A stretch of DNA of 64,000 bases from Chloroflexota bacterium (GTDB taxonomy: Bacteria > Chloroflexota > Anaerolineae > Promineifilales > Promineifilaceae): assembly GCA_022616275.1 (NCBI GenBank), contig JAKEFB010000100.1, positions 32,769-96,768 on the forward strand, in the 5' to 3' direction. The translations under genes were made by a program, and so were the position numbers. Positions 1 through 64,000 of this stretch are shown one piece after another; within the stretch, counting starts at the first letter, position 1; each line of letters starts with the position of its first letter. The notes below the pieces were generated by a model, which saw only the letters and a list, made by a program, of their open reading frames with translations, did not search any database and was not told the origin of the DNA.

Positions 1-1
1 C

Positions 2-709
2 GGCGCTGTCACCGTACAGGTGGAAGCATTATGGCACACCTCGACTCGTGTGGAGTCGCTGGCGTCCACCGTAGAGCAGAACAATGCCAGGCAATACCTT
101 TGCTTTGATCTGGTCACCGGCCGGGTGGCAGACGATTACCCCCTGGCCGGTTACCTGTATGAGCATGGGGCTACGTCCGCCGATCTCGCCTGGTTCCGCC
201 AGAACGCCGTTACCTTCGACCTCTTCGGTGCTAACTTTTACCCCTGGTCCTACACGGAGCTGGGCCTGCAGAAGAACGGCCGGCCCCGGCGTATCCTGCG
301 CCACACGCACGGCGACAAGATTGCCGAGGTTATCAATGACGCCTATAGCCGCTACCATATGCCGGTCGCTATCACCGAGACCTCGGCCAGGCGGGACGTG
401 GCCGGCCGGGCGCAGTGGATGGACGAGACGATCGATGCCGTGCGCAACCTGCGCCGCCAGGGCATTCCCGTCGTGGGTTACACCTGGTTCCCCTTCCTGA
501 CGATGATAGATTGGGCCTACCGGCGCGGCCGCCGGCCGGTTGAGAGCTATTTACTCTATCTTGGTCTATACGACTCGACCTTTGACGCCGGCAGAATCCT
601 CCAACGCCACCGGACTCCCCTGGTTGATCATTACCAACAACATATGGCCCAGCCCATGCCCCCAGTATTTATACCTGACAAGGTGACGGCCGCTCACAGA
701 GCGGGGTGA
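2..709 (+). CDS. GH1-like glycoside hydrolase, C-terminal part (5' end outside window)
   Basis: The reading frame is open to the left edge of the window, so this is the C-terminal part of a longer protein (at least 235 residues seen). It looks like the second half of a (beta/alpha)8 glycosidase of the GH1/clan GH-A type. The stretch VAITET (Glu codon at 377-379) sits where GH1 enzymes have the ITENG nucleophile strand. It is followed by GYTWFPF and a W...R...YLGLYD tail resembling the GH1 ending. The expected Asn-Gly after the Glu is replaced by Thr-Ser, so specificity and even catalysis are uncertain. The stop lies 32 nt before a GH2 gene, suggesting co-transcription and a role in glycan trimming or turnover. 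A non-catalytic GH1-related protein is the alternative. Confidence 0.6.
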   Translation, partial: GAVTVQVEALWHTSTRVESLASTVEQNNARQYLCFDLVTGRVADDYPLAGYLYEHGATSADLAWFRQNAVTFDLFGANFYPWSYTELGLQKNGRPRRILRHTHGDKIAEVINDAYSRYHMPVAITETSARRDVAGRAQWMDETIDAVRNLRRQGIPVVGYTWFPFLTMIDWAYRRGRRPVESYLLYLGLYDSTFDAGRILQRHRTPLVDHYQQHMAQPMPPVFIPDKVTAAHRAG

Positions 710-741
710 AGGAGGTGACAAGGTGAAGAAACCCTTAGTTT

Positions 742-3552
742 ATGGCCGTGCTGAGTATAGCTAACTGTATGGATGGAATCACGCGCCCGCACTTTTTTCT
801 TGATGGCTACTGGAACTTTTGGACCGATCCTGACGCTTCTTTCTCGCCTGTCTCATTGGTTGCCGATCAAGCTATTACCATTCGTGTCCCTGCGCCCTGG
901 CAGTCTCACGCTGAGGAACTGCGCTTCTATTCCGGGGTCGGTTGGTACCGCCGCACGATGGAACTGCCTGCCGAATGGTTTAACGGCCGGGTGATTGTCC
1001 TCGGCTTTGAGGCGGCCGATTATCTGGCCGAAGTGTGGGTCAACAACGTGCCAATTGGCGAGCACGAAGGTGGCTACCTGCCTTTCGAGTGGGACGTGAC
1101 TCACGCCGCCCAGCCTGGCCTTAATACCATTACCGTCCGGGTGAACGACCCAATTGAGCTATTCCCCGAAATCCCACATGGCAAGCAGTCCTGGTACGGC
1201 CCGCTCTCCGGCCTGTGGCAATCCGTGTGGATTGAGAGCCGGCCGCCCAGCCACCTGCTCAAAGCGCAGATAACGACCCGTGGTGAAGAGGTAGAAGTAG
1301 CCGTCCGCCTCAACCGGCCGCTCGACCCAGGCCAGCGCCTGGTCTACGAAATTATCGCCCCCGATGGGCGGCTTTGCGCCCGTAGCGAGTCAGAAGCGAC
1401 CGGCGAGTCGAAAGCGACCGGCGAGTCGAAAGCGACCGGGGTGTCTATCCCTGTCCCCTCTCCCCGACCGTGGGATGTGACCTCGCCCAACCTCTACACC
1501 GTGCAAGTAACGTTGTACGATCAACTCGTGCGGCCGGTTGATGCGCTGGCCAACACCTTTGGCTTCCGGACGATCGAGACGCGGAACGGCCTGCTGTTTC
1601 TCAACGGCCGCCCTCTCTACCTGCGCGGCGCGCTGGACCAGGACTATTACCCGGACCTGATTTGCACACCGCCGTCAACTGAATACATTGAGGACCAGTT
1701 CCGCAAAGCGAAAGCAATGGGGCTGAATTGTCTGCGGCTGCACATCAAGATTGCCGACCGGCGCTATTACCAGGCGGCCGACCGCCTGGGCCTGCTCCTG
1801 TGGGTGGATTTGCCCAACTGGCGGACCCTGACCCCGGCCGCCAGGCAGCGGGCCGCAGATACCCTGACCGGCATGGTTGAGCGCGATTGGAACCACCCTT
1901 CAGTGATCATTCGTACCATTATCAACGAGAGTTGGGGCGTGGACCTGACTAATCCTGACCACCGCGCCTGGCTGGCCGACATGGTTGGTTATCTGAAATC
2001 CCTGGACCCAGACCGGCTGGTCATCGGCAACTCGGCCTGCCACGGCAACTTTCACGTCGCCGGTGACATTGCCGACTTCCACAACTATTGCGCCATCCCT
2101 GATAACTACGAGCAGTGGCGCGATTGGGTCGAAAATTTCGCCGGCCGGCCGGCCTGGATTTACGCTCACCCGTACGAAAATTTCGAAGCCTGGCGGCTAT
2201 TCCTGCGCCAGCCCCGGGAGCCCCGGCCGGGGCCGGCCGCGCCGGAGGTGCGCTTTCGGGGCGACGAGCCGTTGATCGTCTCGGAATTCGGCAACTGGGG
2301 CCTGCCGGACGTGGCCGGGTTACGCCGCCACTACGGTGGCGAGCCGTGGTGGTTTGAAACGGGCCTGGAGTGGGCCGACGGCATCGTCTATCCCCACGGC
2401 ATTGAAGAGCGTTTCAAGCACTACCACCTCGACCGGATTTTCCCCACCCTGTCCGACCTCTCGGCCGCCAGCCAGCGGCTGCAATTCGCCGGCCTCAAAT
2501 ACGAGATCGAACAAATGCGCCGCCACCCCACCATTGCCGGCTACGTCATCACCGAATTGACCGACGTCCATTGGGAGTGCAATGGGCTGTTAGATATGTG
2601 CCGCCACCCCAAGCTTTTCTACGAGGCCATTGGCCGGATCAACAGCGACGACCTTATCATTCCCCATTGGCGGCGGGTTGCTTTCTGGGAAGGGGAACAG
2701 GGCGACGTGGAATTGCTGCTGTCGCACTTCTCGATGGCCGACCTGGCCGGCAGTCGCCTGGAGTGGCGTCTCGACATCGCTCCAGACATCGCCGGGTCGT
2801 TTGCCGGGTTAGCGCCGCGGCCGGCTGCGGTGACGGCCGTGGGGGTGGCTTCGTTTACCGTTCCGGCCGTCGAGCGCGGCACGCGAGCGCGCCTGGAATT
2901 TCGCCTGTTCGACGCGGCCGGGATGTTGGTGGCCAGTAATGAACAGGAGTTGTATTTCTTCCCGTGCCAGGCGGCCGGGCCCGGCGCGATAAAGGTGTAC
3001 GCACCCACCCTGGCCTGGTCACTGAGCGAGTTGGGCTATTCCCTGGTTGACTCTCCGGCTACGGCCGACGTCGTATTAGTTGAGGAGCTGACCGACGAGC
3101 TGCGCCCCTACCTCTTGCAAGGCGGGCGGGTGCTGTGGCTGGCCGAATCCTCCCAGTCGCGGCAAACATTCGCCGGTCACCTCAACGTCGTCGAACGGAA
3201 GGGCAGCAGTTGGCAAGGAGATTGGGCCAGCACGTTGAGTTGGATTCGCCAGGACAGGCTGTTTGGCGCCTTGCCCACCCAAGGGGTGGTGGATTTTGCC
3301 TTTGCCGGCCTGACGCCCGAACACGTCATCACTGGCTTTAGCCCGGACGAGTTTGCCACCGACGTATACGCCGGTTTGTTCGTCGGCTGGCTACACAAAC
3401 CGGTCGCCCTGGTCGGCGAGCGGCGGGTCGGCGAGGGACGGCTGATGATTTCAACCTTCCGCCTCTCCCAACGCCTGACCACTCATCCGGCCGCCGCCAT
3501 CCTGCTCAGCCACATGCTCAGCCACATGCTCACTCACCGCGCCTCCCCATGA
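742..3552 (+). CDS. Glycoside hydrolase family 2 (beta-galactosidase/glucuronidase type)
   Basis: A 936-residue GH2 enzyme. Roughly: N-terminal jelly-roll sugar-binding domain (about 20-170), Ig-like domain (about 170-280), TIM barrel (about 285-600), then about 330 extra residues including a flavodoxin/GATase-like segment near 755-830. The acid/base is probably E396 in TIINES and the nucleophile E515 in IVSEFG, the usual GH2 pair. No signal peptide is evident, so it may be cytoplasmic. ATG 742 is preceded by a GGAGG stretch about 30 nt upstream, too far to be a clear ribosome site. Residues about 216-233 are an 18-bp tandem repeat encoding ATGESK units inside the Ig-like region. The context is a polysaccharide locus; substrate cannot be read from sequence. 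Confidence 0.85.
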   Translation: MAVLSIANCMDGITRPHFFLDGYWNFWTDPDASFSPVSLVADQAITIRVPAPWQSHAEELRFYSGVGWYRRTMELPAEWFNGRVIVLGFEAADYLAEVWVNNVPIGEHEGGYLPFEWDVTHAAQPGLNTITVRVNDPIELFPEIPHGKQSWYGPLSGLWQSVWIESRPPSHLLKAQITTRGEEVEVAVRLNRPLDPGQRLVYEIIAPDGRLCARSESEATGESKATGESKATGVSIPVPSPRPWDVTSPNLYTVQVTLYDQLVRPVDALANTFGFRTIETRNGLLFLNGRPLYLRGALDQDYYPDLICTPPSTEYIEDQFRKAKAMGLNCLRLHIKIADRRYYQAADRLGLLLWVDLPNWRTLTPAARQRAADTLTGMVERDWNHPSVIIRTIINESWGVDLTNPDHRAWLADMVGYLKSLDPDRLVIGNSACHGNFHVAGDIADFHNYCAIPDNYEQWRDWVENFAGRPAWIYAHPYENFEAWRLFLRQPREPRPGPAAPEVRFRGDEPLIVSEFGNWGLPDVAGLRRHYGGEPWWFETGLEWADGIVYPHGIEERFKHYHLDRIFPTLSDLSAASQRLQFAGLKYEIEQMRRHPTIAGYVITELTDVHWECNGLLDMCRHPKLFYEAIGRINSDDLIIPHWRRVAFWEGEQGDVELLLSHFSMADLAGSRLEWRLDIAPDIAGSFAGLAPRPAAVTAVGVASFTVPAVERGTRARLEFRLFDAAGMLVASNEQELYFFPCQAAGPGAIKVYAPTLAWSLSELGYSLVDSPATADVVLVEELTDELRPYLLQGGRVLWLAESSQSRQTFAGHLNVVERKGSSWQGDWASTLSWIRQDRLFGALPTQGVVDFAFAGLTPEHVITGFSPDEFATDVYAGLFVGWLHKPVALVGERRVGEGRLMISTFRLSQRLTTHPAAAILLSHMLSHMLTHRASP
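1386..1440 (+). repeat. 18-bp in-frame tandem repeat within GH2 gene
   Basis: Two perfect copies of an 18-mer (1396-1413 and 1414-1431), with partial copies on both sides, encode SEATGESKATGESKATG. The period is a multiple of three, so the frame is kept. It sits in a probable surface loop or linker of the Ig-like domain. Confidence 0.85.
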
Positions 3553-3655
3553 CTCTGGTACTAAGAAGAAGGTTACCCAGGCACTAAGAAAATCAGCACT
3601 GCCGCATCAGGTATAACTCCTCCAACTGGACTACAAAAGGCCAGGTAGTGCGAGT

Positions 3656-4921
3656 ATGAACACTGAGCGCAATAATAGACCGCTTTTTTTCGTCGGTTGC
3701 GGGTTTTTGTTACTCTTACTGGTCGGGGCCGCCCTCCTCGTATTCCTGGTTGTGCCTAACTTGCTTTTCCGGGTAGCAGAAAACGGCCCGGAACCCCCGG
3801 CCGTATCAGGCCAGTCACCCCCTCAAGAGGCTATCCCTACCCTGACCCTGCCCCCAGAGGAGGCTACAGTCCCGTTCACCCCGACTGTAGCTTCGGGGGA
3901 GGCCAGCGCGACGGCTCAATTTGTTCCGGCGCAGCCGGATTTATTAAGCGCGTTGTTTGAGCAGACAAACCCTGGCGTCGTCAACGTCCAGGTCTTCCTG
4001 GAAGAGGCCCTGGGCGGCCAGGGAGCAGGTTCGGGTTTCATCCTGGACGAACAGGGGCACATCGTGACCAACAACCACGTCGTTGCCGGCGCCTCGCAGG
4101 TGATTGTCGTCTTCTACGATGGAACCGAAGCGGCGGCCGAGATTGTCGGGACGGACGACGACAGCGACCTGGCCGTCATTCGCGTTCAACAACTGGCCGA
4201 AGGGGCCCATCCTCTGCCCTTAGGCGATTCGGACCAGACTGCGGTGGGCGAGTGGGTCATTGCCATCGGCAATCCGTTTGGCCTGGGGAGCAGCATGACG
4301 GTGGGGATTGTCAGCGCCCTCGGCCGGACGATTGCTTCCGGGATAACACCTTTCTCGATTCCCCAGGCTATCCAGACCGATGCTGCTATTAACCCTGGTA
4401 ATTCCGGTGGGCCACTGCTTAACCTGGAGGGAGAAGTGATTGGCGTCAACGCCCAAATTGCGACGGGTGGCGCTTCACGGGGCAACGTCGGCGTCGGTTT
4501 TGCCATTCCGTCCAACGTCGTCCGCCTGGTCGCGCCGGCGTTAATCGAGGCTGGAGCGTACGACTGGCCCTGGCTGGGCGTCAGTGGTGGTAGCGTTAAC
4601 CTGATAGTGATGGAAGCCAACAACCTTGAGACCCAACAGGGCGCCTACATCCACCAGGTCATCCCCGGCGGGCCGGCGGACGAGGCCGGCCTGCAAGGCA
4701 CCACGGGCGTAGCCAACGTCAATGGTGTTGAAGCTCCTGTCGGCGGCGACGTTGTCGTGGCGGTGGATGGGCAGCCGGTCCAGACCTTTGACGATATGTT
4801 AGCCCGGATCGCCTTCATGAACCCCGGCGACACCGTCACGCTAACCATTCTACGTGACGGCCAGCAGCGCGAGGTTGACGTTACCCTCCAGGCCCGGCCG
4901 TCGGAGTTTGCCTCTCCCTAA
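3656..4921 (+). CDS. HtrA/DegP-like trypsin-type serine protease with PDZ domain
   Basis: A 421-residue membrane-anchored protease. Residues about 9-33 are one strongly hydrophobic segment, followed by a Pro/Thr-rich linker to about residue 95. The chymotrypsin-fold domain carries a full catalytic triad: H141 (TNNHVV), D171 (DSDLAVI) and S250 (GNSGGPL). A C-terminal PDZ domain (about 310-415) contains GGPADEAGL and the VDGQPV strand. Family role: envelope protein quality control or processing outside the membrane. It follows the GH2 gene by 103 nt and is probably transcribed from its own weak promoter; TATAAC at about 3612 is a possible -10. Nothing links it specifically to the polysaccharide pathway apart from position. 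Confidence 0.93.
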   Translation: MNTERNNRPLFFVGCGFLLLLLVGAALLVFLVVPNLLFRVAENGPEPPAVSGQSPPQEAIPTLTLPPEEATVPFTPTVASGEASATAQFVPAQPDLLSALFEQTNPGVVNVQVFLEEALGGQGAGSGFILDEQGHIVTNNHVVAGASQVIVVFYDGTEAAAEIVGTDDDSDLAVIRVQQLAEGAHPLPLGDSDQTAVGEWVIAIGNPFGLGSSMTVGIVSALGRTIASGITPFSIPQAIQTDAAINPGNSGGPLLNLEGEVIGVNAQIATGGASRGNVGVGFAIPSNVVRLVAPALIEAGAYDWPWLGVSGGSVNLIVMEANNLETQQGAYIHQVIPGGPADEAGLQGTTGVANVNGVEAPVGGDVVVAVDGQPVQTFDDMLARIAFMNPGDTVTLTILRDGQQREVDVTLQARPSEFASP

Positions 4922-5003
4922 CCCCCAGGAACCCCATCTACCTCCGCCAATGGCGAGCGAAAGCGGTGCTGCTCAGACAATACACCCAAACTAGGGCAAC
5001 GCC

Positions 5004-5037
5004 TTCACTTTTTCCTGAACATGCTATAATTTTGCCC
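5004..5037 (+). promoter_or_regulatory. Promoter with TATAAT -10 directly before a GTG start (probable leaderless mRNA)
   Basis: A perfect TATAAT lies at 5025-5030, with a weak TTCACT at 5004-5009. A transcript from this -10 would begin at about 5037-5038, which is the GTG start codon of the next gene. No Shine-Dalgarno could be transcribed, so the message is probably leaderless. Confidence 0.55.
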
Positions 5038-6018
5038 GTGCTCAAGAACAAAAAGCTCCGGGGCCTTCTGCAACTGGTCTTAAGTGTGGCGCTGCTGGCC
5101 TTTTTAGTCAGTCGTGTGGGTCTGGAAGCCATCACCACGACCCTTAGCGATCTGAACTGGCCCTGGTATCTGTTTGCCTTTCTTCTCTTTCTACTCAACG
5201 TCGTTATCCGCGCCTACCGCTGGTCCGTTTTACTGGCCGGGTTAGGGGAACGGCCGCTTTTCGGCCGCCTACTCTACCTCTACTTTGTTAGCCTCTTTTT
5301 CAACAACTTCCTGCCTTCCGGTTTTGGCGGCGACGCGTTCAAAGTGCTGGAGCTGCGCCAGGAGCGCGGCCGGGGGGCGGAGGCGCTCAGCTCGGTGGTC
5401 ATGGACCGGTTGATAGGTCTGCTTGGCTCCTCTCTCATTGCCGTTGCTGCCCTGCTATGGAACAGCGCCCGGCCGGCGGCCGTTGACCTCCCCCCTGCCC
5501 TGGGAGTGACAATTGCTCTCGTTAGCCTGGGCATTCCGGCTCTTTTCGTTCTGCTACGCCGGGGCGACCCTCTTGACTGGCTGGCCAGCGCCCTGCCTCT
5601 GCTGCGGCCAATCACCGACAACGCCAGGGTGCGGCGGCTGGCCAATACGATCCACCGCTACCCTTTTCCGGCTTTACTGAAAGCGCTTCTGGCCAGCATA
5701 CCCTTTACGCTGTCTCTTATCCTGGCCCAGTTTGCTATCTCTGAAGCTTTATCGGCCGGCGTGCCTTTTTACCTGTTTCCCCTGTTCGTGCCTCTCATTT
5801 CTCTGATAACTTTGCTACCCATTTCCTTCAACGGGCTGGGCACACGGGAGGGGGCCTACATCCTGCTCTTCGTCCCGGCCGGCGTTTCTTACGAACATGC
5901 CCTGGCCATGTCGCTGGCATTTTATTTTCTCCGCTTCGCGACCGGCCTGGTTGGCGGTATACTCTACGCCATCCGCAGCGCCGGTGGTATCATCCGGGCC
6001 GCTTACGCCAACGAATAG
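5038..6018 (+). CDS. Lysylphosphatidylglycerol synthase TM-like / UPF0104 flippase-family membrane protein
   Basis: A 326-residue polytopic membrane protein of the UPF0104/AglD/MprF-TM type, with about eight hydrophobic segments. Family hallmarks visible are GFGGDAFKVLEL in the first third and NGLGTREGAYILL near residue 265. Members act in lipid or lipid-linked glycan translocation or synthesis. I place the start at GTG 5038 rather than ATG 4966: the shorter form begins with the family-typical basic stretch followed by TM1, and the -10 box lies between the two candidates. It is followed after 10 nt by a phosphodiesterase-superfamily gene with a good Shine-Dalgarno, so the two are probably one operon. 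Confidence 0.8.
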   Translation: MLKNKKLRGLLQLVLSVALLAFLVSRVGLEAITTTLSDLNWPWYLFAFLLFLLNVVIRAYRWSVLLAGLGERPLFGRLLYLYFVSLFFNNFLPSGFGGDAFKVLELRQERGRGAEALSSVVMDRLIGLLGSSLIAVAALLWNSARPAAVDLPPALGVTIALVSLGIPALFVLLRRGDPLDWLASALPLLRPITDNARVRRLANTIHRYPFPALLKALLASIPFTLSLILAQFAISEALSAGVPFYLFPLFVPLISLITLLPISFNGLGTREGAYILLFVPAGVSYEHALAMSLAFYFLRFATGLVGGILYAIRSAGGIIRAAYANE

Positions 6019-6028
6019 GAAGAAATTG

Positions 6029-7690
6029 ATGGTTCAACGGAAAGTGGCCGTTTTTGGCCTTGACGGTATTACTTTTGACCTGTTGCAGCCCTGGCTGGAC
6101 GAGGGACGGCTGCCGAACCTGGCCAGGCTCCTGGCCGAAGGGGCCAGCGGCCGGCTGCGCTCGACCATCCCCCCTGTTTCAGCCTCGGCCTGGGCCTCTT
6201 TCGCCACAGGAGCGAATCCTGGCCAACACGGGCTGGTTGATTTTACTTACCCGTCCCCAGACAGCTACGAGATAAAAATCAGCAACGGCCGGACCCGCGC
6301 TGCGCCGGCCATCTGGGAAATCGTTGGCCAGGCCGGCGGGCAGGTCGGTGTGGTTAGTATGCCCATGACTTACCCGCCGCAGCCCCTCAATGGCTTTATG
6401 CTCTGCTCGTTTCTAACCCCCAGCCAGGACAGCGAATACACTTACCCGCCCGAATTAAAGCAGGAATTGGCCGCCGCCGTTGGCCCTTTTCCCTTGCATA
6501 TGTCTGAAAAGGGACGGGGAACTGACCCGGCCCGCTTTGTCGAGGCCGTCAAGCAGATGGAGATTGGCCGCGCTCGCGCCGTCTGCCATATGCTGCAAAC
6601 CCGGCCATGGGACCTGTTTCTGTACGTGATCGAGACGACCGATAACCTGCAACATGAGGTCTGGCACCTGCTCGACAAGAGCCACCCCCGCCACGACCCG
6701 CATCTGGCAGCCGCCCTCGCGCCCAAAATTCTCGACTACTATGAAACGGTAGACCGGCTGCTGGGCGAGATGGTCGCTTTGGTCCCGGAAGATGCTTTGA
6801 TCGTCATTCTGTCTGATCACGGCTTCGGCCCGTTTCACAAATTTTTCCACATCAATAACTGGCTGGCGGCCCAGGGCTGGCTCAAGTTCCGGCGCAGGCC
6901 GTTGAGCCTGGCCAAACGCCTCGCCTTCCGGCTTGGGGTCACGCCCATTAATGCGCTCAGGTGGGTGGTGCGGCTGCGTTTGAGTGGAATGCGCAAAAAC
7001 GTCAAGCGCGGCCGCGGCCGGGGCATGTTGCGGCGACTATTCCTGTCCTTTGACGACGTAGACTGGTCCAGGACCAGCGCTTTTTCAGTCGGCAATTTTG
7101 GCCAGGTCTATTTGAACGTCCGCGGCCAGCGGCCCCAGGGCCTGGTAGCGCCGGAGGCGGTTGAGCGGCTGCGCGACGACATTGCCGCGGCCGCGCTGGC
7201 CTTGCACGACCCGGCCGATAATGCCCGGGTCGTGCAGCAGGTCTACCGGCGCGAAGAGATTTTTCACGGGCCAAGCGTTGACCGGCTGCCCGACCTGGTG
7301 CTGCACACCGACCGCGCCCGTTACGTTTCCTTTGGCCACGCCGACTTTGGTTCGAATAAGATTCTTGAGCCGAGCACAGGCCAGACCGGCCACCACCACA
7401 TGGTCGGCGTTGTCGGTCTTAAAGGGCCCGGGGTGCGCCAGGGCTTTGTCCTCGAGGAACCCTCCATTCTCGACCTTGCTCCGACCATCCTCCATTACCT
7501 GGGACTGCCCGTGCCGGAGCACATGGACGGCCAGGTGCTGACCCAGGCTTTCACCGATTCTTTCAACGAAGCCAACCTGGTCCGGCGCCAGGAAAGCGAT
7601 CAAGGGCCGATAGTCGGGGACAAGGCCTATCAAATCGAGGAAGAAGAAATGGTGATGGCCAAGCTGCGTGACCTGGGTTACGTCGCTTAA
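6029..7690 (+). CDS. Alkaline phosphatase superfamily protein (type I phosphodiesterase/nucleotide pyrophosphatase-like)
   Basis: A 553-residue metal-dependent hydrolase of the alkaline phosphatase superfamily. It opens with VFGLDGITFDLL (first metal-binding Asp). SASAWASFATG follows with the Ser/Thr nucleophile region. LSDHGFGPFHK supplies the Asp-His metal pair, and GQTGHHH gives the late metal His. The family cleaves phosphate mono/diesters or transfers phospho-groups onto glycans. Start ATG 6029 is set by an AGGAAGAAA ribosome site at 6017-6025; the open frame upstream overlaps the previous gene and is not coding. It lies 10 nt after the UPF0104 gene. The substrate is unknown; modification or turnover of a lipid-linked glycan is inference. 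Confidence 0.8.
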   Translation: MVQRKVAVFGLDGITFDLLQPWLDEGRLPNLARLLAEGASGRLRSTIPPVSASAWASFATGANPGQHGLVDFTYPSPDSYEIKISNGRTRAAPAIWEIVGQAGGQVGVVSMPMTYPPQPLNGFMLCSFLTPSQDSEYTYPPELKQELAAAVGPFPLHMSEKGRGTDPARFVEAVKQMEIGRARAVCHMLQTRPWDLFLYVIETTDNLQHEVWHLLDKSHPRHDPHLAAALAPKILDYYETVDRLLGEMVALVPEDALIVILSDHGFGPFHKFFHINNWLAAQGWLKFRRRPLSLAKRLAFRLGVTPINALRWVVRLRLSGMRKNVKRGRGRGMLRRLFLSFDDVDWSRTSAFSVGNFGQVYLNVRGQRPQGLVAPEAVERLRDDIAAAALALHDPADNARVVQQVYRREEIFHGPSVDRLPDLVLHTDRARYVSFGHADFGSNKILEPSTGQTGHHHMVGVVGLKGPGVRQGFVLEEPSILDLAPTILHYLGLPVPEHMDGQVLTQAFTDSFNEANLVRRQESDQGPIVGDKAYQIEEEEMVMAKLRDLGYVA

Positions 7691-7739
7691 ACGGTTCCAC
7701 CGGCAACCGCTGTCATTGCCCGTACTGATAAGCGCCTCT

Positions 7740-9899
7740 ATGCGACCAACTGTGTCTGTAAAAATGTCCGGCCGCTCCAGCCGGCTTCCGGCGCTGATGG
7801 TGTCGTTCGCTGGCCCACTCTTGTTACTCCTGGTGGGGCCTGTCCTCCTCTTTCCCGATCGCTTCCCGCTCCCGGTTGTCCTGGCCAGCCTGGGCTTGTT
7901 GCTGGCCCCTTTTATTTTGCGCCGGGCCACAAAGGGGGTTTTCATTGCCCCAACCCCCCTCAATCTGCCCATTCTTCTGCTCCTGGTCGTGGCCCTGCCA
8001 GTCACGCTGTGGGTGACGCCGCTTTTCTGGCAGGCCACCTGGCCCAAGCTGACCAGCCTGCTGTGGGCTATGGCCGTCTTCTTTGAGGTAGTCAACTGGC
8101 CCTATGAGCCGGACCACCAGCCCCTGGCCCGGCCGGCCGGCCGGCGGATCGCCTGGTTGACGCTGGTTTACCTGGCGTTGGGTAGCGCTTTCACCGTTGT
8201 TGGCCTGCTTGGCCTGGGGGATACGGGAAAACTTCCCTTTCTCGGCCAGATCACTATTGCCTTGCCCAATCTGACCGGGGTCGCGCTGGGCCTGCCTGGA
8301 GGTATCCAGCCCAACGAAGTCGCCGGCACGTTGACCCTGTTTGCTCCCCTGGCGCTGGCTTTAAGCCTGGCTCTGCTTCTGGCCAGGCGACGAGAAGAGC
8401 CGGAAAGGATCACCTTTCACCCGCTCGGACTCGCGCCACGCCGCCTGGTCCCGGCCGTGGCCGGATTAAGCCTGCTGCTGGCGCTCTTCTTTACGGGCGT
8501 GCTACTCTTGACCCAATCCCGCAGTGGGCTATTAGGCTTTGGCCTGGCGCTGGTCCTGATGCTGCTCCTGATGGGCCGGCGTGGCTGGATTTTGCTGGGT
8601 GGACTGTCCGTCGTTGGCCTGGCCACGTTCCTGGTCGCCGGCCCCCAGCGGCTCATTTACATCTTTCTCTATGCCAGCTCCAGTTCCTGGCAATATGGGT
8701 CGGTCGGCCTCCGGCTCGAAATCTGGCAGCGTGCCCTCCGGGGCATCGCCGATTTCCCCTTGACCGGGATTGGGCTGGGAACGTTTCGCCATGCCTTAAA
8801 CTTTCTCTATCCCTGGCCCCAGCCAAAAGGTGAAACCACAGCCGTCTTAGACTTAGATTTGGCTCACGCCCACAATCTTTTTCTGCAAACAGCGTTGGAC
8901 CTGGGTCTGCCAGCGATGCTTATAGTCGTCGCCATTGTGGCCATTACCCTGGTCTGCCTGGCCCGGCTTTTCCGGCGCGTACCGGCCGGTTCGCCGGATC
9001 GCTACTGGGTCATTGGCCTGACCGGCGCTCTAACCGCTCACCTGGTTTTTAGCCTGACAGACACCATCGCCCTGGGTGCTCGCCCAGGTGTAGGCTTGTG
9101 GTTTCTCCTTGGCTTGACGATGGCTGCCTTCAGCCAGACCCGGACGACCCAGGGACAGCCGGCCGGCGAGATAGCGCCAGCCAGAAGAGTCCGGCCTGGT
9201 ATTATGGTTGCCGGACTTGGCCTCTTGCTCCTGGCCTTAGTCTGGCTCTGGCTACGCCCGGCGGCCAGGCTAAACCGTGTGGCGACCCAGGCCACGGCCG
9301 CGTTATTGGCCGAACCGGAGCTGTTACCGGCGGTCGAGGCTACCCTTTCAGAACTGGCTCGCTACAACTGCCACGCGAACTGGTATTGGGGGCTGGTCTT
9401 ACAGGCCCAGCAAAACGAGGCCGGCCGGGACGGGGCCTGGTCCGTCTTGTTGCAATGCACGGACCGTTTTACCCCCTACGTGGCCATCCTGGCCCCCGAC
9501 CACCAGGCGCTGGCTGAATTTGCCGTCCAGGTCCAGCCGGAGAGCGCGGCGGCTCATTTCTGGCTGGCCGGCATCCAGGCCGAACAGTCGCCGGCCCTGG
9601 CCGTCGAACTCTACCGGCAAGGGTTGCGTCTAACCCCAGGGGACGGTCTGCGCTGGCTAGAGTTAGGCGACCTGTTGGTAGACAGTGATCGCCAGGCAGC
9701 GATTGCCGCTTACCTGGAAGCCTGCCGGCACGGCGACCCGGCCGGCAATGGCTGCTGGCGGGCGGGACAGACGGCCGAAATGGAAGGGGACGTCACCGCT
9801 GCGGTTGCTTATTATCGCCAATCGCACCTGGCCAAAGCATTAGACCGGGCGGCGCAGTTGGAATCCGGCGCACTCCCTGGCCCCCGCTCAAACAAATAA
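7740..9899 (+). CDS. O-antigen ligase/polymerase (Wzy_C) with C-terminal TPR domain
   Basis: A roughly 719-residue multi-spanning membrane protein with about 12 hydrophobic segments up to residue about 535. TQSRSGLLGFG is the O-antigen ligase/Wzy_C hallmark, followed by a large extracytoplasmic loop. LAHAHNLFLQTALDLG is the second conserved signature. The last about 165 residues are TPR-like (SAAAHFWLAGIQAE and GDGLRWLELGDLL). The family joins or polymerises undecaprenyl-linked repeat units on the outer face of the membrane. ATG 7740 and ATG 7764 are both possible starts and neither has a convincing ribosome site. A second O-antigen ligase lies at 57.7 kb, so one may polymerise and the other ligate. 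Confidence 0.85.
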   Translation: MRPTVSVKMSGRSSRLPALMVSFAGPLLLLLVGPVLLFPDRFPLPVVLASLGLLLAPFILRRATKGVFIAPTPLNLPILLLLVVALPVTLWVTPLFWQATWPKLTSLLWAMAVFFEVVNWPYEPDHQPLARPAGRRIAWLTLVYLALGSAFTVVGLLGLGDTGKLPFLGQITIALPNLTGVALGLPGGIQPNEVAGTLTLFAPLALALSLALLLARRREEPERITFHPLGLAPRRLVPAVAGLSLLLALFFTGVLLLTQSRSGLLGFGLALVLMLLLMGRRGWILLGGLSVVGLATFLVAGPQRLIYIFLYASSSSWQYGSVGLRLEIWQRALRGIADFPLTGIGLGTFRHALNFLYPWPQPKGETTAVLDLDLAHAHNLFLQTALDLGLPAMLIVVAIVAITLVCLARLFRRVPAGSPDRYWVIGLTGALTAHLVFSLTDTIALGARPGVGLWFLLGLTMAAFSQTRTTQGQPAGEIAPARRVRPGIMVAGLGLLLLALVWLWLRPAARLNRVATQATAALLAEPELLPAVEATLSELARYNCHANWYWGLVLQAQQNEAGRDGAWSVLLQCTDRFTPYVAILAPDHQALAEFAVQVQPESAAAHFWLAGIQAEQSPALAVELYRQGLRLTPGDGLRWLELGDLLVDSDRQAAIAAYLEACRHGDPAGNGCWRAGQTAEMEGDVTAAVAYYRQSHLAKALDRAAQLESGALPGPRSNK

Positions 9900-9991
9900 A
9901 ACCTCGCGTGATTGCCAAAAGAGACGTTGTTGTGACGTTCCTCTCTCTATTTTCACCTGATCATTAACCGGCCCCCCGATAAGAAACAGCA

Positions 9992-10021
9992 TTACCAATA
10001 CCCTTTAACTTCGGCTATAAT
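9992..10021 (+). promoter_or_regulatory. Promoter upstream of the lipoprotein gene
   Basis: TTACCA (9992-9997) and a perfect TATAAT (10016-10021) are separated by 18 nt in an AT-rich 170-nt gap that otherwise holds nothing recognisable. The start codon follows 48 nt later. Confidence 0.5.
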
Positions 10022-10069
10022 AACTTTTACCGAATGGGACTAATGTCCTAGATTTTTAAGCAAGGCAGG

Positions 10070-10948
10070 ATGACGACTTTGGAACTAAAGCGACACCTAA
10101 ATTTGGGTCGTGAGCAAAGAATACGACAGTGGCTGTTCCTCTTTTTGCTTTCAACTGTCTTGCTGTTTGGTAGTAGCTGCCAGGAATCAGGCGGTTTAGA
10201 GCTACCTTCGGCCGGCCCTGGCCGGCCGGGGATTCAACCGGTCACCGCCGCGCCAACCGAAACGCCTAAAGGACCGTTACCTTCATCTACCCCAGGGCTA
10301 CAGGCAGCAACACCCACCTCTATTCCTACAGTCACCTTGATACCTGGCGCCGTAATGCCGGCGCAGCCAGGGAGCGCTGATGGTGGCGACTCGGAAGGTG
10401 ACTCAAACAAAGACGTTTCGCCGCCGGCCGACGAGGACGACGAATGCAAGACCTGCCCGTTTGGTGACGGCCAGAGTTCTGACTCCGGCCCTGTCATCCC
10501 ACCGACACCCACTCCTGTATTAAACGCGGCCGACGCGCCGCGCTTCCCGGAAACGCCCATTAATTCTTCCTTTGATGCGACTGTCTTTATTACTAACCTG
10601 GGACTGGTGCGTGATTCTTTCCGCAGTTTTACCCTGGATTGGTTCCCTATTCTTCGTGAGGAGCGGGAACGCAACCGGGGGGACTGTGGCTCCTATCTTG
10701 GTTGGTATACGCTATGGGTGACCCTGGCGCCCGCCTTTGCCTCGGTCCCTCCAGAATGGGAAAGCTTATATATTGAATATCGCGTTCTTTTGGAACAGGC
10801 AGTGATCATCACCACAGATATTCGGGTGATCTGTCCTGCAGTGCAACCAGGGCCGTATGCTCGGAACGTAGATCCTATTCCCTTTTTTACAGCCGCCTAT
10901 CCTCGAATCGAGCAAATGGTAGCCGAAGGTTCACAACTGGCGCCATAG
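10070..10948 (+). CDS. Predicted lipoprotein of unknown function
   Basis: A 292-residue protein with a basic N-terminus, a hydrophobic segment (about 21-33) and a lipobox ending at C37 (FGSSC), so it is probably lipidated and exported. Residues 40-160 are a low-complexity Thr/Pro/Gly linker with an acidic patch around a CKTC motif (126-129). The C-terminal about 130 residues form a compact, mostly helical domain with a Cys at GDCGSYLGW and another at IRVICP. I do not recognise this domain. It has its own promoter and ends just before the leader RNA of the Wzm/Wzt operon, so it is probably a separate unit. Confidence 0.7.
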   Translation: MTTLELKRHLNLGREQRIRQWLFLFLLSTVLLFGSSCQESGGLELPSAGPGRPGIQPVTAAPTETPKGPLPSSTPGLQAATPTSIPTVTLIPGAVMPAQPGSADGGDSEGDSNKDVSPPADEDDECKTCPFGDGQSSDSGPVIPPTPTPVLNAADAPRFPETPINSSFDATVFITNLGLVRDSFRSFTLDWFPILREERERNRGDCGSYLGWYTLWVTLAPAFASVPPEWESLYIEYRVLLEQAVIITTDIRVICPAVQPGPYARNVDPIPFFTAAYPRIEQMVAEGSQLAP

Positions 10949-10983
10949 CCCGGCCTCTAATTTCAATAACTGGATATGTCTGG

Positions 10984-11127
10984 TATAATTCAGGCTACCC
11001 TTTGGGTAAAGCCTAAGTTCCCGGCTCTTACCTTCGCGTTCTCTCACTCTGTGCTGGTTCATTGGTAGTGCCAGTCTGCCCTATGACCGGGAGTGACAAC
11101 GGCCCGCGTGGATAGTGCGGGCCTTTT
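10984..11127 (+). ncRNA. Candidate structured leader RNA or small RNA ending in an intrinsic terminator
   Basis: A perfect TATAAT at 10984-10989 precedes a stretch that can fold into three elements. First, a hairpin AGGCT/AGCCT (10992-10996 with 11010-11014) enclosing ACCC/GGGT. Second, a domain closed by TCCCGG/CCGGGA (11019-11024 with 11087-11092), with a small CTGG/CCAG stem inside. Third, a G/C stem GGCCCGC/GCGGGCC (11101-11107 with 11117-11123) followed by TTTT. No open reading frame of note lies here. It could be a free small RNA of about 130 nt or a regulated leader of the exporter operon 62 nt downstream. I could not match it to a riboswitch class by eye. Confidence 0.5.
11101..11127 (+). 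terminator. Intrinsic terminator or attenuator before wzm-like gene
   Basis: A 7-bp perfect stem (11101-11107 with 11117-11123), 9-nt loop and TTTT tail. It lies 62 nt before the next start codon and downstream of a TATAAT box, so it may act as an attenuator. Confidence 0.65.
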
Positions 11128-11188
11128 CCATACCTGATTTTAGTGATCCCTTGTCGGAAGGGTGGAACTTGCCTGACGGTAATTACTC

Positions 11189-12061
11189 ATGGCCAACATC
11201 GATCTCCCTCTAGAAAGCGTGTCCCACCCGGCCACCGGCCGGAAAGCCTTGTACCGGGTCCAACCCTCGCCAGGTTGGGTCTCTCTCAAGCTGCGCGAGC
11301 TGTGGGCCTATCGTGAGCTGCTTTACTTCCTGACCTGGCGCGACATTAAAGTCCGCTATAAGCAGTCGGTCTTGGGCGCGGCCTGGGCGATTATTCAACC
11401 AGTTGGCACGATGATTGTTTTTTCGATTTTCTTCGGCCGGCTGGCTAAACTGCCGTCCGATGGCGTTCCCTACCCGATCTTTAGCTACGCCGCGTTGCTG
11501 CCCTGGAACTACTTTGCCTTTTCGCTGGCCCAGTCGTCCAACAGCCTGGTAGGCAGCGCCAATCTCATCAAAAAGATTTACTTCCCCCGGTTGGTCGTCC
11601 CCATTTCCAGCGTACTGTCGGGCCTGGTTGACTTCGCCATTGCCTTTATCATCCTCCTGGGAATGATGCTCTACTTTAACATCCGGCCGACGGCCGGGAT
11701 ATTGCTGTTACCCTTTTTGATGCTGCTGGCGCTGGTCGCCTCGCTCGGCGTCGGCTTGTGGTTGTCGGCGCTCAATGTCCACTTCCGCGACGTGCGCCAG
11801 ATTATCCCCTTTCTCACCCAGTTTTGGTTTTTTGTTACACCCGTCGTCTATTCCAGCAGCCTGCTGGAAGAGCCCTGGCGGACCCTTTACGGCTTGAACC
11901 CCATGGCCGGCGTGGTCGAAGGTTTCCGCTGGGCCTTGCTTGGCACGGATACACCTCCCGGCCCGATGTTGCTGGTCTCAACCCTCATCTCCTTCATTCT
12001 CCTGGTCACCGGGGCCCTGTACTTCCGGCGCATGGAAAAAAGCTTTGCCGATGTGGTTTAA
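11189..12061 (+). CDS. Polysaccharide ABC-2 exporter permease (Wzm-like)
   Basis: A 290-residue integral membrane protein of the ABC-2 polysaccharide exporter type, with six hydrophobic segments. Its cytoplasmic N-terminus carries the family signature around WRDIKVRYKQSVLGAAW, followed by QSSNSLVGSANLIKKIYFPR, typical of Wzm/TagG permeases. It forms a channel with the ATPase encoded next and moves undecaprenyl-linked glycan across the inner membrane. The ATPase gene begins 29 nt downstream, after a GACGACG tandem repeat. Expression may be controlled by the structured leader and terminator upstream. Confidence 0.93.
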   Translation: MANIDLPLESVSHPATGRKALYRVQPSPGWVSLKLRELWAYRELLYFLTWRDIKVRYKQSVLGAAWAIIQPVGTMIVFSIFFGRLAKLPSDGVPYPIFSYAALLPWNYFAFSLAQSSNSLVGSANLIKKIYFPRLVVPISSVLSGLVDFAIAFIILLGMMLYFNIRPTAGILLLPFLMLLALVASLGVGLWLSALNVHFRDVRQIIPFLTQFWFFVTPVVYSSSLLEEPWRTLYGLNPMAGVVEGFRWALLGTDTPPGPMLLVSTLISFILLVTGALYFRRMEKSFADVV

Positions 12062-12063
12062 TA

Positions 12064-12085
12064 GACGACGGACGACGGACGACGG
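12064..12085 (+). repeat. GACGACG heptamer repeats between wzm- and wzt-like genes
   Basis: About three copies of GACGACG/GACGACA-type heptamers fill nearly the whole gap between the two transporter genes, beginning 2 nt after the stop codon. Related arrays lie at 55250-55281 and 59128-59137. Confidence 0.8.
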
Positions 12086-12090
12086 GTAAT

Positions 12091-13392
12091 ATGAGTGACA
12101 TTGCCATCCACGTCGAAAAATTGAGTAAGCAATACTTCCTGGGCGAACAGGTGAAATATGGCACACTGCGCGACAGCCTGGTGCGGATAGCCGGTTACCC
12201 ATTACGCCGCCTGCGTGGGCGGGCCAGGCCCACCAGGCGCGAAGCTATTTGGGCGCTGAAGGACGTTTCCTTTACTGTCCGGGATGGGGAAGTGGTCGGG
12301 ATTATCGGCCGAAACGGGGCCGGCAAAACTACCCTCCTGAAAATCCTGTCGCGCATCACCGAGCCAACGGCCGGTTACGCCGATATTTACGGGCGGGTCG
12401 GCTCTTTGCTGGAAGTGGGCACGGGTTTCCACCTGGAATTGACCGGCCGGGAAAATATCTTCCTCAACGGCGCGATTCTGGGTATGAAACGTCGCGACAT
12501 CGAGCGCAAATTTGACGAGATCGTGGAGTTCGCCGGGGTGGAACAGTTCGTGGATACACCCGTCAAGCATTATTCGACCGGCATGTATTTACGCCTGGCT
12601 TTCTCGGTGGCAGCGTACCTGGAGCCTGATATTTTACTGGTGGACGAAGTGCTGGCCGTCGGCGACGCCGATTTCCAGAAAAAGTGCCTGGGTAAGATGG
12701 AAAACGTGGCCCGGGCCGGGCGTACCGTGCTTTTCGTCAGCCACAACATGGCCGCCGTCAGCGTCCTTTGCCAGCAGGCCATTCAGTTGGAGCAAGGGCA
12801 GATCGTCCAAATAGGTCCGGTGGCCGACGTGATCCAGGCTTATCTGGCCACGGCCGGCTCGGAGGGCGCTCCACGCCGCACCAACAGCTACAACCCCTCA
12901 GCTCCCGTCTACATTGAAAGCGCTACACTCCAATCAGTGCAGCAATCCGACGAGGGGCGCACCACCGTTTCTCTGGTTGCCAACTGCCACGCCTCGCGGC
13001 CGGCGCCCTTTACCGTCGAATGGCATCTTACCTCCCTGTTGGGCCAGCGCCTGGCCTTCGGCAGCCCGGCCCATTTTCGTCGCCAACCGCTGGAAGCGCC
13101 GGCCGGCCGCTTCGACGTCCACATTACGATCAGCGACATGCCCCTGGGCGCCGGCCGTTACTACTTTGACCTGCGCCTGGGCGACCTGCGGGAAAAGATC
13201 TACTACGACGTTTTTGACCGGGCAGTCGCCGTGGACGTCGAGTCATACGACCCCTACAAGACGGGCCGATCCTTCAGCCCTAAAAAAGATTTCGGGGCCT
13301 TCCACTTCCCGGACCAATTTACGATTACAATACCAGCCTACAGTGGTAATGGAATTCAAAGCGAAGCCACAATCATCTCTGGCCGAGAGTGA
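12091..13392 (+). CDS. Polysaccharide ABC exporter ATPase with C-terminal carbohydrate-binding domain (Wzt-like)
   Basis: A 433-residue ATPase. Walker A is at 73-80 (GRNGAGKT), the signature motif is YSTGM at 161-165, Walker B is ILLVDE at 181-186 and the H-loop His is in SHN at 217-219. Residues about 245-433 form an extra beta-rich domain like Wzt_C, which in characterised O-antigen exporters recognises the modified end of the glycan. That suggests this locus exports a capped polymer. ATG 12091 is chosen because the protein then starts with the normal family N-terminus; the frame is open further up but overlaps the permease gene. It pairs with the permease upstream. Confidence 0.93.
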   Translation: MSDIAIHVEKLSKQYFLGEQVKYGTLRDSLVRIAGYPLRRLRGRARPTRREAIWALKDVSFTVRDGEVVGIIGRNGAGKTTLLKILSRITEPTAGYADIYGRVGSLLEVGTGFHLELTGRENIFLNGAILGMKRRDIERKFDEIVEFAGVEQFVDTPVKHYSTGMYLRLAFSVAAYLEPDILLVDEVLAVGDADFQKKCLGKMENVARAGRTVLFVSHNMAAVSVLCQQAIQLEQGQIVQIGPVADVIQAYLATAGSEGAPRRTNSYNPSAPVYIESATLQSVQQSDEGRTTVSLVANCHASRPAPFTVEWHLTSLLGQRLAFGSPAHFRRQPLEAPAGRFDVHITISDMPLGAGRYYFDLRLGDLREKIYYDVFDRAVAVDVESYDPYKTGRSFSPKKDFGAFHFPDQFTITIPAYSGNGIQSEATIISGRE

Positions 13393-14329
13393 CGGCCAGG
13401 CCGTTGCTAACACCGCGGCCGATATGACGGCCGCCATCTGCCACTACAACCCCACCCGGCATCCTTATTTGCAGCGCCTGGCCAGCCTGTGCGTCGCCGC
13501 GCTGCAAAAGGTCCCGGACGACCACCTGACGATCCTGGTCTGTGATGGTAGCCCGGAGCCGGACCCCACCCTGGCTGAGATGGTGACCGGCGACCGGGTC
13601 TGCTACCTGCACGCCGGCCGGCAGCTCTCCTTTGGGGCCACTTACAACCTGGGCGTCGCGGCAGCCCAGACCGACTACGTGGCCCTGATTGCCAACGACA
13701 TTCTCATTTCTTCTCTCCAACTCCAGCGCCTGGCGCATGAGTTGAAAGGCGACGTCGGCTGCGCCATGCCCTATCTCATTCGTTCCGATTACGCCACCCA
13801 GGTCGCCCGGCGGGCGCGTGTTCCCCGTCGTTGCTATCCAGCCTCCATGACCCTCAACGTCAACGTCTTTCGCCGTGACGTATTGCAGGCCGCCGGCCAG
13901 GTGCCGGAAGAGCTGTCCGGTTCCTTCAACGACATGGTTGTTTTTCATCGCCTGCAAGCCCAGGGTTATCGCATTGCCCTGGTTAACGTCGGAGAAGTAG
14001 ACCATCTGCGGGCCATTACCCGCCGCATCGCCTCCAACATGGCTTATGAACAGGACCTGGCGGCCGCGCCTGCCCTGGCCCTTGATCTCTTCCACGGGGT
14101 TCAGCCAGGGCGGCAGAAAAATTTCTGGGCGCGGCTGTATGCCAACGCCGCCCAATACCCTCTCTCCCGCCTGCTCTGGCGGCTGGTCAGCGCCATTCCC
14201 TGGCAGCTCAACCAGCAGCGCGGGCTTGGCTACGCGGCCGCCTGGCTGGAGCCCTACCTGGCCTGTGACCTCAGCCTTTACGGCCGGGCTTTGACCCGCC
14301 GCCGGCCGGCGTGGAGGGAGAAACCGTGA
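13349..14329 (+). CDS. Family 2 glycosyltransferase
   Basis: A cytoplasmic GT-A glycosyltransferase of about 326 residues. The nucleotide-sugar half shows TAAICHYNPT at the first beta strand, FGATYNLGVAAAQTDYVALIANDI (metal-binding position is N-D rather than D-x-D) and a later LNVNVFRRDV acceptor region. Start ATG 13349 overlaps the end of the Wzt-like gene by 44 nt; ATG 13424 is the alternative. The end overlaps the next start by 4 nt (GTGA), so this block is translationally coupled. Sugar and acceptor are unknown. Confidence 0.8.
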   Translation: MEFKAKPQSSLAESDGQAVANTAADMTAAICHYNPTRHPYLQRLASLCVAALQKVPDDHLTILVCDGSPEPDPTLAEMVTGDRVCYLHAGRQLSFGATYNLGVAAAQTDYVALIANDILISSLQLQRLAHELKGDVGCAMPYLIRSDYATQVARRARVPRRCYPASMTLNVNVFRRDVLQAAGQVPEELSGSFNDMVVFHRLQAQGYRIALVNVGEVDHLRAITRRIASNMAYEQDLAAAPALALDLFHGVQPGRQKNFWARLYANAAQYPLSRLLWRLVSAIPWQLNQQRGLGYAAAWLEPYLACDLSLYGRALTRRRPAWREKP

Positions 14330-15252
14330 TCCCAACAGCGGTAGCTCTGGCTATAGCGGCCGGCACCTTCATCTTGGGCGCGGCGACCGCCCTGGCCTGG
14401 CAGCGGCGGCGCCACCGCTCCAAAACTGGCCGGCGGTTGAACCGCCAACCTTTAGCCGGTTGCGAGGACGTATTCCCGGTTGGCATCGCCCCTTTCCGGG
14501 CCCTGGTCAGGCTGGCCGGCGAGCGGAAAGCGGCCACCCTGAGCACCCAATTCGGCCACCCGCTGACTTTCACCGCCCAGGATGGCGAAGATATTTTGCT
14601 GGCTGAGCTTTTTGCCTGTAAACCGGCCGGCTATTACGTCGAGATCGGCGCTTACGACGGCGTCCACCTCAGCAACACCTATTTTTTCGAGCAGTTGGGC
14701 TGGCAAGGGCTGCTCATTGAGCCGCTGCCGGACCAGGTCGAAGCCTGCCGGCGCAACCGCCCCGGCAGCATTGTCGTCCACGCTGCCGTCGGCAACCGGG
14801 GCAGCGGCACGATCCAGATTACCGAGGTGCTCGGCGGCGATAACGGCACCTTTTCACCGGCCGAGCTTTCCTTCGTCGAGACCACTATCCAATCGGAGGC
14901 CAAAGCTCGCCAGCTTGGCCAGCAGTTTAAGAGCCACGACGTTCCTCTGCGCACCTTTGAGGCCATTGCCGAAGAAGTTGGCCTGGAGCCTGGTACAGCC
15001 ATTGACCTTATTTCTATTGACTGTGAAGGCATGGACTTCGAGGTACTGCAATCCATTGACCTGAAGAAGTGGCGGCCGCGCCTCCTGCTCATTGAACGCG
15101 TCGAGCCGGCCCTGGTGGCTTACCTGGCGCAGCGGGGTTACGGACCACTCCTTCGCATTCGCGCCAACACCATCTTTAGCCGCGAGCCGGGGGATCGAGC
15201 CGTCTTATCACGCCAGGGCTATTGGCAGGCGCTTGGCCTGGGTAGGTGGTAA
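14326..15252 (+). CDS. FkbM-family methyltransferase with N-terminal membrane anchor
   Basis: A 308-residue protein with a hydrophobic N-terminal segment (about residues 3-24) and then an FkbM-type class I SAM methyltransferase domain. Motif I is YVEIGAYDGVHLSNTYFFE, with the acidic LLIEPLP strand after it. The later IDLISIDCEGMDFEVLQSID is the FkbM signature. These enzymes O-methylate sugars or lipids. The GTG start at 14326 has a GGAGGGA site at 14313-14319 and overlaps the stop of the previous gene by 4 nt. In this locus it probably methylates a glycan residue. Confidence 0.85.
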   Translation: MIPTAVALAIAAGTFILGAATALAWQRRRHRSKTGRRLNRQPLAGCEDVFPVGIAPFRALVRLAGERKAATLSTQFGHPLTFTAQDGEDILLAELFACKPAGYYVEIGAYDGVHLSNTYFFEQLGWQGLLIEPLPDQVEACRRNRPGSIVVHAAVGNRGSGTIQITEVLGGDNGTFSPAELSFVETTIQSEAKARQLGQQFKSHDVPLRTFEAIAEEVGLEPGTAIDLISIDCEGMDFEVLQSIDLKKWRPRLLLIERVEPALVAYLAQRGYGPLLRIRANTIFSREPGDRAVLSRQGYWQALGLGRW

Positions 15253-15256
15253 GGCC

Positions 15257-16072
15257 ATGCCTGTAATCGTTTGTAACGGGATGAACCGGGCCGGGTCTAC
15301 GCTGCAATATAACCTGGTCCGCGGCCTGGTGGAAAAGATGGGCTTAGGACAGGGCGAGGGGTTTATCCTGCGGGAACAAATCCACGACTGCCAGACACTG
15401 CTGCAGGCCTGGGGCCAGGACGGCCGGTGGCACGTCGTTAAGATGCACGATCTGCCCCCCGGCGCGGCCGAGATGACTGCCGCCGGGACGATGGTCATTG
15501 GCTACATTTACCGGGATATTCGCGGCGTCGCCGCCTCCTACAAGCGGGTCTGGCAATTTGAAGGAGAAAAACTGCTGGAAGAGTTAGACAGGGCGGTAGC
15601 CACCTATTACGCCGTCGGCCGGTTGCCACAGCACGTTCTGTGGCAGAAGTACGAAGAGGTCATGGCCGACCTGCCCCAGGCAGCGCGAGAATTGGCGGCT
15701 TTTCTTAACCTGGCCCCTTCGCCTGCTTTGCTGGACGAAGTCGTCCGCGAATGTTCGGTTGACAGCATGAAGAAGGTCTTGCAGCGCCTGGAGTGGAAGC
15801 TGCGGCTACAGAAATTTTTATCGCTGGCCCGCCGTAGTTTGCGCCGCCTGGGCATCGCCGTCGCCCGGCCGCAAACACAACCTGGAACCAAACAACGTAT
15901 TGACCAGCAGACGTTGCTGCACCCCAATCACATCTCGGCCAACGGCGGCGCGCCCGACAATTGGCAAAGTTTGTTAAGCGAATCGGAAAAAGAATGGTTG
16001 ACCGCCCGCTACGGGCAGTGGTTGCAAGAAGCCGGCTACCCGGCCGATACGGTGGCTCAGGTGGCAAAATGA
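15257..16072 (+). CDS. Sulfotransferase-family protein 1
   Basis: A 271-residue P-loop protein resembling PAPS-dependent sulfotransferases. The N-terminal VCNGMNRAGSTL corresponds to the 5'-phosphosulfate-binding loop. GYIYRDIRGVAAS corresponds to the 3'-phosphate-binding strand with its conserved Arg and Ser. The predicted role is sulfation of a polysaccharide or lipid. ATG 15257 follows the previous stop by 4 nt. The end overlaps the next sulfotransferase start by 4 nt (ATGA), so the two are coupled. Confidence 0.75.
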   Translation: MPVIVCNGMNRAGSTLQYNLVRGLVEKMGLGQGEGFILREQIHDCQTLLQAWGQDGRWHVVKMHDLPPGAAEMTAAGTMVIGYIYRDIRGVAASYKRVWQFEGEKLLEELDRAVATYYAVGRLPQHVLWQKYEEVMADLPQAARELAAFLNLAPSPALLDEVVRECSVDSMKKVLQRLEWKLRLQKFLSLARRSLRRLGIAVARPQTQPGTKQRIDQQTLLHPNHISANGGAPDNWQSLLSESEKEWLTARYGQWLQEAGYPADTVAQVAK

Positions 16073-16974
16073 AACTCTCCAGCCCGGTAAAGTGGAAAGT
16101 GCGCTCGGTGTTGCAGCGGGCCAATCTGTTAGCCCCTAGTTCAGAACAACTCCTGAGCCGCCGCTTAAAGGGCCGGCAGACGCAAGAAAAACCGGCCCGG
16201 CAGGAGTACCGCTTTATCTTCATCGTCGGCGCTTCAGGGTCAGGTACGACCATGCTGACACGGGTGCTCAGCGGCCCGCCGGGAGTGGTATGCCTGGGCG
16301 GGCAGTTCACCACTATTCCCGCAACAGATGAAACAGCCACCCTGTTAGCCAGGTACTTTAACAAAGCCATTACCCGTCTATGGGATCGTAAAGGACCGTT
16401 GGCGCTGTATCAACAGAGCCGCCAAATGTTGCCTCATCTGGTCGCTGCGCTGCTCGAGGAAGAAGGATACCGCAACCGGTCGCATGTCATTTATAAGCGT
16501 TCGGCCCCGTTTAACCCTGGCGACCGCAACCGGCCGGACCTGTCCGACCTGTTCGAGACGTTTAGCGATGCTCGCATTGTCGTCATTTATCGCGATCCCC
16601 GGGCCTCAACTTATTCCTCGATGCGGCGTGGTTTTGCCGAAAATCTGCGGGCCTGCGCCGTTATTTGTGAAGAACAGTTGACTTACCTGTCCGCCCAACT
16701 GGCGACTTTTGACCCAGGCAGTTACCTGGTGGTCAATTACGAGGATTTTTGTGCCCGGCCGGAGGCCTGGACCGGTCCCCTGGCCCGTTTTTGTGGGCTG
16801 GCGGAGGAGGATATTGCCCAGGCCATCCGGCAAGAAGGAGTGAAAGCCAGGACCAACGAACGCTGGCAACAGGAGCTGGGGACAGCCGAGGTGGAGTTCT
16901 TGCGCCAATTTTTTAATTCACGCCGCCTGACCCAATGGCCGCTTCTGTCGGCTGCTCCAGTTACTTTGTTGTAG
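16069..16974 (+). CDS. Sulfotransferase-family protein 2
   Basis: A 301-residue sulfotransferase-like protein. FIVGASGSGTTML (about residue 50) is the P-loop equivalent that binds the sulfate donor PAPS. VVIYRDPRASTYSS is the second nucleotide-binding signature. VVNYEDFCARPEA is the conserved strand near the C-terminal third. It has only low resemblance to the sulfotransferases before and after it, which suggests different acceptor positions rather than recent duplication. ATGA overlap with the upstream gene supports co-translation. Confidence 0.8.
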   Translation: MKLSSPVKWKVRSVLQRANLLAPSSEQLLSRRLKGRQTQEKPARQEYRFIFIVGASGSGTTMLTRVLSGPPGVVCLGGQFTTIPATDETATLLARYFNKAITRLWDRKGPLALYQQSRQMLPHLVAALLEEEGYRNRSHVIYKRSAPFNPGDRNRPDLSDLFETFSDARIVVIYRDPRASTYSSMRRGFAENLRACAVICEEQLTYLSAQLATFDPGSYLVVNYEDFCARPEAWTGPLARFCGLAEEDIAQAIRQEGVKARTNERWQQELGTAEVEFLRQFFNSRRLTQWPLLSAAPVTLL

Positions 16975-17001
16975 AAGCGTTTTCTCCACTCCCGTCCTGG
17001 T

Positions 17002-17937
17002 ATGGTCGCGAACAATCCAATCTATATCACCGGCTCCCAGCGCTCCGGCTCTTCCTGGGTGGCCCAGATGCTGGCCACCAGCCCTGGTCTCGCCTGGCTG
17101 GACGAGCCTTTTAGCCGAAAGAAACATTCCCAGGGCATCTGCGCGGCCGACTTTCCCTACTGGTTTACCTATATCAGCAAGCATAACGAAGCTTTCTTTC
17201 GCAAACCAATTCAAGATACCCTTTCCTGCCGCTACAATCTGACGGCCGAGCTACCGTCTATGTGGCAATGGCGACATTTGCGGCGGGTGATCCGAGAGTA
17301 TCGTTCTTTTGTCACCTACCAGGCACGTTGTGCCCGGCCGTTAATCAAAGAGCCAACCGGACTCTTCATGGCCGAGTGGCTGGCCAACACCTTCGGCGCT
17401 CAAATCGTCGTCCTGATCCGCCACCCGGCCGCCTTCGTCAACAGCCGCCTGCGGCTAGGCTGGCCCCATGACTTCAACGACTTCCTGGCCCAACCGCGAT
17501 TAATGAACGACCACCTGGCCTGTTTTGAAGAAGAAATTCGCGACTTCGCCGCTCACCCGCACGACCTGATAGACCAGCTCAGCCTGCTGTGGAAGCTTCT
17601 CTACCACACGGCCGCCTGGTATCGTCGCTGCTACCCAGATTGGCTTTTCATCCGCCATGAAGACCTGGCCCGCGACCCTATCGGCGGCTTTCAGGCCTTG
17701 TTCCAGAAGCTGGACCTGGACTTTTCGGCCGCCGTGCAGCAGATGATTCAAGAGTACTCTGATCCCGCCAACCCGGCCGAAGTACCTGTCAGCCAGTGGA
17801 AATCCCTTAAGCGCCACAGCCAGGCCAGCGTGGGGATATGGAAAGAGCGGCTGACGGCCACGGAAATTGAGCGAGTCCACGCCTGTGTTAACGAGGTGGC
17901 GCGTGTGTTTTACTCCGACGAGGAATGGCTGGTATGA
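17002..17937 (+). CDS. Sulfotransferase-family protein 3
   Basis: A 311-residue sulfotransferase-like protein. It starts with YITGSQRSGSSWVAQML, a clear PAPS 5'-phosphosulfate loop. VLIRHPAAFVNS is the 3'-phosphate-binding motif and FIRHEDLARDP the downstream conserved strand. It lies 27 nt after the second sulfotransferase and shares an ATGA overlap with the methyltransferase that follows. Three consecutive sulfotransferases point to a multiply sulfated glycan. Confidence 0.85.
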   Translation: MVANNPIYITGSQRSGSSWVAQMLATSPGLAWLDEPFSRKKHSQGICAADFPYWFTYISKHNEAFFRKPIQDTLSCRYNLTAELPSMWQWRHLRRVIREYRSFVTYQARCARPLIKEPTGLFMAEWLANTFGAQIVVLIRHPAAFVNSRLRLGWPHDFNDFLAQPRLMNDHLACFEEEIRDFAAHPHDLIDQLSLLWKLLYHTAAWYRRCYPDWLFIRHEDLARDPIGGFQALFQKLDLDFSAAVQQMIQEYSDPANPAEVPVSQWKSLKRHSQASVGIWKERLTATEIERVHACVNEVARVFYSDEEWLV

Positions 17938-18638
17938 ACCGCCGCCTGAAACGTTATCGGCGTTGGTGGCGCAACAACCTCGTCGAGCCGGTCCGGCAAT
18001 TGGGGCTAGGCAATTTTCGCCGCTACCTGGGCGACCGCCTGATTCTGCGTTTTAAGATTCGCCCGGTGAAAAGTATTGAGGGCTGGCTGACGCCGGCCGA
18101 AGCGGCGGCCCTGTATCGTACGGCTGCCAGCCTGCCGCCGGGTTGCACCGTCGTCGAAATCGGCTCCTGGAAAGGAAAAAGTACCTTTTGCCTGGCCCGA
18201 GGGCTGCCGCCCGGCGGCCGGGTGATTGCCATTGACCCTTTCGACGCCTCTGGCGAGAGCGGTAGCAGTGAAGTGTACCAGCGGCGCAAGGGCGACCAAT
18301 CGCTCTACCTGCAGTTCCAGGAGAAAATGCGCCGCCTGGGCGTAGACGGCTGCGTCGAGGCGTGGCAGGGGTATTCACACGAATTCGTCGGCCGGCTGCC
18401 CGCAATGGATTTCCTGTTTATTGACGGCGACCATTCCCGGGAAGGCTGCGAATTTGACTTTTTGAACTACGCGCCCTGCCTGGCCAGCGGTGGCTACCTC
18501 GGCTTCCACGATTACCACCCCGGCCGGGGCGAAACCTGGGGACCTAACTGGGTCATCCAGCACCGCGTGCTGCCCTCCGGCGATTTTGAGTTCGCCAGCG
18601 TCTTTGACTCCCTCTGGCTGGCCCGTAAAAAACGGTAG
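17934..18638 (+). CDS. Class I SAM methyltransferase (Methyltransf_24-like)
   Basis: A 234-residue methyltransferase. Motif I is TVVEIGSWKGKSTFCLA, followed by VIAIDPFDASGES and MDFLFIDGDHSREG, the acidic metal/SAM strand typical of the cephalosporin-hydroxylase/Methyltransf_24 group. FHDYHPGRGETWGPNW lies near the end. Family members methylate sugar hydroxyls or catechol-type acceptors. The ATG at 17934 overlaps the stop of the sulfotransferase. The gene ends the tightly coupled block; a repeat-rich gap of about 70 nt follows. Confidence 0.8.
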   Translation: MNRRLKRYRRWWRNNLVEPVRQLGLGNFRRYLGDRLILRFKIRPVKSIEGWLTPAEAAALYRTAASLPPGCTVVEIGSWKGKSTFCLARGLPPGGRVIAIDPFDASGESGSSEVYQRRKGDQSLYLQFQEKMRRLGVDGCVEAWQGYSHEFVGRLPAMDFLFIDGDHSREGCEFDFLNYAPCLASGGYLGFHDYHPGRGETWGPNWVIQHRVLPSGDFEFASVFDSLWLARKKR

Positions 18639-18705
18639 AGCACAGATGGATTGTGATGGACTTTTATCGCGAATGACCCGAATGGGCGAATGGCGCGAAT
18701 ATTTT
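18639..18705 (+). repeat. GAATGRC/GCGAATG-type tandem repeat gap
   Basis: The gap holds degenerate repeats of CGAATG with spacers (four CGAATG/GCGAAT units between 18670 and 18700), preceded by a GATGGA pair. The open frame of the next gene runs into it, so the true start is probably downstream at ATG 18711. Confidence 0.6.
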
Positions 18706-18710
18706 TGATT

Positions 18711-19697
18711 ATGATTCGTAGTTCCGTGTTCCCATCGCTTAACACCCTCCCCCCACCCCCACCGGATAGAAGCGGCTGGCCGTGGACCGAAGCCAGCCCG
18801 CAACTGCCGGAGCAGATGCCGGACGGCTCGCCCTGGCCGCGCATTAGCGTGGTCACCCCCAACTATAACTACGCCCACTTTGTCGAGGAGACGATCCGCT
18901 CGGTGTTGCTCCAGGGCTATCCTAACCTGGAGTACATTGTCATTGACGGTGGAAGCAACGATGGCAGTGTCGAGATTGTTCGCCGTTACGAGTCGTGGCT
19001 GACTTGTTGGCTCAGCGAGTCAGACAAAGGACAGAGCCAAGCCATCAACAAAGGTTTCGCACAGGCTAGCGGCGAACTCTGGGGATGGCTTAACAGTGAC
19101 GACGTTTATTATCCAGGCGCCCTAGCCGTAGTAGCCCAGATGCTGGCTCAACACTCTCGCACAATGCTGGTAGGAGCAGCCACGTTGACGGATGATCCTC
19201 ACCAACTGGCCGGCCGGGAAGATCGCCGGCAACCGGACTGGGAGGAAATGGCCTACGACGGCCGGACCTTCCCCCAACCCAGCACTTTCTGGACGGCCGA
19301 CCTGTGGGAACTATCAGGACCGCTGGCACAAGACCTACACTATGCGATGGACTTTGAACTATGGCTGCGGATGCGTCCCTATGCCAGTAATGTGTTCTTC
19401 ACTGATGCATTGTTGTCATATGAACGCCTGCACGAAGAACAGGCACCCCTCCGAGCTGTGCGTCGGGGTGAATTTGAACCAGTCAACAGTGAAAAGGCTT
19501 ATGCCGTTTTACAGGCTGCCAGGAGACGGGGTGAACGTCCTTTGAAATGGTTGCTAAAGAGCTATGGCCGGCGCTTCCAAACGGCTCACCGCTATGGGCG
19601 ATATTCCATGCTGTGGAGGTCTGGATTCCATCGGGTTGCCCTAAAGATGGCTTTGGGTCGAGGATTGCGTAATAATCGTCGGCATGGTTCAAATTAG
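18711..19697 (+). CDS. Family 2 glycosyltransferase
   Basis: A GT-A glycosyltransferase of about 328 residues. RISVVTPNYNYAHFVEETIRS is the GT2 first strand and helix (shown in part). IDGGSNDGSVEI gives the nucleotide-binding acidic loop, and WGWLNSDDVYYPGA the DxD-like metal site. FWTADLWELSGPL matches the acceptor helix. ATG 18711 is chosen over ATG 18690, which lies inside a repeat. The stop codon TAG (19695-19697) lies inside one arm of a 15-bp inverted repeat, so the present C-terminus may have been set by repeat insertion. Confidence 0.85.
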   Translation: MIRSSVFPSLNTLPPPPPDRSGWPWTEASPQLPEQMPDGSPWPRISVVTPNYNYAHFVEETIRSVLLQGYPNLEYIVIDGGSNDGSVEIVRRYESWLTCWLSESDKGQSQAINKGFAQASGELWGWLNSDDVYYPGALAVVAQMLAQHSRTMLVGAATLTDDPHQLAGREDRRQPDWEEMAYDGRTFPQPSTFWTADLWELSGPLAQDLHYAMDFELWLRMRPYASNVFFTDALLSYERLHEEQAPLRAVRRGEFEPVNSEKAYAVLQAARRRGERPLKWLLKSYGRRFQTAHRYGRYSMLWRSGFHRVALKMALGRGLRNNRRHGSN

Positions 19698-19824
19698 CTT
19701 GACACTTTTATGTGAAGTGCTTTGGGAATAACCGCGATACTGCATCTTTTTCCAGAGTAACGAGTGCGAATCATTGAGAATAAGCGAAAAATTTTTCAAG
19801 GTCCTTTTCAAAGTGTCAAGCTAA
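19694..19824. repeat. Element bounded by perfect 15-bp inverted repeats
   Basis: TTAGCTTGACACTTT (19694-19708) and its exact reverse complement (19810-19824) bracket 101 nt of AT-rich, non-coding sequence. The arms contain the GTGTCAA word found in the arrays at 25.7 and 26.2 kb. No transposase is present. It could be a MITE-like element, or the transcription end of the upstream gene with the arms too far apart for a simple terminator. Confidence 0.6.
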
Positions 19825-19905
19825 CTTTCCGGGTTTTTGAACTATGCCTAATCGTCATAAGAATCTTTAACCCTTTTTGTCAATCTTTTTTTGAGGCTCG
19901 GGACA

Positions 19906-20181
19906 ATGGCGAAACAAGGAAAGCAGTCTATTGGGGAGTTAGCAGTACTGATTAGTGCTATTGCGCTAATCATTGGTCTTATAGCGGATGGCGCTGATTT
20001 AGTAGAATTAGTTTCGGTTAACCCTTCCGATCCACAAGGGACATTCGTGGGCAAAGCCTTCTTCTTCTTGCTACTAACCCTGTATGGGCCAATTGCCTTA
20101 CTTGCATGGATGCATGCTCGATCTTTGACTTCACGTAAAAGTCAGAATGCTATTGCCATGATGGCCGGGTGGGCTCATTGA
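19906..20181 (+). CDS. Small two-TM membrane protein of unknown function
   Basis: A 91-residue protein with a short basic N-terminus and two hydrophobic helices (about 11-36 and 50-68). They are joined by a short loop rich in Asp/Ser, with a basic C-terminal tail. I recognise no family. ATG 19906 is used; an in-frame TTG lies 15 nt upstream. It overlaps the start of the next gene by 13 nt, which strongly suggests it works with that Nudix/cyclase-homology protein. Base composition is clearly AT-richer than the flanking polysaccharide genes. Confidence 0.6.
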   Translation: MAKQGKQSIGELAVLISAIALIIGLIADGADLVELVSVNPSDPQGTFVGKAFFFLLLTLYGPIALLAWMHARSLTSRKSQNAIAMMAGWAH

Positions 20182-22079
20182 CTGTTTGGGAAATCAAGTT
20201 TTTCGTCAATCCGCTTGGAGCTAATCTTTCTCAACCCCAGCAAGCTTTGGCTTCATTACTTGCTCTAATAATCGCAGCGTTGCTGGGAACAGTTGTCTTT
20301 CGCAAAGTGGTTGTGCCCCTAGCGGATAGTCTTGCCGGACGGTTGTCACCGTTGTATGAAATAATGGGTGGTGAATATGATTTCCCTGTAGTGTGCTTTA
20401 GGATTTTACCGCAACCTGACTGGCGTCAACGGAAAATCCGGATGAAAGTTTTTAGTCAAGCAATAGCTAAAGTATTACACAGTCATTACGATTGGGGAAA
20501 TACCGATTTGGCTACGTTACAAACAGGGACCGAATGGGTAGTTGTCGGGATTAAGCTGACTGCCACAGAGATATTTGACCTGACAAGAGAAACCTTAAGA
20601 ACCTATAGAGCTGCTCTTCTGACAGAAGGAATAGCTTTAGAAATAAGCGAGGTCGATGTGGGGGTAGGAATGGAACGTGGGCAGGTTTTTTCGATCAGCC
20701 ACCCGATCAGGGAATTAGATACAGTACCCGCTGGCATTGGTGTGGATGGCGCATGCCGTCTGGCTTCAGTTTCGGAGAAAGGTACCGTTCTGCTAACGAA
20801 GAATTTCTTAAATGCGCTAGAGGCAAGTGATGATGGTTATGATTTAGCCAAAAAGTTCACGAGGCGCCTTGGATACCTTGATCTCGGCTCACTACGACCG
20901 GATGTATATGAGGTTTATATCAGTGGTGAGATAGGTCGTCCACAGGTAACAGTTCCACAGGCATCAATTTTGTATGATACTGACGCTCTATCTGTTCGCC
21001 TTCTAGAACTTTTATCCCGGGCAGGAATACAGCCATGGCCTCAAGTGGAGAAGCTTAGAGATAATGCAGATAAATCAGTTCTTGCTATTGATGGTGTCAT
21101 CTCGATAGTTGAGCCTCCTGGCTATAAAGGATGGAAACCAGATCCTAATCTCGTTGTTATCAATTTGCGTCAAAGGGCTGAAACTATAACCTACTGGCCG
21201 CCCAACTGGCATGAAGAGCTAAGAGAAAAATATGGTCAATTAGAGGAAGGCGCCATAAATAGGAATAAAGTGTTCATAGACAAATGGGATCCCCCGATAC
21301 TTGATCGTGGAGGTAAACTGCGGCTCTGGTTGGGAATAAGCACATATAGAGACAATAGGGCGTTGGAAGCGGTCTTGAACCTGAACAGGAAGAAGAGACA
21401 AAGTCAGGAACAAGAGGGTGAGTTTGATTGGATCACATTTGAGTGGAAATCTGAGGATGAATGGGACCGAGTCTTTCGTTGGCGCGACGGCCGTCTTGTC
21501 GATCTTCGGTGGGAGTATTTTAATAACACTATAGACTTTTGGGAATACTTACCCAATATGATAGTTTTGACGCCAATTGTAATCTCCAGTGATAACAAAA
21601 TAGTGTTTATGCGGAGAAGCAACAAGGTAAAGTACTACCCTGGTCACTGGTCTATCTCGCTAGAAGAACAGATCGATCCAAACCAGGATGCATTAAGTGA
21701 AACTTTGCTCAGGAAGGCAACTGAAAGGGCTGTTGAAGAAGAGCTTGGAGTTAAAATTAGAGAGATGGAGATCTTATCTATTTATAGAGAGTGGCATAAC
21801 GGGGTCATAAATGTTGCCATTCTGGCACATGTTGATAGGATGTCTGGCTCTATTGAAAATGCATGGCGGCAAGCTGTGGACGAACATGAAGCTCAACAAA
21901 TTCACTTTGAACCTTTTATGGATTTGGACAACATGCTTAATATCCTGCGAACTTCCAGTTATAAAGGGGGTAAATTTCATCCAGGCTCAAGATACCGATT
22001 ATTGTTAGCACTGTTAGCAGAGCATGGCTTTGAAACAGTAATCCAAAAGCTAGGCGAGATCGTGAACTACGAAAATTAA
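20169..22079 (+). CDS. Membrane protein with degenerate cyclase-homology domain and C-terminal Nudix-like domain
   Basis: A 636-residue protein. A hydrophobic helix lies at about 27-50. Residues about 70-220 resemble a class III nucleotide cyclase homology domain: DFPVVCFRIL as strand 1, LQTGTEWVVVGI as the central hairpin, and GVDGACRLASVSEKGTVLLT, which matches the ending AARL-x(5)-G-x-I/V-L-V/L-S/T. Both usual metal Asp positions are changed (Arg in CFRIL, Thr in TGTE), so cyclase activity is unlikely. Residues about 270-410 are an unassigned module. Residues 460-585 look Nudix-like: NKIVFMRRS, YYPGHWSISLEEQ and TERAVEEELGV, with one Nudix-box Glu replaced by Ala. GTG 20169 is the assumed start. 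Function unknown; a nucleotide-sensing or signalling role is inference. Confidence 0.65.
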   Translation: MGSLTVWEIKFFVNPLGANLSQPQQALASLLALIIAALLGTVVFRKVVVPLADSLAGRLSPLYEIMGGEYDFPVVCFRILPQPDWRQRKIRMKVFSQAIAKVLHSHYDWGNTDLATLQTGTEWVVVGIKLTATEIFDLTRETLRTYRAALLTEGIALEISEVDVGVGMERGQVFSISHPIRELDTVPAGIGVDGACRLASVSEKGTVLLTKNFLNALEASDDGYDLAKKFTRRLGYLDLGSLRPDVYEVYISGEIGRPQVTVPQASILYDTDALSVRLLELLSRAGIQPWPQVEKLRDNADKSVLAIDGVISIVEPPGYKGWKPDPNLVVINLRQRAETITYWPPNWHEELREKYGQLEEGAINRNKVFIDKWDPPILDRGGKLRLWLGISTYRDNRALEAVLNLNRKKRQSQEQEGEFDWITFEWKSEDEWDRVFRWRDGRLVDLRWEYFNNTIDFWEYLPNMIVLTPIVISSDNKIVFMRRSNKVKYYPGHWSISLEEQIDPNQDALSETLLRKATERAVEEELGVKIREMEILSIYREWHNGVINVAILAHVDRMSGSIENAWRQAVDEHEAQQIHFEPFMDLDNMLNILRTSSYKGGKFHPGSRYRLLLALLAEHGFETVIQKLGEIVNYEN

Positions 22080-22111
22080 GTGGTTGTAATCGTTGGTTCA
22101 CTATTACGAGG

Positions 22112-23143
22112 GTGATTAACGGTGTGAAGAATAGTACGCAGTTGCTCCAACAAATTGGAGAATCATTACAAAGTGCAGGCATAAAAGCCGCTCCTAAAGC
22201 CAAAAGAATTCTTGAAGCATATAAACGCGACACATTAGCTATTGATGATGCGGTCTTAATTATAGCACCCTCAGATTTAAAGGGCTGGATGTCCCCATCA
22301 CAATTTATGGTGACCCTGTCCCAGGATGATCGCTTGCTTAATTTACCCTCTCTAAGCGAACTAGAAAAGCAGTATGGTTTTATTCGAAAGCCACAAAGAA
22401 ATGAGTCGAAGTTTACGATACTTCACTGGGAACAACATTGTGTAAACGACGAGTGGGTCCTAGAATTGCAAATGGGCAGAAGTTCAACGGAAGTAAACGT
22501 TGTAATCGAGTTTATGATTGATCATCCTGTATTGGAAATTTCTCCGGGGCGACACTGCACGCTTTATGAAGCCTATCTTACCAAGATCTTTGACTTTTGG
22601 ACTCATTTACCTAATCTCGTTACAGTAACGCCCGTGATTAAAACCTTGGACAATAAAGTGTTATTCACCAAGCGCTCTGCAAAAGTTTTCTACTACCCTG
22701 CCCATTGGGAGGTGTCTATTTCGGAACAGATGAACCCGAACCAGTTGAGCGACAAAAGATTTTTCTTCCATGGAGCCATTGAGAGGAGTATCCGAGAAGA
22801 ACTTGGTCAGGTTGAAATTTCACAAATCCAAGTTTTAGGATTTTATCGCGAAGTTTCAAATTTAAACGTGGATGTCGGTGCATTAGTCATGGTGAATGAG
22901 AAAGAAAATGAGATACGAAAGGCAATAGCTGCAGCACCGGATTTAGACGAACACTCTAACATTGAATTCGAGCCGTGGAACCCTGAAAACTCAGTACAAC
23001 TTATTTCTAGCACTCACTACAAAGCTCGAAGTTCATCTGCATTATCTGGGCCATACCATCCAAGTGCGCGAATGCGACTACTGTTGGCCATGTTGGCAGA
23101 CTTTCCCCACGAAACATTACTGAGTTTAATCAATCAGCAATAG
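22112..23143 (+). CDS. Nudix-like paralogue of the upstream protein (no membrane or cyclase part)
   Basis: A 343-residue soluble protein related to residues about 270-636 of the preceding gene product. Shared marks in the same order are LAIDDAVLII vs LAIDGVISIV, KGWMSPSQFMV vs KGWKPDPNLVV, FWTHLPNLV vs FWEYLPNMI, NKVLFTKRSAKVFYYP vs NKIVFMRRSNKVKYYP, and ERSIREELG vs ERAVEEELG. The Nudix box here is EEL-G with Ile at the position that is Ala in the partner, so the metal ligands are incomplete relative to REUXEEXGU. YHPSARMRLLLAMLA closes both proteins. It starts 32 nt after the partner, in the same AT-rich segment. A hetero-oligomer or regulator/enzyme pair is plausible. Confidence 0.65.
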   Translation: MINGVKNSTQLLQQIGESLQSAGIKAAPKAKRILEAYKRDTLAIDDAVLIIAPSDLKGWMSPSQFMVTLSQDDRLLNLPSLSELEKQYGFIRKPQRNESKFTILHWEQHCVNDEWVLELQMGRSSTEVNVVIEFMIDHPVLEISPGRHCTLYEAYLTKIFDFWTHLPNLVTVTPVIKTLDNKVLFTKRSAKVFYYPAHWEVSISEQMNPNQLSDKRFFFHGAIERSIREELGQVEISQIQVLGFYREVSNLNVDVGALVMVNEKENEIRKAIAAAPDLDEHSNIEFEPWNPENSVQLISSTHYKARSSSALSGPYHPSARMRLLLAMLADFPHETLLSLINQQ

Positions 23144-23177
23144 CTAAGAAACACTTGTCTGGCAGTTCTCCAAATAA

Positions 23178-23327
23178 AACCAGACCAGCGACCACATCTG
23201 GTGGATCAGCGATAACGGCCGCTTCATGAGCGACTACCCCCGTTGGGAACCAGCTTACGACGTTCCTGCCATTCTGCAAGAGATTTACGCTATGAACCGG
23301 GAGCGGTGGGGTGGAAAGACCCCGTAG
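23178..23327 (+). pseudogene. 3' remnant of an NAD-dependent sugar epimerase/dehydratase
   Basis: About 49 codons read [13 protein letters not shown], then [16 protein letters not shown] and EEIY-like QEIY..NRERW. This is the C-terminal end of CDP-paratose/tyvelose 2-epimerase-type SDR enzymes. An in-frame TAA lies directly upstream (23175-23177), so no intact gene exists. The remnant lies between the AT-rich Nudix cassette and a palindromic element. It implies that the cassette replaced the rest of a sugar-nucleotide epimerase gene. Confidence 0.7.
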
Positions 23328-23384
23328 GTCTCCAAGAGCACGCTTCGTGCTCCGGGCACGCTACGTGCCCCAACCTACGGGGTC
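23318..23384. repeat. 67-bp palindromic element with two internal hairpins
   Basis: A perfect 12-bp outer stem (23318-23329 with 23373-23384) encloses two perfect 7-bp hairpins: GAGCACG-CTT-CGTGCTC (23336-23352) and GGGCACG-CTA-CGTGCCC (23354-23370). The result is a cloverleaf-like cruciform. It overlaps the end of the epimerase remnant and stops 9 nt before the next start codon. It resembles a REP/MITE-type element; no transposase is nearby. Confidence 0.85.
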
Positions 23385-23393
23385 TCAGTGACC

Positions 23394-24569
23394 ATGAACG
23401 TCGCTTTCGTCACTATCTTCGACAGCCTGGATATGAGCCGGGGATCGGGTACTTATTACTTCATGAGCCGGGAGATGGAGCGGCAGGGGCACACCGTGTA
23501 CCGGGTGGGTCCACTTGATTTCCATTACCCGCCAGCCAGCCGGGCCATCCGGCGACTGCACCAACAGATGGGCAAACGGTACGTGGCCTTCCTGGACCCC
23601 TTTGTGGCCCGGCACACCGGCCGGCGAGTCGCCCGCAAACTGGCCGCCATCCCTCATGACGTGATCATCACCAACGACGTCGGCGTGGCCGGCTACACCC
23701 CGACGGAAAAACCGCTCGTTCTCTATACGGACGTGATGATTACCTACAACTACGCCGAGCGAAAGTTACCCCAGGCCCGCCTGTCCAACCTCTCTCCTTT
23801 GAGCCTGTGGCTCTGCCGCCAGACCATCCGCCAGGGAATCAAGCGGGCCGACTTGTGCGTCTTTCCGGTCCAGTGGGTGGCCGACGAGGCGCTGAAGTAC
23901 CACCCGGCCGGGCAAAAGGTGCGGGTTATTCCCTTCGGGGCCAATATCATTGACCCCGGCCCGGCCGTGGCCGCCGGCCGCAACTTGGCTCAGGCTATTG
24001 AGCAAAACCGTATTGACCTGCTCTTTGTCGGCAAAGATTGGGCCAGAAAGGGCGGCGACGTGGCCGTGGCCGTGACGGCCGAACTGCACCGCCGGGGCAT
24101 CCAGGCCACGCTGCACTGCGTTGGCTCTACGCCCTCTTCCCCGGTTGACGAAACTTTTGTCAGGCGCTACGGCTTGCTGGACAAGGCCAACGAGCAGCAG
24201 CGGAAGCAACTATACGACCTCTACCGTTGCTGTGACGCTTTTATTTTACCTAGCAGCTCAGAAGGCTTTGTCATCGTCGCCCTGGAGGCGGCCGCGTTTG
24301 GCCTGCCCAGCCTGGCGTACTGGGCGATGGGCGTCACCGATGCCGTCAAAGACGATCAAAGCGGCCTTCTCTTCCCCCTGGGCGCGCCGGCCGAAACCTT
24401 TGCCGAGGCGATAGCCGGTTGGCTGCAGGACCCGGCTGCATATAGCCGCCTGGCCACAGGCGCCCGGGCCTACTATGAAAACAGCGTCAACTGGCAGAAG
24501 GCGATCAGCACCCTCTTTGCCGAAATCGAACAGTGGCTGGCCGCCCGGCCGGCACGGAGGCAGGCATGA
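23394..24569 (+). CDS. GT4-like glycosyltransferase (GT-B fold)
   Basis: A 391-residue GT-B enzyme. NVAFVTIFDSLDMSRGSGTYY opens with the N-terminal Rossmann strand. The C-terminal domain shows VRVIPFGANI, LLFVGKDWARKGGD (the GT4 strand with Lys/Arg that binds the donor phosphate) and FILPSSSEGFVIVALEAAAFG, the E-x7-E signature. The sugar is unknown. ATG 23394 is used; GTG 23388 is also in frame. The start lies immediately behind the palindromic element, so no Shine-Dalgarno is visible. It overlaps the next gene by 4 nt. Confidence 0.88.
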   Translation: MNVAFVTIFDSLDMSRGSGTYYFMSREMERQGHTVYRVGPLDFHYPPASRAIRRLHQQMGKRYVAFLDPFVARHTGRRVARKLAAIPHDVIITNDVGVAGYTPTEKPLVLYTDVMITYNYAERKLPQARLSNLSPLSLWLCRQTIRQGIKRADLCVFPVQWVADEALKYHPAGQKVRVIPFGANIIDPGPAVAAGRNLAQAIEQNRIDLLFVGKDWARKGGDVAVAVTAELHRRGIQATLHCVGSTPSSPVDETFVRRYGLLDKANEQQRKQLYDLYRCCDAFILPSSSEGFVIVALEAAAFGLPSLAYWAMGVTDAVKDDQSGLLFPLGAPAETFAEAIAGWLQDPAAYSRLATGARAYYENSVNWQKAISTLFAEIEQWLAARPARRQA

Positions 24570-25693
24570 AAGTTCTCTACGCCGCTCTGCGCAACGACCC
24601 TCGCGACCTGGACCGCTCCAGCAGCGTGGATTACGGCTTTTACACCGCCATCTGCGATAACGGCCACGAGGTCCACATTGTCGGCCCCTTCCCACCCCGG
24701 CCGCCCCTGGCCGAGCGTGTCGTCAAGAAAGTCCACGACGCCATTACCCGCAAGCGCTACCTGAAATGGGACTTGGCCTCAATCTGGCGCGCTTCTCAGG
24801 CCGTCAACCGGGCTGTGGCCACCTGGCGGCCGGACGTGGTCTTCTCCATGTTCCCGGCCACTCTGGCTTTTTACAACCGCCAGGCCCCGGCCGTCTTCAA
24901 CACCGATTTGACCTTTTACTCCTGGCAGGCCCACGGGGCCGGTTTCAGCCGCCCGGCGCTGCGGCTGCTGCATTGGATCGAAGGCCGGGCCATTCGTAAC
25001 AGCGCCCGGGTCATTCTCCACAGCCAATGGTCCAAACAGGACATCATCGCCCGCCACGGCGCGCCGGCCGAAAAACTGTGTATCATGCCCATGCCGGCTG
25101 CCATCCCCGCCCACGTCGTTCCCGAAACCATTGACGTTCAAACCCTCAAACGGCTGGAATTCCCGCTGCGGCTGCTGCTGGTCGGCAAGGAATACCATCG
25201 CAAGGGCGTGGATATTGCCACGGAAGCCGTCGTCCGGCTCAACGATCAGGGTATCCCGGCCGAACTCACCGTCTGCGCCACGGCCGGGCCGGCGGCCCCT
25301 TACGTCACCTACGTGGGGCCGTTTCGCAAGAGCGACCCGGCCCAATTGGCCCAATACGCCGAGCTTTACCGCCGGGCGCACCTGCTCATTCACCCGGCCC
25401 GCTTTGAGCCGGCCGGCATTGTCCCCGGCGAAGCGGCCGCCTTCGGCACGCCGACCATTACCAACGACGCCGGCGGCCTGGGCACGACCGTCAGACACGA
25501 CGTTTCCGGCCTCGTCCTGCCCAGGCACAGCCCGGCCGAAACCTACGTCGCCGCCATCACCAACCTAGTCAACCAGCCCGACTGCTACTACGCCCTCTGC
25601 CACAGCGCCCGGAAACGGTACGAAGCTGAACTCAACTGGCGCTCCGCCGGCCAGACGGTCGAAGCTGTTTTTCAGGAAGCGGCGCACTTGTAG
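24566..25693 (+). CDS. GT4-like glycosyltransferase (GT-B fold)
   Basis: A 375-residue GT-B glycosyltransferase related in layout to its upstream neighbour. KVLYAALRNDPRDLDR is the first strand. LLLVGKEYHRKGVDIA is the donor-binding strand, and HPARFEPAGIVPGEAAAFG contains the E-x7-E motif. The ATG at 24566 overlaps the previous stop (ATGA), so the two are translated together. Four nucleotides after its stop a heptamer repeat array begins. The donor sugar is not readable from sequence. Confidence 0.87.
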   Translation: MKVLYAALRNDPRDLDRSSSVDYGFYTAICDNGHEVHIVGPFPPRPPLAERVVKKVHDAITRKRYLKWDLASIWRASQAVNRAVATWRPDVVFSMFPATLAFYNRQAPAVFNTDLTFYSWQAHGAGFSRPALRLLHWIEGRAIRNSARVILHSQWSKQDIIARHGAPAEKLCIMPMPAAIPAHVVPETIDVQTLKRLEFPLRLLLVGKEYHRKGVDIATEAVVRLNDQGIPAELTVCATAGPAAPYVTYVGPFRKSDPAQLAQYAELYRRAHLLIHPARFEPAGIVPGEAAAFGTPTITNDAGGLGTTVRHDVSGLVLPRHSPAETYVAAITNLVNQPDCYYALCHSARKRYEAELNWRSAGQTVEAVFQEAAHL

Positions 25694-25696
25694 TAA

Positions 25697-25796
25697 AGTG
25701 TCAGGTGTCAAGTGTCAAGTGTCAAGTAAAAGGGGAGAGTTTGCTGCGCCACACCTGGCGGACGCCGTATACAGGTGTCAAGTGTTAGGTAAAAGG
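25697..25796 (+). repeat. AGTGTCA heptamer array (left arm of cassette)
   Basis: Four consecutive heptamers AGTGTCA/GGTGTCA (25697-25724) run into AGTAAAAGGGG. A shorter second block with the same ending occurs at 25773-25796. The reverse complement of this heptamer forms the array on the far side of the next gene. Confidence 0.9.
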
Positions 25797-25804
25797 GGAA
25801 GAAA

Positions 25805-26179
25805 ATGGCTTTGATCAAGCGATTCGAGGATGTGCAGGCCTGGCAGGAAGCGCGTAACCTAACGAGGCAAATCTACAGGCTTAGCTCCACTGGTTCGTTT
25901 GCACACGACTTTGGATTACGAGACCAGATCCGCCGGGCGGCCGTTTCAAGTATGGCTAATATCGCCGAAGGGTTTGATTGTGGCTCTACCAAAGAGTTTG
26001 CCCGTTTTTTAGGCATTGCCCGCCGTTCGGTCGTGGAAGTTCAGTCGCTCCTATATGTAGCCCTCGACGCTGGCCATATTGACGAAGACGCGTTTACAGA
26101 ACATTACGCACAGGCAACAAAAACCAAGGCCCTGATAGGAGGCTTCCTCCATTCCCTGAACAAACGCACCAACACCTGA
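25805..26179 (+). CDS. Four-helix-bundle protein (23S rRNA intervening-sequence protein family, IVP/S23)
   Basis: A 124-residue all-helical protein of the S23/IVP family. The marks are FEDVQAWQEARNLTRQIY in helix 1, FGLRDQIRRAAVSSMANIAEG in helix 2 (shown in part), EFARFLGIARRSVVEVQ in helix 3 and the final LIGGFLHSL. Members were first found inside 23S rRNA intervening sequences; free-standing copies are scattered in many genomes and are related to the Avd proteins of diversity-generating retroelements. The gene is not in an rRNA operon here. Its stop TGA (26177-26179) is formed by the downstream heptamer array. Role unknown; see the cassette finding. Confidence 0.88.
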   Translation: MALIKRFEDVQAWQEARNLTRQIYRLSSTGSFAHDFGLRDQIRRAAVSSMANIAEGFDCGSTKEFARFLGIARRSVVEVQSLLYVALDAGHIDEDAFTEHYAQATKTKALIGGFLHSLNKRTNT

Positions 26180-26227
26180 CACCTGACACCTGACACCTGG
26201 CACCTGACACCTGACACTTGACACTTA
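26170..26227 (+). repeat. TGACACC heptamer array (right arm of cassette)
   Basis: About eight near-perfect heptamers of the type GACACCT/GACACTT, the reverse complement of the left array's AGGTGTC/AGTGTCA. The array provides the stop codon and last residues (TNT) of the four-helix-bundle gene. It ends 6 nt before the next start codon. Confidence 0.92.
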
Positions 26228-26232
26228 ACTCC

Positions 26233-27456
26233 ATGCGTATTCTTTTCATCGTCTCCCAGGACCCCCTTTCGCCCCATTATCGCGGCGGCAGCTCGGCCAT
26301 CTACTACGAACAACTGGCCTCGCTGGCGGCGTTAGGGCATGACGTGTATTTGTGGCACTTTGCTTATCCACACAAGCGCCCTCGCTTCGACGAATTTGTC
26401 GCCTCCGACGCCGAGGTCTGGTCCGAAGTCCAGGCAATGTGCGCCTGGGTGGCGATGACGACGATGCCTTACCCCGGCACCTTGTGGGACCGGGCGCAGA
26501 ACAAGGTCGCGACTTTGTTATCTGGGGAAGACGTGGTTTTCCCAACTCTACGCACCGCCGGCTACTCCCAGTTAAAGGGACTGGTCGCGAAGCTGCGGCC
26601 GGACCTTATTTGGGCCCAGCATTTCTGGGCCGCTCAGGTCGCCGTCTTGCAAAAAGAGATACCGGTCGTCTTCTCTCACATTGACTGGCTTTACCGCATC
26701 AAGGCCCTGCGCGGCCGGGGGCACGAAAATGGGCGGATGCAGCGGGCCGAAGAGCGGGTCGCCCGCCAATCGGCCGCCGTCGTCAGCGGTTCCAGCGTCG
26801 AGTGCGAGGAGTTACGCCAGTTGGGCTGCCGCCACGTGGCCTACATCCCTGTCGCCTACCGGCCTTTTGACCTGGACTTCGACCACGTCCCGGCCGACCT
26901 GCGGCTGGTCCACTTTGGCGGGCTGGCCACCACGGCCACCCGGGTGGGGTTAGAACGTTTCTTCGAGGTTGTCTGGCCGGCCCTGGCCCCGGCCGAAAGG
27001 CCCCAATTTTACGCCGCGGGCGACACCTCCACCGCCACTCCGGCGCTTCAACAACACCTGGCCCAGGTCGTCTGCACCGGCCACGTCACCGATTGGCCGG
27101 CGGTGCTCCGGCCTTATGACCTGCACCTGATCCCCTGGGAACACAGCACCGGCCAGCGCACCCGGCTGCCGGTCGCCTTCAACTTTGGCCAGGTCGTCGT
27201 CGCCGTGCGGGCCGGCGTGGCCGGCTTCCCGGAGGCCGAGGATGGCGTCAACTGCCGCCTGGTCGAGCGCCTGGAGGAGATGGCCGGCGTTATCCGCGAG
27301 CTGGCTGCCGACCCCGACCAGCGCCTCCGCCTCGGCCGGGCCGCCCGCCAGACGTTCGACAGCCATTTCACGCGCGCGGCGCTCCTGCCTCGCTATGAGC
27401 AGGTGATTAAAGCGATGAGCGATGAGCAACGAGCAATGAGCAGCAATGAGCAATGA
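26233..27456 (+). CDS. GT4-like glycosyltransferase
   Basis: A 407-residue GT-B protein. RILFIVSQDPLSPHYRGGSS is the N-terminal strand and glycine-rich loop. AAVVSGSSVECEELRQLG marks the linker to the C-terminal domain, where LVHFGGLATTATRVGLERF replaces the usual GKD/E-K strand. DLHLIPWEHSTGQRTRLPVAF occupies the place of the E-x7-E motif, which is poorly preserved. It is therefore a divergent member. ATG 26233 follows the heptamer array by 6 nt. The last about 13 residues (SDEQRAMSSNEQ) are encoded by a second, unrelated repeat array, so the native C-terminus has been replaced. Confidence 0.78.
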   Translation: MRILFIVSQDPLSPHYRGGSSAIYYEQLASLAALGHDVYLWHFAYPHKRPRFDEFVASDAEVWSEVQAMCAWVAMTTMPYPGTLWDRAQNKVATLLSGEDVVFPTLRTAGYSQLKGLVAKLRPDLIWAQHFWAAQVAVLQKEIPVVFSHIDWLYRIKALRGRGHENGRMQRAEERVARQSAAVVSGSSVECEELRQLGCRHVAYIPVAYRPFDLDFDHVPADLRLVHFGGLATTATRVGLERFFEVVWPALAPAERPQFYAAGDTSTATPALQQHLAQVVCTGHVTDWPAVLRPYDLHLIPWEHSTGQRTRLPVAFNFGQVVVAVRAGVAGFPEAEDGVNCRLVERLEEMAGVIRELAADPDQRLRLGRAARQTFDSHFTRAALLPRYEQVIKAMSDEQRAMSSNEQ

Positions 27457-27488
27457 GCGATGAGTGATGAGCAATCCAAAATCCAAAA
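27411..27488 (+). repeat. GATGAGC/AATGAGC heptamer array plus ATCCAAA repeats
   Basis: Nine or so heptamers of the form (G/A)ATGAGC and AACGAGC, followed by two ATCCAAA units. The array contains the stop codon of the upstream glycosyltransferase (TGA 27454-27456) and the start codon(s) of the next gene. It resembles the short tandemly repeated repetitive (STRR) sequences known from cyanobacteria. Confidence 0.88.
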
Positions 27489-28174
27489 TAATTTGGGCGC
27501 TCATCCCGGCTCGCGGTGGCTCGAAGGGGATTCCCCGCAAAAATATCCGGCCGCTGGCCGGCAAGCCGCTCCTGGCCCACACCGTCGAGCAGGCCCTGGC
27601 GGCCAGCCAGGTCAGCCGGGTGATTGTCTCCACTGACGACGAGGAGATTGGCGCGGTCGCTCAACACTATGGGGCTGAGGTCGTCTGGCGGCCGGCGGAA
27701 ATCAGCGGCGACACGGCCACCTCGGAGTCGGCTTTGCGGCACGCCCTGGACGCCCTGGCCAAATCTGAAGGGTACGAACCCGACCTGGTGCTTTTTCTGC
27801 AATGCACCTCGCCGCTGCGCCGGCCGGGGGACATTGACCAGGCCATTCAGACCCTGGTCGCGGCCGGGGCTGATTCTCTGCTCTCCGTTGTGCCCTCCCA
27901 CCGCTTTTTGTGGCGCGTCGCCGAAGAGGGCCAGCCTGCTTCGCTCAATTACGATTACCGCCACCGGCCGCGCCGCCAGGACCGGCCGCCGGAGTACGTC
28001 GAAAATGGCTCCATTTACCTTTTCAAGCCCTGGGTGCTGCGCCAGGGTAACAACCGGCTAGGCGGCAAAATAGCTCTCTACGTTATGGACGAGTGGAGCG
28101 CCATTGACGTTGACTCCCCGGCCGACTGGCAATTGTGCGAATGTTTACTGGCAGCCAACGACATAACCACATAA
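27464..28174 (+). CDS. neuA: Cytidylyltransferase, CMP-nonulosonate synthetase (NeuA-like)
   Basis: A 236-residue nucleotidyltransferase. ALIPARGGSKGIPRKNIRPLAGKPLL is the family N-terminal signature (shown as in the first strand; P-loop-like GGSKG with the two basic residues). FLQCTSPLRRPGDID binds the base and sugar, and YVENGSIYLFK and WSAIDVDSPAD (metal Asp residues) close the active site. It activates a sialic, legionaminic or related nonulosonic acid with CTP. The NeuB-like gene directly follows. Start is GTG 27464 or ATG 27467; both lie inside the heptamer array. The last residues (DITT) and the stop codon come from another repeat. Confidence 0.88.
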   Translation: MMSNPKSKIIWALIPARGGSKGIPRKNIRPLAGKPLLAHTVEQALAASQVSRVIVSTDDEEIGAVAQHYGAEVVWRPAEISGDTATSESALRHALDALAKSEGYEPDLVLFLQCTSPLRRPGDIDQAIQTLVAAGADSLLSVVPSHRFLWRVAEEGQPASLNYDYRHRPRRQDRPPEYVENGSIYLFKPWVLRQGNNRLGGKIALYVMDEWSAIDVDSPADWQLCECLLAANDITT

Positions 28175-28200
28175 CCACACAACTACATAACTACAACCCT
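28157..28200 (+). repeat. ACATAACC/ACAACTAC-type tandem repeat
   Basis: Five degenerate 8-mers of the ACATAACC type fill the junction. They supply the stop codon (TAA) and final residues of the cytidylyltransferase gene. A strong AGGAGG (28203-28208) comes directly after. Confidence 0.75.
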
Positions 28201-28212
28201 ACAGGAGGATTC

Positions 28213-30099
28213 TTGCATACTCCATATTTACAAATCGAAGACCGCCGCGTTGGCCCTGGCGAACCTTGCTTCATCATTGCCGAGGCCGGGGTCAACCACA
28301 ACGGCAGCCTGGCGATGGCTCTGCAGTTGGTAGACGTAGCCGTCCAGTCCGGGGCCGACGCCGTCAAGTTCCAAAAGCGCGAATTGCATAGTCTCTACCC
28401 ACCCGAGCTGCTGGCCAATCCGAACTCGGCCGAGTGGGCCTACCAGTACATCCTGCCCCACTTGATTGAATCCGAGTTAAGCAACGACGACTTCCGGCAG
28501 GTCAAGGCGCACTGCGACGAACACGGCATCCGCTTCATGTGTACGCCCTGGGACAAGGGCAGCCTTGATTTCCTGGAAGAACTGGGGGTGAGCGTCTACA
28601 AGGTCTCCTCAGCCGACGTGGTCAACCTGCCGCTGCTGGAGCAACTGGTGGCCACCGGCAAACCTCTCATCCTCTCTACCGGCATGGCCACCCTGGACGA
28701 AATTGAGCGTACGGTCGAGTTTCTCCAGGAGCGGGGCGCGTCCTTTGCCCTGCTGCACTGCGTCAGCACCTACCCCGCTCCCTTTGAAAACCTCAACCTG
28801 CGTTTCATTGAAACGCTCAAGCAATTTGATGTCCCTGTTGGTTATAGCAGCCACGAGCGGGGCATCGCCATACCCCTGGTGGCTCTCTCGCTGGGGGCCT
28901 GCATCATCGAAAAGCACATCACCCTCGACCGCACCCTGCCCGGACCGGACCACGCTGCCAGCCTGGAACCCCAGGGGATCGGCAAAATGATCCGGGATAT
29001 TCGCCACGTCGAAGCCGCCCTGGGCCATACGGAGAAGCAGTTGTCGGCCATGGAGAAGTTAAACCGCCAGGTGTTGCGCAAGAGCCTGGTAGCCGCCGCC
29101 GACCTGCCGGCCGGAACGGTCATCACCCATCCGATGGTCAAAGTCCAGGGGCCAGGCAAAGGGTTGTCACCCCAACATATTGACGAGCTGCTTGGCACGG
29201 TCCTGAAGCGGGACGTGAAGCGCGACGATTACTTCACCGAGAGCGATCTGCGCATCAGCCACAACGGCGTGATCCGGGCCAACGGCCTGCGCCGGCCGTG
29301 GGGCTTCAAAGCCCGCTTCCACGACCTGCCGGCTATCCTGGCCCAGCAGCCCCGGCTCGTCGAACTGCACTTCAGCCAGGTAGACGTGGACCATCCCTTT
29401 GTGCCGCCCCCCCACCCCTACCCGCAGCAGTTATTCATCCACGCCCCTGAGTTTGCCGACAGCAAACTACTCGACCTCTGCTCGGACAACGATCAGGTCT
29501 GGGAGCGGGCCGTGGATTTGATGCAACGGACCATTGACAAGGCGGCCGAGATGCGGCCGTTCTTTTCCGGGCCGGTTGGCGTCGTCATTCACGTCGGCGG
29601 GATGAGTATGGACGAACCGGTGACCAGCCATGACCGGCTACTCCGGCGAGCGGCGGCCGCTTTCCGGCGCCTGGACCCCAAAGGGACCATCCTCTTGCCA
29701 GAAAATTTGCCACCCCGGCCGTGGTACCTGGGTGGGCAATGGTTCCAGAACGTCTTTATCCGGCCGGAAGAGATGGTCGAGTTTTGCCAGGAACTGAAGT
29801 TGGGCATGGCCCTGGACATCTCGCACGCCCAGCTCTACTGCAACATGGCCGGCGAGAGTTTATACGACTACGTCCGCTGCTGCCTGCCCTACGCTCGCCA
29901 CCTGCACCTGGCCGATGCCAGCGGCATTGACGGGGAGGGCTTACAGATTGGCGACGGGGTGATTGCCTGGGACGAAATCCTGGCCTTGTTAGCCGACCAG
30001 GACTTTACCTGGGTTCCTGAGATCTGGAGCGGCCACCTGGATAATGCGGCCGGCTTTATTGAGGCGGTTAACCGCCTGGCTGAATACGAGGTGTTGTAA
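28213..30099 (+). CDS. neuB: Nonulosonate synthase (NeuB-like) fused to a sugar isomerase-like TIM barrel
   Basis: About 628 residues. The N-terminal about 290 residues are a NeuB aldolase: FIIAEAGVNHNGS, ADAVKFQKR, RFMCTPWD, YKVSSAD, LSTGMA, HCVSTYPAP, GYSSHE and EKHITLDRTLPGPDH. Residues about 300-350 are a SAF/antifreeze-like lid (AGTVITHPMVKVQGPGKG). Residues about 365-628 are a second TIM barrel like xylose isomerase/AP endonuclease 2 sugar isomerases: ENLPPRPW, LDISHAQLYC, HLHLADASGIDGEG and EIWSGH. NeuB condenses PEP with an N-acyl hexosamine; the extra barrel may provide an isomerase/epimerase step. The TTG start at 28213 is favoured because of the AGGAGG site just upstream. The longer frame runs into a repeat and the previous gene. 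Confidence 0.88.
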   Translation: MHTPYLQIEDRRVGPGEPCFIIAEAGVNHNGSLAMALQLVDVAVQSGADAVKFQKRELHSLYPPELLANPNSAEWAYQYILPHLIESELSNDDFRQVKAHCDEHGIRFMCTPWDKGSLDFLEELGVSVYKVSSADVVNLPLLEQLVATGKPLILSTGMATLDEIERTVEFLQERGASFALLHCVSTYPAPFENLNLRFIETLKQFDVPVGYSSHERGIAIPLVALSLGACIIEKHITLDRTLPGPDHAASLEPQGIGKMIRDIRHVEAALGHTEKQLSAMEKLNRQVLRKSLVAAADLPAGTVITHPMVKVQGPGKGLSPQHIDELLGTVLKRDVKRDDYFTESDLRISHNGVIRANGLRRPWGFKARFHDLPAILAQQPRLVELHFSQVDVDHPFVPPPHPYPQQLFIHAPEFADSKLLDLCSDNDQVWERAVDLMQRTIDKAAEMRPFFSGPVGVVIHVGGMSMDEPVTSHDRLLRRAAAAFRRLDPKGTILLPENLPPRPWYLGGQWFQNVFIRPEEMVEFCQELKLGMALDISHAQLYCNMAGESLYDYVRCCLPYARHLHLADASGIDGEGLQIGDGVIAWDEILALLADQDFTWVPEIWSGHLDNAAGFIEAVNRLAEYEVL

Positions 30100-30103
30100 T
30101 CTT

Positions 30104-30373
30104 ATGGCCCTGGATCAAAGCTACATCAAAGACGAGTTGCGGAAGTACATTCGCCGGGAGTTGTTGCGCAATACGAATTACCCGTTGCAAGACCACGATT
30201 CGCTCATCAACGGGGGGTTTTTAGATTCTTTTGCTGTGGTGGACCTGATCGTTTTCATTGAGGAGAAATTTGGCGTCTACATTCCTAACGAGGTCATAGA
30301 CGCCGATAAGATGGACTCCCTGGAACAGATGGCCATTTTTGTCCTGGAGTGGGAAAATCATGATCCGCTATAA
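30104..30373 (+). CDS. Acyl carrier protein
   Basis: An 89-residue acidic helical protein. GGFLDSFAVVDLIVFIEEKFG holds the phosphopantetheine attachment site (Ser in LDSF) at the start of helix 2 (quoted in short form: LDSF..DLI..IEEKF). PNEVIDADKMDSLEQM is the typical helix 3/4 region. The Ser is in the non-canonical DSF context instead of DSL, as in many specialised ACPs. It starts 4 nt after the NeuB fusion and overlaps the acyl-AMP ligase by 14 nt, so ligase and carrier form a loading pair. Confidence 0.85.
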   Translation: MALDQSYIKDELRKYIRRELLRNTNYPLQDHDSLINGGFLDSFAVVDLIVFIEEKFGVYIPNEVIDADKMDSLEQMAIFVLEWENHDPL

Positions 30374-32057
30374 TTATCAAAACCTCATTCAGCCTGTTGT
30401 CGAGCGCGCCGAGCACGACCCGGAGCACCTGAGCCTGGTCTTGATCGGCGAGGACGGCGCCCACACGCCGATCACGGCCGGCCAGTTCCATGACGGCGCA
30501 GCCCGTTGGGCGCAGGCGCTGCAATACATAGGCATTGGTCCAGGCGACATCGTCTTGCTCGTCCTGGGCCATTCCCAGAAACTGATCTTTTCCTTCTGGG
30601 GTGCGCTGTACCTGGGGGCTTTACCTTCCATTTACCCCACGCCGACTACCCGCATGGACCAGGAGTTATACGTCGGGCAGGTCCGCTCGCTGGTGGCGCA
30701 GTCGGGCATCAAGGCGGTCATCACGCCCAACGAGTTCAAGGAGTCTACCCAGGCCCTCCTGGCCGGAACTGGCTGCGCGGTTATCAGCACCGACGAGATA
30801 CCGCCGGAGGCCAGGCAAGAGGGCGGTTTCCGGCCGGCCTGGGAGAAGTTTGGCTCTGACAAGATTGCTTTCCTCCAATTTAGCAGCGGCACCACCGGCG
30901 CTAAAAAAGGCGTCCTGATCTCTCACCAGGCGATTATGAACCAGGGGCGCACCCTCAACCAGGTATTGGATTTGCAGTTGGGAGACACGGTCATAAGCTG
31001 GTTGCCACTCCACCACGACATGGGCCTGACGACCGGCTTTTTGATCCCTATCGTTACAGGCGTGAAAACGGTCCTGATGTCCCCCGTTCACTGGGTCCGC
31101 GACCCGAAGATCCTCCTTTGGGCGGTCAATGATTACAAAGGCACGCACTCCTGGATGCCCAACTTTGCCTACAACCACCTGATGCGCGCCGTCCGCCCCG
31201 GCGACATTGAGGGCGTGGACCTGAGTTCCTGGCGGCAGGTGTTGAACGGCGCCGAACCGATCCGCTACGAAACCATCCAGGCCTTCGCCGCCCGTTTCCG
31301 GCCCTACGGCCTGCGGGAAGAGGCCTTGACAACCGGTTATGGCATGGCCGAGAACACCCTGGGCATTGCCGTCAAGCCCCATGACCGGCCAATAAAGGTA
31401 GACTGGATCTCCCTCAGGGCGCTGCAGGAAGAGCGGCAGGCTGTGCCGGCCGATCCTCAGGCGCCAGGAGTTATCGCGATGGTTGCCTCAGGGACGCCGG
31501 TTCCCGGTACAGAAGTCATTGTCGTCAATGAGGCTGGCCAACGCTTGCCGGATCGCCAGGTCGGCGAAATCTGGCTGCGCGGCGACAGTCTTTTCGCCGG
31601 CTACTACCACCAGCCGGAATTGACGGCCGGCTCTTTCCGGGACAGTTGGTTCTGCACCGGCGATCTGGGCTACATGATTGACGATTGGGTCTTCGTCACC
31701 GGCCGCCAAAAAGATCTGATCATCGTCGGCGGGAAGAACATCCACCCTGAAGACGTGGAGGAAGTGGCCAACACGGTTCCCGGCGTCTACCCCGGCCGGG
31801 TCGTGGCCTTTGGCGTCTGGAATGAGCGCCAGGGCACCGAAGGGGTGGTGATCGTCTGTGAGGTCCGGCCGCCGATTACGGAAGAAGAAAAGATAGCTAT
31901 TAGCAACGAGTTGCACCGCCGGCTGGCCCAACAGATGGACATTGCCCTGGCCGACGTCCGCCTGGTCGAGAACCGCTGGATCGTCAAAAGCTCCAGCGGC
32001 AAACTGGCCCGCCCGGCTTGCCGTGAACGCTATCTACAGGAGTTCCCCGAAGCCTGA
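30360..32057 (+). CDS. Fatty-acyl-AMP ligase-type adenylate-forming enzyme
   Basis: A 565-residue ANL-superfamily enzyme. FLQFSSGTTGAKKGVLISH is the A3 P-loop. SWLPLHHDMGL is the FAAL/ACS A4 region and TGYGMAENTLG the A5 motif. TGDLGYMIDDWVFVTGRQKDLIIVGGKNIHPEDVE contains A7-A8 (quoted motifs: TGDLGY and GRQKDLIIVGGKN). The catalytic Lys is in SSSGKLARP near the C-terminus. The D-M-G-L motif and weak similarity to CoA ligases favour fatty-acyl-AMP ligases that load an ACP. The ACP overlaps it directly upstream. It probably activates an acyl group placed on the nonulosonate or on an amino sugar; that link is inference from position. Confidence 0.85.
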   Translation: MIRYNYQNLIQPVVERAEHDPEHLSLVLIGEDGAHTPITAGQFHDGAARWAQALQYIGIGPGDIVLLVLGHSQKLIFSFWGALYLGALPSIYPTPTTRMDQELYVGQVRSLVAQSGIKAVITPNEFKESTQALLAGTGCAVISTDEIPPEARQEGGFRPAWEKFGSDKIAFLQFSSGTTGAKKGVLISHQAIMNQGRTLNQVLDLQLGDTVISWLPLHHDMGLTTGFLIPIVTGVKTVLMSPVHWVRDPKILLWAVNDYKGTHSWMPNFAYNHLMRAVRPGDIEGVDLSSWRQVLNGAEPIRYETIQAFAARFRPYGLREEALTTGYGMAENTLGIAVKPHDRPIKVDWISLRALQEERQAVPADPQAPGVIAMVASGTPVPGTEVIVVNEAGQRLPDRQVGEIWLRGDSLFAGYYHQPELTAGSFRDSWFCTGDLGYMIDDWVFVTGRQKDLIIVGGKNIHPEDVEEVANTVPGVYPGRVVAFGVWNERQGTEGVVIVCEVRPPITEEEKIAISNELHRRLAQQMDIALADVRLVENRWIVKSSSGKLARPACRERYLQEFPEA

Positions 32058-32059
32058 CG

Positions 32060-32920
32060 ATGCGTACCTTAAGACAGCCTTACCAGCAGTTCCGTAAGAC
32101 GGGGCTGTATGAAAAGTGGCTCTCAGCCCGGACGCAGTGGGACGGCCGGCGCTACGACGGGCTATTTGACGGCGTGCGCTTCTTTGGCCTTTTCCTGGGC
32201 CACGGCCGCAGCAGCCACAGCCTGGTGGCGGCCCTGTACGACGCCCACCCCCAGGCCGTCATGGCCGACGAGGTGGATAGCCTGCGCTACGTGGACGCGG
32301 GCTTTAGCCGGCAACAACTCTTTACCTACATCGCCACGGCCGCTGCCAGGCACGCCCGTAAAAACCGGCAAAAGACCGGCCACAACAACAAGCCCTACGT
32401 CTACCAGGTCCCCGGCCAGTGGCAGGGCCGCTTTGAGCAACCGCTGGTCGTCGGCGAGGCCAGCCTGGCCACCGCCCGGCTGCACGACGACCCCGAATTG
32501 CTGGCCCGGCTGCGCCGGGTCGTCGCCGTGCCAGTCAGGTTCGTCCAGGTGGTCCGCAACCCTTACGACGGTATCAGCCGCATCCACTTGCTGACCGGCA
32601 TGCCCCTGGACAAGGCCATTGACCACTACTTCTGGGTCTGCCAGCGGACGGCCGGCATTCGCCAGCACATTGACCCCGGCGACCTGCTCCTGCTGCGCAA
32701 TGAAACGCTCATCCGGCAGCCGGAAACCTGCCTGGAAGAGATGTGTACCTTTTTCGGGCTGCCAGCGCCGGCCGATTATCGCCGGGCCTGCGCCGGTATT
32801 ATTTTTAAGAAACCGAACCAGGTACGTTACGCGATAAATTGGCAATCGCAACAAATTGACGCCGTCGCTGCCAAAATCGCGGCTTATGATTTTCTCGCAG
32901 GTTATTCGTATGACAATTAG
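32060..32920 (+). CDS. Sulfotransferase-family protein 4
   Basis: A 286-residue protein. FFGLFLGHGRSSHSLVAAL near residue 38 aligns with the PAPS P-loop of sulfotransferases (GHGRSSHS in place of GxxRSGTT). RFVQVVRNPYDGISRI is the 3'-phosphate-binding motif and LLLRNETLIRQPETCLEEM the conserved helix. It starts 2 nt after the acyl-AMP ligase stop and overlaps the next gene by 11 nt. Its P-loop differs most from the other four sulfotransferases, so substrate identity and even donor use are less certain. Confidence 0.65.
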   Translation: MRTLRQPYQQFRKTGLYEKWLSARTQWDGRRYDGLFDGVRFFGLFLGHGRSSHSLVAALYDAHPQAVMADEVDSLRYVDAGFSRQQLFTYIATAAARHARKNRQKTGHNNKPYVYQVPGQWQGRFEQPLVVGEASLATARLHDDPELLARLRRVVAVPVRFVQVVRNPYDGISRIHLLTGMPLDKAIDHYFWVCQRTAGIRQHIDPGDLLLLRNETLIRQPETCLEEMCTFFGLPAPADYRRACAGIIFKKPNQVRYAINWQSQQIDAVAAKIAAYDFLAGYSYDN

Positions 32921-34373
32921 CCCGAACGGCCATCGTGATCTGAACATCGTCATCCTCATCCCCCGGGGAGAAGCGGTTCGCAACGTCATTTACACCGACA
33001 CGCTGCCTGTTCTTAGCCAACGGGCGCGGTTAACCCTGCTATCCGTTATCACCGACGAGAGGTTTGTCCAGCAATCACGTGCTTACGTCGCTGACATCCG
33101 GCCCATCAAGGAAGAACCGGAACACAAAGTCGTCCGTAACTTCCGCCACCTGTTGTATGAAGCCCATTTCCGCTGGATTGACAGCGGCGTGGCCCACTAC
33201 AACCGGGAATTGAACAAGTTGAAGGCCAACACCTGGCTCAAGAAGGCTCGCCTGCTGGCCACCCAGGCCGCAGTGCGGCCGCTGGCCAACCGGCCGGCTT
33301 TAGAAACCCTCTCTAAAGTCGAGAACTACCTAACCTATCGCTACCGGACCACGGCCGAATTTGACCGCCTCTTCCGAGAACTACAGCCCGACCTGGTCTA
33401 CAACGCCTCCCACATCCACGGCGTCAACGGCGGTGGCATTGCTGTTCGCGTGGCCCGGGCCATGGGCATTCCTACGGCCGGCTTCATCTTCTCCTGGGAC
33501 AACCTGACCTCTCGCAGCCGCATTTTCGAGCCCTATGACCATTACCTGATGTGGAATGAGAGGATGCGCCAGCAATTAATCGGCCAGTACCCTTTCTTAA
33601 AGCCGGAGCAGGTCGTCGTCACCGGCACACCTCAGTTTGATTTTCACTTCAAGCCCGAATTCTGGCTTAGCCGGGAGGAGCTATGCCGGCGAATTGGCGC
33701 TGACCCTAGCCGGCCGTTTATCCTGTACACCACCGCCGTTGGCCCGTTCTTCCCCGAAGAGTACCGCACCGTCGAACTGGTCATCCGACTGCTGAAGGAG
33801 ATCGATCTACCGGAAAAGCCCCAACTGGTCGTGCGTATCTACCCCAAAGCGCCAGACCCCAAGATGTTAGAGCTGGCCCAACAAAATATTCCCGACGTTA
33901 TCTTCCCGCCCATGTTGTGGGACCTGCAATGGTTTACGCCGTCCTTTGAGGACCAGCCGATTTACACCAGCCTGCTGCGCCACTGCGCGTTGGGCATTAA
34001 CGCCGCCTCGACTGTGTCGTTGGAGTTGATGATGCACGACAAACCGGTCATTAACCTGGGCTTTGACCCACCGGGCAGCCAGTTGCCGCATGCCCTGCGC
34101 TTTAGCAAGCATATCACCTTTGACCATTACCGGCCGGTAGCCGAGAGCGGTGGCGTGATGGTTGCCTGGTCGCCCAAAGAAATGGGCGATCATTTAATTC
34201 ACGGCCTCAGCCAACCCCAGGCCGGCAGCCAGCAGCGGCAACAATTTATCCGCCAGATGTTTGGCGACACCCTGGACGGCCAGGCCGGCCGTCGCGTGGC
34301 CGAGCAACTGGTGCACCTGGCCGAAAGCAGAAAAGCCCGTGACGTTCGAGCAGCCGCCTACCAGGCCGCGTGA
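32910..34373 (+). CDS. GT-B-fold surface carbohydrate biosynthesis protein
   Basis: A protein of about 487 residues with two Rossmann-like halves. The first includes NIVILIPRGEAVRNVIYTD and VYNASHIHGVNGGGIAVRVA. The second includes VVTGTPQFDFHFKPEFW, FILYTTAVGPFFPEEY and GINAASTVSLELMMHDKPVINLGFD (the last resembles the donor-binding helix of CDP-glycerol transferases and UDP-GlcNAc 2-epimerase-fold proteins). I infer a glycosyl- or polyol-phosphate transferase, but no diagnostic catalytic motif is unambiguous. ATG 32910 overlaps the upstream stop by 11 nt. It probably works with the acyltransferase that follows. Confidence 0.6.
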   Translation: MTISPNGHRDLNIVILIPRGEAVRNVIYTDTLPVLSQRARLTLLSVITDERFVQQSRAYVADIRPIKEEPEHKVVRNFRHLLYEAHFRWIDSGVAHYNRELNKLKANTWLKKARLLATQAAVRPLANRPALETLSKVENYLTYRYRTTAEFDRLFRELQPDLVYNASHIHGVNGGGIAVRVARAMGIPTAGFIFSWDNLTSRSRIFEPYDHYLMWNERMRQQLIGQYPFLKPEQVVVTGTPQFDFHFKPEFWLSREELCRRIGADPSRPFILYTTAVGPFFPEEYRTVELVIRLLKEIDLPEKPQLVVRIYPKAPDPKMLELAQQNIPDVIFPPMLWDLQWFTPSFEDQPIYTSLLRHCALGINAASTVSLELMMHDKPVINLGFDPPGSQLPHALRFSKHITFDHYRPVAESGGVMVAWSPKEMGDHLIHGLSQPQAGSQQRQQFIRQMFGDTLDGQAGRRVAEQLVHLAESRKARDVRAAAYQAA

Positions 34374-35010
34374 TCCTCGCGTCGAACAATGGATCCAGCT
34401 CGCCGCTGGCCCTCCCAGCGTCGTCCGGGCTGAAAACCCGTCCACGGCCAGGCGGCTACGTTACTGGTGGTGGGGCATGCGCCAGGGAATGGTCCTCTAT
34501 TTCTACAACCACGTCGTCGCCCGGATTCCCTCCCACGCCATCCGCCTTTTCTTCTATCGCCGCCTGGGGGACATCGGCCGGCAAAGCAGCATCTTGATGG
34601 GCCTGACGCTCTTCCATCCCGGCAAGATCATCATTGGCGACAACTCGGTCGTCAACATGGGCTGCGTGCTGGACAGCCGGGCCGGTATTTACATCGGCAA
34701 CAACGTCAGTATTAGCCCCTTCGTCCACATCTGGGCCGGTGGGCACGACATTGACAGCAAAAACTTCATGTCCCACGGCGGTGCGACCATTATCGAAGAT
34801 TACGCCTGGGTCGGCTCCCGCGTCACCATTCTCGGCGGCGCTACCGGCCCCTGCCTGACGCTGGGCGAAGGCTGCGTCGTCTCGGCCGGCTCCGTCGTCG
34901 TCCGCGACGTGGAGCCCTACACCGTCGTCGCCGGCAATCCGGCCCGCAAAATCGCCGTCCGCAACCGCGACGTGGACTACAAGCTCAACTACTTCCCGCC
35001 CTTCCGCTGA
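34339..35010 (+). CDS. Hexapeptide-repeat (left-handed beta-helix) acyltransferase
   Basis: A roughly 223-residue O-acetyltransferase-like protein. After a basic, partly hydrophobic N-terminus (WWWGMRQGMVLYFYNHV), hexapeptide repeats run through KIIIGDNSVVNMGCVLDS, AGIYIGNNVSISPFVHI and TIIEDYAWVGSRVTIL. The catalytic His is likely in WAGGHDIDS. The ending GNPARKIAVR is typical of the LbH acetyltransferase family. It probably O-acetylates a sugar of the exported glycan. GTG 34339 is my start (35-nt overlap with the previous gene); the longer frame upstream has no similarity to the family. Confidence 0.82.
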   Translation: MTFEQPPTRPRDPRVEQWIQLAAGPPSVVRAENPSTARRLRYWWWGMRQGMVLYFYNHVVARIPSHAIRLFFYRRLGDIGRQSSILMGLTLFHPGKIIIGDNSVVNMGCVLDSRAGIYIGNNVSISPFVHIWAGGHDIDSKNFMSHGGATIIEDYAWVGSRVTILGGATGPCLTLGEGCVVSAGSVVVRDVEPYTVVAGNPARKIAVRNRDVDYKLNYFPPFR

Positions 35011-35067
35011 AGTTTGGCCTTAGAGAGCGCCCTGTTGGCCGATGAACAACTGCTGAGGAAATGAATC

Positions 35068-36453
35068 ATGTTATTTGTAGCTAATTTGCGGCCGCAAAGC
35101 ATCGAGTCGTTTTCGGCCCGCGATACTCGTCCGCAGGCCTGGCTGTTGTCCAGCCACCGTCTGTCCAGATCGACATTGCGCTATGCCCTTGCTGTTCGCG
35201 AGCAAGGGCAAATCCTCTTTGCTGATAATGGAACTAAAATAATCATCGAGGAGACTCTGGACCAGTTCAGTAAAGCGGCTGAATCCCTTAACCAAGAAGT
35301 GCGTAAGCTGAGACGAGCACTAGGTCGCACGCCACGTGGTAAGCAGGTGCCTCCAGCTCTACGAAAGCGCGCCTCAGACCTGGCTAACCAAGTTCTGGCT
35401 GTTAGCGAAGCGAGGTCAGATGCTATTGATTGGGAGGAACTACTATCCCTGCAGTTGTCAATGCGGCCGACGCACCTTATCGCGCAAGAGGATTTTGGCA
35501 CAGCCTGCCTGATTGGCCTGGGTCTGGAACGAGAGATCACAGGTTGGCCTATTTCGGCGTTCGTTAAGCGGAACCGGCGTAGTCTGCAACTGTGGCAACG
35601 TGTGGTCGAACATCCTGACTGTCGTGATGTCAATGTTTATGCTGTCTTAAGCGCCATGGATTACAATACTGCACGTGCCGCCGGGGAACTGGCGGCACGC
35701 ACTGGCGTTACACATGTCGCTTTGGGTACGGCATCCATCACGCTGGACCGTTATTCGACAGATTTTTACGTGAAGGGGTACAGTTCATTTCGGCTCAATG
35801 ACCCGGCTCCTCGTCGCTATGTGCGATTTGCACAGATTGCCCTTGGTATCGCCGACGGTTATCGTCTTGCGAACAAGCGCCTGGAAGCCTTTCATGCCCT
35901 GGGCCTGGGTGCGCCCACATTTTTCCCGTTATTGGCAGCGGCGACGGATGGCCAGACGACACTAACCGTGGATGCTACGAGCCCAATCCATGACGCGGTA
36001 CGGGATAGAGTTATGTATAACCCTGTCGAGAACGGGAACCGTGAAAATCTACGCCAAATTACAAGCGCAATTGTGCGCGGCAAAGATTGGCCCTTTCTTT
36101 GCCCATTTTGCCAATCGTTTCGTCAGAAATATGGTCACCAGCCCGATATGGCCCAGGCATCTTGGGTAGCCCAAGGCCAGCCTACCATCACAAATGAACT
36201 GCTACAAGGGGGTATGCCCTTGGCAGACGCGCTTCCATTATTTGCAGATTTGTCCCCACCCGTCTCAAGAGACGCCGAGCACACACACATAGCACATAAT
36301 CACTGGGTCGTGAGCAAATTGGCAGAGAGCGTACCTGACGGACCGAATAGGAAAAAATGGGCAGAGGCCCAGATCGGACAACTACTAGATTATGAATCCT
36401 TGACAACATCTCGTGGACTGCAGGCGGCCAGGAGCATCCTTTTTGAGTACTAA
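35068..36453 (+). CDS. tRNA-guanine transglycosylase-like (TGT/DpdA-like) protein
   Basis: A 461-residue protein with the layout of the TGT family TIM barrel. ILFADNGTKII (D53) sits at the place of the TGT DSGGFQ base-binding loop. YAVLSAMDYNTARAAGELAA then VALGTASI match the Q-G-G/L-R...IGGL region. FHALGLGAPTFFPLL followed by LTVDATSP (D302) match the G-x-G-x-P and nucleophile Asp loop. CPFC (C345, C348) plus HTHIAHNHW (H405-H412) match the zinc site and HN of TGT. Family members exchange guanine for a 7-deazaguanine in tRNA, or in DNA for DpdA. It starts an AT-richer block and has a TGAGGAAA ribosome site. No 7-deazaguanine synthesis gene is in the window. Confidence 0.65.
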   Translation: MLFVANLRPQSIESFSARDTRPQAWLLSSHRLSRSTLRYALAVREQGQILFADNGTKIIIEETLDQFSKAAESLNQEVRKLRRALGRTPRGKQVPPALRKRASDLANQVLAVSEARSDAIDWEELLSLQLSMRPTHLIAQEDFGTACLIGLGLEREITGWPISAFVKRNRRSLQLWQRVVEHPDCRDVNVYAVLSAMDYNTARAAGELAARTGVTHVALGTASITLDRYSTDFYVKGYSSFRLNDPAPRRYVRFAQIALGIADGYRLANKRLEAFHALGLGAPTFFPLLAAATDGQTTLTVDATSPIHDAVRDRVMYNPVENGNRENLRQITSAIVRGKDWPFLCPFCQSFRQKYGHQPDMAQASWVAQGQPTITNELLQGGMPLADALPLFADLSPPVSRDAEHTHIAHNHWVVSKLAESVPDGPNRKKWAEAQIGQLLDYESLTTSRGLQAARSILFEY

Positions 36454-36523
36454 CTTTACAGTACCTATTTGTCTTGGTACGTTAGGACCATGTTCATGAA
36501 TAAACTAAAGGAGAATCTGTGCT

Positions 36524-37936
36524 ATGGAAGTGATCAATATCTTAGACTTACACGAGGATCTTGCTGCCGGGCAGCGTGCGGCGAAGTTATATCGGGAACT
36601 TGAGCAATTAACGCTTGAAGAGTTGCGCAAGCACAGTGACCAGGTATTTAGTCAACAAGAGCTTTATTTTACGGCACTTTCCGGTGAATATTCAGAGCAG
36701 TTGGTGGCTCTACGCCAACTTATTGCCAGTAGCGACGCACTCTTGAACGTGCATGACCTGGTTTCTACTGTCAATAGCCTTCGCTCTCGCGTTAACGCGC
36801 ATGAGCCATCCATCGTGAATGCTCTGAAAAGAATAGCCGATCTTGCCCGGGTTGAACTCGCGGAACAGCTAATCCTGCCGGAACTCAGAGAGGTATTCAC
36901 CAAAGCGCGTAACTCCCGGTTGGATGCAGAGGAGTTAGCACGATCGATGCTAAGTCTGCCCATCCAAGAGCTGGGAACAATGCCCAAAACTATGCTTGAG
37001 GGCACTTCGCAGACTCGTCTCTGGGGACTTCACACCCTACTGTTAACCGAGTTGGTGGTTGCGGAGCCCAGGGCTGACCTGCTGGACTACGGACAGTTGA
37101 AAGCGATACAGGCCGAATCGGCTCGACGCATGCGTACATTCAGAGATCGGGTGCGCCAGGGTGCCGGGATGCTTAACGATAATATCGCTACCCCAGATGA
37201 CATCATGACACTTTGGGGAGCCCTGTTTGACCTGGAATCCTGGCTTCTGGAAACGGGTTTCGCCGATGTGGCGCGGGCCAGCGCGGCTGCCACCTATCAG
37301 GTTCAGAACGGAGCCAGCGATGCAGAACGTTGGGCACGAACGGCCGGTCAAGCGTATGAAGCTATCAGAACTGCTCTGGCGCTAGACGCAGGTACGCGTC
37401 AGGTTCTTATTGCCTACGCGCTCCACGACGAAGACACCTTATCTAACTTTGCCGCCAGTAGCCATCTTCGTTTAGGACCTGCGACCCTGGATCTGAAGCG
37501 CTCATCGCTGGCACAGGTGTCGCAGGTTGAGGAAGGTACCCTGGTCGAAATTGATGCCGTTGTCCAGGATGCAGATTACGTGGCTGGTGGACCAAGACCA
37601 AGAACACTACTTATTCTTGGTAAACCAACAGCCACGCAAGTGACCGCGCGACTGCCTTTCACCTCGGCCGACTCTTTCGGCATCATCCCTGGTATCTGGG
37701 TTCAAGTGCGTGGTACAGCCTATCCCAATGGTAAAGGTTCGGTCAAAGGTCCTCTAGTTGAAGTGCGCCGCATCCGTCGCGGCGCGGTAGCCAACGAAAG
37801 CTTTACTGACTGGCTCATATGGGCAGGGCGGGACATGTTTGAATACCGTCCTGGGGAATTGGACATAATTGGCGGCCGCCTGGCTGGCACCAGAGAGACG
37901 CTGAACGAATCCAGCGCGCGCCTACTACTGCAATAG
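36524..37936 (+). CDS. Large helical protein with probable OB-fold domain, partner of TGT-like gene
   Basis: A 470-residue protein I do not recognise. Residues 1-330 are almost entirely helical, with coiled-coil-like stretches (LYRELEQLTLEELRKHSDQ; SLRSRVNAHEPSIVNALKRI). Residues about 336-420 look like an OB-fold: EGTLVEIDAVVQDADY, PRTLLILGKP, GIWVQVRGTAYPNGKGS, PLVEVRRI. OB-folds commonly bind single-stranded nucleic acid, which would suit a partner of a TGT-like enzyme. It has an AAAGGAG ribosome site and lies 70 nt after that gene with the same AT-rich composition. Nothing else fixes its role. Confidence 0.55.
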   Translation: MEVINILDLHEDLAAGQRAAKLYRELEQLTLEELRKHSDQVFSQQELYFTALSGEYSEQLVALRQLIASSDALLNVHDLVSTVNSLRSRVNAHEPSIVNALKRIADLARVELAEQLILPELREVFTKARNSRLDAEELARSMLSLPIQELGTMPKTMLEGTSQTRLWGLHTLLLTELVVAEPRADLLDYGQLKAIQAESARRMRTFRDRVRQGAGMLNDNIATPDDIMTLWGALFDLESWLLETGFADVARASAAATYQVQNGASDAERWARTAGQAYEAIRTALALDAGTRQVLIAYALHDEDTLSNFAASSHLRLGPATLDLKRSSLAQVSQVEEGTLVEIDAVVQDADYVAGGPRPRTLLILGKPTATQVTARLPFTSADSFGIIPGIWVQVRGTAYPNGKGSVKGPLVEVRRIRRGAVANESFTDWLIWAGRDMFEYRPGELDIIGGRLAGTRETLNESSARLLLQ

Positions 37937-37947
37937 GAGAGAAACTA

Positions 37948-38157
37948 ATGGCTAACGCGATTCCACCACAATGTGAAGATATTTGTGATGATGCGGATAG
38001 GGCAAGGGAAATATATGATCAGCGCTGGAAGGATTATTTTGAGGCGCGGCAAGCCTGGGAAGAAGAAAAAAGCGTTTGGGATGAGAGCACCTTCGGCGAC
38101 GCAGGTACCGTTCTAGCCACCATTGCGGCGTGCGCCACGATTACACTTGGGTGGTGA
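37948..38157 (+). CDS. First half of a split helical-hairpin membrane protein (ends at in-frame TGA)
   Basis: Sixty-nine codons from ATG 37948, with GGAG 10 nt upstream. It has a CEDIC motif near the N-terminus, a long charged helix (DDADRAREIYDQRWKDYFEA) and then a hydrophobic helix (GTVLATIAACATITLGW) that stops at TGA 38155-38157. The frame continues open for another 65 codons with a mirror-image arrangement (see next entry), so the two parts look like one gene. It follows the OB-fold gene by 11 nt. Confidence 0.6.
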   Translation: MANAIPPQCEDICDDADRAREIYDQRWKDYFEARQAWEEEKSVWDESTFGDAGTVLATIAACATITLGW

Positions 38158-38352
38158 CTGTTAGCAGTGGCCGGCGGTGCGCTGGTCGTCACTAGCCTCG
38201 AGATAGATCGTTTTAGGGAGATTGCAGCCGCCAAGGCGGCGCTGGATAAGGCACAACGTGAATTAGATCAGGCTTATAATGATTTTTATAATAAGTTAGG
38301 CCGCTGCATCAGATGCAAATCTCATTACGCGCAGAAAGGGGCGAAGAAATAA
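38158..38352 (+). pseudogene. Second half of the split helical-hairpin protein (same frame after TGA)
   Basis: In the same reading frame as the preceding 69 codons. It continues with a hydrophobic stretch (LLAVAGGALVVTSL), then a charged helix (EIDRFREIAAAKAALDKAQ) and ends with CIRC and a basic tail. CEDIC and CIRC would lie together at the base of an antiparallel helical hairpin, with the hydrophobic tip crossing the TGA. Either a nonsense mutation split the gene, the UGA is read through (context TGG-TGA-C), or translation restarts at GTG 38167. Confidence 0.5.
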
Positions 38353-38404
38353 AATTCTCCTTCAAGAACCTGTCAAGTCAAATGATGATGTTACCGAAGG
38401 GGGG

Positions 38405-39325
38405 TTGACCACCCCCATCATCTACCTCGTCTCGCCGCCCTATTCCGGCTCAACCCTGCTGGCCTTGCTGCTGGCGACTCACCCCGACGTCGCCACCATT
38501 GGCGAGCGGGGCCATTTTTACCGCAAGATCATGGCCTCGCCGGTGGTTGGATCGCCTTACTGCTCCTGCGGCCGGCTCTTTGCCGGGTGCGATTTCTGGC
38601 AGACAATCAAGGCGGCTGTGGCTCGCGAGGTAGACGCCCGCTGGCTGCAACTCCCTTTCTCTACCTTCCAGCTCATCAATAGACCTCGCCGCCTGCGCCA
38701 CCTGGTAGACCAACTCTGCCTGCGCTACGCGCTGGCGGACAAAACAGACCGGTTGCCCTTTCCGCTCAAGAGGCGTTACCAGGCTGCCCAATACGCCAAC
38801 GCCGCCCTCATCCGGGCCGTACTGGCCACCCGTGGCGCTCGTGTCTTCCTGGACTCCTCCAAGGTGGTCGAGCACGCCGTTTACCTGGACCGCACAACGG
38901 GCTTCCAGGTCCGGGCCATTCACCTGGTCCGCGACGGCCGGGCCCAGGTCCATTCCACCCTCAGTCACCATCCCGAGCGGGACGCGGCCAGCGCCGGCCG
39001 CCAGTGGATGGCACTGGTTCATCAGCAGGCGGCCATCCTCGACCAGGCTCGCATTCCCTACCTGACGGTCAAGTACGAGACCCTTTGCGCCGCTCCCCAG
39101 GAGACGCTGGCGTCGATCTGTGACTTTTGCGATCTGGACCCCGACCGGGTCTCACTCCATTTCCGCCAGGTCGAGCAACACTTAATGGGCAACCCTATGC
39201 GCCTGGAAAGCTCGCAGGAGATCGTAGATAAACAATCCTGGCGTAGCGAGATGACCCCGGCCGACCTGCGTCTTTTTGACCAGGTAGCGGGAGAGTACAA
39301 CCGGTCGCTAGGCTATGGGGCTTAA
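38405..39325 (+). CDS. Sulfotransferase-family protein 5
   Basis: A 306-residue sulfotransferase-like protein. YLVSPPYSGSTLLALLLATHP is the PAPS-binding P-loop region (core SPPYSGSTLL). RAIHLVRDGRAQVHS is the 3'-phosphate site and TVKYETLCAAPQETL the conserved C-terminal strand. CSCGRLFAGCDFW is a Cys-rich insertion often seen in this subgroup. The start codon is TTG 38405, with a G-rich site just upstream. It marks the return to GC-rich polysaccharide genes after the AT-richer TGT-like island. Confidence 0.82.
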   Translation: MTTPIIYLVSPPYSGSTLLALLLATHPDVATIGERGHFYRKIMASPVVGSPYCSCGRLFAGCDFWQTIKAAVAREVDARWLQLPFSTFQLINRPRRLRHLVDQLCLRYALADKTDRLPFPLKRRYQAAQYANAALIRAVLATRGARVFLDSSKVVEHAVYLDRTTGFQVRAIHLVRDGRAQVHSTLSHHPERDAASAGRQWMALVHQQAAILDQARIPYLTVKYETLCAAPQETLASICDFCDLDPDRVSLHFRQVEQHLMGNPMRLESSQEIVDKQSWRSEMTPADLRLFDQVAGEYNRSLGYGA

Positions 39326-39382
39326 TATTTCGGTAATCGTTCGTCACTAGCGCGACGTTGGAGCAGATCTCTTGGAATACTT

Positions 39383-42064
39383 ATGGGTAATCAACTGTTG
39401 AGAAAACGAACTGTACAAATAGCTGTGCTTGTGAACCTGCTTATCATTTTGTTACTAGCCTACTTTTTCATACGGCAACAGATGACGCTTTTACAGACTG
39501 ATTCGGAAGGGCAAATTGAGGCTGCCTATGCGACGGCCGAAGTTCAAAACGATCTGCTAACTACAGCCGAAGCACGAACACAAGCCTCTATGGCAACAGC
39601 AGTAGTAGAGGGAAGCCTTCGTGCAACAGCCGATGCCCAGGTGATCGAGCTTGTCACGACGATTGAAGCTCAGGCTCAGATCACTCTACCGACTACCATA
39701 GAATCCCAACCCTTAGTACAAGACCAACAAGCCCTCGCCTATCAATTGGCCCTTGAGTCCGAATTGATTCTCAATGAGCAACCGGCTTTATTAGAGCGAA
39801 GCGTATTACTCGCCATTGAAGCAGTCCAGCGCTACCCTCATGCTGGCACAGTCAGCATTTTGAAAAATGGTGTCACTTTGCTTCCTCGTTATGATAGAGC
39901 TTTGAGCCACCGGGATTTTGGCTACATCTTAGCTTATAGTCCAAATGGAAAATATGTTGCCTCTACTGGTAACGATAATGATGCGGTCCTTATTTGGGAT
40001 ATCGACAATGACCGTGAAGCAGCTCGATTAGTCTACGAAGACCGGATAAGTAAGATTGCCTTCAGCCCGGAAGGTCTCTATCTAGTGATCGTATGGGGAG
40101 ATATCTTCGCAGGTGAAAATAATGTAACTATTTGGGAGATAGCCACAGGCCAAGAGACAATTTCGTTCCCCCTTGATAGCGCTGCCATAACGCTAAAATT
40201 TAGCCCAGATACGAATTACCTTGCGATAGCAACAGAAGAGACCGTCAGCGTGTTGGATATAACTACCGGACAGGAGGTGATGAGTCTACCTAACAACGGC
40301 ACGGATGTCACATTCAGCACAGATGGGCAATCTGTGTACACAGTCAATGATGGGGTACAGCAGTGGAGCATCGCAACAGGCCAGCATGAAGGCGCTATCA
40401 TCAGCGAGGAAACCATCGAAGGGCAAACGGTCTTCAGCCCACAGAGCAAATATCTTTTTCACAATGGCTACAGCCCTAAGATATGGGCACTTGAAACGGG
40501 CATGGCCGTAGAACTTGAAACGAGTGCCCCTTATCGTTTTTTTGAAATTATATTTAGTGCTGATGAGAAGTATTTGGTGACTACCCAATTGGAAGGAAGT
40601 TTAGCCGGGGATACATTTGGACAAAATCTTGTCCAATTATGGGATGTGGCCACCGGGCGTGAGATGATGCACATTGAAGACTTTGCCTTTGATGTAACTT
40701 TTAGTCCAGATAGTCGTTATTTGGTAGTGCCCATGGGTGAAGTAGCTCGTGTATGGGAACTACCAAGTCAACAAGAGGTATTCCGGATTGTGCGCGATGA
40801 AACGATTTCCAGTCCAACCTTTAGTCCTGATGGGCGCACCGTGATCGTTCACAATTCCAATTCGATTACAGGAAGAAAATCCACTGATGTTTGGGAAATG
40901 ATACCAGCTCAATGGTATTGGCGTTTTGAGCACGGTTCGCCAAGCGGTATTTACTCCATGGCATTCAGTCCGGATGGCCAATACTTGGCCACGGGTGGAG
41001 AGGAAAATATTATCCATGTATGGGACACAGAAACTGGAGAAGAAGTAGCCCATTTCGACCACCAACAATATCATGTTTTAGTTGTCGCGTTCAGCCCAGA
41101 TGGCAGATACCTCCTTTCAGGAGGGACAACCATTCCTTACGGAGCTGAATACACCAGTGTGACGCATCTGTGGGATATGGTGACTGGAAGTGAAGCCATT
41201 AGTCTCACCCACGATTACCAGGTTGTTGATGCCTCATTTAGCCCCGATGGGCGGTACTTCGCCACCATTGGTCAAACTGCAAATACGGTGAGTGTTTTCG
41301 ATGCGGAATCGGGAACCGAGATCTTTTCCATACAAAATAAGGGCTACCTAGGCGTGCGCTTTAGCCCTAATGGTCAGTATATGGCTACGATGGATCTTGA
41401 TACTATCTGGCTATGGGACACAACAAAGTGGCGCGAGGTTATGGTAATAACGGAAGTTTATTCTGCCAATTTTCGGTTTGGCCCTGATGATCGAGTAATT
41501 GTTTTTGAAGGCAGAGATACAGAACGTAATAGCACTTTATATGTTCGGGAGATTGCCACTAACCGCGAAGTTCTGAAGCTCCCATATGAAGACGGGGTAC
41601 GAAGCATTGACATTAGTCCTGACAATCAGTATTTAGCTGTGAGTAGTGGTAGCTTTTGGGAATATAACTCCGCTTTGCAGATCTGGAATATTGCAAGTGG
41701 AGACAAGCTAATCGATTTACCTACTAATAACGAATTGGGAAAAGTTACATTTAGCCATGATGGCCGCTACTTGGCTTTTGAGAGTACAGAGGGCGTTGTC
41801 AGTGTGCTTGATATGACCACACAAGAAGAAGTTGCTCGTTTGATGCATCCGAGAGCGATTTTTAGTATCTCTTTTAGCCCCGACAACCGGCAACTTTTGG
41901 TCCAAAGTGGTATCTCTACCGTTTACCTACGGCGATGGCTCCCCGACGACATAGTCGCTGAAGCGTGTAATCGGTTATCACGAAATTTGACCCTTGAGGA
42001 ATGGCAAACATTCATTGGAGATGAACCCTACCATCCGACGTGCCCAAATTTGCCCAGTGAATAA
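39383..42064 (+). CDS. Membrane-anchored WD40 beta-propeller protein
   Basis: An 893-residue protein. A single TM helix lies at about 13-30, followed by an Ala/Thr/Glu-rich helical stalk (TAEARTQASMATAVVEGS and similar). A helical segment, QLALESELILNEQPALLERSVLLAIEAVQRYP in outline, is of the type that precedes propellers in STAND-type proteins. Then at least a dozen WD40-like blades carry FSPDGRYL / IWDI-type motifs (for example FSPDGQYLATGGE and VWDTETGEE), enough for two propellers. No NTPase or effector domain is present. The TM with the propeller after it suggests an extracytoplasmic binding protein. The gene is AT-richer than its neighbours and poor in GGCCGG. Confidence 0.85.
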   Translation: MGNQLLRKRTVQIAVLVNLLIILLLAYFFIRQQMTLLQTDSEGQIEAAYATAEVQNDLLTTAEARTQASMATAVVEGSLRATADAQVIELVTTIEAQAQITLPTTIESQPLVQDQQALAYQLALESELILNEQPALLERSVLLAIEAVQRYPHAGTVSILKNGVTLLPRYDRALSHRDFGYILAYSPNGKYVASTGNDNDAVLIWDIDNDREAARLVYEDRISKIAFSPEGLYLVIVWGDIFAGENNVTIWEIATGQETISFPLDSAAITLKFSPDTNYLAIATEETVSVLDITTGQEVMSLPNNGTDVTFSTDGQSVYTVNDGVQQWSIATGQHEGAIISEETIEGQTVFSPQSKYLFHNGYSPKIWALETGMAVELETSAPYRFFEIIFSADEKYLVTTQLEGSLAGDTFGQNLVQLWDVATGREMMHIEDFAFDVTFSPDSRYLVVPMGEVARVWELPSQQEVFRIVRDETISSPTFSPDGRTVIVHNSNSITGRKSTDVWEMIPAQWYWRFEHGSPSGIYSMAFSPDGQYLATGGEENIIHVWDTETGEEVAHFDHQQYHVLVVAFSPDGRYLLSGGTTIPYGAEYTSVTHLWDMVTGSEAISLTHDYQVVDASFSPDGRYFATIGQTANTVSVFDAESGTEIFSIQNKGYLGVRFSPNGQYMATMDLDTIWLWDTTKWREVMVITEVYSANFRFGPDDRVIVFEGRDTERNSTLYVREIATNREVLKLPYEDGVRSIDISPDNQYLAVSSGSFWEYNSALQIWNIASGDKLIDLPTNNELGKVTFSHDGRYLAFESTEGVVSVLDMTTQEEVARLMHPRAIFSISFSPDNRQLLVQSGISTVYLRRWLPDDIVAEACNRLSRNLTLEEWQTFIGDEPYHPTCPNLPSE

Positions 42065-42334
42065 TTTCGTTGCTAAAGAAAATCTCAGGCATCAAAGTGC
42101 GGTTGGTTCTGTTATTCAGTCCTTACTTACTTTGTTAGGATAACCTTGCCCTTCACACCAGCGTTGCTACCTTTAAGGCAAAAGTGGGTCTTTTTTACAC
42201 GTATCCTGAAAGTAGGCTTGACCGCCGGGCGGTCCCGGCCAGGCGCATTACCGGTTTATTTTCTTTACCTTCATTAACCGGCTTTATCGAGTGCGAAAGA
42301 GCGGCAAACGGCAGGGTTGAGATAGGTTTACGGT
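42065..42334. other. 270-nt intergenic region with one small palindrome
   Basis: Non-coding gap between the WD40 and GNAT genes. It holds a perfect 7-bp inverted repeat GACCGCC-G-GGCGGTC (42220-42234) without a T-run, so it is not an obvious terminator. T-rich stretches flank it. I see no clear promoter pair and no RNA gene here. Confidence 0.5.
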
Positions 42335-43417
42335 GTGGAATTTGTACCTCTGACGACCGAACACGTAGACCAATTTGTCGCCCTCTTCCAACGCGAAAAG
42401 GGCACGGTTCGGGCGCACCAACTGGCTGAACACCTGCCCTGGTCATTCTTTGACCAGCCCCTAGCCCGGCCGGAATTGCCCGTGGTCGAGGTCGTCGTCG
42501 AAGACGGCCGGGTCCTGGGCTGCATGGGGGCCATTCCCCAGACCATCCTGGACGGAGAAAAGGAAATCCAGGGCGCTTTCTTCGTGGACTGGCTGGTAGA
42601 CTCCGCACAGCGGCGGCGCAAAATCGGCTCACAATTGATCCTGCGAGCGGCCGAGCGCTTCCCGGTCTCCGTTCACATGGGCTCCACCCCGGAAGGGTAC
42701 GCCACCTGTGCCACGCTGGGCGCGCAGGACTGCGGGCGTACCGTCACCGCTCGCCGCATTTTGCAGCCGGGCAATTGGGCTAAAGGCACGGACAAGGGCA
42801 ATTTCCTGACTCGGCTGGCCTGGTCCGGCGCCCAAACCATCCGCGCCAGGGCTTTGCCCTCACTAGAAGCCGGCGGGCTGACCGTGCGGCCGGTCGAACC
42901 GATGGCCATTGACCGCCAACTGGCCAGCTTCTCTCGCCAACTGGCTCAGAGCCACGTCTGTACCCTACGCTTTGGCGCTCGCTGGCAATGGCTGGTCGCT
43001 CAGTCCCCCCTGTACACCGGCTACGCCTGCGAAATATCCCGCTCCGGCGAGGTCATTGGCTACGCCGCCCTGGTCGTGGCCTTTCGCTCGCACCGCCGCG
43101 TCGGCACAGTGGCCGACGTTTGCGTTGGCCGGATTGAAGACGCCCCGGCCGTCGTGGCCGCCGCCACCGGCGAGTTGGCCGGCCAGGGAGTGGACGGCGT
43201 GGCCTTGACCGTCTCAACCGGCGTGGCCGAACAGGTCATCGGCCAGCTCGGCTTTGAACAACTCGGCGACCCCATGATGGGCGCCTGGCTCCATCCGGGC
43301 TATGACTACTTGCTGGATAGGCCCTGGTTTATGACCGGGGCCGAAAATTTAAGCATTGCCGCCGGCATTGACCTGCCGGTCCGAGCGCCTGTTCTCAACT
43401 CAGGCAACAGCCGATGA
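42335..43417 (+). CDS. GNAT-family N-acetyltransferase
   Basis: A 360-residue protein with a GNAT fold in the first about 120 residues: GRVLGCMGAIPQTI, FFVDWLVDSAQRRRKIGSQLILRA (acetyl-CoA loop R-R-x-x-G-S/A). A second GNAT-like half lies at about 215-330 (GEVIGYAALVV and the VAAATGELAGQGVDG helix). Such double-GNAT proteins are common in exopolysaccharide loci and acylate amino sugars or serve as FemAB-like transferases. The GTG start at 42335 is the furthest possible. The gene overlaps the deacetylase start by 4 nt, so deacetylation and re-acylation may be coupled. Confidence 0.72.
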   Translation: MEFVPLTTEHVDQFVALFQREKGTVRAHQLAEHLPWSFFDQPLARPELPVVEVVVEDGRVLGCMGAIPQTILDGEKEIQGAFFVDWLVDSAQRRRKIGSQLILRAAERFPVSVHMGSTPEGYATCATLGAQDCGRTVTARRILQPGNWAKGTDKGNFLTRLAWSGAQTIRARALPSLEAGGLTVRPVEPMAIDRQLASFSRQLAQSHVCTLRFGARWQWLVAQSPLYTGYACEISRSGEVIGYAALVVAFRSHRRVGTVADVCVGRIEDAPAVVAAATGELAGQGVDGVALTVSTGVAEQVIGQLGFEQLGDPMMGAWLHPGYDYLLDRPWFMTGAENLSIAAGIDLPVRAPVLNSGNSR

Positions 43418-44295
43418 GCATTACCCTGATGTTAATGTGGGACTACGACACGCCCACCGGTTTTGCCGTCAGCTCCCTGAGCCGCCAGGCTGACCCGCTA
43501 AGCGACTACGCCTGCACCGACCGTATCCTGGAATTGCTGGCCAGGCATGGCATTGTCTCTACCTTTGCCTGCGTCGGCGTGGCTGCCGAGTCAGGCCCCC
43601 TGCCCGTCCACAACCCGGCCCAAATCCGGGCCATCCACGCCGCCGGGCACGAGGTCGCCTCACACAGCCACCGGCACGAGCTGATCCCGGCCCTCAACCG
43701 GCCGCAGCTCATTGAGACCGGCCGCATCTCCAAGGTGGCCCTGGAAGATTGCATTGGGGCCGAAGTGGCCGGTTTCGTGCCTCCCTGGAACCGGCCTTTC
43801 CACCACCCGCGCAGGCTGGCAATTTCCACGAAGGACTTGCGAGCCGGCGGCTGGCACTGGCAGCACTCCGTCTCATCGCTATGCGAAGCGCTGGCCGAGT
43901 GTGGCTACTACTGGGTCCGGGTGCTATACACCCCTGTCCACGAACAAATTGCCCGGAAACTTTGGCCCGGCCGGGCCAGGGCCATCCGGCCGACCACAAT
44001 TGACTGCTATAGCGGCGTCTACACGCTGCGCCTGAACTACCTGGGCTACGACGATCAGTTGATCAACTGGCTGGCGGCTTACCAGGGCCAGAATATACCT
44101 GGCCAGGATCTGGCCCTGGTGATTTACGCCCACCCGCATGGCATTGAACACCGGAACAGCCAGCATTGGGAACACCTGGCCCGTTTCACACGTTGGTATA
44201 GTGAGCACAAAGATGCGTACAACATTACCTTCACCACCCCAGCCAAATGGCTTAGACGCCAGAGCGCCGGCCGCCTCCTGGCCCACCCCGCCTGA
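43414..44295 (+). CDS. Polysaccharide deacetylase (NodB homology)
   Basis: A 293-residue carbohydrate esterase family 4-like protein without signal peptide. LMLMWDYDTPTG supplies the catalytic/metal Asp pair at strand 1. AGHEVASHSHRHELIP gives the H-x3-H zinc motif. FVPPWNRPFHHPRR replaces the R-x-P-Y motif 3. YAHPHGIEH near the end may be the catalytic His strand. It removes acetyl groups from N-acetyl sugars. It is coupled to the GNAT gene by an ATGA overlap. Confidence 0.82.
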   Translation: MSITLMLMWDYDTPTGFAVSSLSRQADPLSDYACTDRILELLARHGIVSTFACVGVAAESGPLPVHNPAQIRAIHAAGHEVASHSHRHELIPALNRPQLIETGRISKVALEDCIGAEVAGFVPPWNRPFHHPRRLAISTKDLRAGGWHWQHSVSSLCEALAECGYYWVRVLYTPVHEQIARKLWPGRARAIRPTTIDCYSGVYTLRLNYLGYDDQLINWLAAYQGQNIPGQDLALVIYAHPHGIEHRNSQHWEHLARFTRWYSEHKDAYNITFTTPAKWLRRQSAGRLLAHPA

Positions 44296-45556
44296 CCGCC
44301 GGCCGGGCCGGCCGCGCCTGCTCTTGATTTCACCCGTGCTGCCCTACCCATTGCACAGTGGGCAGCAGGTTCGGGTGCATAACAAGCTGCTGGCCCTCAG
44401 GGACTATTTTGAGACCACCTTCCTGGGCCTGGTCCCTCCGGCCTGGCTCAACGACATCGGCCGCCGGCTGGCCGGCCTGGCCGACGAGATCATTCTGCTG
44501 CCCCTGCGTTCGCAAGACGGTCTGGCAGCCCGCATGCAGCACGGCCTGGCCGGCCGTCTGAAAGCCGCCCGCTCCGGGCTGCGCGCCTCAAACCACATCA
44601 TGAACGAAGTCGAGCTGAGCCCCCGGCGCGTGGCAACCTGTTGTGACCCGGCCTCCTTTGACCTGGTGCTGTACGAATACTGGCACACCTGCGGCAGCAC
44701 CCAGCTCTTCCAACAGCACCAGGTTCCCTGCGTGCTGGATATGCACGACATGCTCTGGCGTGTGGTCGAGCGCCGGCTGCGGTGCTGGCCGTTGCCGGAA
44801 GGGGTGCGGCAGCGCCGCGTCCAGCTCTACCGCCAGCAGGAAGAGGTGGCCTGGCAGCGTTACGACGCCCTGATTGCCATCAACCGGAGCGAACAAAGTT
44901 ACGTCCAGGAGAAAATACCGGGCAAACCCGTTTTTTACACACCGATGGGCATTGACCTGGCCCGCTGGAATTACCGTTGGGAACCGGCCGGACCACCACG
45001 CCTGGCCTTTTACGGGGCCATGAGTAACCTGGGCAACCAGAATGGGGTTCGTCGCTGTGTGGAAACCATCTTGCCCCGAGTCTGGCAGAAACGGCCGGAG
45101 ACGGAGTTCTGGATTATCGGCGGCAACCCACCGGCCGACGTGCAACGGCTGACCCAGGACCCGCGCATTCACGTCACCGGCTTTGTGGCCGACGTAGCCG
45201 CCACGCTGGCGACAATGACGGCCGTGCTCTGTCCCTGGCAGGGCCAGTTCGGCTTTCGCAGCCGGCTCATTGAAGTAATGGCTACCGGCGCGCCGGTCGT
45301 AGCCTCTCCAGATGCTGTTTATGGCATGGACCTGGCCGCCGGCGAAGGGTTGTTCCTGGCCGATAGCGACGACGGGCTGGCTACCCACTGCCTGGCCTTG
45401 TTGAACGACCCGGGTTGGGCCAGGCAGCAAAGTCTATCGGCCCGCCGGCAAATAGAAGAACAGTTCTCATTTGCCGCTACCTACGGCGTGCTGGCCCGCG
45501 CCCTGGTGGAGTTTGCATGTGAAGCTAGACCAGGCAGAAGTCACCGCCTTTTTTGA
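44213..45556 (+). CDS. GT4-like glycosyltransferase
   Basis: A GT-B enzyme of about 420-450 residues. The family N-terminal strand is PRLLLISPVLPYPLHSGQQVR at about 44309-44371. DMHDMLWRVVERRLRCWPL and ALIAINRSEQSYVQEKIPG mark the inter-domain region. LAFYGAMSNLGNQNGVRR and the C-terminal FGFRSRLIEVMATGAPVVAS carry the donor-binding and E-motif regions. The start is uncertain: ATG 44213 overlaps the deacetylase by 83 nt, and the only later candidate, TTG 44324, would cut off strand 1. The sugar transferred is unknown. Confidence 0.78.
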   Translation: MRTTLPSPPQPNGLDARAPAASWPTPPDRRPGRPRLLLISPVLPYPLHSGQQVRVHNKLLALRDYFETTFLGLVPPAWLNDIGRRLAGLADEIILLPLRSQDGLAARMQHGLAGRLKAARSGLRASNHIMNEVELSPRRVATCCDPASFDLVLYEYWHTCGSTQLFQQHQVPCVLDMHDMLWRVVERRLRCWPLPEGVRQRRVQLYRQQEEVAWQRYDALIAINRSEQSYVQEKIPGKPVFYTPMGIDLARWNYRWEPAGPPRLAFYGAMSNLGNQNGVRRCVETILPRVWQKRPETEFWIIGGNPPADVQRLTQDPRIHVTGFVADVAATLATMTAVLCPWQGQFGFRSRLIEVMATGAPVVASPDAVYGMDLAAGEGLFLADSDDGLATHCLALLNDPGWARQQSLSARRQIEEQFSFAATYGVLARALVEFACEARPGRSHRLF

Positions 45557-46331
45557 CGAAGCGGCCACCCACCGTCCCCTCATCCCCGATAGCCAGACCC
45601 TGAGTGGTTGGGGAAAATACCTCAAATACGAGCGGGCGGCGCACGCCGTCTACCAGGCCGGCGCTCGCACCGTTTTGGATGTGGGCTGCAACATCGGCCA
45701 CGTCGCCCATTTCGTGGCTACGCGAAGAGGTAATGGCCATTTGCCACGGCCCTTTGTCGCCGGGGTGGACCTGAGCCTGGCCTCCCTGCAACGCGCCAGG
45801 GTCCAGGCTCCACCCTTGGCTGCCTTTGCCGCCGCCAATGGCCACCTCCTGCCCTTTCCCGATCACTGCTTCGACCTGGTCGTCTGCCTGGACGTTCTGG
45901 AGCACGTCGTCGAGCAGCCGCCGTTGCTCCGGGAAATCGCCCGGGTGCTCAAGCCCGGCGGGCGCCTATTTCTGGCCACACCCAACCCCCACTGCCTGGG
46001 CTCTTACCTGGGCTACCAGCTTTACCGCTTCTTGCGTGCCCTGAGCGGCCGGCCGGAGACTGACAAGGACCGTTTTGTCAACCGGAAGGAGCTGCTTAAG
46101 TTGCTGGCGGCCTCCGGTTTCCGGGCACAAAGTGTAGCCGACGATTACCTCTTGCCCCGGCCGTTTATCATGCTGCGCAACTGGGTACTGACGCCCCCTC
46201 TCCCACCGCAATGGGGACTGGCTTACCAGAAATTTTGCAATAACCTATTCGGCTTGTGTGGAGAAAATTTACCGATGTTTCTGCGTGATCGGGTGTGCCA
46301 CACTCTGGCCATCCAGGCGCAGAAAGATTGA
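45519..46331 (+). CDS. Class I SAM-dependent methyltransferase
   Basis: A 270-residue Methyltransf_11-type enzyme. Motif I is TVLDVGCNIGHVAHFVA, with the acidic GVDLSLASLQRA following. The post-motif NGHLLPFPDHCFDLVVCLDVLEHV is the typical D-x-V/F-D-x-V strand. VLKPGGRLFLATPNPH is motif III. It may methylate a sugar or a terminal phosphate and so cap chains for the Wzt recognition domain; that is speculation. GTG 45519 overlaps the preceding glycosyltransferase by 38 nt. Confidence 0.85.
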   Translation: MKLDQAEVTAFFDEAATHRPLIPDSQTLSGWGKYLKYERAAHAVYQAGARTVLDVGCNIGHVAHFVATRRGNGHLPRPFVAGVDLSLASLQRARVQAPPLAAFAAANGHLLPFPDHCFDLVVCLDVLEHVVEQPPLLREIARVLKPGGRLFLATPNPHCLGSYLGYQLYRFLRALSGRPETDKDRFVNRKELLKLLAASGFRAQSVADDYLLPRPFIMLRNWVLTPPLPPQWGLAYQKFCNNLFGLCGENLPMFLRDRVCHTLAIQAQKD

Positions 46332-46348
46332 CGGATGAGTTGTTACAC

Positions 46349-48028
46349 ATGATGGATGCTATGTTCAGGCGCCTGGTCATGCTGGCCGGCGCTCTTCTTT
46401 TACTGAGTGGTTGTGGCGGCGTCCCCACCCCTTTGCCGACCACGACTTTCCAATTTACAGGCGACATGCTCACTCGGGAGCCGGCCGTAACGCCGTCGGT
46501 TGGTCCCGCCATTTCAACGACACCAGACGTGGCGGCGACTGGCGCGCCGGCCGCCCCTGGCGGAGACGGTAAAGAAGCCCTGGCCACGGCCAAAGCCGGG
46601 ACGGTGGACCTGCCCCAGTCACCCCCGGCCACTCCCCCGGCGCCGGCCGGCCCCACGCCGACCCCGGTGCCCCTGGTCCCGTTACCCCGGCCCGAGCTGC
46701 GCCCGGTGACCAGCCTGGCCCGCCCGGCCGACCCGGTGGTCCTCACGGGTGCTGACGTGCCTGCCTTCCTGGGGCTACCTCCCGGCGACCTGGTCGCCTG
46801 GCGTTGGAGCGAGAATGGCTGGCAGCAGATCCCGCTCCAGGTGGACGAACGAACGATCGTAGACTTGCGGGCGGTCAATGGCCGGACCGACGCCTCGGCC
46901 CCTGTCTTTCTGTTTTATACCGATCCGGCCGTCTACCCCGACGGTGACCCAGCCCTGGACGAAGACGACGAAATTGTCTTCATGGCCCAGGATGCCGGCC
47001 TTGAATTGACGCCGGCTACGACGCCGCCCGGCGTGGTTGCTGGCTCAGCTCTCCAGGTGACGATTACCGACCCCCTCGACCCGGCCGTCGTTGGTTACGT
47101 CTACCTCTTCCAACAAGACGGCTCGCTTGACCCTGGGGCCGGGCAGCAATATGTACGCTACGCCTTCAACCCCCTGGCCGTGGCCGTGCCTGATCCAACC
47201 AAGCAAAACAGCACTGAGGCCGCCGGACCGCGCACCGAGGACTCGGTCGTGATGACTCCTTACTACGGCCATCACTTCTCCGCTCGCTGGATCCTGGACG
47301 AGCTACACTTTTTCCCGGACGATAGTGGTGATTTGATTGACCGTTTCCGAAACCAACTGACGCCCAATGACTGTGACCGCAGCGAAAACAGTTTCTCGGC
47401 CGCCGAGGGCTTTTTTGTCGTCAACAAGTCCGGCCCGGTGCGGGCCATTCGCTCCTACATCGGGGCCAATAGCGGCGTGTATACCCAGCGCCTCCACCTG
47501 TTCTACGCCCAACGCCAGGACATCGTCACCTACGTCCGCGTCCACGCCGTCCCCGGCGTGGTGGACTTCGTGGACTACAACGAGAACGCCCTGGGCATGA
47601 CTTACGCCAACAACCTTAACCCGGCCGGCGTCCTCATTGACGGGGAGCCAGAGGAAATGCCCCCCGGGGCGCTGGAATGGGAACTCGCCAGCGGCGACCA
47701 GGGCAGCCTGGTGATGCTCCACCAGGTAGACACGACCATCCCCGAGGTCAATTGGACCAATTATTACCAGGACGCCACCAATCCGGCCCAGGTCCAATGC
47801 GCCGGTGACCGGCACGCTTATGGCAGCAGCGGCCCCTTCCTGCACCCCCTGCCCTGTACCGACCCGGCGCGGGCAGTGGTGGACCCGCAAAATTGCCCCG
47901 TGCCCTATCACCTGGCGCTCACCCGGATCATTTATTACGAAACGCCCAACCTCCCGGTTGAGGCAGCCCAGCAGTATTACACCCAATGGCAGACACCGTT
48001 ACAATATCGCCTGGAACCGGCCGGTTAA
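46349..48028 (+). CDS. Large predicted lipoprotein of unknown function
   Basis: A roughly 559-residue protein with a signal peptide and lipobox ending at C22 (LLLLSGC). A Pro/Ala/Thr-rich linker runs to about residue 115. The rest is a beta-rich domain with PVFLFYTDPAVYPDGD, EDDEIVFMAQDAG and a long segment containing YYGHHFSARWILDELHF and SGPVRAIRSYIGANSGVYTQ. I do not recognise the family; the domain has the look of exported proteins that bind or process surface glycans. Several Met codons (46349, 46352, 46361) are possible starts. It overlaps the next gene by 43 nt. Confidence 0.65.
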   Translation: MMDAMFRRLVMLAGALLLLSGCGGVPTPLPTTTFQFTGDMLTREPAVTPSVGPAISTTPDVAATGAPAAPGGDGKEALATAKAGTVDLPQSPPATPPAPAGPTPTPVPLVPLPRPELRPVTSLARPADPVVLTGADVPAFLGLPPGDLVAWRWSENGWQQIPLQVDERTIVDLRAVNGRTDASAPVFLFYTDPAVYPDGDPALDEDDEIVFMAQDAGLELTPATTPPGVVAGSALQVTITDPLDPAVVGYVYLFQQDGSLDPGAGQQYVRYAFNPLAVAVPDPTKQNSTEAAGPRTEDSVVMTPYYGHHFSARWILDELHFFPDDSGDLIDRFRNQLTPNDCDRSENSFSAAEGFFVVNKSGPVRAIRSYIGANSGVYTQRLHLFYAQRQDIVTYVRVHAVPGVVDFVDYNENALGMTYANNLNPAGVLIDGEPEEMPPGALEWELASGDQGSLVMLHQVDTTIPEVNWTNYYQDATNPAQVQCAGDRHAYGSSGPFLHPLPCTDPARAVVDPQNCPVPYHLALTRIIYYETPNLPVEAAQQYYTQWQTPLQYRLEPAG

Positions 48029-49101
48029 CCGAAGACGTCGTCCCGGCCGGCCAGGCGGATTTTCGCCGCGTCCCCGTCACCCAGGCCGACCCGGCCCGGC
48101 TGGACGCCTTCCTGAAGAGTTCGTTCCCCGATCCCAAAGGGGAATTCTTGCGACAGCATGGCGCCTGGTGGCACCGGGGCCATGAAAACCGCTACGCCAT
48201 CCTGGCTGAAGACGGCGCTGTGGCCGCCTACTACACGACCACGCCGGTCCGTTGCATGGTCAACGGCCAGGCAGTGGACACCTTGTGGTGGATAGATTTA
48301 ATGGTGGCGCCAGCCTTTCGCCGCCGGGGGCTGCAAACGGTGATGGACGACGAAGTCCGCAACCGGCCGGGGCTAAAGCTGGGCATGCCCAACTACCCCC
48401 ACTCCAAAATTCTGGCCCGGCACGGCTGGCACGTCCGGGGCGACTCGCGCAACTATTTGCTTCCCCTGCGCCCGGCCGGTATTCGCCCCGTCCAGGGGGC
48501 GGCCGGCTGGCGCGGCGGGGCCTTGCGCCTGGCCGCCAGGGCTTTGTCGCTGCCGGCGGCTGCCTGGCGGCGCCGGCTGGGCGGCTACCGGCCGCGCACC
48601 GCCCGGGAAGTAGCCAGCCCCACCGCGGCCGAATTAGCCGGTGTCTACGAGCGCTACAAGCCTGAGCAGATGATCACCAATTGCCGGGACGCGGCCTTTC
48701 TCCAATGGCGCTATCTCGACGCTCCCCACCGCGACCAGGTCCGTTTTTATCTGGCTGGTCCGGCCGGTAGCCCCACCCACACCCTCATCAGCCGTGACGT
48801 GGTTTTTCGTGGTTTAAAAGCGACCCGTATCCTGGACATCTTTGGTGATTTCGAGGATGCGGCCGGGCTGAACGACATTGTCCGGCTGGCGGTGCGGGAT
48901 GCCGCTCTTTATGGAGCGAACCAGGTGACGGCGATGGGCGCTGTTCCGGCGTTGCGCCGGCTCCTGCGCCGGGTTGGCTTCCTAGTCAGCCTGCCCATTT
49001 ACTTTTGCTACCACACCAGCGACCCCGTTACCCTGGCCCAATTTGACCAGGGGTTCTGCTATTGGACCCTGGGCGACAGTGATAACGACAACGCCTTCTG
49101 A
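47986..49101 (+). CDS. GNAT-family N-acetyltransferase
   Basis: A 371-residue protein. The GNAT acetyl-CoA site is WWIDLMVAPAFRRRGLQTVMDDE, preceded by YAILAEDGAVAAYYTTTPVR. The C-terminal half (ERYKPEQMITNCRDAAFLQWRY, then RILDIFGDFEDAAGLNDIVR) matches double-GNAT proteins of exopolysaccharide loci. It probably acylates an amino sugar. ATG 47986 overlaps the upstream lipoprotein gene by 43 nt; no later start preserves strand 1. Confidence 0.72.
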   Translation: MADTVTISPGTGRLTEDVVPAGQADFRRVPVTQADPARLDAFLKSSFPDPKGEFLRQHGAWWHRGHENRYAILAEDGAVAAYYTTTPVRCMVNGQAVDTLWWIDLMVAPAFRRRGLQTVMDDEVRNRPGLKLGMPNYPHSKILARHGWHVRGDSRNYLLPLRPAGIRPVQGAAGWRGGALRLAARALSLPAAAWRRRLGGYRPRTAREVASPTAAELAGVYERYKPEQMITNCRDAAFLQWRYLDAPHRDQVRFYLAGPAGSPTHTLISRDVVFRGLKATRILDIFGDFEDAAGLNDIVRLAVRDAALYGANQVTAMGAVPALRRLLRRVGFLVSLPIYFCYHTSDPVTLAQFDQGFCYWTLGDSDNDNAF

Positions 49102-50899
49102 AAAGTTAGCCACCTCTCGCTGGCTAAACGCCCGGCGGCTGACCATTCTCGGCGTGGCCGTCTTGGCGGCTATAGCCCTGGTTGGCAATCCCTTTTTCTA
49201 CGACGCCGGCAACAGCGGCCGCTACCTCATCGGCGTCCTGCGCATCGTAGACCCGGAACTGTTCCCCAATGACCTGGTTGCCGATGGCCTGTCGGGCTTT
49301 GAAAGTATCTTTTACAACGGGCTGGGGCTGCTCCTGCGAGCCTTTGGCGCCGCCCCTGAACTCCTGGAGCCGCTCATGTTCTGGCTCTACGTCGTGGCCA
49401 GAATTTTGCTTTTCGTCCTGCTCTTCTTGCTGGTGCGCACCCTGACAGCCGAGTGGTGGGCTTTTCTCCTCCTGGCCGCCTGGGCCATCCACGCCAAAGC
49501 CCTGCCGCTGGGCGGAACCCAGCTCTTTGCCAACACGCTGCGCCACACCGAGATGGCCTTCCTCTTCGAGCTGGCCGCTTTATATTGCCTCTTTCGCCAG
49601 CGACAGTTGTTGTTCTGGCTGCTGGCTTCCCTGGCCATCTTTGTCCACGCCCTGCTTGGTCTGCACTTCTTCCTGAGCATCGTTCCGCCCCTCCTGCTCC
49701 TCTCTTTCTTAGCCGGCCGCAAGATTGACAGGACAACAATTCCTGGCCTGGCCATTGCCGGCGCGGCCGTCCTGCTCTACTACGGCGTGATGGCCCCCCA
49801 ACCTTTTTCGGCGGAAGAAGCCCGTATCTTTCTCTCCGCCAAGGGTGAGATTGGCCACATCTCCTTCCTGGGCACAACTCCGTACCGATGGCTGGAGCTG
49901 ACCACCCTGCTGGGCCTGACCACCCTGGCTTACTGGCGCTTGCTGAAACCGGACCGGCATAGCGCTCTCCTCTTGGGCGGGGTCTTTTCCGGCGCACTCG
50001 TCGCCATCGCCTTCTCTGCCCTGGCTATTGTCACCGGTCATCCTCTCCTGGCCCTGGTCCAGCCGCTGCGCATCTTCTTGTGGGTCACGTTCTTCGCCCA
50101 CTTCCTGCTGGCCCTGGCGGCCGGGCGAGCATGGCGAGACTCACCAGTACTGAGCGTCATCTTGCTGGCTTTCTTCGCCCTCTCCATCCTGGACTCTTAC
50201 TGGCGCGTCGCCTTTGCCGGGTTAGGCATCCTCTATATGGCCCTGCCCGGCCTGCGCCCCCTGGCCACCCATCTTCCACCCCCACGGCTGGCCATCGGCT
50301 TCTTCTGTGGTGGTATGGCGGCGGCCGCCATCCTCGGCCGGGGGCTGCCGGAAAATGCGGGCACGCCCATACTCGTCGCGCCGGCTGTGGCTCTCACCCT
50401 GCTGGTTGTTCCCTTCCCGGCCAGGAGCCACCGTTGGTTGCTCGCCGGCGCGCTGCTGGCCTATAGCCTCGTCTTTGCCTCGACGGCCGCCTATGCCCAA
50501 TACGCCGCCCTGAACAACCCGGATTGGGACGCCGTCTGCCGCTGGGCGCAGATCAATAGCGACAAGGACGACGCTTTTATCGCCACTTACACCGCCGAAG
50601 AGTTCCGGGTCCGTTCCTTCCGCACGGCCGCCAGCCACAACTACAGCGCCCTGGCCTGGGTAGACCCCCGGGCCTTTACCACCGGCCAGGAACAGGCGAC
50701 CCGGATTCAACAAGGGCGTGACGGCGATGTCTGGGATACCACTTACCTCCTCTCCCTGGCCCAGGAGTGGGGCGTGGAGTACGTCATTCTTGATGGCCCC
50801 TACGAACCGGCCGTGGAGCCGATTTTCCAGGCCGGCCGCTTTTCGGTTATTGTTGTTCCCAGCGAACCTCCCGGAGGTTTGGAACCTCCGGGAGGTTGA
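49079..50899 (+). CDS. Multi-spanning membrane protein, GT-C/DUF6798-like
   Basis: A roughly 606-residue membrane protein with about 12 hydrophobic segments, then a C-terminal soluble domain beginning at about residue 485 (NPDWDAVCRWAQINSDKDDAF). This layout resembles GT-C glycosyltransferases and the DUF6798 group. The segment GLSGFESIFYNG after TM1 is an extracytoplasmic loop. Role in the pathway is unknown. GTG 49079 is the likely start. The last residues (PSEPPGGLEPPGG) and the stop codon are encoded by a palindromic repeat, so the C-terminus is not native. Confidence 0.7.
   Translation: MITTTPSEKLATSRWLNARRLTILGVAVLAAIALVGNPFFYDAGNSGRYLIGVLRIVDPELFPNDLVADGLSGFESIFYNGLGLLLRAFGAAPELLEPLMFWLYVVARILLFVLLFLLVRTLTAEWWAFLLLAAWAIHAKALPLGGTQLFANTLRHTEMAFLFELAALYCLFRQRQLLFWLLASLAIFVHALLGLHFFLSIVPPLLLLSFLAGRKIDRTTIPGLAIAGAAVLLYYGVMAPQPFSAEEARIFLSAKGEIGHISFLGTTPYRWLELTTLLGLTTLAYWRLLKPDRHSALLLGGVFSGALVAIAFSALAIVTGHPLLALVQPLRIFLWVTFFAHFLLALAAGRAWRDSPVLSVILLAFFALSILDSYWRVAFAGLGILYMALPGLRPLATHLPPPRLAIGFFCGGMAAAAILGRGLPENAGTPILVAPAVALTLLVVPFPARSHRWLLAGALLAYSLVFASTAAYAQYAALNNPDWDAVCRWAQINSDKDDAFIATYTAEEFRVRSFRTAASHNYSALAWVDPRAFTTGQEQATRIQQGRDGDVWDTTYLLSLAQEWGVEYVILDGPYEPAVEPIFQAGRFSVIVVPSEPPGGLEPPGG
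50866..50899. repeat. AACCTCCCGGAGGTT palindromic repeat, copy 1
   Basis: Two back-to-back near-palindromes, AACCTCCCGGAGGTT and AACCTCCGGGAGGTT, separated by TGG. The array encodes the tail of the upstream gene. Its GGGAGG (50890-50895) lies 5 nt before the GTG start of the next gene, making it the probable ribosome-binding site. Confidence 0.88.
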
Positions 50900-50900
50900 A

Positions 50901-51893
50901 GTGAGCACAGTGGCTACATTTAGCAACGGTCACGTCGGCTTCGTCTGTCTTAACTGTCGCTCGCCCTTGGTGGCCGCCGGCCAGGGCAGCGATCAAAACG
51001 ACGGCGCACTGAAATGCCCTCGTTGCGGGACTGCTTTTGACGTCGTCAACGGCATTCCCCGCTTTGTCTCTCCGGAAAACTATGCCAACTCTTTCGGCTT
51101 TCAATGGAACCGGCACGCCAGGACCCAACTGGACAGCTACACCGGCGCGTCCATTTCCTGCGACCGCTTTTTCCTGACTACCCGGTGGCCAGAAAGGCTG
51201 GACGGGGAGACCGTTCTGGAAGCCGGCTGCGGCGCCGGGCGCTTTACCGAAATCCTGGCCCAGACGGGCGCCCGATTATTTTCCTTTGACCTGAGCACGG
51301 CCGTAGACGCCAACCAGGCCAACAACGACGGCCAAAACGTGACCTTTTTCCAGGCCGACATTACTAACATTCCCCTTCCCTACGAGGCTTTTGACCGCGT
51401 CGTGTGCCTGGGCGTGCTGCAACACACCCCTGACCCGAAGGCCGCCTTCATGAACCTGGTGAACTTTTTAAAGCCCGGCGGCTGCATTGCCATTGACGTG
51501 TATGACTTGGCCAGCCACCGTTTCCCCCTGCCTAAATATTGGCTGCGCCCCGTTACCAAGCGATTGCCTCCAGCCTTCTTATACCGCCTGATCGCCACCG
51601 CCGGCCCTCGCCTGTTGCCACTCAAGCGCCGGCTGCGCCGCCATCGCTACGGCCGGCCGCTCAGCCATCTGATCCCGATTTATGATTACGCCGGCCAAGT
51701 AGACCTGGACGACCGGCAGTTACAGGACTGGGCCATCCTCGACACCTTCGACGGCCTGTCCGCCTGGTATGAAAAGCCTCAGACCCCGGCCGCCGTCCGG
51801 GAATGGTTTGAGGAGGCCAACCTGGAGCAGATAGAGGTTGGCCCAGGCCCCAATGGCATTAACGGCCGGGGCGTGCGCCCACGGATTGCCTGA
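50901..51893 (+). CDS. SAM methyltransferase with N-terminal zinc ribbon
   Basis: A 330-residue protein. Residues about 15-60 hold two Cys pairs (VCLNCRSPL and KCPRCGTAF), a Trm112-like zinc ribbon followed by DVVNGIPRFV. The methyltransferase domain shows TVLEAGCGAGRFTEILA (motif I), FSFDLSTAVDAN, and RVVCLGVLQHTPDP (motif II region). Such fused enzymes often methylate sugars in antigen loci. The GTG start at 50901 uses the GGGAGG of the palindromic repeat as its Shine-Dalgarno. It ends with a one-base overlap (TGATG) with the next glycosyltransferase. Confidence 0.87.
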   Translation: MSTVATFSNGHVGFVCLNCRSPLVAAGQGSDQNDGALKCPRCGTAFDVVNGIPRFVSPENYANSFGFQWNRHARTQLDSYTGASISCDRFFLTTRWPERLDGETVLEAGCGAGRFTEILAQTGARLFSFDLSTAVDANQANNDGQNVTFFQADITNIPLPYEAFDRVVCLGVLQHTPDPKAAFMNLVNFLKPGGCIAIDVYDLASHRFPLPKYWLRPVTKRLPPAFLYRLIATAGPRLLPLKRRLRRHRYGRPLSHLIPIYDYAGQVDLDDRQLQDWAILDTFDGLSAWYEKPQTPAAVREWFEEANLEQIEVGPGPNGINGRGVRPRIA

Positions 51894-53059
51894 TGCCCGC
51901 CGTGGAACGAAAACAGGTCAGGCTGCTTTTTCTCGCCGGCTACCTGGGCTTTGGCGGCAGCGAGCGTCAGTTATCCTTGCTACTTGAGAACCTCGACCGG
52001 CGTCTCTTTGAAACCCACGTCGTCGTCTTTAACCCCAGCCCGACGCTGACCTACGAAACGCAATTGCGAGCGTCAGGGGTGACGTTATGGCTCGTTCCCC
52101 CGGAGTGCCGGGGAATCTGGCGGCGAGCACGCTTTCTGTATAAATTGCTCCGTTCTCTGGCTCCTGACATCGTCCACTCCTGGACCACGTACGCTAACCC
52201 CTACGCTGGCCTGGTTGGCCGGTTGGCCGGCATCCCCGTGCGCTGGGGCTCGTTGCGCAACTCGCTCGTGGCCGAAGGCGTGGGCGACCTGCCGGCCCTG
52301 TACCGCCTCCTTTGTCTGCGTAGCGTCTCCCGGCTGATAGTCAACGCCGCGGCCGTGCGGCAGGAGCTACTGGCCAGAGGTTATGCGCCGGACCGGATCA
52401 TTTTGCTACCCAACTGCGTGCCGGCGCCGGCTGGCAATGGCCAGGCGCCAGACCTGTCCTCACTCGGGATTGGCCCTTCCAGCCGGGTCGTGGGTCTGGT
52501 CGGCAACATCCGGCCGCAGAAGAATCCCCTGCTCTTTGTCGAAGCGATGGCCACCGTATTACCGAATTTTGCCGACGTCCAGGCCATGATCGTCGGCCAG
52601 CCCCTTCCCCAGGACCCCACGCTGCCAGACCGGCTAGATCGGGCCATCCGGCGTTCCAGGCTGGACGGCTGGCTCGTCCTGGCCGGCTTCCGTGGTGACG
52701 TGCCGGCGTTGATGCGCCGCTTCGCCGTCTTTTGCCTGACCTCCGATTACGAAGGCATGCCCAACGTCGTCCTGGAGGCGATGGCCGCCGGCTGCCCGGT
52801 AGTAGCCACGCGGGTCGGCGGACTGCCGGAACTTATCGAAGACGGCGTCAACGGGCTGCTGGTTGAGCCGGGCGACACGGCCGGGCTGGCCCGGGCCGTC
52901 AGCCGCCTGCTGGCCGATCCTGCCCTGGCCAGGATGTTGGGAACCAACGGGCAGAAGACCATCGAGCACCATTTTTCCTGTGAGCAGGCCGCCCGGCAAC
53001 TGGCCGGCTATTACCAGGAGGCACTGGCCGAACGATTTGGAAAATCGTTCTACAAGTAA
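51893..53059 (+). CDS. GT4 glycosyltransferase
   Basis: A 388-residue GT-B enzyme with well-preserved motifs: RLLFLAGYLGFGGSERQLSL (glycine-rich loop of the N-domain), VVGLVGNIRPQKNPLLFVEA (donor phosphate strand), and FCLTSDYEGMPNVVLEAMAAG with its E-x7-E motif, followed by PVVATRVGGLPELI. It transfers an unknown sugar from an NDP donor. It overlaps the previous methyltransferase gene by one base and lies 4 nt before another GT4 gene, so the three are one translational block. Confidence 0.93.
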   Translation: MPAVERKQVRLLFLAGYLGFGGSERQLSLLLENLDRRLFETHVVVFNPSPTLTYETQLRASGVTLWLVPPECRGIWRRARFLYKLLRSLAPDIVHSWTTYANPYAGLVGRLAGIPVRWGSLRNSLVAEGVGDLPALYRLLCLRSVSRLIVNAAAVRQELLARGYAPDRIILLPNCVPAPAGNGQAPDLSSLGIGPSSRVVGLVGNIRPQKNPLLFVEAMATVLPNFADVQAMIVGQPLPQDPTLPDRLDRAIRRSRLDGWLVLAGFRGDVPALMRRFAVFCLTSDYEGMPNVVLEAMAAGCPVVATRVGGLPELIEDGVNGLLVEPGDTAGLARAVSRLLADPALARMLGTNGQKTIEHHFSCEQAARQLAGYYQEALAERFGKSFYK

Positions 53060-53063
53060 AACG

Positions 53064-54266
53064 ATGAAATTGGTTGTTATTTCTCATAAAGACTCCTGGC
53101 TGGATAACCGGTCGCCCTCCGGCTTCGTCACTACGGGCGGTTTTCCTCAGCAAATGCAGGCCCTGGCCGGCTTATTTGACGAAACCGTTCTCCTGGTTCC
53201 CAGGATAGCCAGTCCGGTTCCCCAGGGCGTGGCCCCATTGGCAGGCCACAACCTGACGGTACAGACCCTGGAGGCTTTGCCAGAACGAGGCTGGCGGCGC
53301 AAAGCAATTATGTGGCGCTGGCTGCCGGCCAATCTACCCCGTATCTGGCGAGCCGTCCGGGCGGCCGACGCCGTCCACACCCCCGTCCCTGGCGACGTAG
53401 GTACCATTGGCATTCTGGTGGCCCTGGCCCAGCGTAAACCGCTTTTTGTGCGCCATTGCAGCTTGTGGGGCCAGACGAACACTTTGACGGCCCGCTTTCT
53501 GTTGTGGCTGCTGGAGCGCGTGGCCGGCGGCCGGAACGTGGTCATGGCTACCGGGGCCGCCGGCGCGCCGCCCAGCCGGTTCAACCCGGCCATCCGGTGG
53601 ATATTTTCCACCTCCTTGACCGAGGCAGAGTGGCCGGCCCTGCCGCCCCATGCCCCCTGGCGCGCCGGCCAGCCATTGCGACTGGTCACGGTCGGCCGGC
53701 TGGAGCCGATCAAGAATACGGCCGCCACTCTCTATGCCCTGGCCGAGATACAAAAGGCTTATCCTCAGGTTAGCCTGGACGTGGTCGGCGACGGCTCTTG
53801 CCTGGCCAGCTTAAAGCAACTGGTCCGGTTCCTGGGCCTGGAAGCGTCCGTTACCTTTCATGGCAGCGTACACCGCCGGCGGGTGTTGGAAATCGTCGCC
53901 GGGGACCACGTCTTTGTCCTGCCCTCCTTTGTCGAGGGCTTTCCCAAGGCGGCGTTGGAAGCAATGGCCTGCGGCCTGCCTGTCGTGGCCACGGCCGTTT
54001 CCGCCCTCCCCCACCTGGTAGGCACCAAAAATGGGATTTTGCTGGAGACGCCCACGGCCGGAGCAGTGGCCAGGGCCATCCGAGAACTGCTGGCCGGCGA
54101 GAGCAGCCTGGCCCAGATGTCGGCCGGGGCTCAGAGTACGGCCCGGCACTATACATTGGAGCGCTGGCGTGATACCATTGGCGAGCGGCTGGCCGAAAGC
54201 TGGGGTCCGCTCCGCCAACCGGCCGGCCGGGAGCCAGTCGCTCCTATGTTTAGCGGTGTAACTTAA
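53064..54266 (+). CDS. GT4 glycosyltransferase
   Basis: A 400-residue GT-B enzyme. KLVVISHKDSWLDNRSPSG is the N-terminal strand. RLVTVGRLEPIKNTAATLYAL is the donor-binding strand with the conserved R/K pair. VFVLPSFVEGFPKAALEAMACG contains E-x7-E, followed by PVVATAVSALPHLV. It begins 4 nt after the preceding GT4 gene at ATG 53064. A palindromic repeat pair follows its stop codon. Sugar unknown. Confidence 0.92.
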   Translation: MKLVVISHKDSWLDNRSPSGFVTTGGFPQQMQALAGLFDETVLLVPRIASPVPQGVAPLAGHNLTVQTLEALPERGWRRKAIMWRWLPANLPRIWRAVRAADAVHTPVPGDVGTIGILVALAQRKPLFVRHCSLWGQTNTLTARFLLWLLERVAGGRNVVMATGAAGAPPSRFNPAIRWIFSTSLTEAEWPALPPHAPWRAGQPLRLVTVGRLEPIKNTAATLYALAEIQKAYPQVSLDVVGDGSCLASLKQLVRFLGLEASVTFHGSVHRRRVLEIVAGDHVFVLPSFVEGFPKAALEAMACGLPVVATAVSALPHLVGTKNGILLETPTAGAVARAIRELLAGESSLAQMSAGAQSTARHYTLERWRDTIGERLAESWGPLRQPAGREPVAPMFSGVT

Positions 54267-54268
54267 TT

Positions 54269-54331
54269 TGACAACCTCCCGGAGGTTTGACACCAGAGGG
54301 CGGCAGTAGGCATTAACCTCCGGGAGGTTGT
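54269..54331. repeat. AACCTCCCGGAGGTT palindromic repeat, copy 2
   Basis: ACAACCTCCCGGAGGTTT and AACCTCCGGGAGGTTGT flank 29 nt, so the two palindromes that are adjacent at 50.9 kb are spread apart here. The outer halves can also pair with each other to form a long hairpin between two genes. It may double as a weak terminator. Confidence 0.85.
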
Positions 54332-54346
54332 TTGCGATAAACTCCA

Positions 54347-55234
54347 ATGAATCTCATACGACAAGCGGCCGACATTGCCACCCGATTGCTCTGGTATACC
54401 AGGATGCTTGAAGTCGCCCGGCGGCTGCTGGCCTCGCGCGGCCGTTTCGTCCTCGTCTTCCACGGCGTGGCCGGCCGGCGCTATAAGGATATTCCGCACG
54501 CGGTCCAGCCGTGGCACACCGCTGCCGAATTCCAGCAAACGCTGCGCTGGTTAGCCACCCGTTTCTCCTTTTTGACGCCCGAAGAGTTCTTCCGTGGCGA
54601 CCAATCGGGCGTATTGTTGACCTTTGACGACGGCCTGGCCAACAACGTCACTCATGCCTTGCCGGTCCTGGAAGAGTTTGAGGCCCCGGCCGTTTTCTTT
54701 GTTTCCACCCAGCACGTCATTGCCCCACGAAACTGGCTGCCGCAGAAACGGCGCCAGGCGCGCCGGCACTGGGCCAGGGAAGAAAACGTCCCTGAGGAAA
54801 TAGCGGTAGAATTTTTCGACGGCATGTCAGTAGACCAGTTGGTTGACTGCGGCATTCATCCGCTCATCACCATTGGGGCGCATACCGTCTCTCACCCACT
54901 GCTCACCCAATGTGATGACCAACAGCTTACCTATGAGTTGATCGAAACTCGAAAATTTTTACGGGCCGTTACCGGCCAGCCGGTGGCCACAATGGCTTAC
55001 CCAACCGGCGACTATGACCGGCGTGTGGCCACGGCCGTGCGCGACGCCGGCTACCAGGCCGCTTTCGCCGTGGACAGCCGACGGGTAGGGATGCCCCTTT
55101 TTGAGATTGAGCGCCTTGGCCTCTACGAAGCCCACCCCGCTTACCTGGCGGCCAAGTTGTCCGGTCTGTACCGCCGGCCGATTCGCGAGCCGCTTTTGCC
55201 CGAACAACACAAGATTGGGCATGGTTCAGGTTAG
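54347..55234 (+). CDS. Polysaccharide deacetylase (NodB homology)
   Basis: A 295-residue carbohydrate esterase family 4 protein. LLTFDDGLANN provides the catalytic Asp and metal Asp. ITIGAHTVSHPLLTQ supplies H-x3-H. MAYPTGDYDRRV is motif 3. All three core motifs are better kept than in the deacetylase at 43.4 kb. No signal peptide is evident. It de-N-acetylates a sugar, probably on the lipid-linked precursor. It follows a palindromic repeat and precedes a GACGACA repeat. Confidence 0.9.
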   Translation: MNLIRQAADIATRLLWYTRMLEVARRLLASRGRFVLVFHGVAGRRYKDIPHAVQPWHTAAEFQQTLRWLATRFSFLTPEEFFRGDQSGVLLTFDDGLANNVTHALPVLEEFEAPAVFFVSTQHVIAPRNWLPQKRRQARRHWAREENVPEEIAVEFFDGMSVDQLVDCGIHPLITIGAHTVSHPLLTQCDDQQLTYELIETRKFLRAVTGQPVATMAYPTGDYDRRVATAVRDAGYQAAFAVDSRRVGMPLFEIERLGLYEAHPAYLAAKLSGLYRRPIREPLLPEQHKIGHGSG

Positions 55235-55248
55235 CTTTACGATTGACC

Positions 55249-55281
55249 ACAGACGACAGACGACGGACGACGGACGACAGC
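55249..55281 (+). repeat. GACGACA/GACGACG heptamer repeats
   Basis: About four heptamers (CAGACGA/CGGACGA) in the gap between the deacetylase and the beta-helix protein. The open frame of the next gene extends through them, which is why I place its start downstream at ATG 55282. Same family as the array at 12064-12085. Confidence 0.85.
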
Positions 55282-57024
55282 ATGACAGATAAAAGAAGGC
55301 TGCTCCTCCTGGCGCTGCTTGTGGGCCTGGCCGTGGCCAGGCCCCGGCTCTTTGCCCAGGACGAGGCCAATTCGCCCTGGTTTGACGACTTTGCCCCCAG
55401 CCGGCAGTTGTGGATCTCGCCGGGTGGCGCCGGCGACGGCCAGCCGGGAAACCCGATGAGTTTTGCCGACGCCGTGGCCCAGGCCGGGCCAGGCGACCTT
55501 TACTGGCTGGAGGCTGGCGTGTACCAGGGCGGATCCAACTTGATCATGACCCAAAACGGCACGGCCGAAGCGCCCATCCTTTACCGGGCCTGCCCTAATG
55601 CCCGCGTCACCCTGGATGGCGGCGTGGGCTACCTCAGCCAGCACACCTGGCTATGGGGGTTGGAAATCACCAACCTGACCGATCCCGGCCAGGCCGTCTC
55701 CTGGATCAATACCCCCGACGGGCCAGTGAAGGGCGGTTCGGCGCTGGTCAATGTGCGTGTGGCCGGCGGCCGGCTCATCAACAATGTCATCCACGACTCG
55801 CGCAGCGGCCAATCAGGCATCGGCGGCTGGGATGGCGGCGCAGGCCAGGTTTACTACGGGAACCTCGTCTACAGCAACGGCCACGAGCCAGACACCAGCC
55901 GCCCACCCCACGGCGTTTACGCCCAAAATCGCTTTGAACGGGACGGTTACAAATACTTTGTCAACAACATCTTTCTCGACCACGCCGAACTTTGTGGTGA
56001 GAAATGTTACAACTTTAACGCTCACACCCAGGGCAGCGGCTACGTCTCCGGCTTCTACGTCTTCCAAAACATCTTTGGCAACGGCCGCTTTGCCATCGGC
56101 GGCGCCAACGCCCACGCCTCGCCTTCCGATAATCACGTCGTCACCAACAACTATTTCTTCAACGCCGGAAAAATCCAGCTTGGCTTTCGCAAGCCCTGGC
56201 AGGGCCAGTTTATAGACAATTACGTCGCCGGGAACAGCGGCGTCCTGTTGACAATTTGGGGCGCCGGTGAGGAAAATTTCAGCCTGCCAGACGTCACCGT
56301 TGTCCAAAATAACAGTTTCGTTCACAGCAGCAACCGGCACTATCTGGACCTGTACGCCATGACCTCCACCGCCCCGGTGGGGACGGCCGGGCTGCGCTCC
56401 GACGACGTCATTGACGAAAACTATTATGGCGAAGGGATGGCGGTGAAGTATTGGGTAGACGACAAGACGCTCAGTCTGAGAAGCCTGGAAGAATGGCAGG
56501 TGCAAAGTGGCCAGGATAGAGGCGCGGCCGGTTTTGATTTGAACTCAACCGTGGGGCCAGATCCGGCAGAAAACGCCGTATTTCTCATACCCAACGAGTA
56601 CGAAGCGGGTCGCGGCCACCTGGCCATTTACAACTGGTCAGGATCGGCCACCACTCCGGTTGACCTTTCCGGGCTGCTGGCCCCGGGCAGCGACTTTGTC
56701 ATCAAGGACCCCCGGGACTTCTATGGCGACCCGGTGGTCGGCGGAATTTTCACTGGAGAGCCGGTAGACGTACCCACCCCAGAAACGTTCCAGGCCTACG
56801 TCGTTTTGCCCGGCCGACCGGCCGGCAACAGTCCCTGCCTGCCCATTGGCGACGACCGCCAATTTCTGCCCATCTTTCTTTTTGGCGGCATTCTCGTCGT
56901 TGTCTCCGGGCTTGGCCTGGTCGTTTACCGGCGTTTCCACCGTCATAGCGGACAAGATGTCCACATTTCCAGGGCATTTCGATCGACTGAGTGTATCAAC
57001 AGGCTGGCTTATGAAAGGCCCTAA
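55282..57024 (+). CDS. Exported right-handed beta-helix protein with C-terminal TM anchor
   Basis: A 580-residue protein. A signal peptide covers about 1-24 (LLLLALLVGLAVARPRLFAQ). Parallel beta-helix repeats run from about 50 to 420, of pectate lyase/polysaccharide lyase type (VSWINTPDG, GRLINNVIHDSRSG, GFYVFQNIFGNGRF, VTNNYFFNAGKI). A C-terminal hydrophobic helix (FLPIFLFGGILVVVSGLGLVV) and basic tail anchor it. It is probably a surface or periplasmic glycan lyase, hydrolase or epimerase acting on the polymer made here. The catalytic residues are not identifiable by eye. ATG 55282 lies directly after a repeat array. Confidence 0.82.
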   Translation: MTDKRRLLLLALLVGLAVARPRLFAQDEANSPWFDDFAPSRQLWISPGGAGDGQPGNPMSFADAVAQAGPGDLYWLEAGVYQGGSNLIMTQNGTAEAPILYRACPNARVTLDGGVGYLSQHTWLWGLEITNLTDPGQAVSWINTPDGPVKGGSALVNVRVAGGRLINNVIHDSRSGQSGIGGWDGGAGQVYYGNLVYSNGHEPDTSRPPHGVYAQNRFERDGYKYFVNNIFLDHAELCGEKCYNFNAHTQGSGYVSGFYVFQNIFGNGRFAIGGANAHASPSDNHVVTNNYFFNAGKIQLGFRKPWQGQFIDNYVAGNSGVLLTIWGAGEENFSLPDVTVVQNNSFVHSSNRHYLDLYAMTSTAPVGTAGLRSDDVIDENYYGEGMAVKYWVDDKTLSLRSLEEWQVQSGQDRGAAGFDLNSTVGPDPAENAVFLIPNEYEAGRGHLAIYNWSGSATTPVDLSGLLAPGSDFVIKDPRDFYGDPVVGGIFTGEPVDVPTPETFQAYVVLPGRPAGNSPCLPIGDDRQFLPIFLFGGILVVVSGLGLVVYRRFHRHSGQDVHISRAFRSTECINRLAYERP

Positions 57025-57733
57025 ACAGGATGAAAAGACCGTCGCCTATTTTGATAGTTGCGGGGCCAGGTGGAGTCCCGGCCGTTACCGCTATGTCATC
57101 GAGATGCTTAGCAGGCGCGCCGGGCCTGACTCCAACCTGATTGACATTGGTTGTGGCAGCGGCAATATTCTGAACTTTCTCCAGGCCAGGACCCCTATTC
57201 AAAAGCTGGTGGGCCTGGATCCGAGCCCGGCCTACCTGGCCACGGTCCAGGAACAGCTTCAGTGTGAGACCATTTTAGGCTCCATTCTTGACGAAGCAAT
57301 TGTAACTCAGCATACCGGCCGCTTTGATTTTGCCATTATGGGTGACGTGCTCCACCACCTGGTTGGCAATACCCGGGCCGTTTCCCGCGTCTATGCCGGG
57401 CAAGCGATTGCTAATGCTCTCCGGCTGGTGAAGGAAAGCGGCTACCTCCTCATCCTGGAGCCCCTGTTCCGGCCGGGGTTTGTGGTTACTGGCATTTTTT
57501 ATCTGAAGGTATTGATGACCAGCCTCTTTCCCGAGCGCCTGGAATTATTCAACAAGCGCTGGGTCAACATTGGCGCGCCGGTGGTCTCGTTTTATAACGA
57601 GGCCCAACTGGCGCAAATGATTCACCAGGTTGCCGGCGCGACCCTGATGGATGTCAGCATCACACCCTTGAAAGGAATCGGGTTCGGTGTGCGCCATGGG
57701 CGTATGACGCTCACAATCCAAAAGCGACCATAA
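57011..57733 (+). CDS. Class I SAM-dependent methyltransferase
   Basis: A 240-residue methyltransferase. NLIDIGCGSGNILNFLQA is motif I, LVGLDPSPAYLATVQ the acidic strand and DFAIMGDVLHHLVGNTRA the motif II region. VKESGYLLILEPLFRPGFV is motif III. ATG 57011 overlaps the beta-helix gene by 14 nt; the longer open frame upstream is its shadow. It is followed after 4 nt by an O-antigen ligase gene. Probable sugar methyltransferase. Confidence 0.85.
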   Translation: MKGPKQDEKTVAYFDSCGARWSPGRYRYVIEMLSRRAGPDSNLIDIGCGSGNILNFLQARTPIQKLVGLDPSPAYLATVQEQLQCETILGSILDEAIVTQHTGRFDFAIMGDVLHHLVGNTRAVSRVYAGQAIANALRLVKESGYLLILEPLFRPGFVVTGIFYLKVLMTSLFPERLELFNKRWVNIGAPVVSFYNEAQLAQMIHQVAGATLMDVSITPLKGIGFGVRHGRMTLTIQKRP

Positions 57734-57737
57734 AAAC

Positions 57738-59126
57738 ATGGATAGGACTTACTCCCTTCATTCTTTGCCGGCTAACCCGGCCCGCGCGCTGGCCACCTCC
57801 TACCCGGTCCGGGTGCTCTTCTTTTTACTGATTCACATCCCTATCGGGCTGCTGGTTAGAAGCAGCACCACCCTGGCCACCCTGCACGCCCTGGTGCTGC
57901 CTGCGTTGGGGGTTTTCTTTCTCTTGCGGGACCACGAACCACGGCGGCTCTGCAACGTGGTGGGGTATATGGTCGGAGCGGAAACGTTGTGGCGTTTACG
58001 CACGGCTCTCAATTATGAATACGACAAATACGCCATTGGCATCTTGCTCATCCTGGGTCTCTTGAAATACGGCCGAGACCGCAAGCTCGACTGGCTGCCG
58101 GCCCTCTACTTCGCCCTGCTGCTACCGGCTATTTTCTATATGCCGGCCTTTGATAGAGAGGTGGTTGCCTTTAACCTGGCCGGGCCGGTGCTGTTGGGGA
58201 TAGCCGCCATCTTTTTCAGCATGATAAAAATAGACCAGAGCCAGTTGCGGGGCTTCTTACTGTCTACACTGGCTCCCATCCTTGGGGTGGCGGCCATTGC
58301 TGCTTTTTCGACCATTACGACCGAGGAAATTGTTTTTACCGGCGGCACCAACCCGATTACCTCCGGCGGTGATGGTGGCAACCAGATATCGGCCATCATG
58401 GGCCTGGGCGCTGTCATTGCCTTGACCCTGGCTGCTCTCTTGAGAGGTCACCGCTTTTTGCAGTTCTTTATGATCGGCTGCACCATCGATCTGCTGGCCC
58501 AAAGCGCCTTTACCTTTGCCCGGGGTGGATTCTTCACGGCATTGGGCGCCATTACCATCTTTAGCTTTTATTTGCTGCGAGACCACCGCCAGCGGGTGAT
58601 CTTGTTGCTGGGTATTCCCATCGTCTTACTGGTCAACGTCTACCTGGTCTTCCCCATGCTAAACACCTTTTCGAATGGCGTCTTTTTTCAGCGCCTGCAA
58701 GACTCGGACACGACCGGCCGGGATGCGATCGCCTTTCAGGACCTGGAACTTTTCCAGGAAAATCCAATGCAGGGGGTGGGACTGGGGGAGTCAGTGTATG
58801 CTCATGCCGAAGTCTTCCGAATCACCCAGCCGCACACCGAAGCCACCCGGATGCTGGCGGAGCATGGACTGCCGGGTCTGTTAGCCCTGCTGATCTGGTT
58901 GTGGTTGATGGCCCGGCGAATTCTGCGGCCGGCCCCTCCGACAATGAAGATTTTTGCTGTCACTTTTCTGGCCTGGTCGTTCGCAACGACGCTGCACGTG
59001 GCTATGCGATTGGCGGCTCCGGCCGTCTTGTTTGGGCTGGGGGCGTTGGTCCAATTCACTCAGGAGCAGCCGGCCGCCCAGGAACTGCCGGCCCCGGCTG
59101 AAGCGCCGGAAACAACCAACGCATAA
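57738..59126 (+). CDS. O-antigen ligase/polymerase family protein
   Basis: A 462-residue membrane protein with about 12 TM segments. SAFTFARGGFFTALGAITIFSFY is the Wzy_C-like conserved segment, and QGVGLGESVYAHAE with PHTEATRMLAEHGLPGLLALL the second signature (E-H-G-x-x-G). It lacks the TPR extension of the 7.7-kb homologue. It probably polymerises repeat units or ligates the chain to its acceptor outside the membrane. The gene follows a methyltransferase by 4 nt and precedes another by 10 nt. Confidence 0.87.
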   Translation: MDRTYSLHSLPANPARALATSYPVRVLFFLLIHIPIGLLVRSSTTLATLHALVLPALGVFFLLRDHEPRRLCNVVGYMVGAETLWRLRTALNYEYDKYAIGILLILGLLKYGRDRKLDWLPALYFALLLPAIFYMPAFDREVVAFNLAGPVLLGIAAIFFSMIKIDQSQLRGFLLSTLAPILGVAAIAAFSTITTEEIVFTGGTNPITSGGDGGNQISAIMGLGAVIALTLAALLRGHRFLQFFMIGCTIDLLAQSAFTFARGGFFTALGAITIFSFYLLRDHRQRVILLLGIPIVLLVNVYLVFPMLNTFSNGVFFQRLQDSDTTGRDAIAFQDLELFQENPMQGVGLGESVYAHAEVFRITQPHTEATRMLAEHGLPGLLALLIWLWLMARRILRPAPPTMKIFAVTFLAWSFATTLHVAMRLAAPAVLFGLGALVQFTQEQPAAQELPAPAEAPETTNA

Positions 59127-59136
59127 ACAGACGACG

Positions 59137-60069
59137 ATGAAGTGGACTACCAAGGCTCTCATCCAGCGTACCCTCGCCCAACTGCCGGCCGGACAGCAGG
59201 TGTACTACCTGGGCCAGCGACTTGGCGGCGGGCTACGCGGTTTCACTGTAGATGGCAAAGTTCGCCAGGGATTGGCCCTGATGGGCGCCTTTCAGGAAGC
59301 AGGAGAAACTATCGCCGGAAGGGCCACGGTCGAACTCGGCACAGGTTGGGCTCCGGTCGTGCCCCTGCTTTTCTGGCTCTACGGGCAGGAACGGTGCGAA
59401 ACGTTCGACGTTTCCCGGTTGCTGCGCCACTCACTGGTCGTCAAGAGTGCCCGGCAACTGGCGGCTATGACTGGCGACAGCAATAGCTTGCTGGCGCAGT
59501 GGCCGGGCGGCGCGGTGCAGCCTGAGCGGCAACGTGTTCTGTCCGACCTGGTAGCCAGGAAAGCCAGTGGGCCAGAGATTTTACAGACCTGCCAGGTAAA
59601 GTACCACGCCCCAGGAGACACGGCCGCCACCGGCCTGCCGGCAGCCAGCACAGACGTCGTTTATTCTAATACCGTATTGGAGCACGTTCCTCTCCGAGAG
59701 CTTCAGCGCCTCTTTGACGAAGCCGGCCGCATTTTGCGGCCGGGTGGTTATATGCTGCACCAGATTGATCCCAGCGATCACTTCTCCCACGGCGATCCAT
59801 CCATACCGGTTTTGAACTTCCTGCAATTTTCCCAAAACGAGTTTGAGTGCTATAATTCTACTTTGTTCTACCAGAACCGGTTGCGTGCGCCTTTTTATTA
59901 CCAGCTTGTCCAGGAACATGGGTTTGAAATTGTTTACTGGACCACCGATCTCAACCAGAAAGCCTTAGCTCAGTTAACCAGTCTAGCTATAGATCGTGCC
60001 TTTGCTCACTTTTCCCCCGAAGAGTTGAGCGGCACGGGCATACGGCTCGTGGCCAGAGTCTCTTCTTAA
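59137..60069 (+). CDS. SAM-dependent methyltransferase
   Basis: A 310-residue protein. ATVELGTGWAPVVPLLFWLYG replaces the usual motif I (E-L-G-T-G). DVVYSNTVLEHVPLRELQRLF is the motif II region and ILRPGGYMLHQIDPSDHFSHG motif III, as in Methyltransf_11-type enzymes. ATG 59137 follows a short GACGACG repeat. A terminator-like hairpin lies 48 nt after the stop, so it may close this transcription unit. Confidence 0.8.
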   Translation: MKWTTKALIQRTLAQLPAGQQVYYLGQRLGGGLRGFTVDGKVRQGLALMGAFQEAGETIAGRATVELGTGWAPVVPLLFWLYGQERCETFDVSRLLRHSLVVKSARQLAAMTGDSNSLLAQWPGGAVQPERQRVLSDLVARKASGPEILQTCQVKYHAPGDTAATGLPAASTDVVYSNTVLEHVPLRELQRLFDEAGRILRPGGYMLHQIDPSDHFSHGDPSIPVLNFLQFSQNEFECYNSTLFYQNRLRAPFYYQLVQEHGFEIVYWTTDLNQKALAQLTSLAIDRAFAHFSPEELSGTGIRLVARVSS

Positions 60070-60116
60070 ACCCAATAGATCCCAGGTCTGGCGTCAGACT
60101 CCGTGTGTAAGGATAC

Positions 60117-60150
60117 GATAGTTCGTGCTCCTACTATCGAACTATCTTTT
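60117..60150 (+). terminator. Intrinsic terminator
   Basis: Perfect 9-bp stem GATAGTTCG/CGAACTATC (60117-60125 with 60138-60146), 12-nt loop and TTTT tail. It lies between the methyltransferase and the following glycosyltransferase. The stem is A/T-rich, so termination may be partial. Confidence 0.65.
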
Positions 60151-60181
60151 CAGGACGAGTCTTGGCGAGGGTTCGTGTATT

Positions 60182-61228
60182 ATGACAGAATTACCTACTG
60201 TTACGATTACGATACCTGTACTCAATGAGGCAACTTATATTGGCAGCGTTTTGGACGCTGTCCTGGCTCAGGATTATCCACAAGACAAGTTAGAAGTGAT
60301 CCTTGCCGACGGGATGTCTACGGACGGTACCCAGGAGATTATTCAACGATATGTCCGGCAACAGGCTGAAGCCAACGGCTGGAGGACCGGCCCATACCTT
60401 ACCGTGATCAACAACCCAGGCCGGATAGTCTCCACCGGGCTTAATACGGCCATCCGCGAGGCCAGGGGAGACGTCATCGTCCGGGTAGACGCTCATACCA
60501 TCATCGAACAGGATTACGTGCGGCAATGTGTGGCCGCCCTGGAGCAGAGCGGCGCTGACGGCGTGGGGGGGCCGATGATGGCTGTTGGCGCCGGCTACAC
60601 CGCCGAAGCGATTGCCCTGGCTTCCAGCTCGCCCTTTGGCATTGGCAACTCCGTTTACCGCACTTCCCGCTACTTTCGCGAACGATTCGTCGAAACCACC
60701 CATATGGGCGCTTATCGCAAGGGGACGTTGTTTAAAGTAGGCCTTTTCAACGAACATTTCGTCCGCCATCAGGACTATGAGCTGGACTACCGCATTCGCC
60801 AGGGCGGCGGTAGCATCTTTCTTTCGCCGTACATCCGTTCTCACTATTTTGTGCGCGGCAGCCTGCAAAAGCTGTGGCGCCAGTATTTTCAATACGGCTT
60901 CTGGAAAGGTAAATTTTTACGGGAAAGCGCCAGCTCCCTCAAGTGGCGCCACGCCGTTCCTCCCCTTTTCGTTTTAGCCCTGGCGGCCACCATTATCCTG
61001 GCCCTCGCCGGCAGCCCGCTTGGACTGCCTTCCTTGTTCATGACTGGCGCACTTTACTTGCTGTTTTTGTTGCTGGGCACAGCGGCTACCTGTGCTAAAA
61101 AAGAGTGCTTGAAATATTTGCCCATTACGCCGATAATATTTGTCTGTCTGCATCTCAGTTGGGGACTCGGCGTGTGGTTTGGTCTATTCCTACCAGAACT
61201 GTTATCTCCCAAACGTTGGCCTCGCTAG
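60182..61228 (+). CDS. Family 2 glycosyltransferase with C-terminal TM segments (ExoA-like)
   Basis: A 348-residue protein. TVTITIPVLNEATYIGSVLD is the GT2 start, VILADGMSTDGTQEI the acidic loop, DVIVRVDAHTIIEQDYV the D-x-D site, and HQDYELDYRIRQGG the acceptor ED motif with a downstream basic segment. Three or more hydrophobic helices follow at about 265-340. ExoA-type enzymes add sugars to a lipid carrier at the membrane. ATG 60182 is used; the open frame upstream includes the terminator. The BY-kinase gene follows 34 nt downstream. Confidence 0.88.
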   Translation: MTELPTVTITIPVLNEATYIGSVLDAVLAQDYPQDKLEVILADGMSTDGTQEIIQRYVRQQAEANGWRTGPYLTVINNPGRIVSTGLNTAIREARGDVIVRVDAHTIIEQDYVRQCVAALEQSGADGVGGPMMAVGAGYTAEAIALASSSPFGIGNSVYRTSRYFRERFVETTHMGAYRKGTLFKVGLFNEHFVRHQDYELDYRIRQGGGSIFLSPYIRSHYFVRGSLQKLWRQYFQYGFWKGKFLRESASSLKWRHAVPPLFVLALAATIILALAGSPLGLPSLFMTGALYLLFLLLGTAATCAKKECLKYLPITPIIFVCLHLSWGLGVWFGLFLPELLSPKRWPR

Positions 61229-61262
61229 TCAAAAATCGGGTTGTATCGGGACGGATATTGTT

Positions 61263-63212
61263 ATGGAACTAAAGCTTCTTCTAGTATTTTTACGGCGCTG
61301 GGCCTGGCTCCTGGGCCTGGGCGCCTTGCTTGGGGCTGGGGCTGGCTACCTGATTAGCCACTACCAGACGCCTGCCTACCGTGCCTCGACCAGGGTCTTG
61401 ATTACCGGCGATCTCAACGAATTGGACGAAACAGCCAGCCGGCGAAGTCTCCAGGAATTGGTCGGCACGTACACCCAGTTACTGTTGACCAGGTCTACCT
61501 CCAGCCTCGCCTCCGAGCGCCTGGGTTATTCGGTTAATCCGGCGAAAATAAACGTTCGGGCGATCCCCAATACAAAGTTGTTTGAAGTCACCTACGAAAG
61601 CGACGACCCGCAGCGGGCGGCTGAAACGGTCAATGTGTTGGTAACGGTGTTGATCGAACAAAATGACACGTTGCAGTCCAACCGGGTCATTTCCTCGGCC
61701 AGTGGTCTCAAGACGCAAATTGACGAAGTGAAGGTCCAGATGGAGGACCTGGAAGAAGAAATTGCCAGCATCTACCAGTTGACGCGAGAACAAAAACAGG
61801 AGGATTTATCCAGCCAGATTGCCTCACTGGAAACAGACATTGACAATCTACAGCGAGAAATTTTGAACCTGACGGTCCAATATAACGAAGCCAATCTGGC
61901 GGCCGCGGCCAGTGAAGGCGCTGAGGGTGAGGAAGTAGAGGGGGAACCGGAAACACCCCCATTGACCCTGGAACAAGAAACAACCCTGGAAGGCAAGCGC
62001 AGCCAACTGGCCAAGCTAGAGTCGGACCTGGCCAGGTTTCGCCAGGCCCACTTTGACCTGACTGTCCTGGGCCGATTTGAACCAGGGCAAAATACGGACG
62101 ATAGTATACGCCTCAACCAGGCCCAGACTGAGCTGGAGCTGTACCGGCAACTTTATTCCGACCTGCTCAGCGACTACGAGCTGGCCCGTATGACCAACCT
62201 CAGTGCCACGCCCAGCGTGGTCCAGGTAGACCCCGCCGTAGCTCCTGGGGCCCCTTTGCGTCCCCAGCCGGTGGCCAATACCATCTTTGCCGCCAGCGCC
62301 GGGCTGCTCCTGGCCGGCTTGATCGCCTTTGTCGTCGAGTACCTGGACGATTCTCTAAAGTCGGGTGAAGAGATTAACCATCTCTTTGGCGCGCCGGTCC
62401 TGGGCCGGATTATGTATGATCGTGGCGCGTTCAAAAAACAGGAGGTCCACGCCGCGCTGCACCCACGTTCCCCGGTCACCGAGTCGTTGCGCTCGCTGCG
62501 GACCAACCTGGAGTTTGCTAAAGTAGACCAGCCGCTCAAAAGCTTGCTGGTCACCAGCGCTAACCCGTCCGAGGGCAAGACCGCGGTCGCGGTCAATCTG
62601 GCGGCGGTGATGGCCCAGGCCGGGCAACACGTGCTCATTGTGGATGCCGACCTGCGCCGGCCGACGCTACACCAATATTTCGACATTCCCAACAACGTTG
62701 GGCTGACGAGTGTCCTGATTGATCAGGTGAACCTGCGCGATGCGCTGCATAAAAGCCCCGATGAGTACATCGCCATTCTGCCCAGTGGTCCTATCCCGCC
62801 CAACCCGGTTGAATTGTTGCGCAGCGCCAAGATGTCGCAGATCCTGGAGCAGATGGCCAAAGTGGCTGACGTGATCATCATTGATGGCCCACCCGTGGTT
62901 GTGGCCGACGCGCCGGTTCTGGCCGCCAAGGTCAGCGGCGTGTTGGTCGTCGTCCGTTACGCCAAAACCCGCAAAGCGATTGCCACCGGCATGGTCGAGC
63001 AGTTGGGGCGGGTCAACGCCAGGGTGGTTGGCGTCGTGCTAAACAGTATCAAGTCTCGGGCTAATCCTGATTACTATTACGGCCGTTATTACCACTATTA
63101 CCAAAAAGGCGACTCCAAGAACGGTTGGAAGGGCTTACACAAGCAGCAAACTGCTGTCCAGAAAACTTCCAGCGTAGAAAAACAAAGCAACGGTGTTCGG
63201 CTCAAGCAGTAG
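61263..63212 (+). CDS. Polysaccharide co-polymerase / BY-family tyrosine autokinase (Wzz-Wzc type)
   Basis: A 649-residue fusion. Residues about 1-35 and 335-360 are TM helices flanking a periplasmic Wzz domain with long coiled coils (about 140-230 and 260-330). The cytoplasmic kinase has Walker A in TSANPSEGKTAVAVNLA, Walker A' in HVLIVDADLRRP and Walker B in VIIIDGPPV. It ends with a Tyr cluster (NPDYYYGRYYHYYQ) for autophosphorylation. It controls chain length and export. ATG 61263 is chosen; the longer frame overlaps the ExoA-like gene. A strong terminator follows, so it is the last gene of the locus. Confidence 0.95.
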   Translation: MELKLLLVFLRRWAWLLGLGALLGAGAGYLISHYQTPAYRASTRVLITGDLNELDETASRRSLQELVGTYTQLLLTRSTSSLASERLGYSVNPAKINVRAIPNTKLFEVTYESDDPQRAAETVNVLVTVLIEQNDTLQSNRVISSASGLKTQIDEVKVQMEDLEEEIASIYQLTREQKQEDLSSQIASLETDIDNLQREILNLTVQYNEANLAAAASEGAEGEEVEGEPETPPLTLEQETTLEGKRSQLAKLESDLARFRQAHFDLTVLGRFEPGQNTDDSIRLNQAQTELELYRQLYSDLLSDYELARMTNLSATPSVVQVDPAVAPGAPLRPQPVANTIFAASAGLLLAGLIAFVVEYLDDSLKSGEEINHLFGAPVLGRIMYDRGAFKKQEVHAALHPRSPVTESLRSLRTNLEFAKVDQPLKSLLVTSANPSEGKTAVAVNLAAVMAQAGQHVLIVDADLRRPTLHQYFDIPNNVGLTSVLIDQVNLRDALHKSPDEYIAILPSGPIPPNPVELLRSAKMSQILEQMAKVADVIIIDGPPVVVADAPVLAAKVSGVLVVVRYAKTRKAIATGMVEQLGRVNARVVGVVLNSIKSRANPDYYYGRYYHYYQKGDSKNGWKGLHKQQTAVQKTSSVEKQSNGVRLKQ

Positions 63213-63286
63213 GTTGCTTGTTAACAAAGTACCAGCACGAGGTTAAACTGTTTCTGCCTCGTGAGCGTTTATAGCTGAACGTTTAT

Positions 63287-63324
63287 GTTGAGGCGACAGT
63301 TAACACTGTCGCCTCAACTGTTTT
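63287..63324 (+). terminator. Strong intrinsic terminator after the polysaccharide locus
   Basis: Perfect 13-bp stem GTTGAGGCGACAG/CTGTCGCCTCAAC (63287-63299 with 63306-63318), a 6-nt loop and the tail TGTTTT. It lies 75 nt after the BY-kinase stop and is the clearest transcription end in the window. Confidence 0.85.
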
Positions 63325-63383
63325 CTGGCGTACTGGTCTGTTCTTATTGGTTTTTAGAACATCAGAGTAGGACTTCTTTCCGA

Positions 63384-63412
63384 TTGTGACACTCATGGCC
63401 AAGCTGCATAAT
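63384..63412 (+). promoter_or_regulatory. Promoter of secreted-protein gene, copy 1
   Basis: TTGTGA (63384-63389), 17-nt spacer and CATAAT (63407-63412). The same arrangement is conserved before the second gene copy (63868-63896), which supports its function. Confidence 0.6.
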
Positions 63413-63453
63413 ACGATATACAGTCTCTCTACCAGTATCAGGAGGAAAATATA

Positions 63454-63840
63454 ATGGTAGTTTCCAGTCGCAAAGTAAAGTTTGTTCTTTTGGCGTCGGT
63501 CTTATTGGCTGTCATTGCCCTGGGGGTGGTTGGCGTGGGGGTGGTGCGAGCGAACAGCCTAGCTCCTGTCCCCAAGTGTTCCGAACCCGAGCTTCAGCCC
63601 AGTGGCAATTATCTTGTCGTTTGCAAACCAGGTGATGGCGCTACGATCGCAAGAGCCAGGGTACAGAACATTAACAATATCCCTGGCTCTTTCATAACGC
63701 TCCAGTTCATACCTGAAGGAGCCCGAATTGAATTTAACGACCCCGATGGAGCCTGCTATCGGTGGCAGGTGAGAGACACAAATCTCAATGTGAATAATTA
63801 CACCAGGGGCTATCCCAACTTAGTCGCTGGCGGCTGTTAG
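63454..63840 (+). CDS. Small secreted protein of unknown function, copy 1
   Basis: A 128-residue protein with a signal peptide (about 1-34; basic start, then FVLLASVLLAVIALGVV and cleavage probably after RAN). The mature part has four Cys, at KCSEPE, VVCKPG, GACYRW and the C-terminal GGC. This suggests two disulphides in a small beta-rich domain. AGGAGG at 63440-63445 is an excellent ribosome site. A near-identical promoter, leader and N-terminus begin again 485 nt downstream. Family unknown; a secreted matrix or adhesion protein is possible. Confidence 0.75.
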   Translation: MVVSSRKVKFVLLASVLLAVIALGVVGVGVVRANSLAPVPKCSEPELQPSGNYLVVCKPGDGATIARARVQNINNIPGSFITLQFIPEGARIEFNDPDGACYRWQVRDTNLNVNNYTRGYPNLVAGGC

Positions 63841-63867
63841 TGACAGCTATGTAGGACTTCTTTCCGA

Positions 63868-63896
63868 TTGTGTTACTCATGGCCAATCCGCACAAT
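63868..63896 (+). promoter_or_regulatory. Promoter of secreted-protein gene, copy 2
   Basis: TTGTGT (63868-63873), 17-nt spacer and CACAAT (63891-63896), at the same distance from the start codon as in copy 1 to within a base or two. Confidence 0.5.
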
Positions 63897-63938
63897 ACCA
63901 TTATACATTCTCTCTACCAGTATCAGGAGGCAAATATA

Positions 63939-64000
63939 ATGGTAGTTTCCAGTCGTAAAGCCGGGTTGGTTTTGGTGGCGCTTGTCTTTCTAGCCGCCAT
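63939..64000 (+). CDS. Small secreted protein, copy 2 (cut by window end)
   Basis: Starts MVVSSRK like copy 1 but then diverges (AGLVLVALVFLAA in place of VKFVLLASVLLAV), still a signal peptide. The AGGAGG site is kept. Only 20 codons are visible, so the mature protein is not known. The copies form a direct tandem duplication of promoter plus gene. Confidence 0.75.
   Translation, partial: MVVSSRKAGLVLVALVFLAA

Follow-up and report, generated by a model that had tools for sequence, protein, structure and literature searches.

What does ORF1 encode, and on what would its product act? The question is raised by a 64,000-nucleotide stretch of Chloroflexota DNA (the window; the host assembly measures 8.5 Mb in 309 contigs), in which a sequence-only reading had related a 461-residue protein to TGT and DpdA enzymes. 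With an OB-fold-like neighbour, that protein had been proposed to form a minimal, different base-exchange system acting on DNA or RNA, which seems to us a fair hypothesis. Both frames, ORF1 and ORF2, are present where they had been placed, and a Shine-Dalgarno-like sequence precedes each (by eye). The features that matter for the argument are as follows, by position in the window.

35068..36453, + strand: ORF1, 461 aa, most likely a divergent TGT/DpdA-superfamily protein (hhalign, VIA-align, dN/dS of relatives)
35224..35226, + strand: codon of D53 in FADNGT, candidate base-binding Asp (invariant in 3/3; phage DpdA alignment, E 0.12)
35233..35424, + strand: residues 56-119, a long insertion predicted to be helical, after barrel strand 3 and before strand 4 (AF2 helices H56-86 and H96-119)
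35491..35493, + strand: codon of D142 in AQEDFGT, second candidate base-binding Asp position (MAFFT alignment; invariant in 3/3)
35650..35652, + strand: S195, where the VQG motif has its Gln (alignment)
35893..35895, + strand: H276 in FHALGLGA, the putative barrel strand 7 motif (alignment)
35971..35973, + strand: codon of D302 in TVDATSP, candidate nucleophile after strand 8 (alignment)
36100..36111, + strand: CPFC, putative remnant of the zinc-site cysteines (alignment with CPVC of short paralogues)
36295..36300, + strand: H410-N411, putative zinc-site His-Asn motif (alignment; invariant in 3/3)
36524..37936, + strand: ORF2, 470 aa, predicted helical protein with a C-terminal OB-like region (counterparts beside the TGT-like gene in relatives)
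37496..37798, + strand: OB-like region of ORF2, residues 325-425, basic (PF01336 match of the L004 homologue)
37948..38352, + strand: ORF3 region, an interrupted small frame (reading frame, layout of counterparts)

The relationship of ORF1 to the TGT/DpdA superfamily was borne out by profile-profile comparison with shuffled controls and by structure comparison, in a way that depends on the reference set. Against a nine-member profile of bacterial and plasmid DpdA-like sequences, a set chosen after weak results with others, the ORF1 family gave hhalign E-values of 6.1e-5 to 6.3e-5 (score 41.7, Prob 65%). None of 200 column-shuffled queries, which correct for composition only, reached 41.7 (maximum 23.7, mean 15.5, sd 2.5), and the reversed query scored 16.6. 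When nine canonical TGTs were added to the set, E was 3.2e-5 (Prob 73%). Used alone as references, four short TGT paralogues and four plasmid proteins each gave E 0.018, phage DpdA 0.12, two bacterial DpdA 0.3 and canonical TGT 0.44, while a larger set of 10 bacterial and plasmid and 15 phage sequences gave E 0.0063, with a score of 27.3 against a shuffle maximum of 23.8. Taken singly, six of the nine members scored 13.5-17.5 and the other three 24.1, 29.0 and 29.8; eight unrelated single proteins used as controls scored 12.9-18.1. Leaving out one member at a time gave E-values from 3e-5 to 4.8e-3, the weakest (0.0048) without T2_G061. For its sequence support, ORF1 depends on a small family and a single reference set. 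Locus L037 was excluded from the nine-member set and included in the larger one, phage locus L026 (of 15 phage loci) was excluded from the phage DpdA set A4, loci L012-L018 and plasmid matches H44 and H46-H49 were excluded, and the canonical TGT reference holds the 9 of 15 TGT loci that passed a motif filter.

For the structure comparison, the ORF1 model was built without any DpdA or TGT sequence, and TGT was the family of all 50 VIA-align rows listed, the top neighbours being tRNA TGTs. DpdA and Cap10 structures were absent among the VIA-align matches listed, an absence that carries no weight. The AF2 model has a pLDDT of 48.5, and Foldseek against PDB and BFVD returned nothing at E <= 0.001; the PDB rows that it ranked first, with E 0.02 or worse, belong to other TIM barrels and to unrelated folds. 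Sequence searches at E <= 1 yielded nothing in Pfam, nothing in PADLOC and no NCBIfam match to the DpdA model NF041059 (cut-off 200 bits), while PHROGs gave two matches, of E 0.19 and 0.29. PDB sequences yielded two designed helical proteins for ORF1, at E 4 only, and none for the A2 profile. One NCBIfam match, to SCO4983 (E 0.0014, 19 bits, cut-off 55), lies over the helical insertion and was taken as chance. By the tests made, ORF1 is neither a canonical TGT nor a DpdA; judged from profiles and model, it is most likely a rare diverged branch of the superfamily.

How much of the active site does this branch keep? The motifs stand where the sequence-only reading had put them (D53 in FADNGT, D302 in TVDATSP, CPFC at 345-348, HN at 410-411), and all three sequences of the ORF1 family keep the candidate catalytic Asp residues. 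That reading's assignment of D53 to the base-binding loop, at what we take to be the position of TGT Asp102, is weakly supported. The best local match to phage DpdA sets D53-N54-G55 on D72-S73-G74, and D53 ends the predicted strand E49-53 of the AF2 model, but it does not align with the Asp of the nine-member set, from which the helical insertion separates it. The two Asp residues are 39 residues apart in T2_G323 versus 89 in ORF1 (by eye from the alignment). The second of them, D142, after strand 4, which the sequence-only reading had not named, falls on the Asp of 4/4 short TGT paralogues under two MAFFT settings and is unaligned with the two DpdA. D302 holds its place as the nucleophile position, since it lies on Asp in 9/9 DpdA-like proteins under both MAFFT settings and in hhalign. 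H276 likewise falls on His in 9/9 and, in a low-threshold alignment, on His196 of phage 9g DpdA, a His described as missing from DpdA2 proteins in PMC6884629; a DpdA-like protein of a Thermobacillus plasmid shares the whole octapeptide FHALGLGA. Other positions have changed. The position of S195 is Ser in all three family members, Gln in 6/6 short-TGT/DpdA proteins and a gap in three plasmid proteins. Thr or Leu replaces the second Gly of the GG loop in the ORF1 family.

The zinc site of TGT (PF01702) and of zinc-type DpdA is made of three Cys and one His. We found two Cys and HN in ORF1 of the window, and Ser, Thr and HN in both relatives, which read SPFT at the position of CPFC. The alignment of CPFC with CPVC of the short TGT paralogues was obtained with one of two MAFFT settings and with hhalign, that of H410-N411 with HN of 6/6 short-TGT/DpdA proteins bearing a zinc site with both MAFFT settings. 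We had considered HN as part of the C-terminal helix of phage DpdA rather than as a zinc ligand, and dropped this after the alignment with the zinc-bearing paralogues. The zinc site that had been read from the sequence is there in outline, with CPFC present and HN aligned, but Ser and Thr replace the cysteines in both relatives and for this reason we call the site degenerate. Since the base-pocket Gln is Ser and both relatives are without the zinc cysteines, the activity of ORF1 may be lost or changed.

The known proteins nearest to ORF1 also differ from it. The short TGT paralogues (loci L060:7571-8482, L059:10390-11400 and L061:7155-8297; also L062:5493-6458) share with it the motifs of strands 5 to 8, CPxC and HN, the D302 and D142 positions and, by eye, a similar N-terminal start. 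Unlike ORF1, they lack the helical insertion (three of them have 304-337 aa) and keep the strand 5 Gln and the zinc cysteines, where ORF1 has Ser and its relatives have no cysteines; three of the four adjoin a full or partial DpdA. Bacterial DpdA, which inserts preQ0 into DNA (NF041059; PDB 7UI4, from Salmonella Montevideo according to PMC12137116), shares the superfamily, the H-x-x-G and Asp-Ser/Ala motifs and a similar length, whereas ORF1 has no NCBIfam DpdA match, a degenerate zinc site, the insertion and no recognised dpd neighbour. Firmicutes plasmid DpdA-like proteins (L035, L036, L038) carry comparable FHALGLGA or FHFLGG and ADAST/ADST motifs; they differ by an N-terminal extension and by having no Cys/His zinc motif (by eye), and no OB partner is annotated in the stretch examined. 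Phage DpdA (phage 9g, CAjan and others) resembles ORF1 in a DSG-type loop, the H-G-x-G of strand 7 and the Asp-Ser of strand 8, yet gives no significant profile match, and 15 of 16 phage DpdA loci have a GTP cyclohydrolase or preQ0-pathway gene annotated alongside. The fold appears to have been recruited more than once, because TGT genes, with GNAT genes, occur in a subset of BREX-related loci, as stated in PMC12839542. Cap10 of type IV CBASS, according to PMC11996544, belongs to the TGT family and has been remodelled so that it binds the deazaguanylated N-terminus of a protein. Cap10 and ORF1 are alike as remodelled members of the family and differ in that no CBASS family was found among the proteins scanned around ORF1.

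The neighbour had been read as a probable OB-fold protein. The stretch of its L004 counterpart matches the PF01336 OB-fold at E 0.001 (19.4 bits, below the cut-off of 27), but the OB-like stretch of the window protein has no Pfam match at E <= 10, and a PDB sequence search with it gave no OB-fold protein among the matches. The best row of that search, CpcN (E 2.2e-5), was rejected because it adds up weak repeats and none of its stretches passes alone; the other seven rows had E 0.32 or worse. Both OB-like stretches are basic (pI 9.98 in the window and 11.47 in L004), and the AF2 model of ORF2 is uninformative (pLDDT 35.5). We regard the OB-fold label as plausible and weakly supported. ORF2 matches its diverged counterparts in L004 and L003/L005 at BLASTP E 4e-6, over only 46 aa of the OB-like region.

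The unit had been taken for two genes. Both are real, but a small frame (37948-38352) trails ORF2 by 11 bases, so the unit probably has three. This ORF3 is interrupted by an in-frame TGA at 38155-38157, which leaves a first part of 69 aa and a second of 61 aa (64 codons following the stop), and is laid out as a hydrophobic segment between two charged parts. The cassettes of L004 and L003 have an uninterrupted 190-aa frame, also with a hydrophobic segment; the likeness is in layout only, sequence comparison with the counterparts being non-significant (E 0.046 and none).

Does this set of genes recur? A search for the pair in other genomes succeeded, in that a TGT-like gene with a diverged partner was found again in L004 and L003/L005. 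Identity to the relatives is 51-53% for ORF1 and 26-27% for ORF2. In both relatives the TGT-like gene lies downstream of the OB-like partner and the 190-aa small protein (order partner, small protein, TGT-like gene), in contrast to the window, where the order is TGT-like gene, partner, small frame. Between the two relatives the TGT-like gene has a dN/dS of ~0.13, the partner one of ~0.21 and the small protein one of ~0.82, as computed with a custom Nei-Gojobori script on these two alone, the window copy standing outside the comparison. Inspection by eye of the 17.6-kb contig from one relative showed no defence gene. The genes are rare. ORF1 matches occur in 2 of 400 genomes of the phylum (the window's own and G365), in 2 of 158 of the class of G365, and in 1 of 57 of the window's order, which is the window genome itself, with none in the other 56. 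Scanning ~85,000 species genomes for two peptide patterns gave two loci, in a Thermomicrobiaceae MAG (L004) and a Sphaerobacteraceae MAG (L005, apparently the G365 locus again); the patterns are strict and more distant members would therefore escape. Neither ORF1 nor ORF2 has a match among plasmid or phage records. The ORF1-family query A1 has none in viral contigs, where two motif patterns hit 5 and 0 stretches, three of the five with the motif in an open frame and none of them a relative by eye. A search of the 400 phylum genomes for the ORF2-type partner recovered the window genome and one weak match (E 8.5e-4), unrelated by eye; this count is an underestimate, because the diverged partner in G365, which was among the genomes searched, went unrecovered. 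From their recurrence we infer that the genes travel together as a rare cassette. A full-text literature search, with subscription journals mostly outside its reach, found no description of the ORF1-ORF2-ORF3 cassette.

The AT-rich island in which the genes were said to lie is real and moderate. The three 1-kb windows between 35 and 38 kb have a GC content of 54, 49 and 56%, whereas the kilobase ahead of them (34-35 kb) has 63% and the one behind (38-39 kb) 59%; AT-rich sequence returns at 39-42 kb (46-51% GC). At third positions, the ORF1, ORF2 and ORF3 frames have GC of 0.51, 0.54 and 0.49, against 0.73, 0.84 and 0.78 in three flanking genes. This difference, together with neighbours of glycan-biosynthesis type (NeuB, AMP-binding, sulfotransferases, a hexapeptide transferase), makes the cassette look horizontally acquired. 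We looked at its boundaries for a flanking direct repeat like that of an insertion site and found none. Promoter-like sites at the cassette number 4 (2.2 expected) and terminator-like sites 5 (3.4 expected). The window neighbours scanned also include a WD40 protein, and no dpd gene was recognised among them.

Would the host supply a base? The genome search suggested for this purpose found QueC in the window genome; it is over the cut-off in all three hosts of the cassette and in 11 of 14 control genomes. Being so common in controls, QueC permits rather than proves a 7-deazaguanine substrate. A canonical tgt gene is present in two of the three hosts, the third genome being 87% complete. The window genome alone of the three has, near queC, a Vut_1 gene, presumably of the preQ0-transporter type. 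It has no DpdA over the cut-off (best match E 0.327).

Several other readings of these observations must be weighed. ORF1 could belong to a separate transglycosylase branch whose target is one tRNA or some other RNA, the OB protein being its RNA-binding subunit. The tRNA TGTs at the top of the structural ranking would fit, as would the weakly matched OB family, which is the tRNA_anti-codon OB-fold, and the short paralogues, since 3/3 of those scanned also match tgt_general, below its cut-off. Yet the structural ranking says little on substrate because the PDB abounds in tRNA TGT entries, the canonical TGT reference stays at noise where the DpdA-like set does not, and so patchy and rare a distribution would be odd for a housekeeping tRNA enzyme. 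We consider action on RNA unlikely. Somewhat more unlikely is a barrel repurposed as in Cap10, which would bind a nucleobase-modified protein or another ligand with no base exchange, and perhaps be a sensor acting on ORF3. It has the precedent of the TGT fold that binds a deazaguanylated N-terminus (PMC11996544). The changed base-pocket Gln and zinc cysteines would suit such a role, and so would an ORF3 that shares a hydrophobic segment with its fast-evolving counterparts. Against it, ORF1 went unmatched in PADLOC, which contains a TGT model, no nucleotidyltransferase or QueC family appeared in the results for the 6 frames and 8 window proteins scanned (nor did any CBASS family for the window frames and proteins scanned), and the candidate catalytic Asp residues do not vary within the three-sequence family.

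The in-frame TGA of ORF3 and the lack of matches elsewhere in the order raise the prospect of a decaying cassette, left by a mobile element and non-functional in this genome. ORF1 and ORF2 are however intact and long, and their counterparts are under purifying selection between the two relatives, a comparison outside which the window copy stands; we hold decay to be distinctly improbable. Very improbable is that ORF1 is another kind of TIM-barrel enzyme whose TGT motifs arose by convergence. The want of a credible family-library match, the low confidence of the model and the Foldseek rows would all agree with it, but they must be set against motifs that are colinear across the C-terminal half in the profile alignment, at a score that the 200 shuffles do not come near, and against the uniformity of the VIA-align rows listed.

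We thus return to guanine exchange as the preferred reading. With a probability of about 0.45, ORF1 is a divergent and probably active guanine exchanger of the TGT/DpdA superfamily, ORF2 its nucleic-acid-binding partner and ORF3 a small membrane-associated companion. We favour DNA as the substrate, since the closest relatives that turned up are DpdA proteins and paralogues of these rather than tRNA TGTs. By analogy with TGT, ORF1 would replace guanine in a polynucleotide by another base. The attack on C1' of the guanosine would come from D302, giving a covalent intermediate as guanine leaves, and both the outgoing and the incoming base would be held by D53 and D142. ORF2 would grip the polynucleotide through its basic OB-like domain and dock to ORF1 through its helices, and the cassette would rely on the 7-deazaguanine pathway of the host. 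Its role may be defensive or one of self-marking. One might speculate further, and with considerable doubt, that this is a previously undescribed three-gene mobile system, with an incomplete zinc site, an altered base pocket, an OB-domain partner and a linked membrane protein, which exchanges guanine for a base outside the preQ0 series in DNA or RNA, or in which the exchange is itself an antiviral defence signal.

Known barrels of the TGT family modify tRNA or DNA, and one in CBASS binds a base-modified protein. The fold would turn out to handle a wider range of substrates or bases if it had a compact branch away from dpd clusters, one with an OB-like partner of its own and an altered base pocket.

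In ORF3, the small third gene that follows the TGT/DpdA-like ORF1 and its OB-like partner ORF2, an in-frame TGA (window 38155-38157) falls within the hydrophobic portion. Its counterparts in the cassettes of two relatives (L004 and L003) have no stop. The TGA may reflect recoding, an assembly error or a nonsense mutation.

Elsewhere in the window lie several other features, given here with third-position GC (GC3) for those of low GC:

20169-23143, further AT-rich island of two genes (636 and 343 aa), GC3 about 0.40
25805-26176, 23S rRNA intervening-sequence protein gene
28135-30099, single frame fusing NeuB, SAF and xylose-isomerase-like barrel domains
39383-42064, WD40-repeat protein of 893 aa, GC3 0.43

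The only match for the island was a sub-threshold one to NUDIX, in its 636-aa gene. The intervening-sequence protein gene sits in the middle of a run of glycan-type genes. The WD40-repeat protein has a hydrophobic N-terminus, and the GC3 of its gene is far below that of the adjoining genes.

Among the related genomes with short TGT paralogues, three loci, L059 (G328), L060 (G323) and L061 (G061), each carry DpdA, full-length or partial, and an additional, shorter TGT-like gene; sub-cut-off DpdH-like matches were found in both of the two loci scanned among them. At L062 the short TGT-like gene is present and no DpdA is reported at the locus. Three Firmicutes plasmid loci encode DpdA-like proteins annotated as "hypothetical":

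L035:3551-4609, DpdA-like protein
L036:3497-4615, DpdA-like protein
L038:3521-4567, DpdA-like protein

All three have some 130-150 extra residues at the N-terminus, an extension that, judged by eye, resembles a DNA-binding domain and is putatively one.
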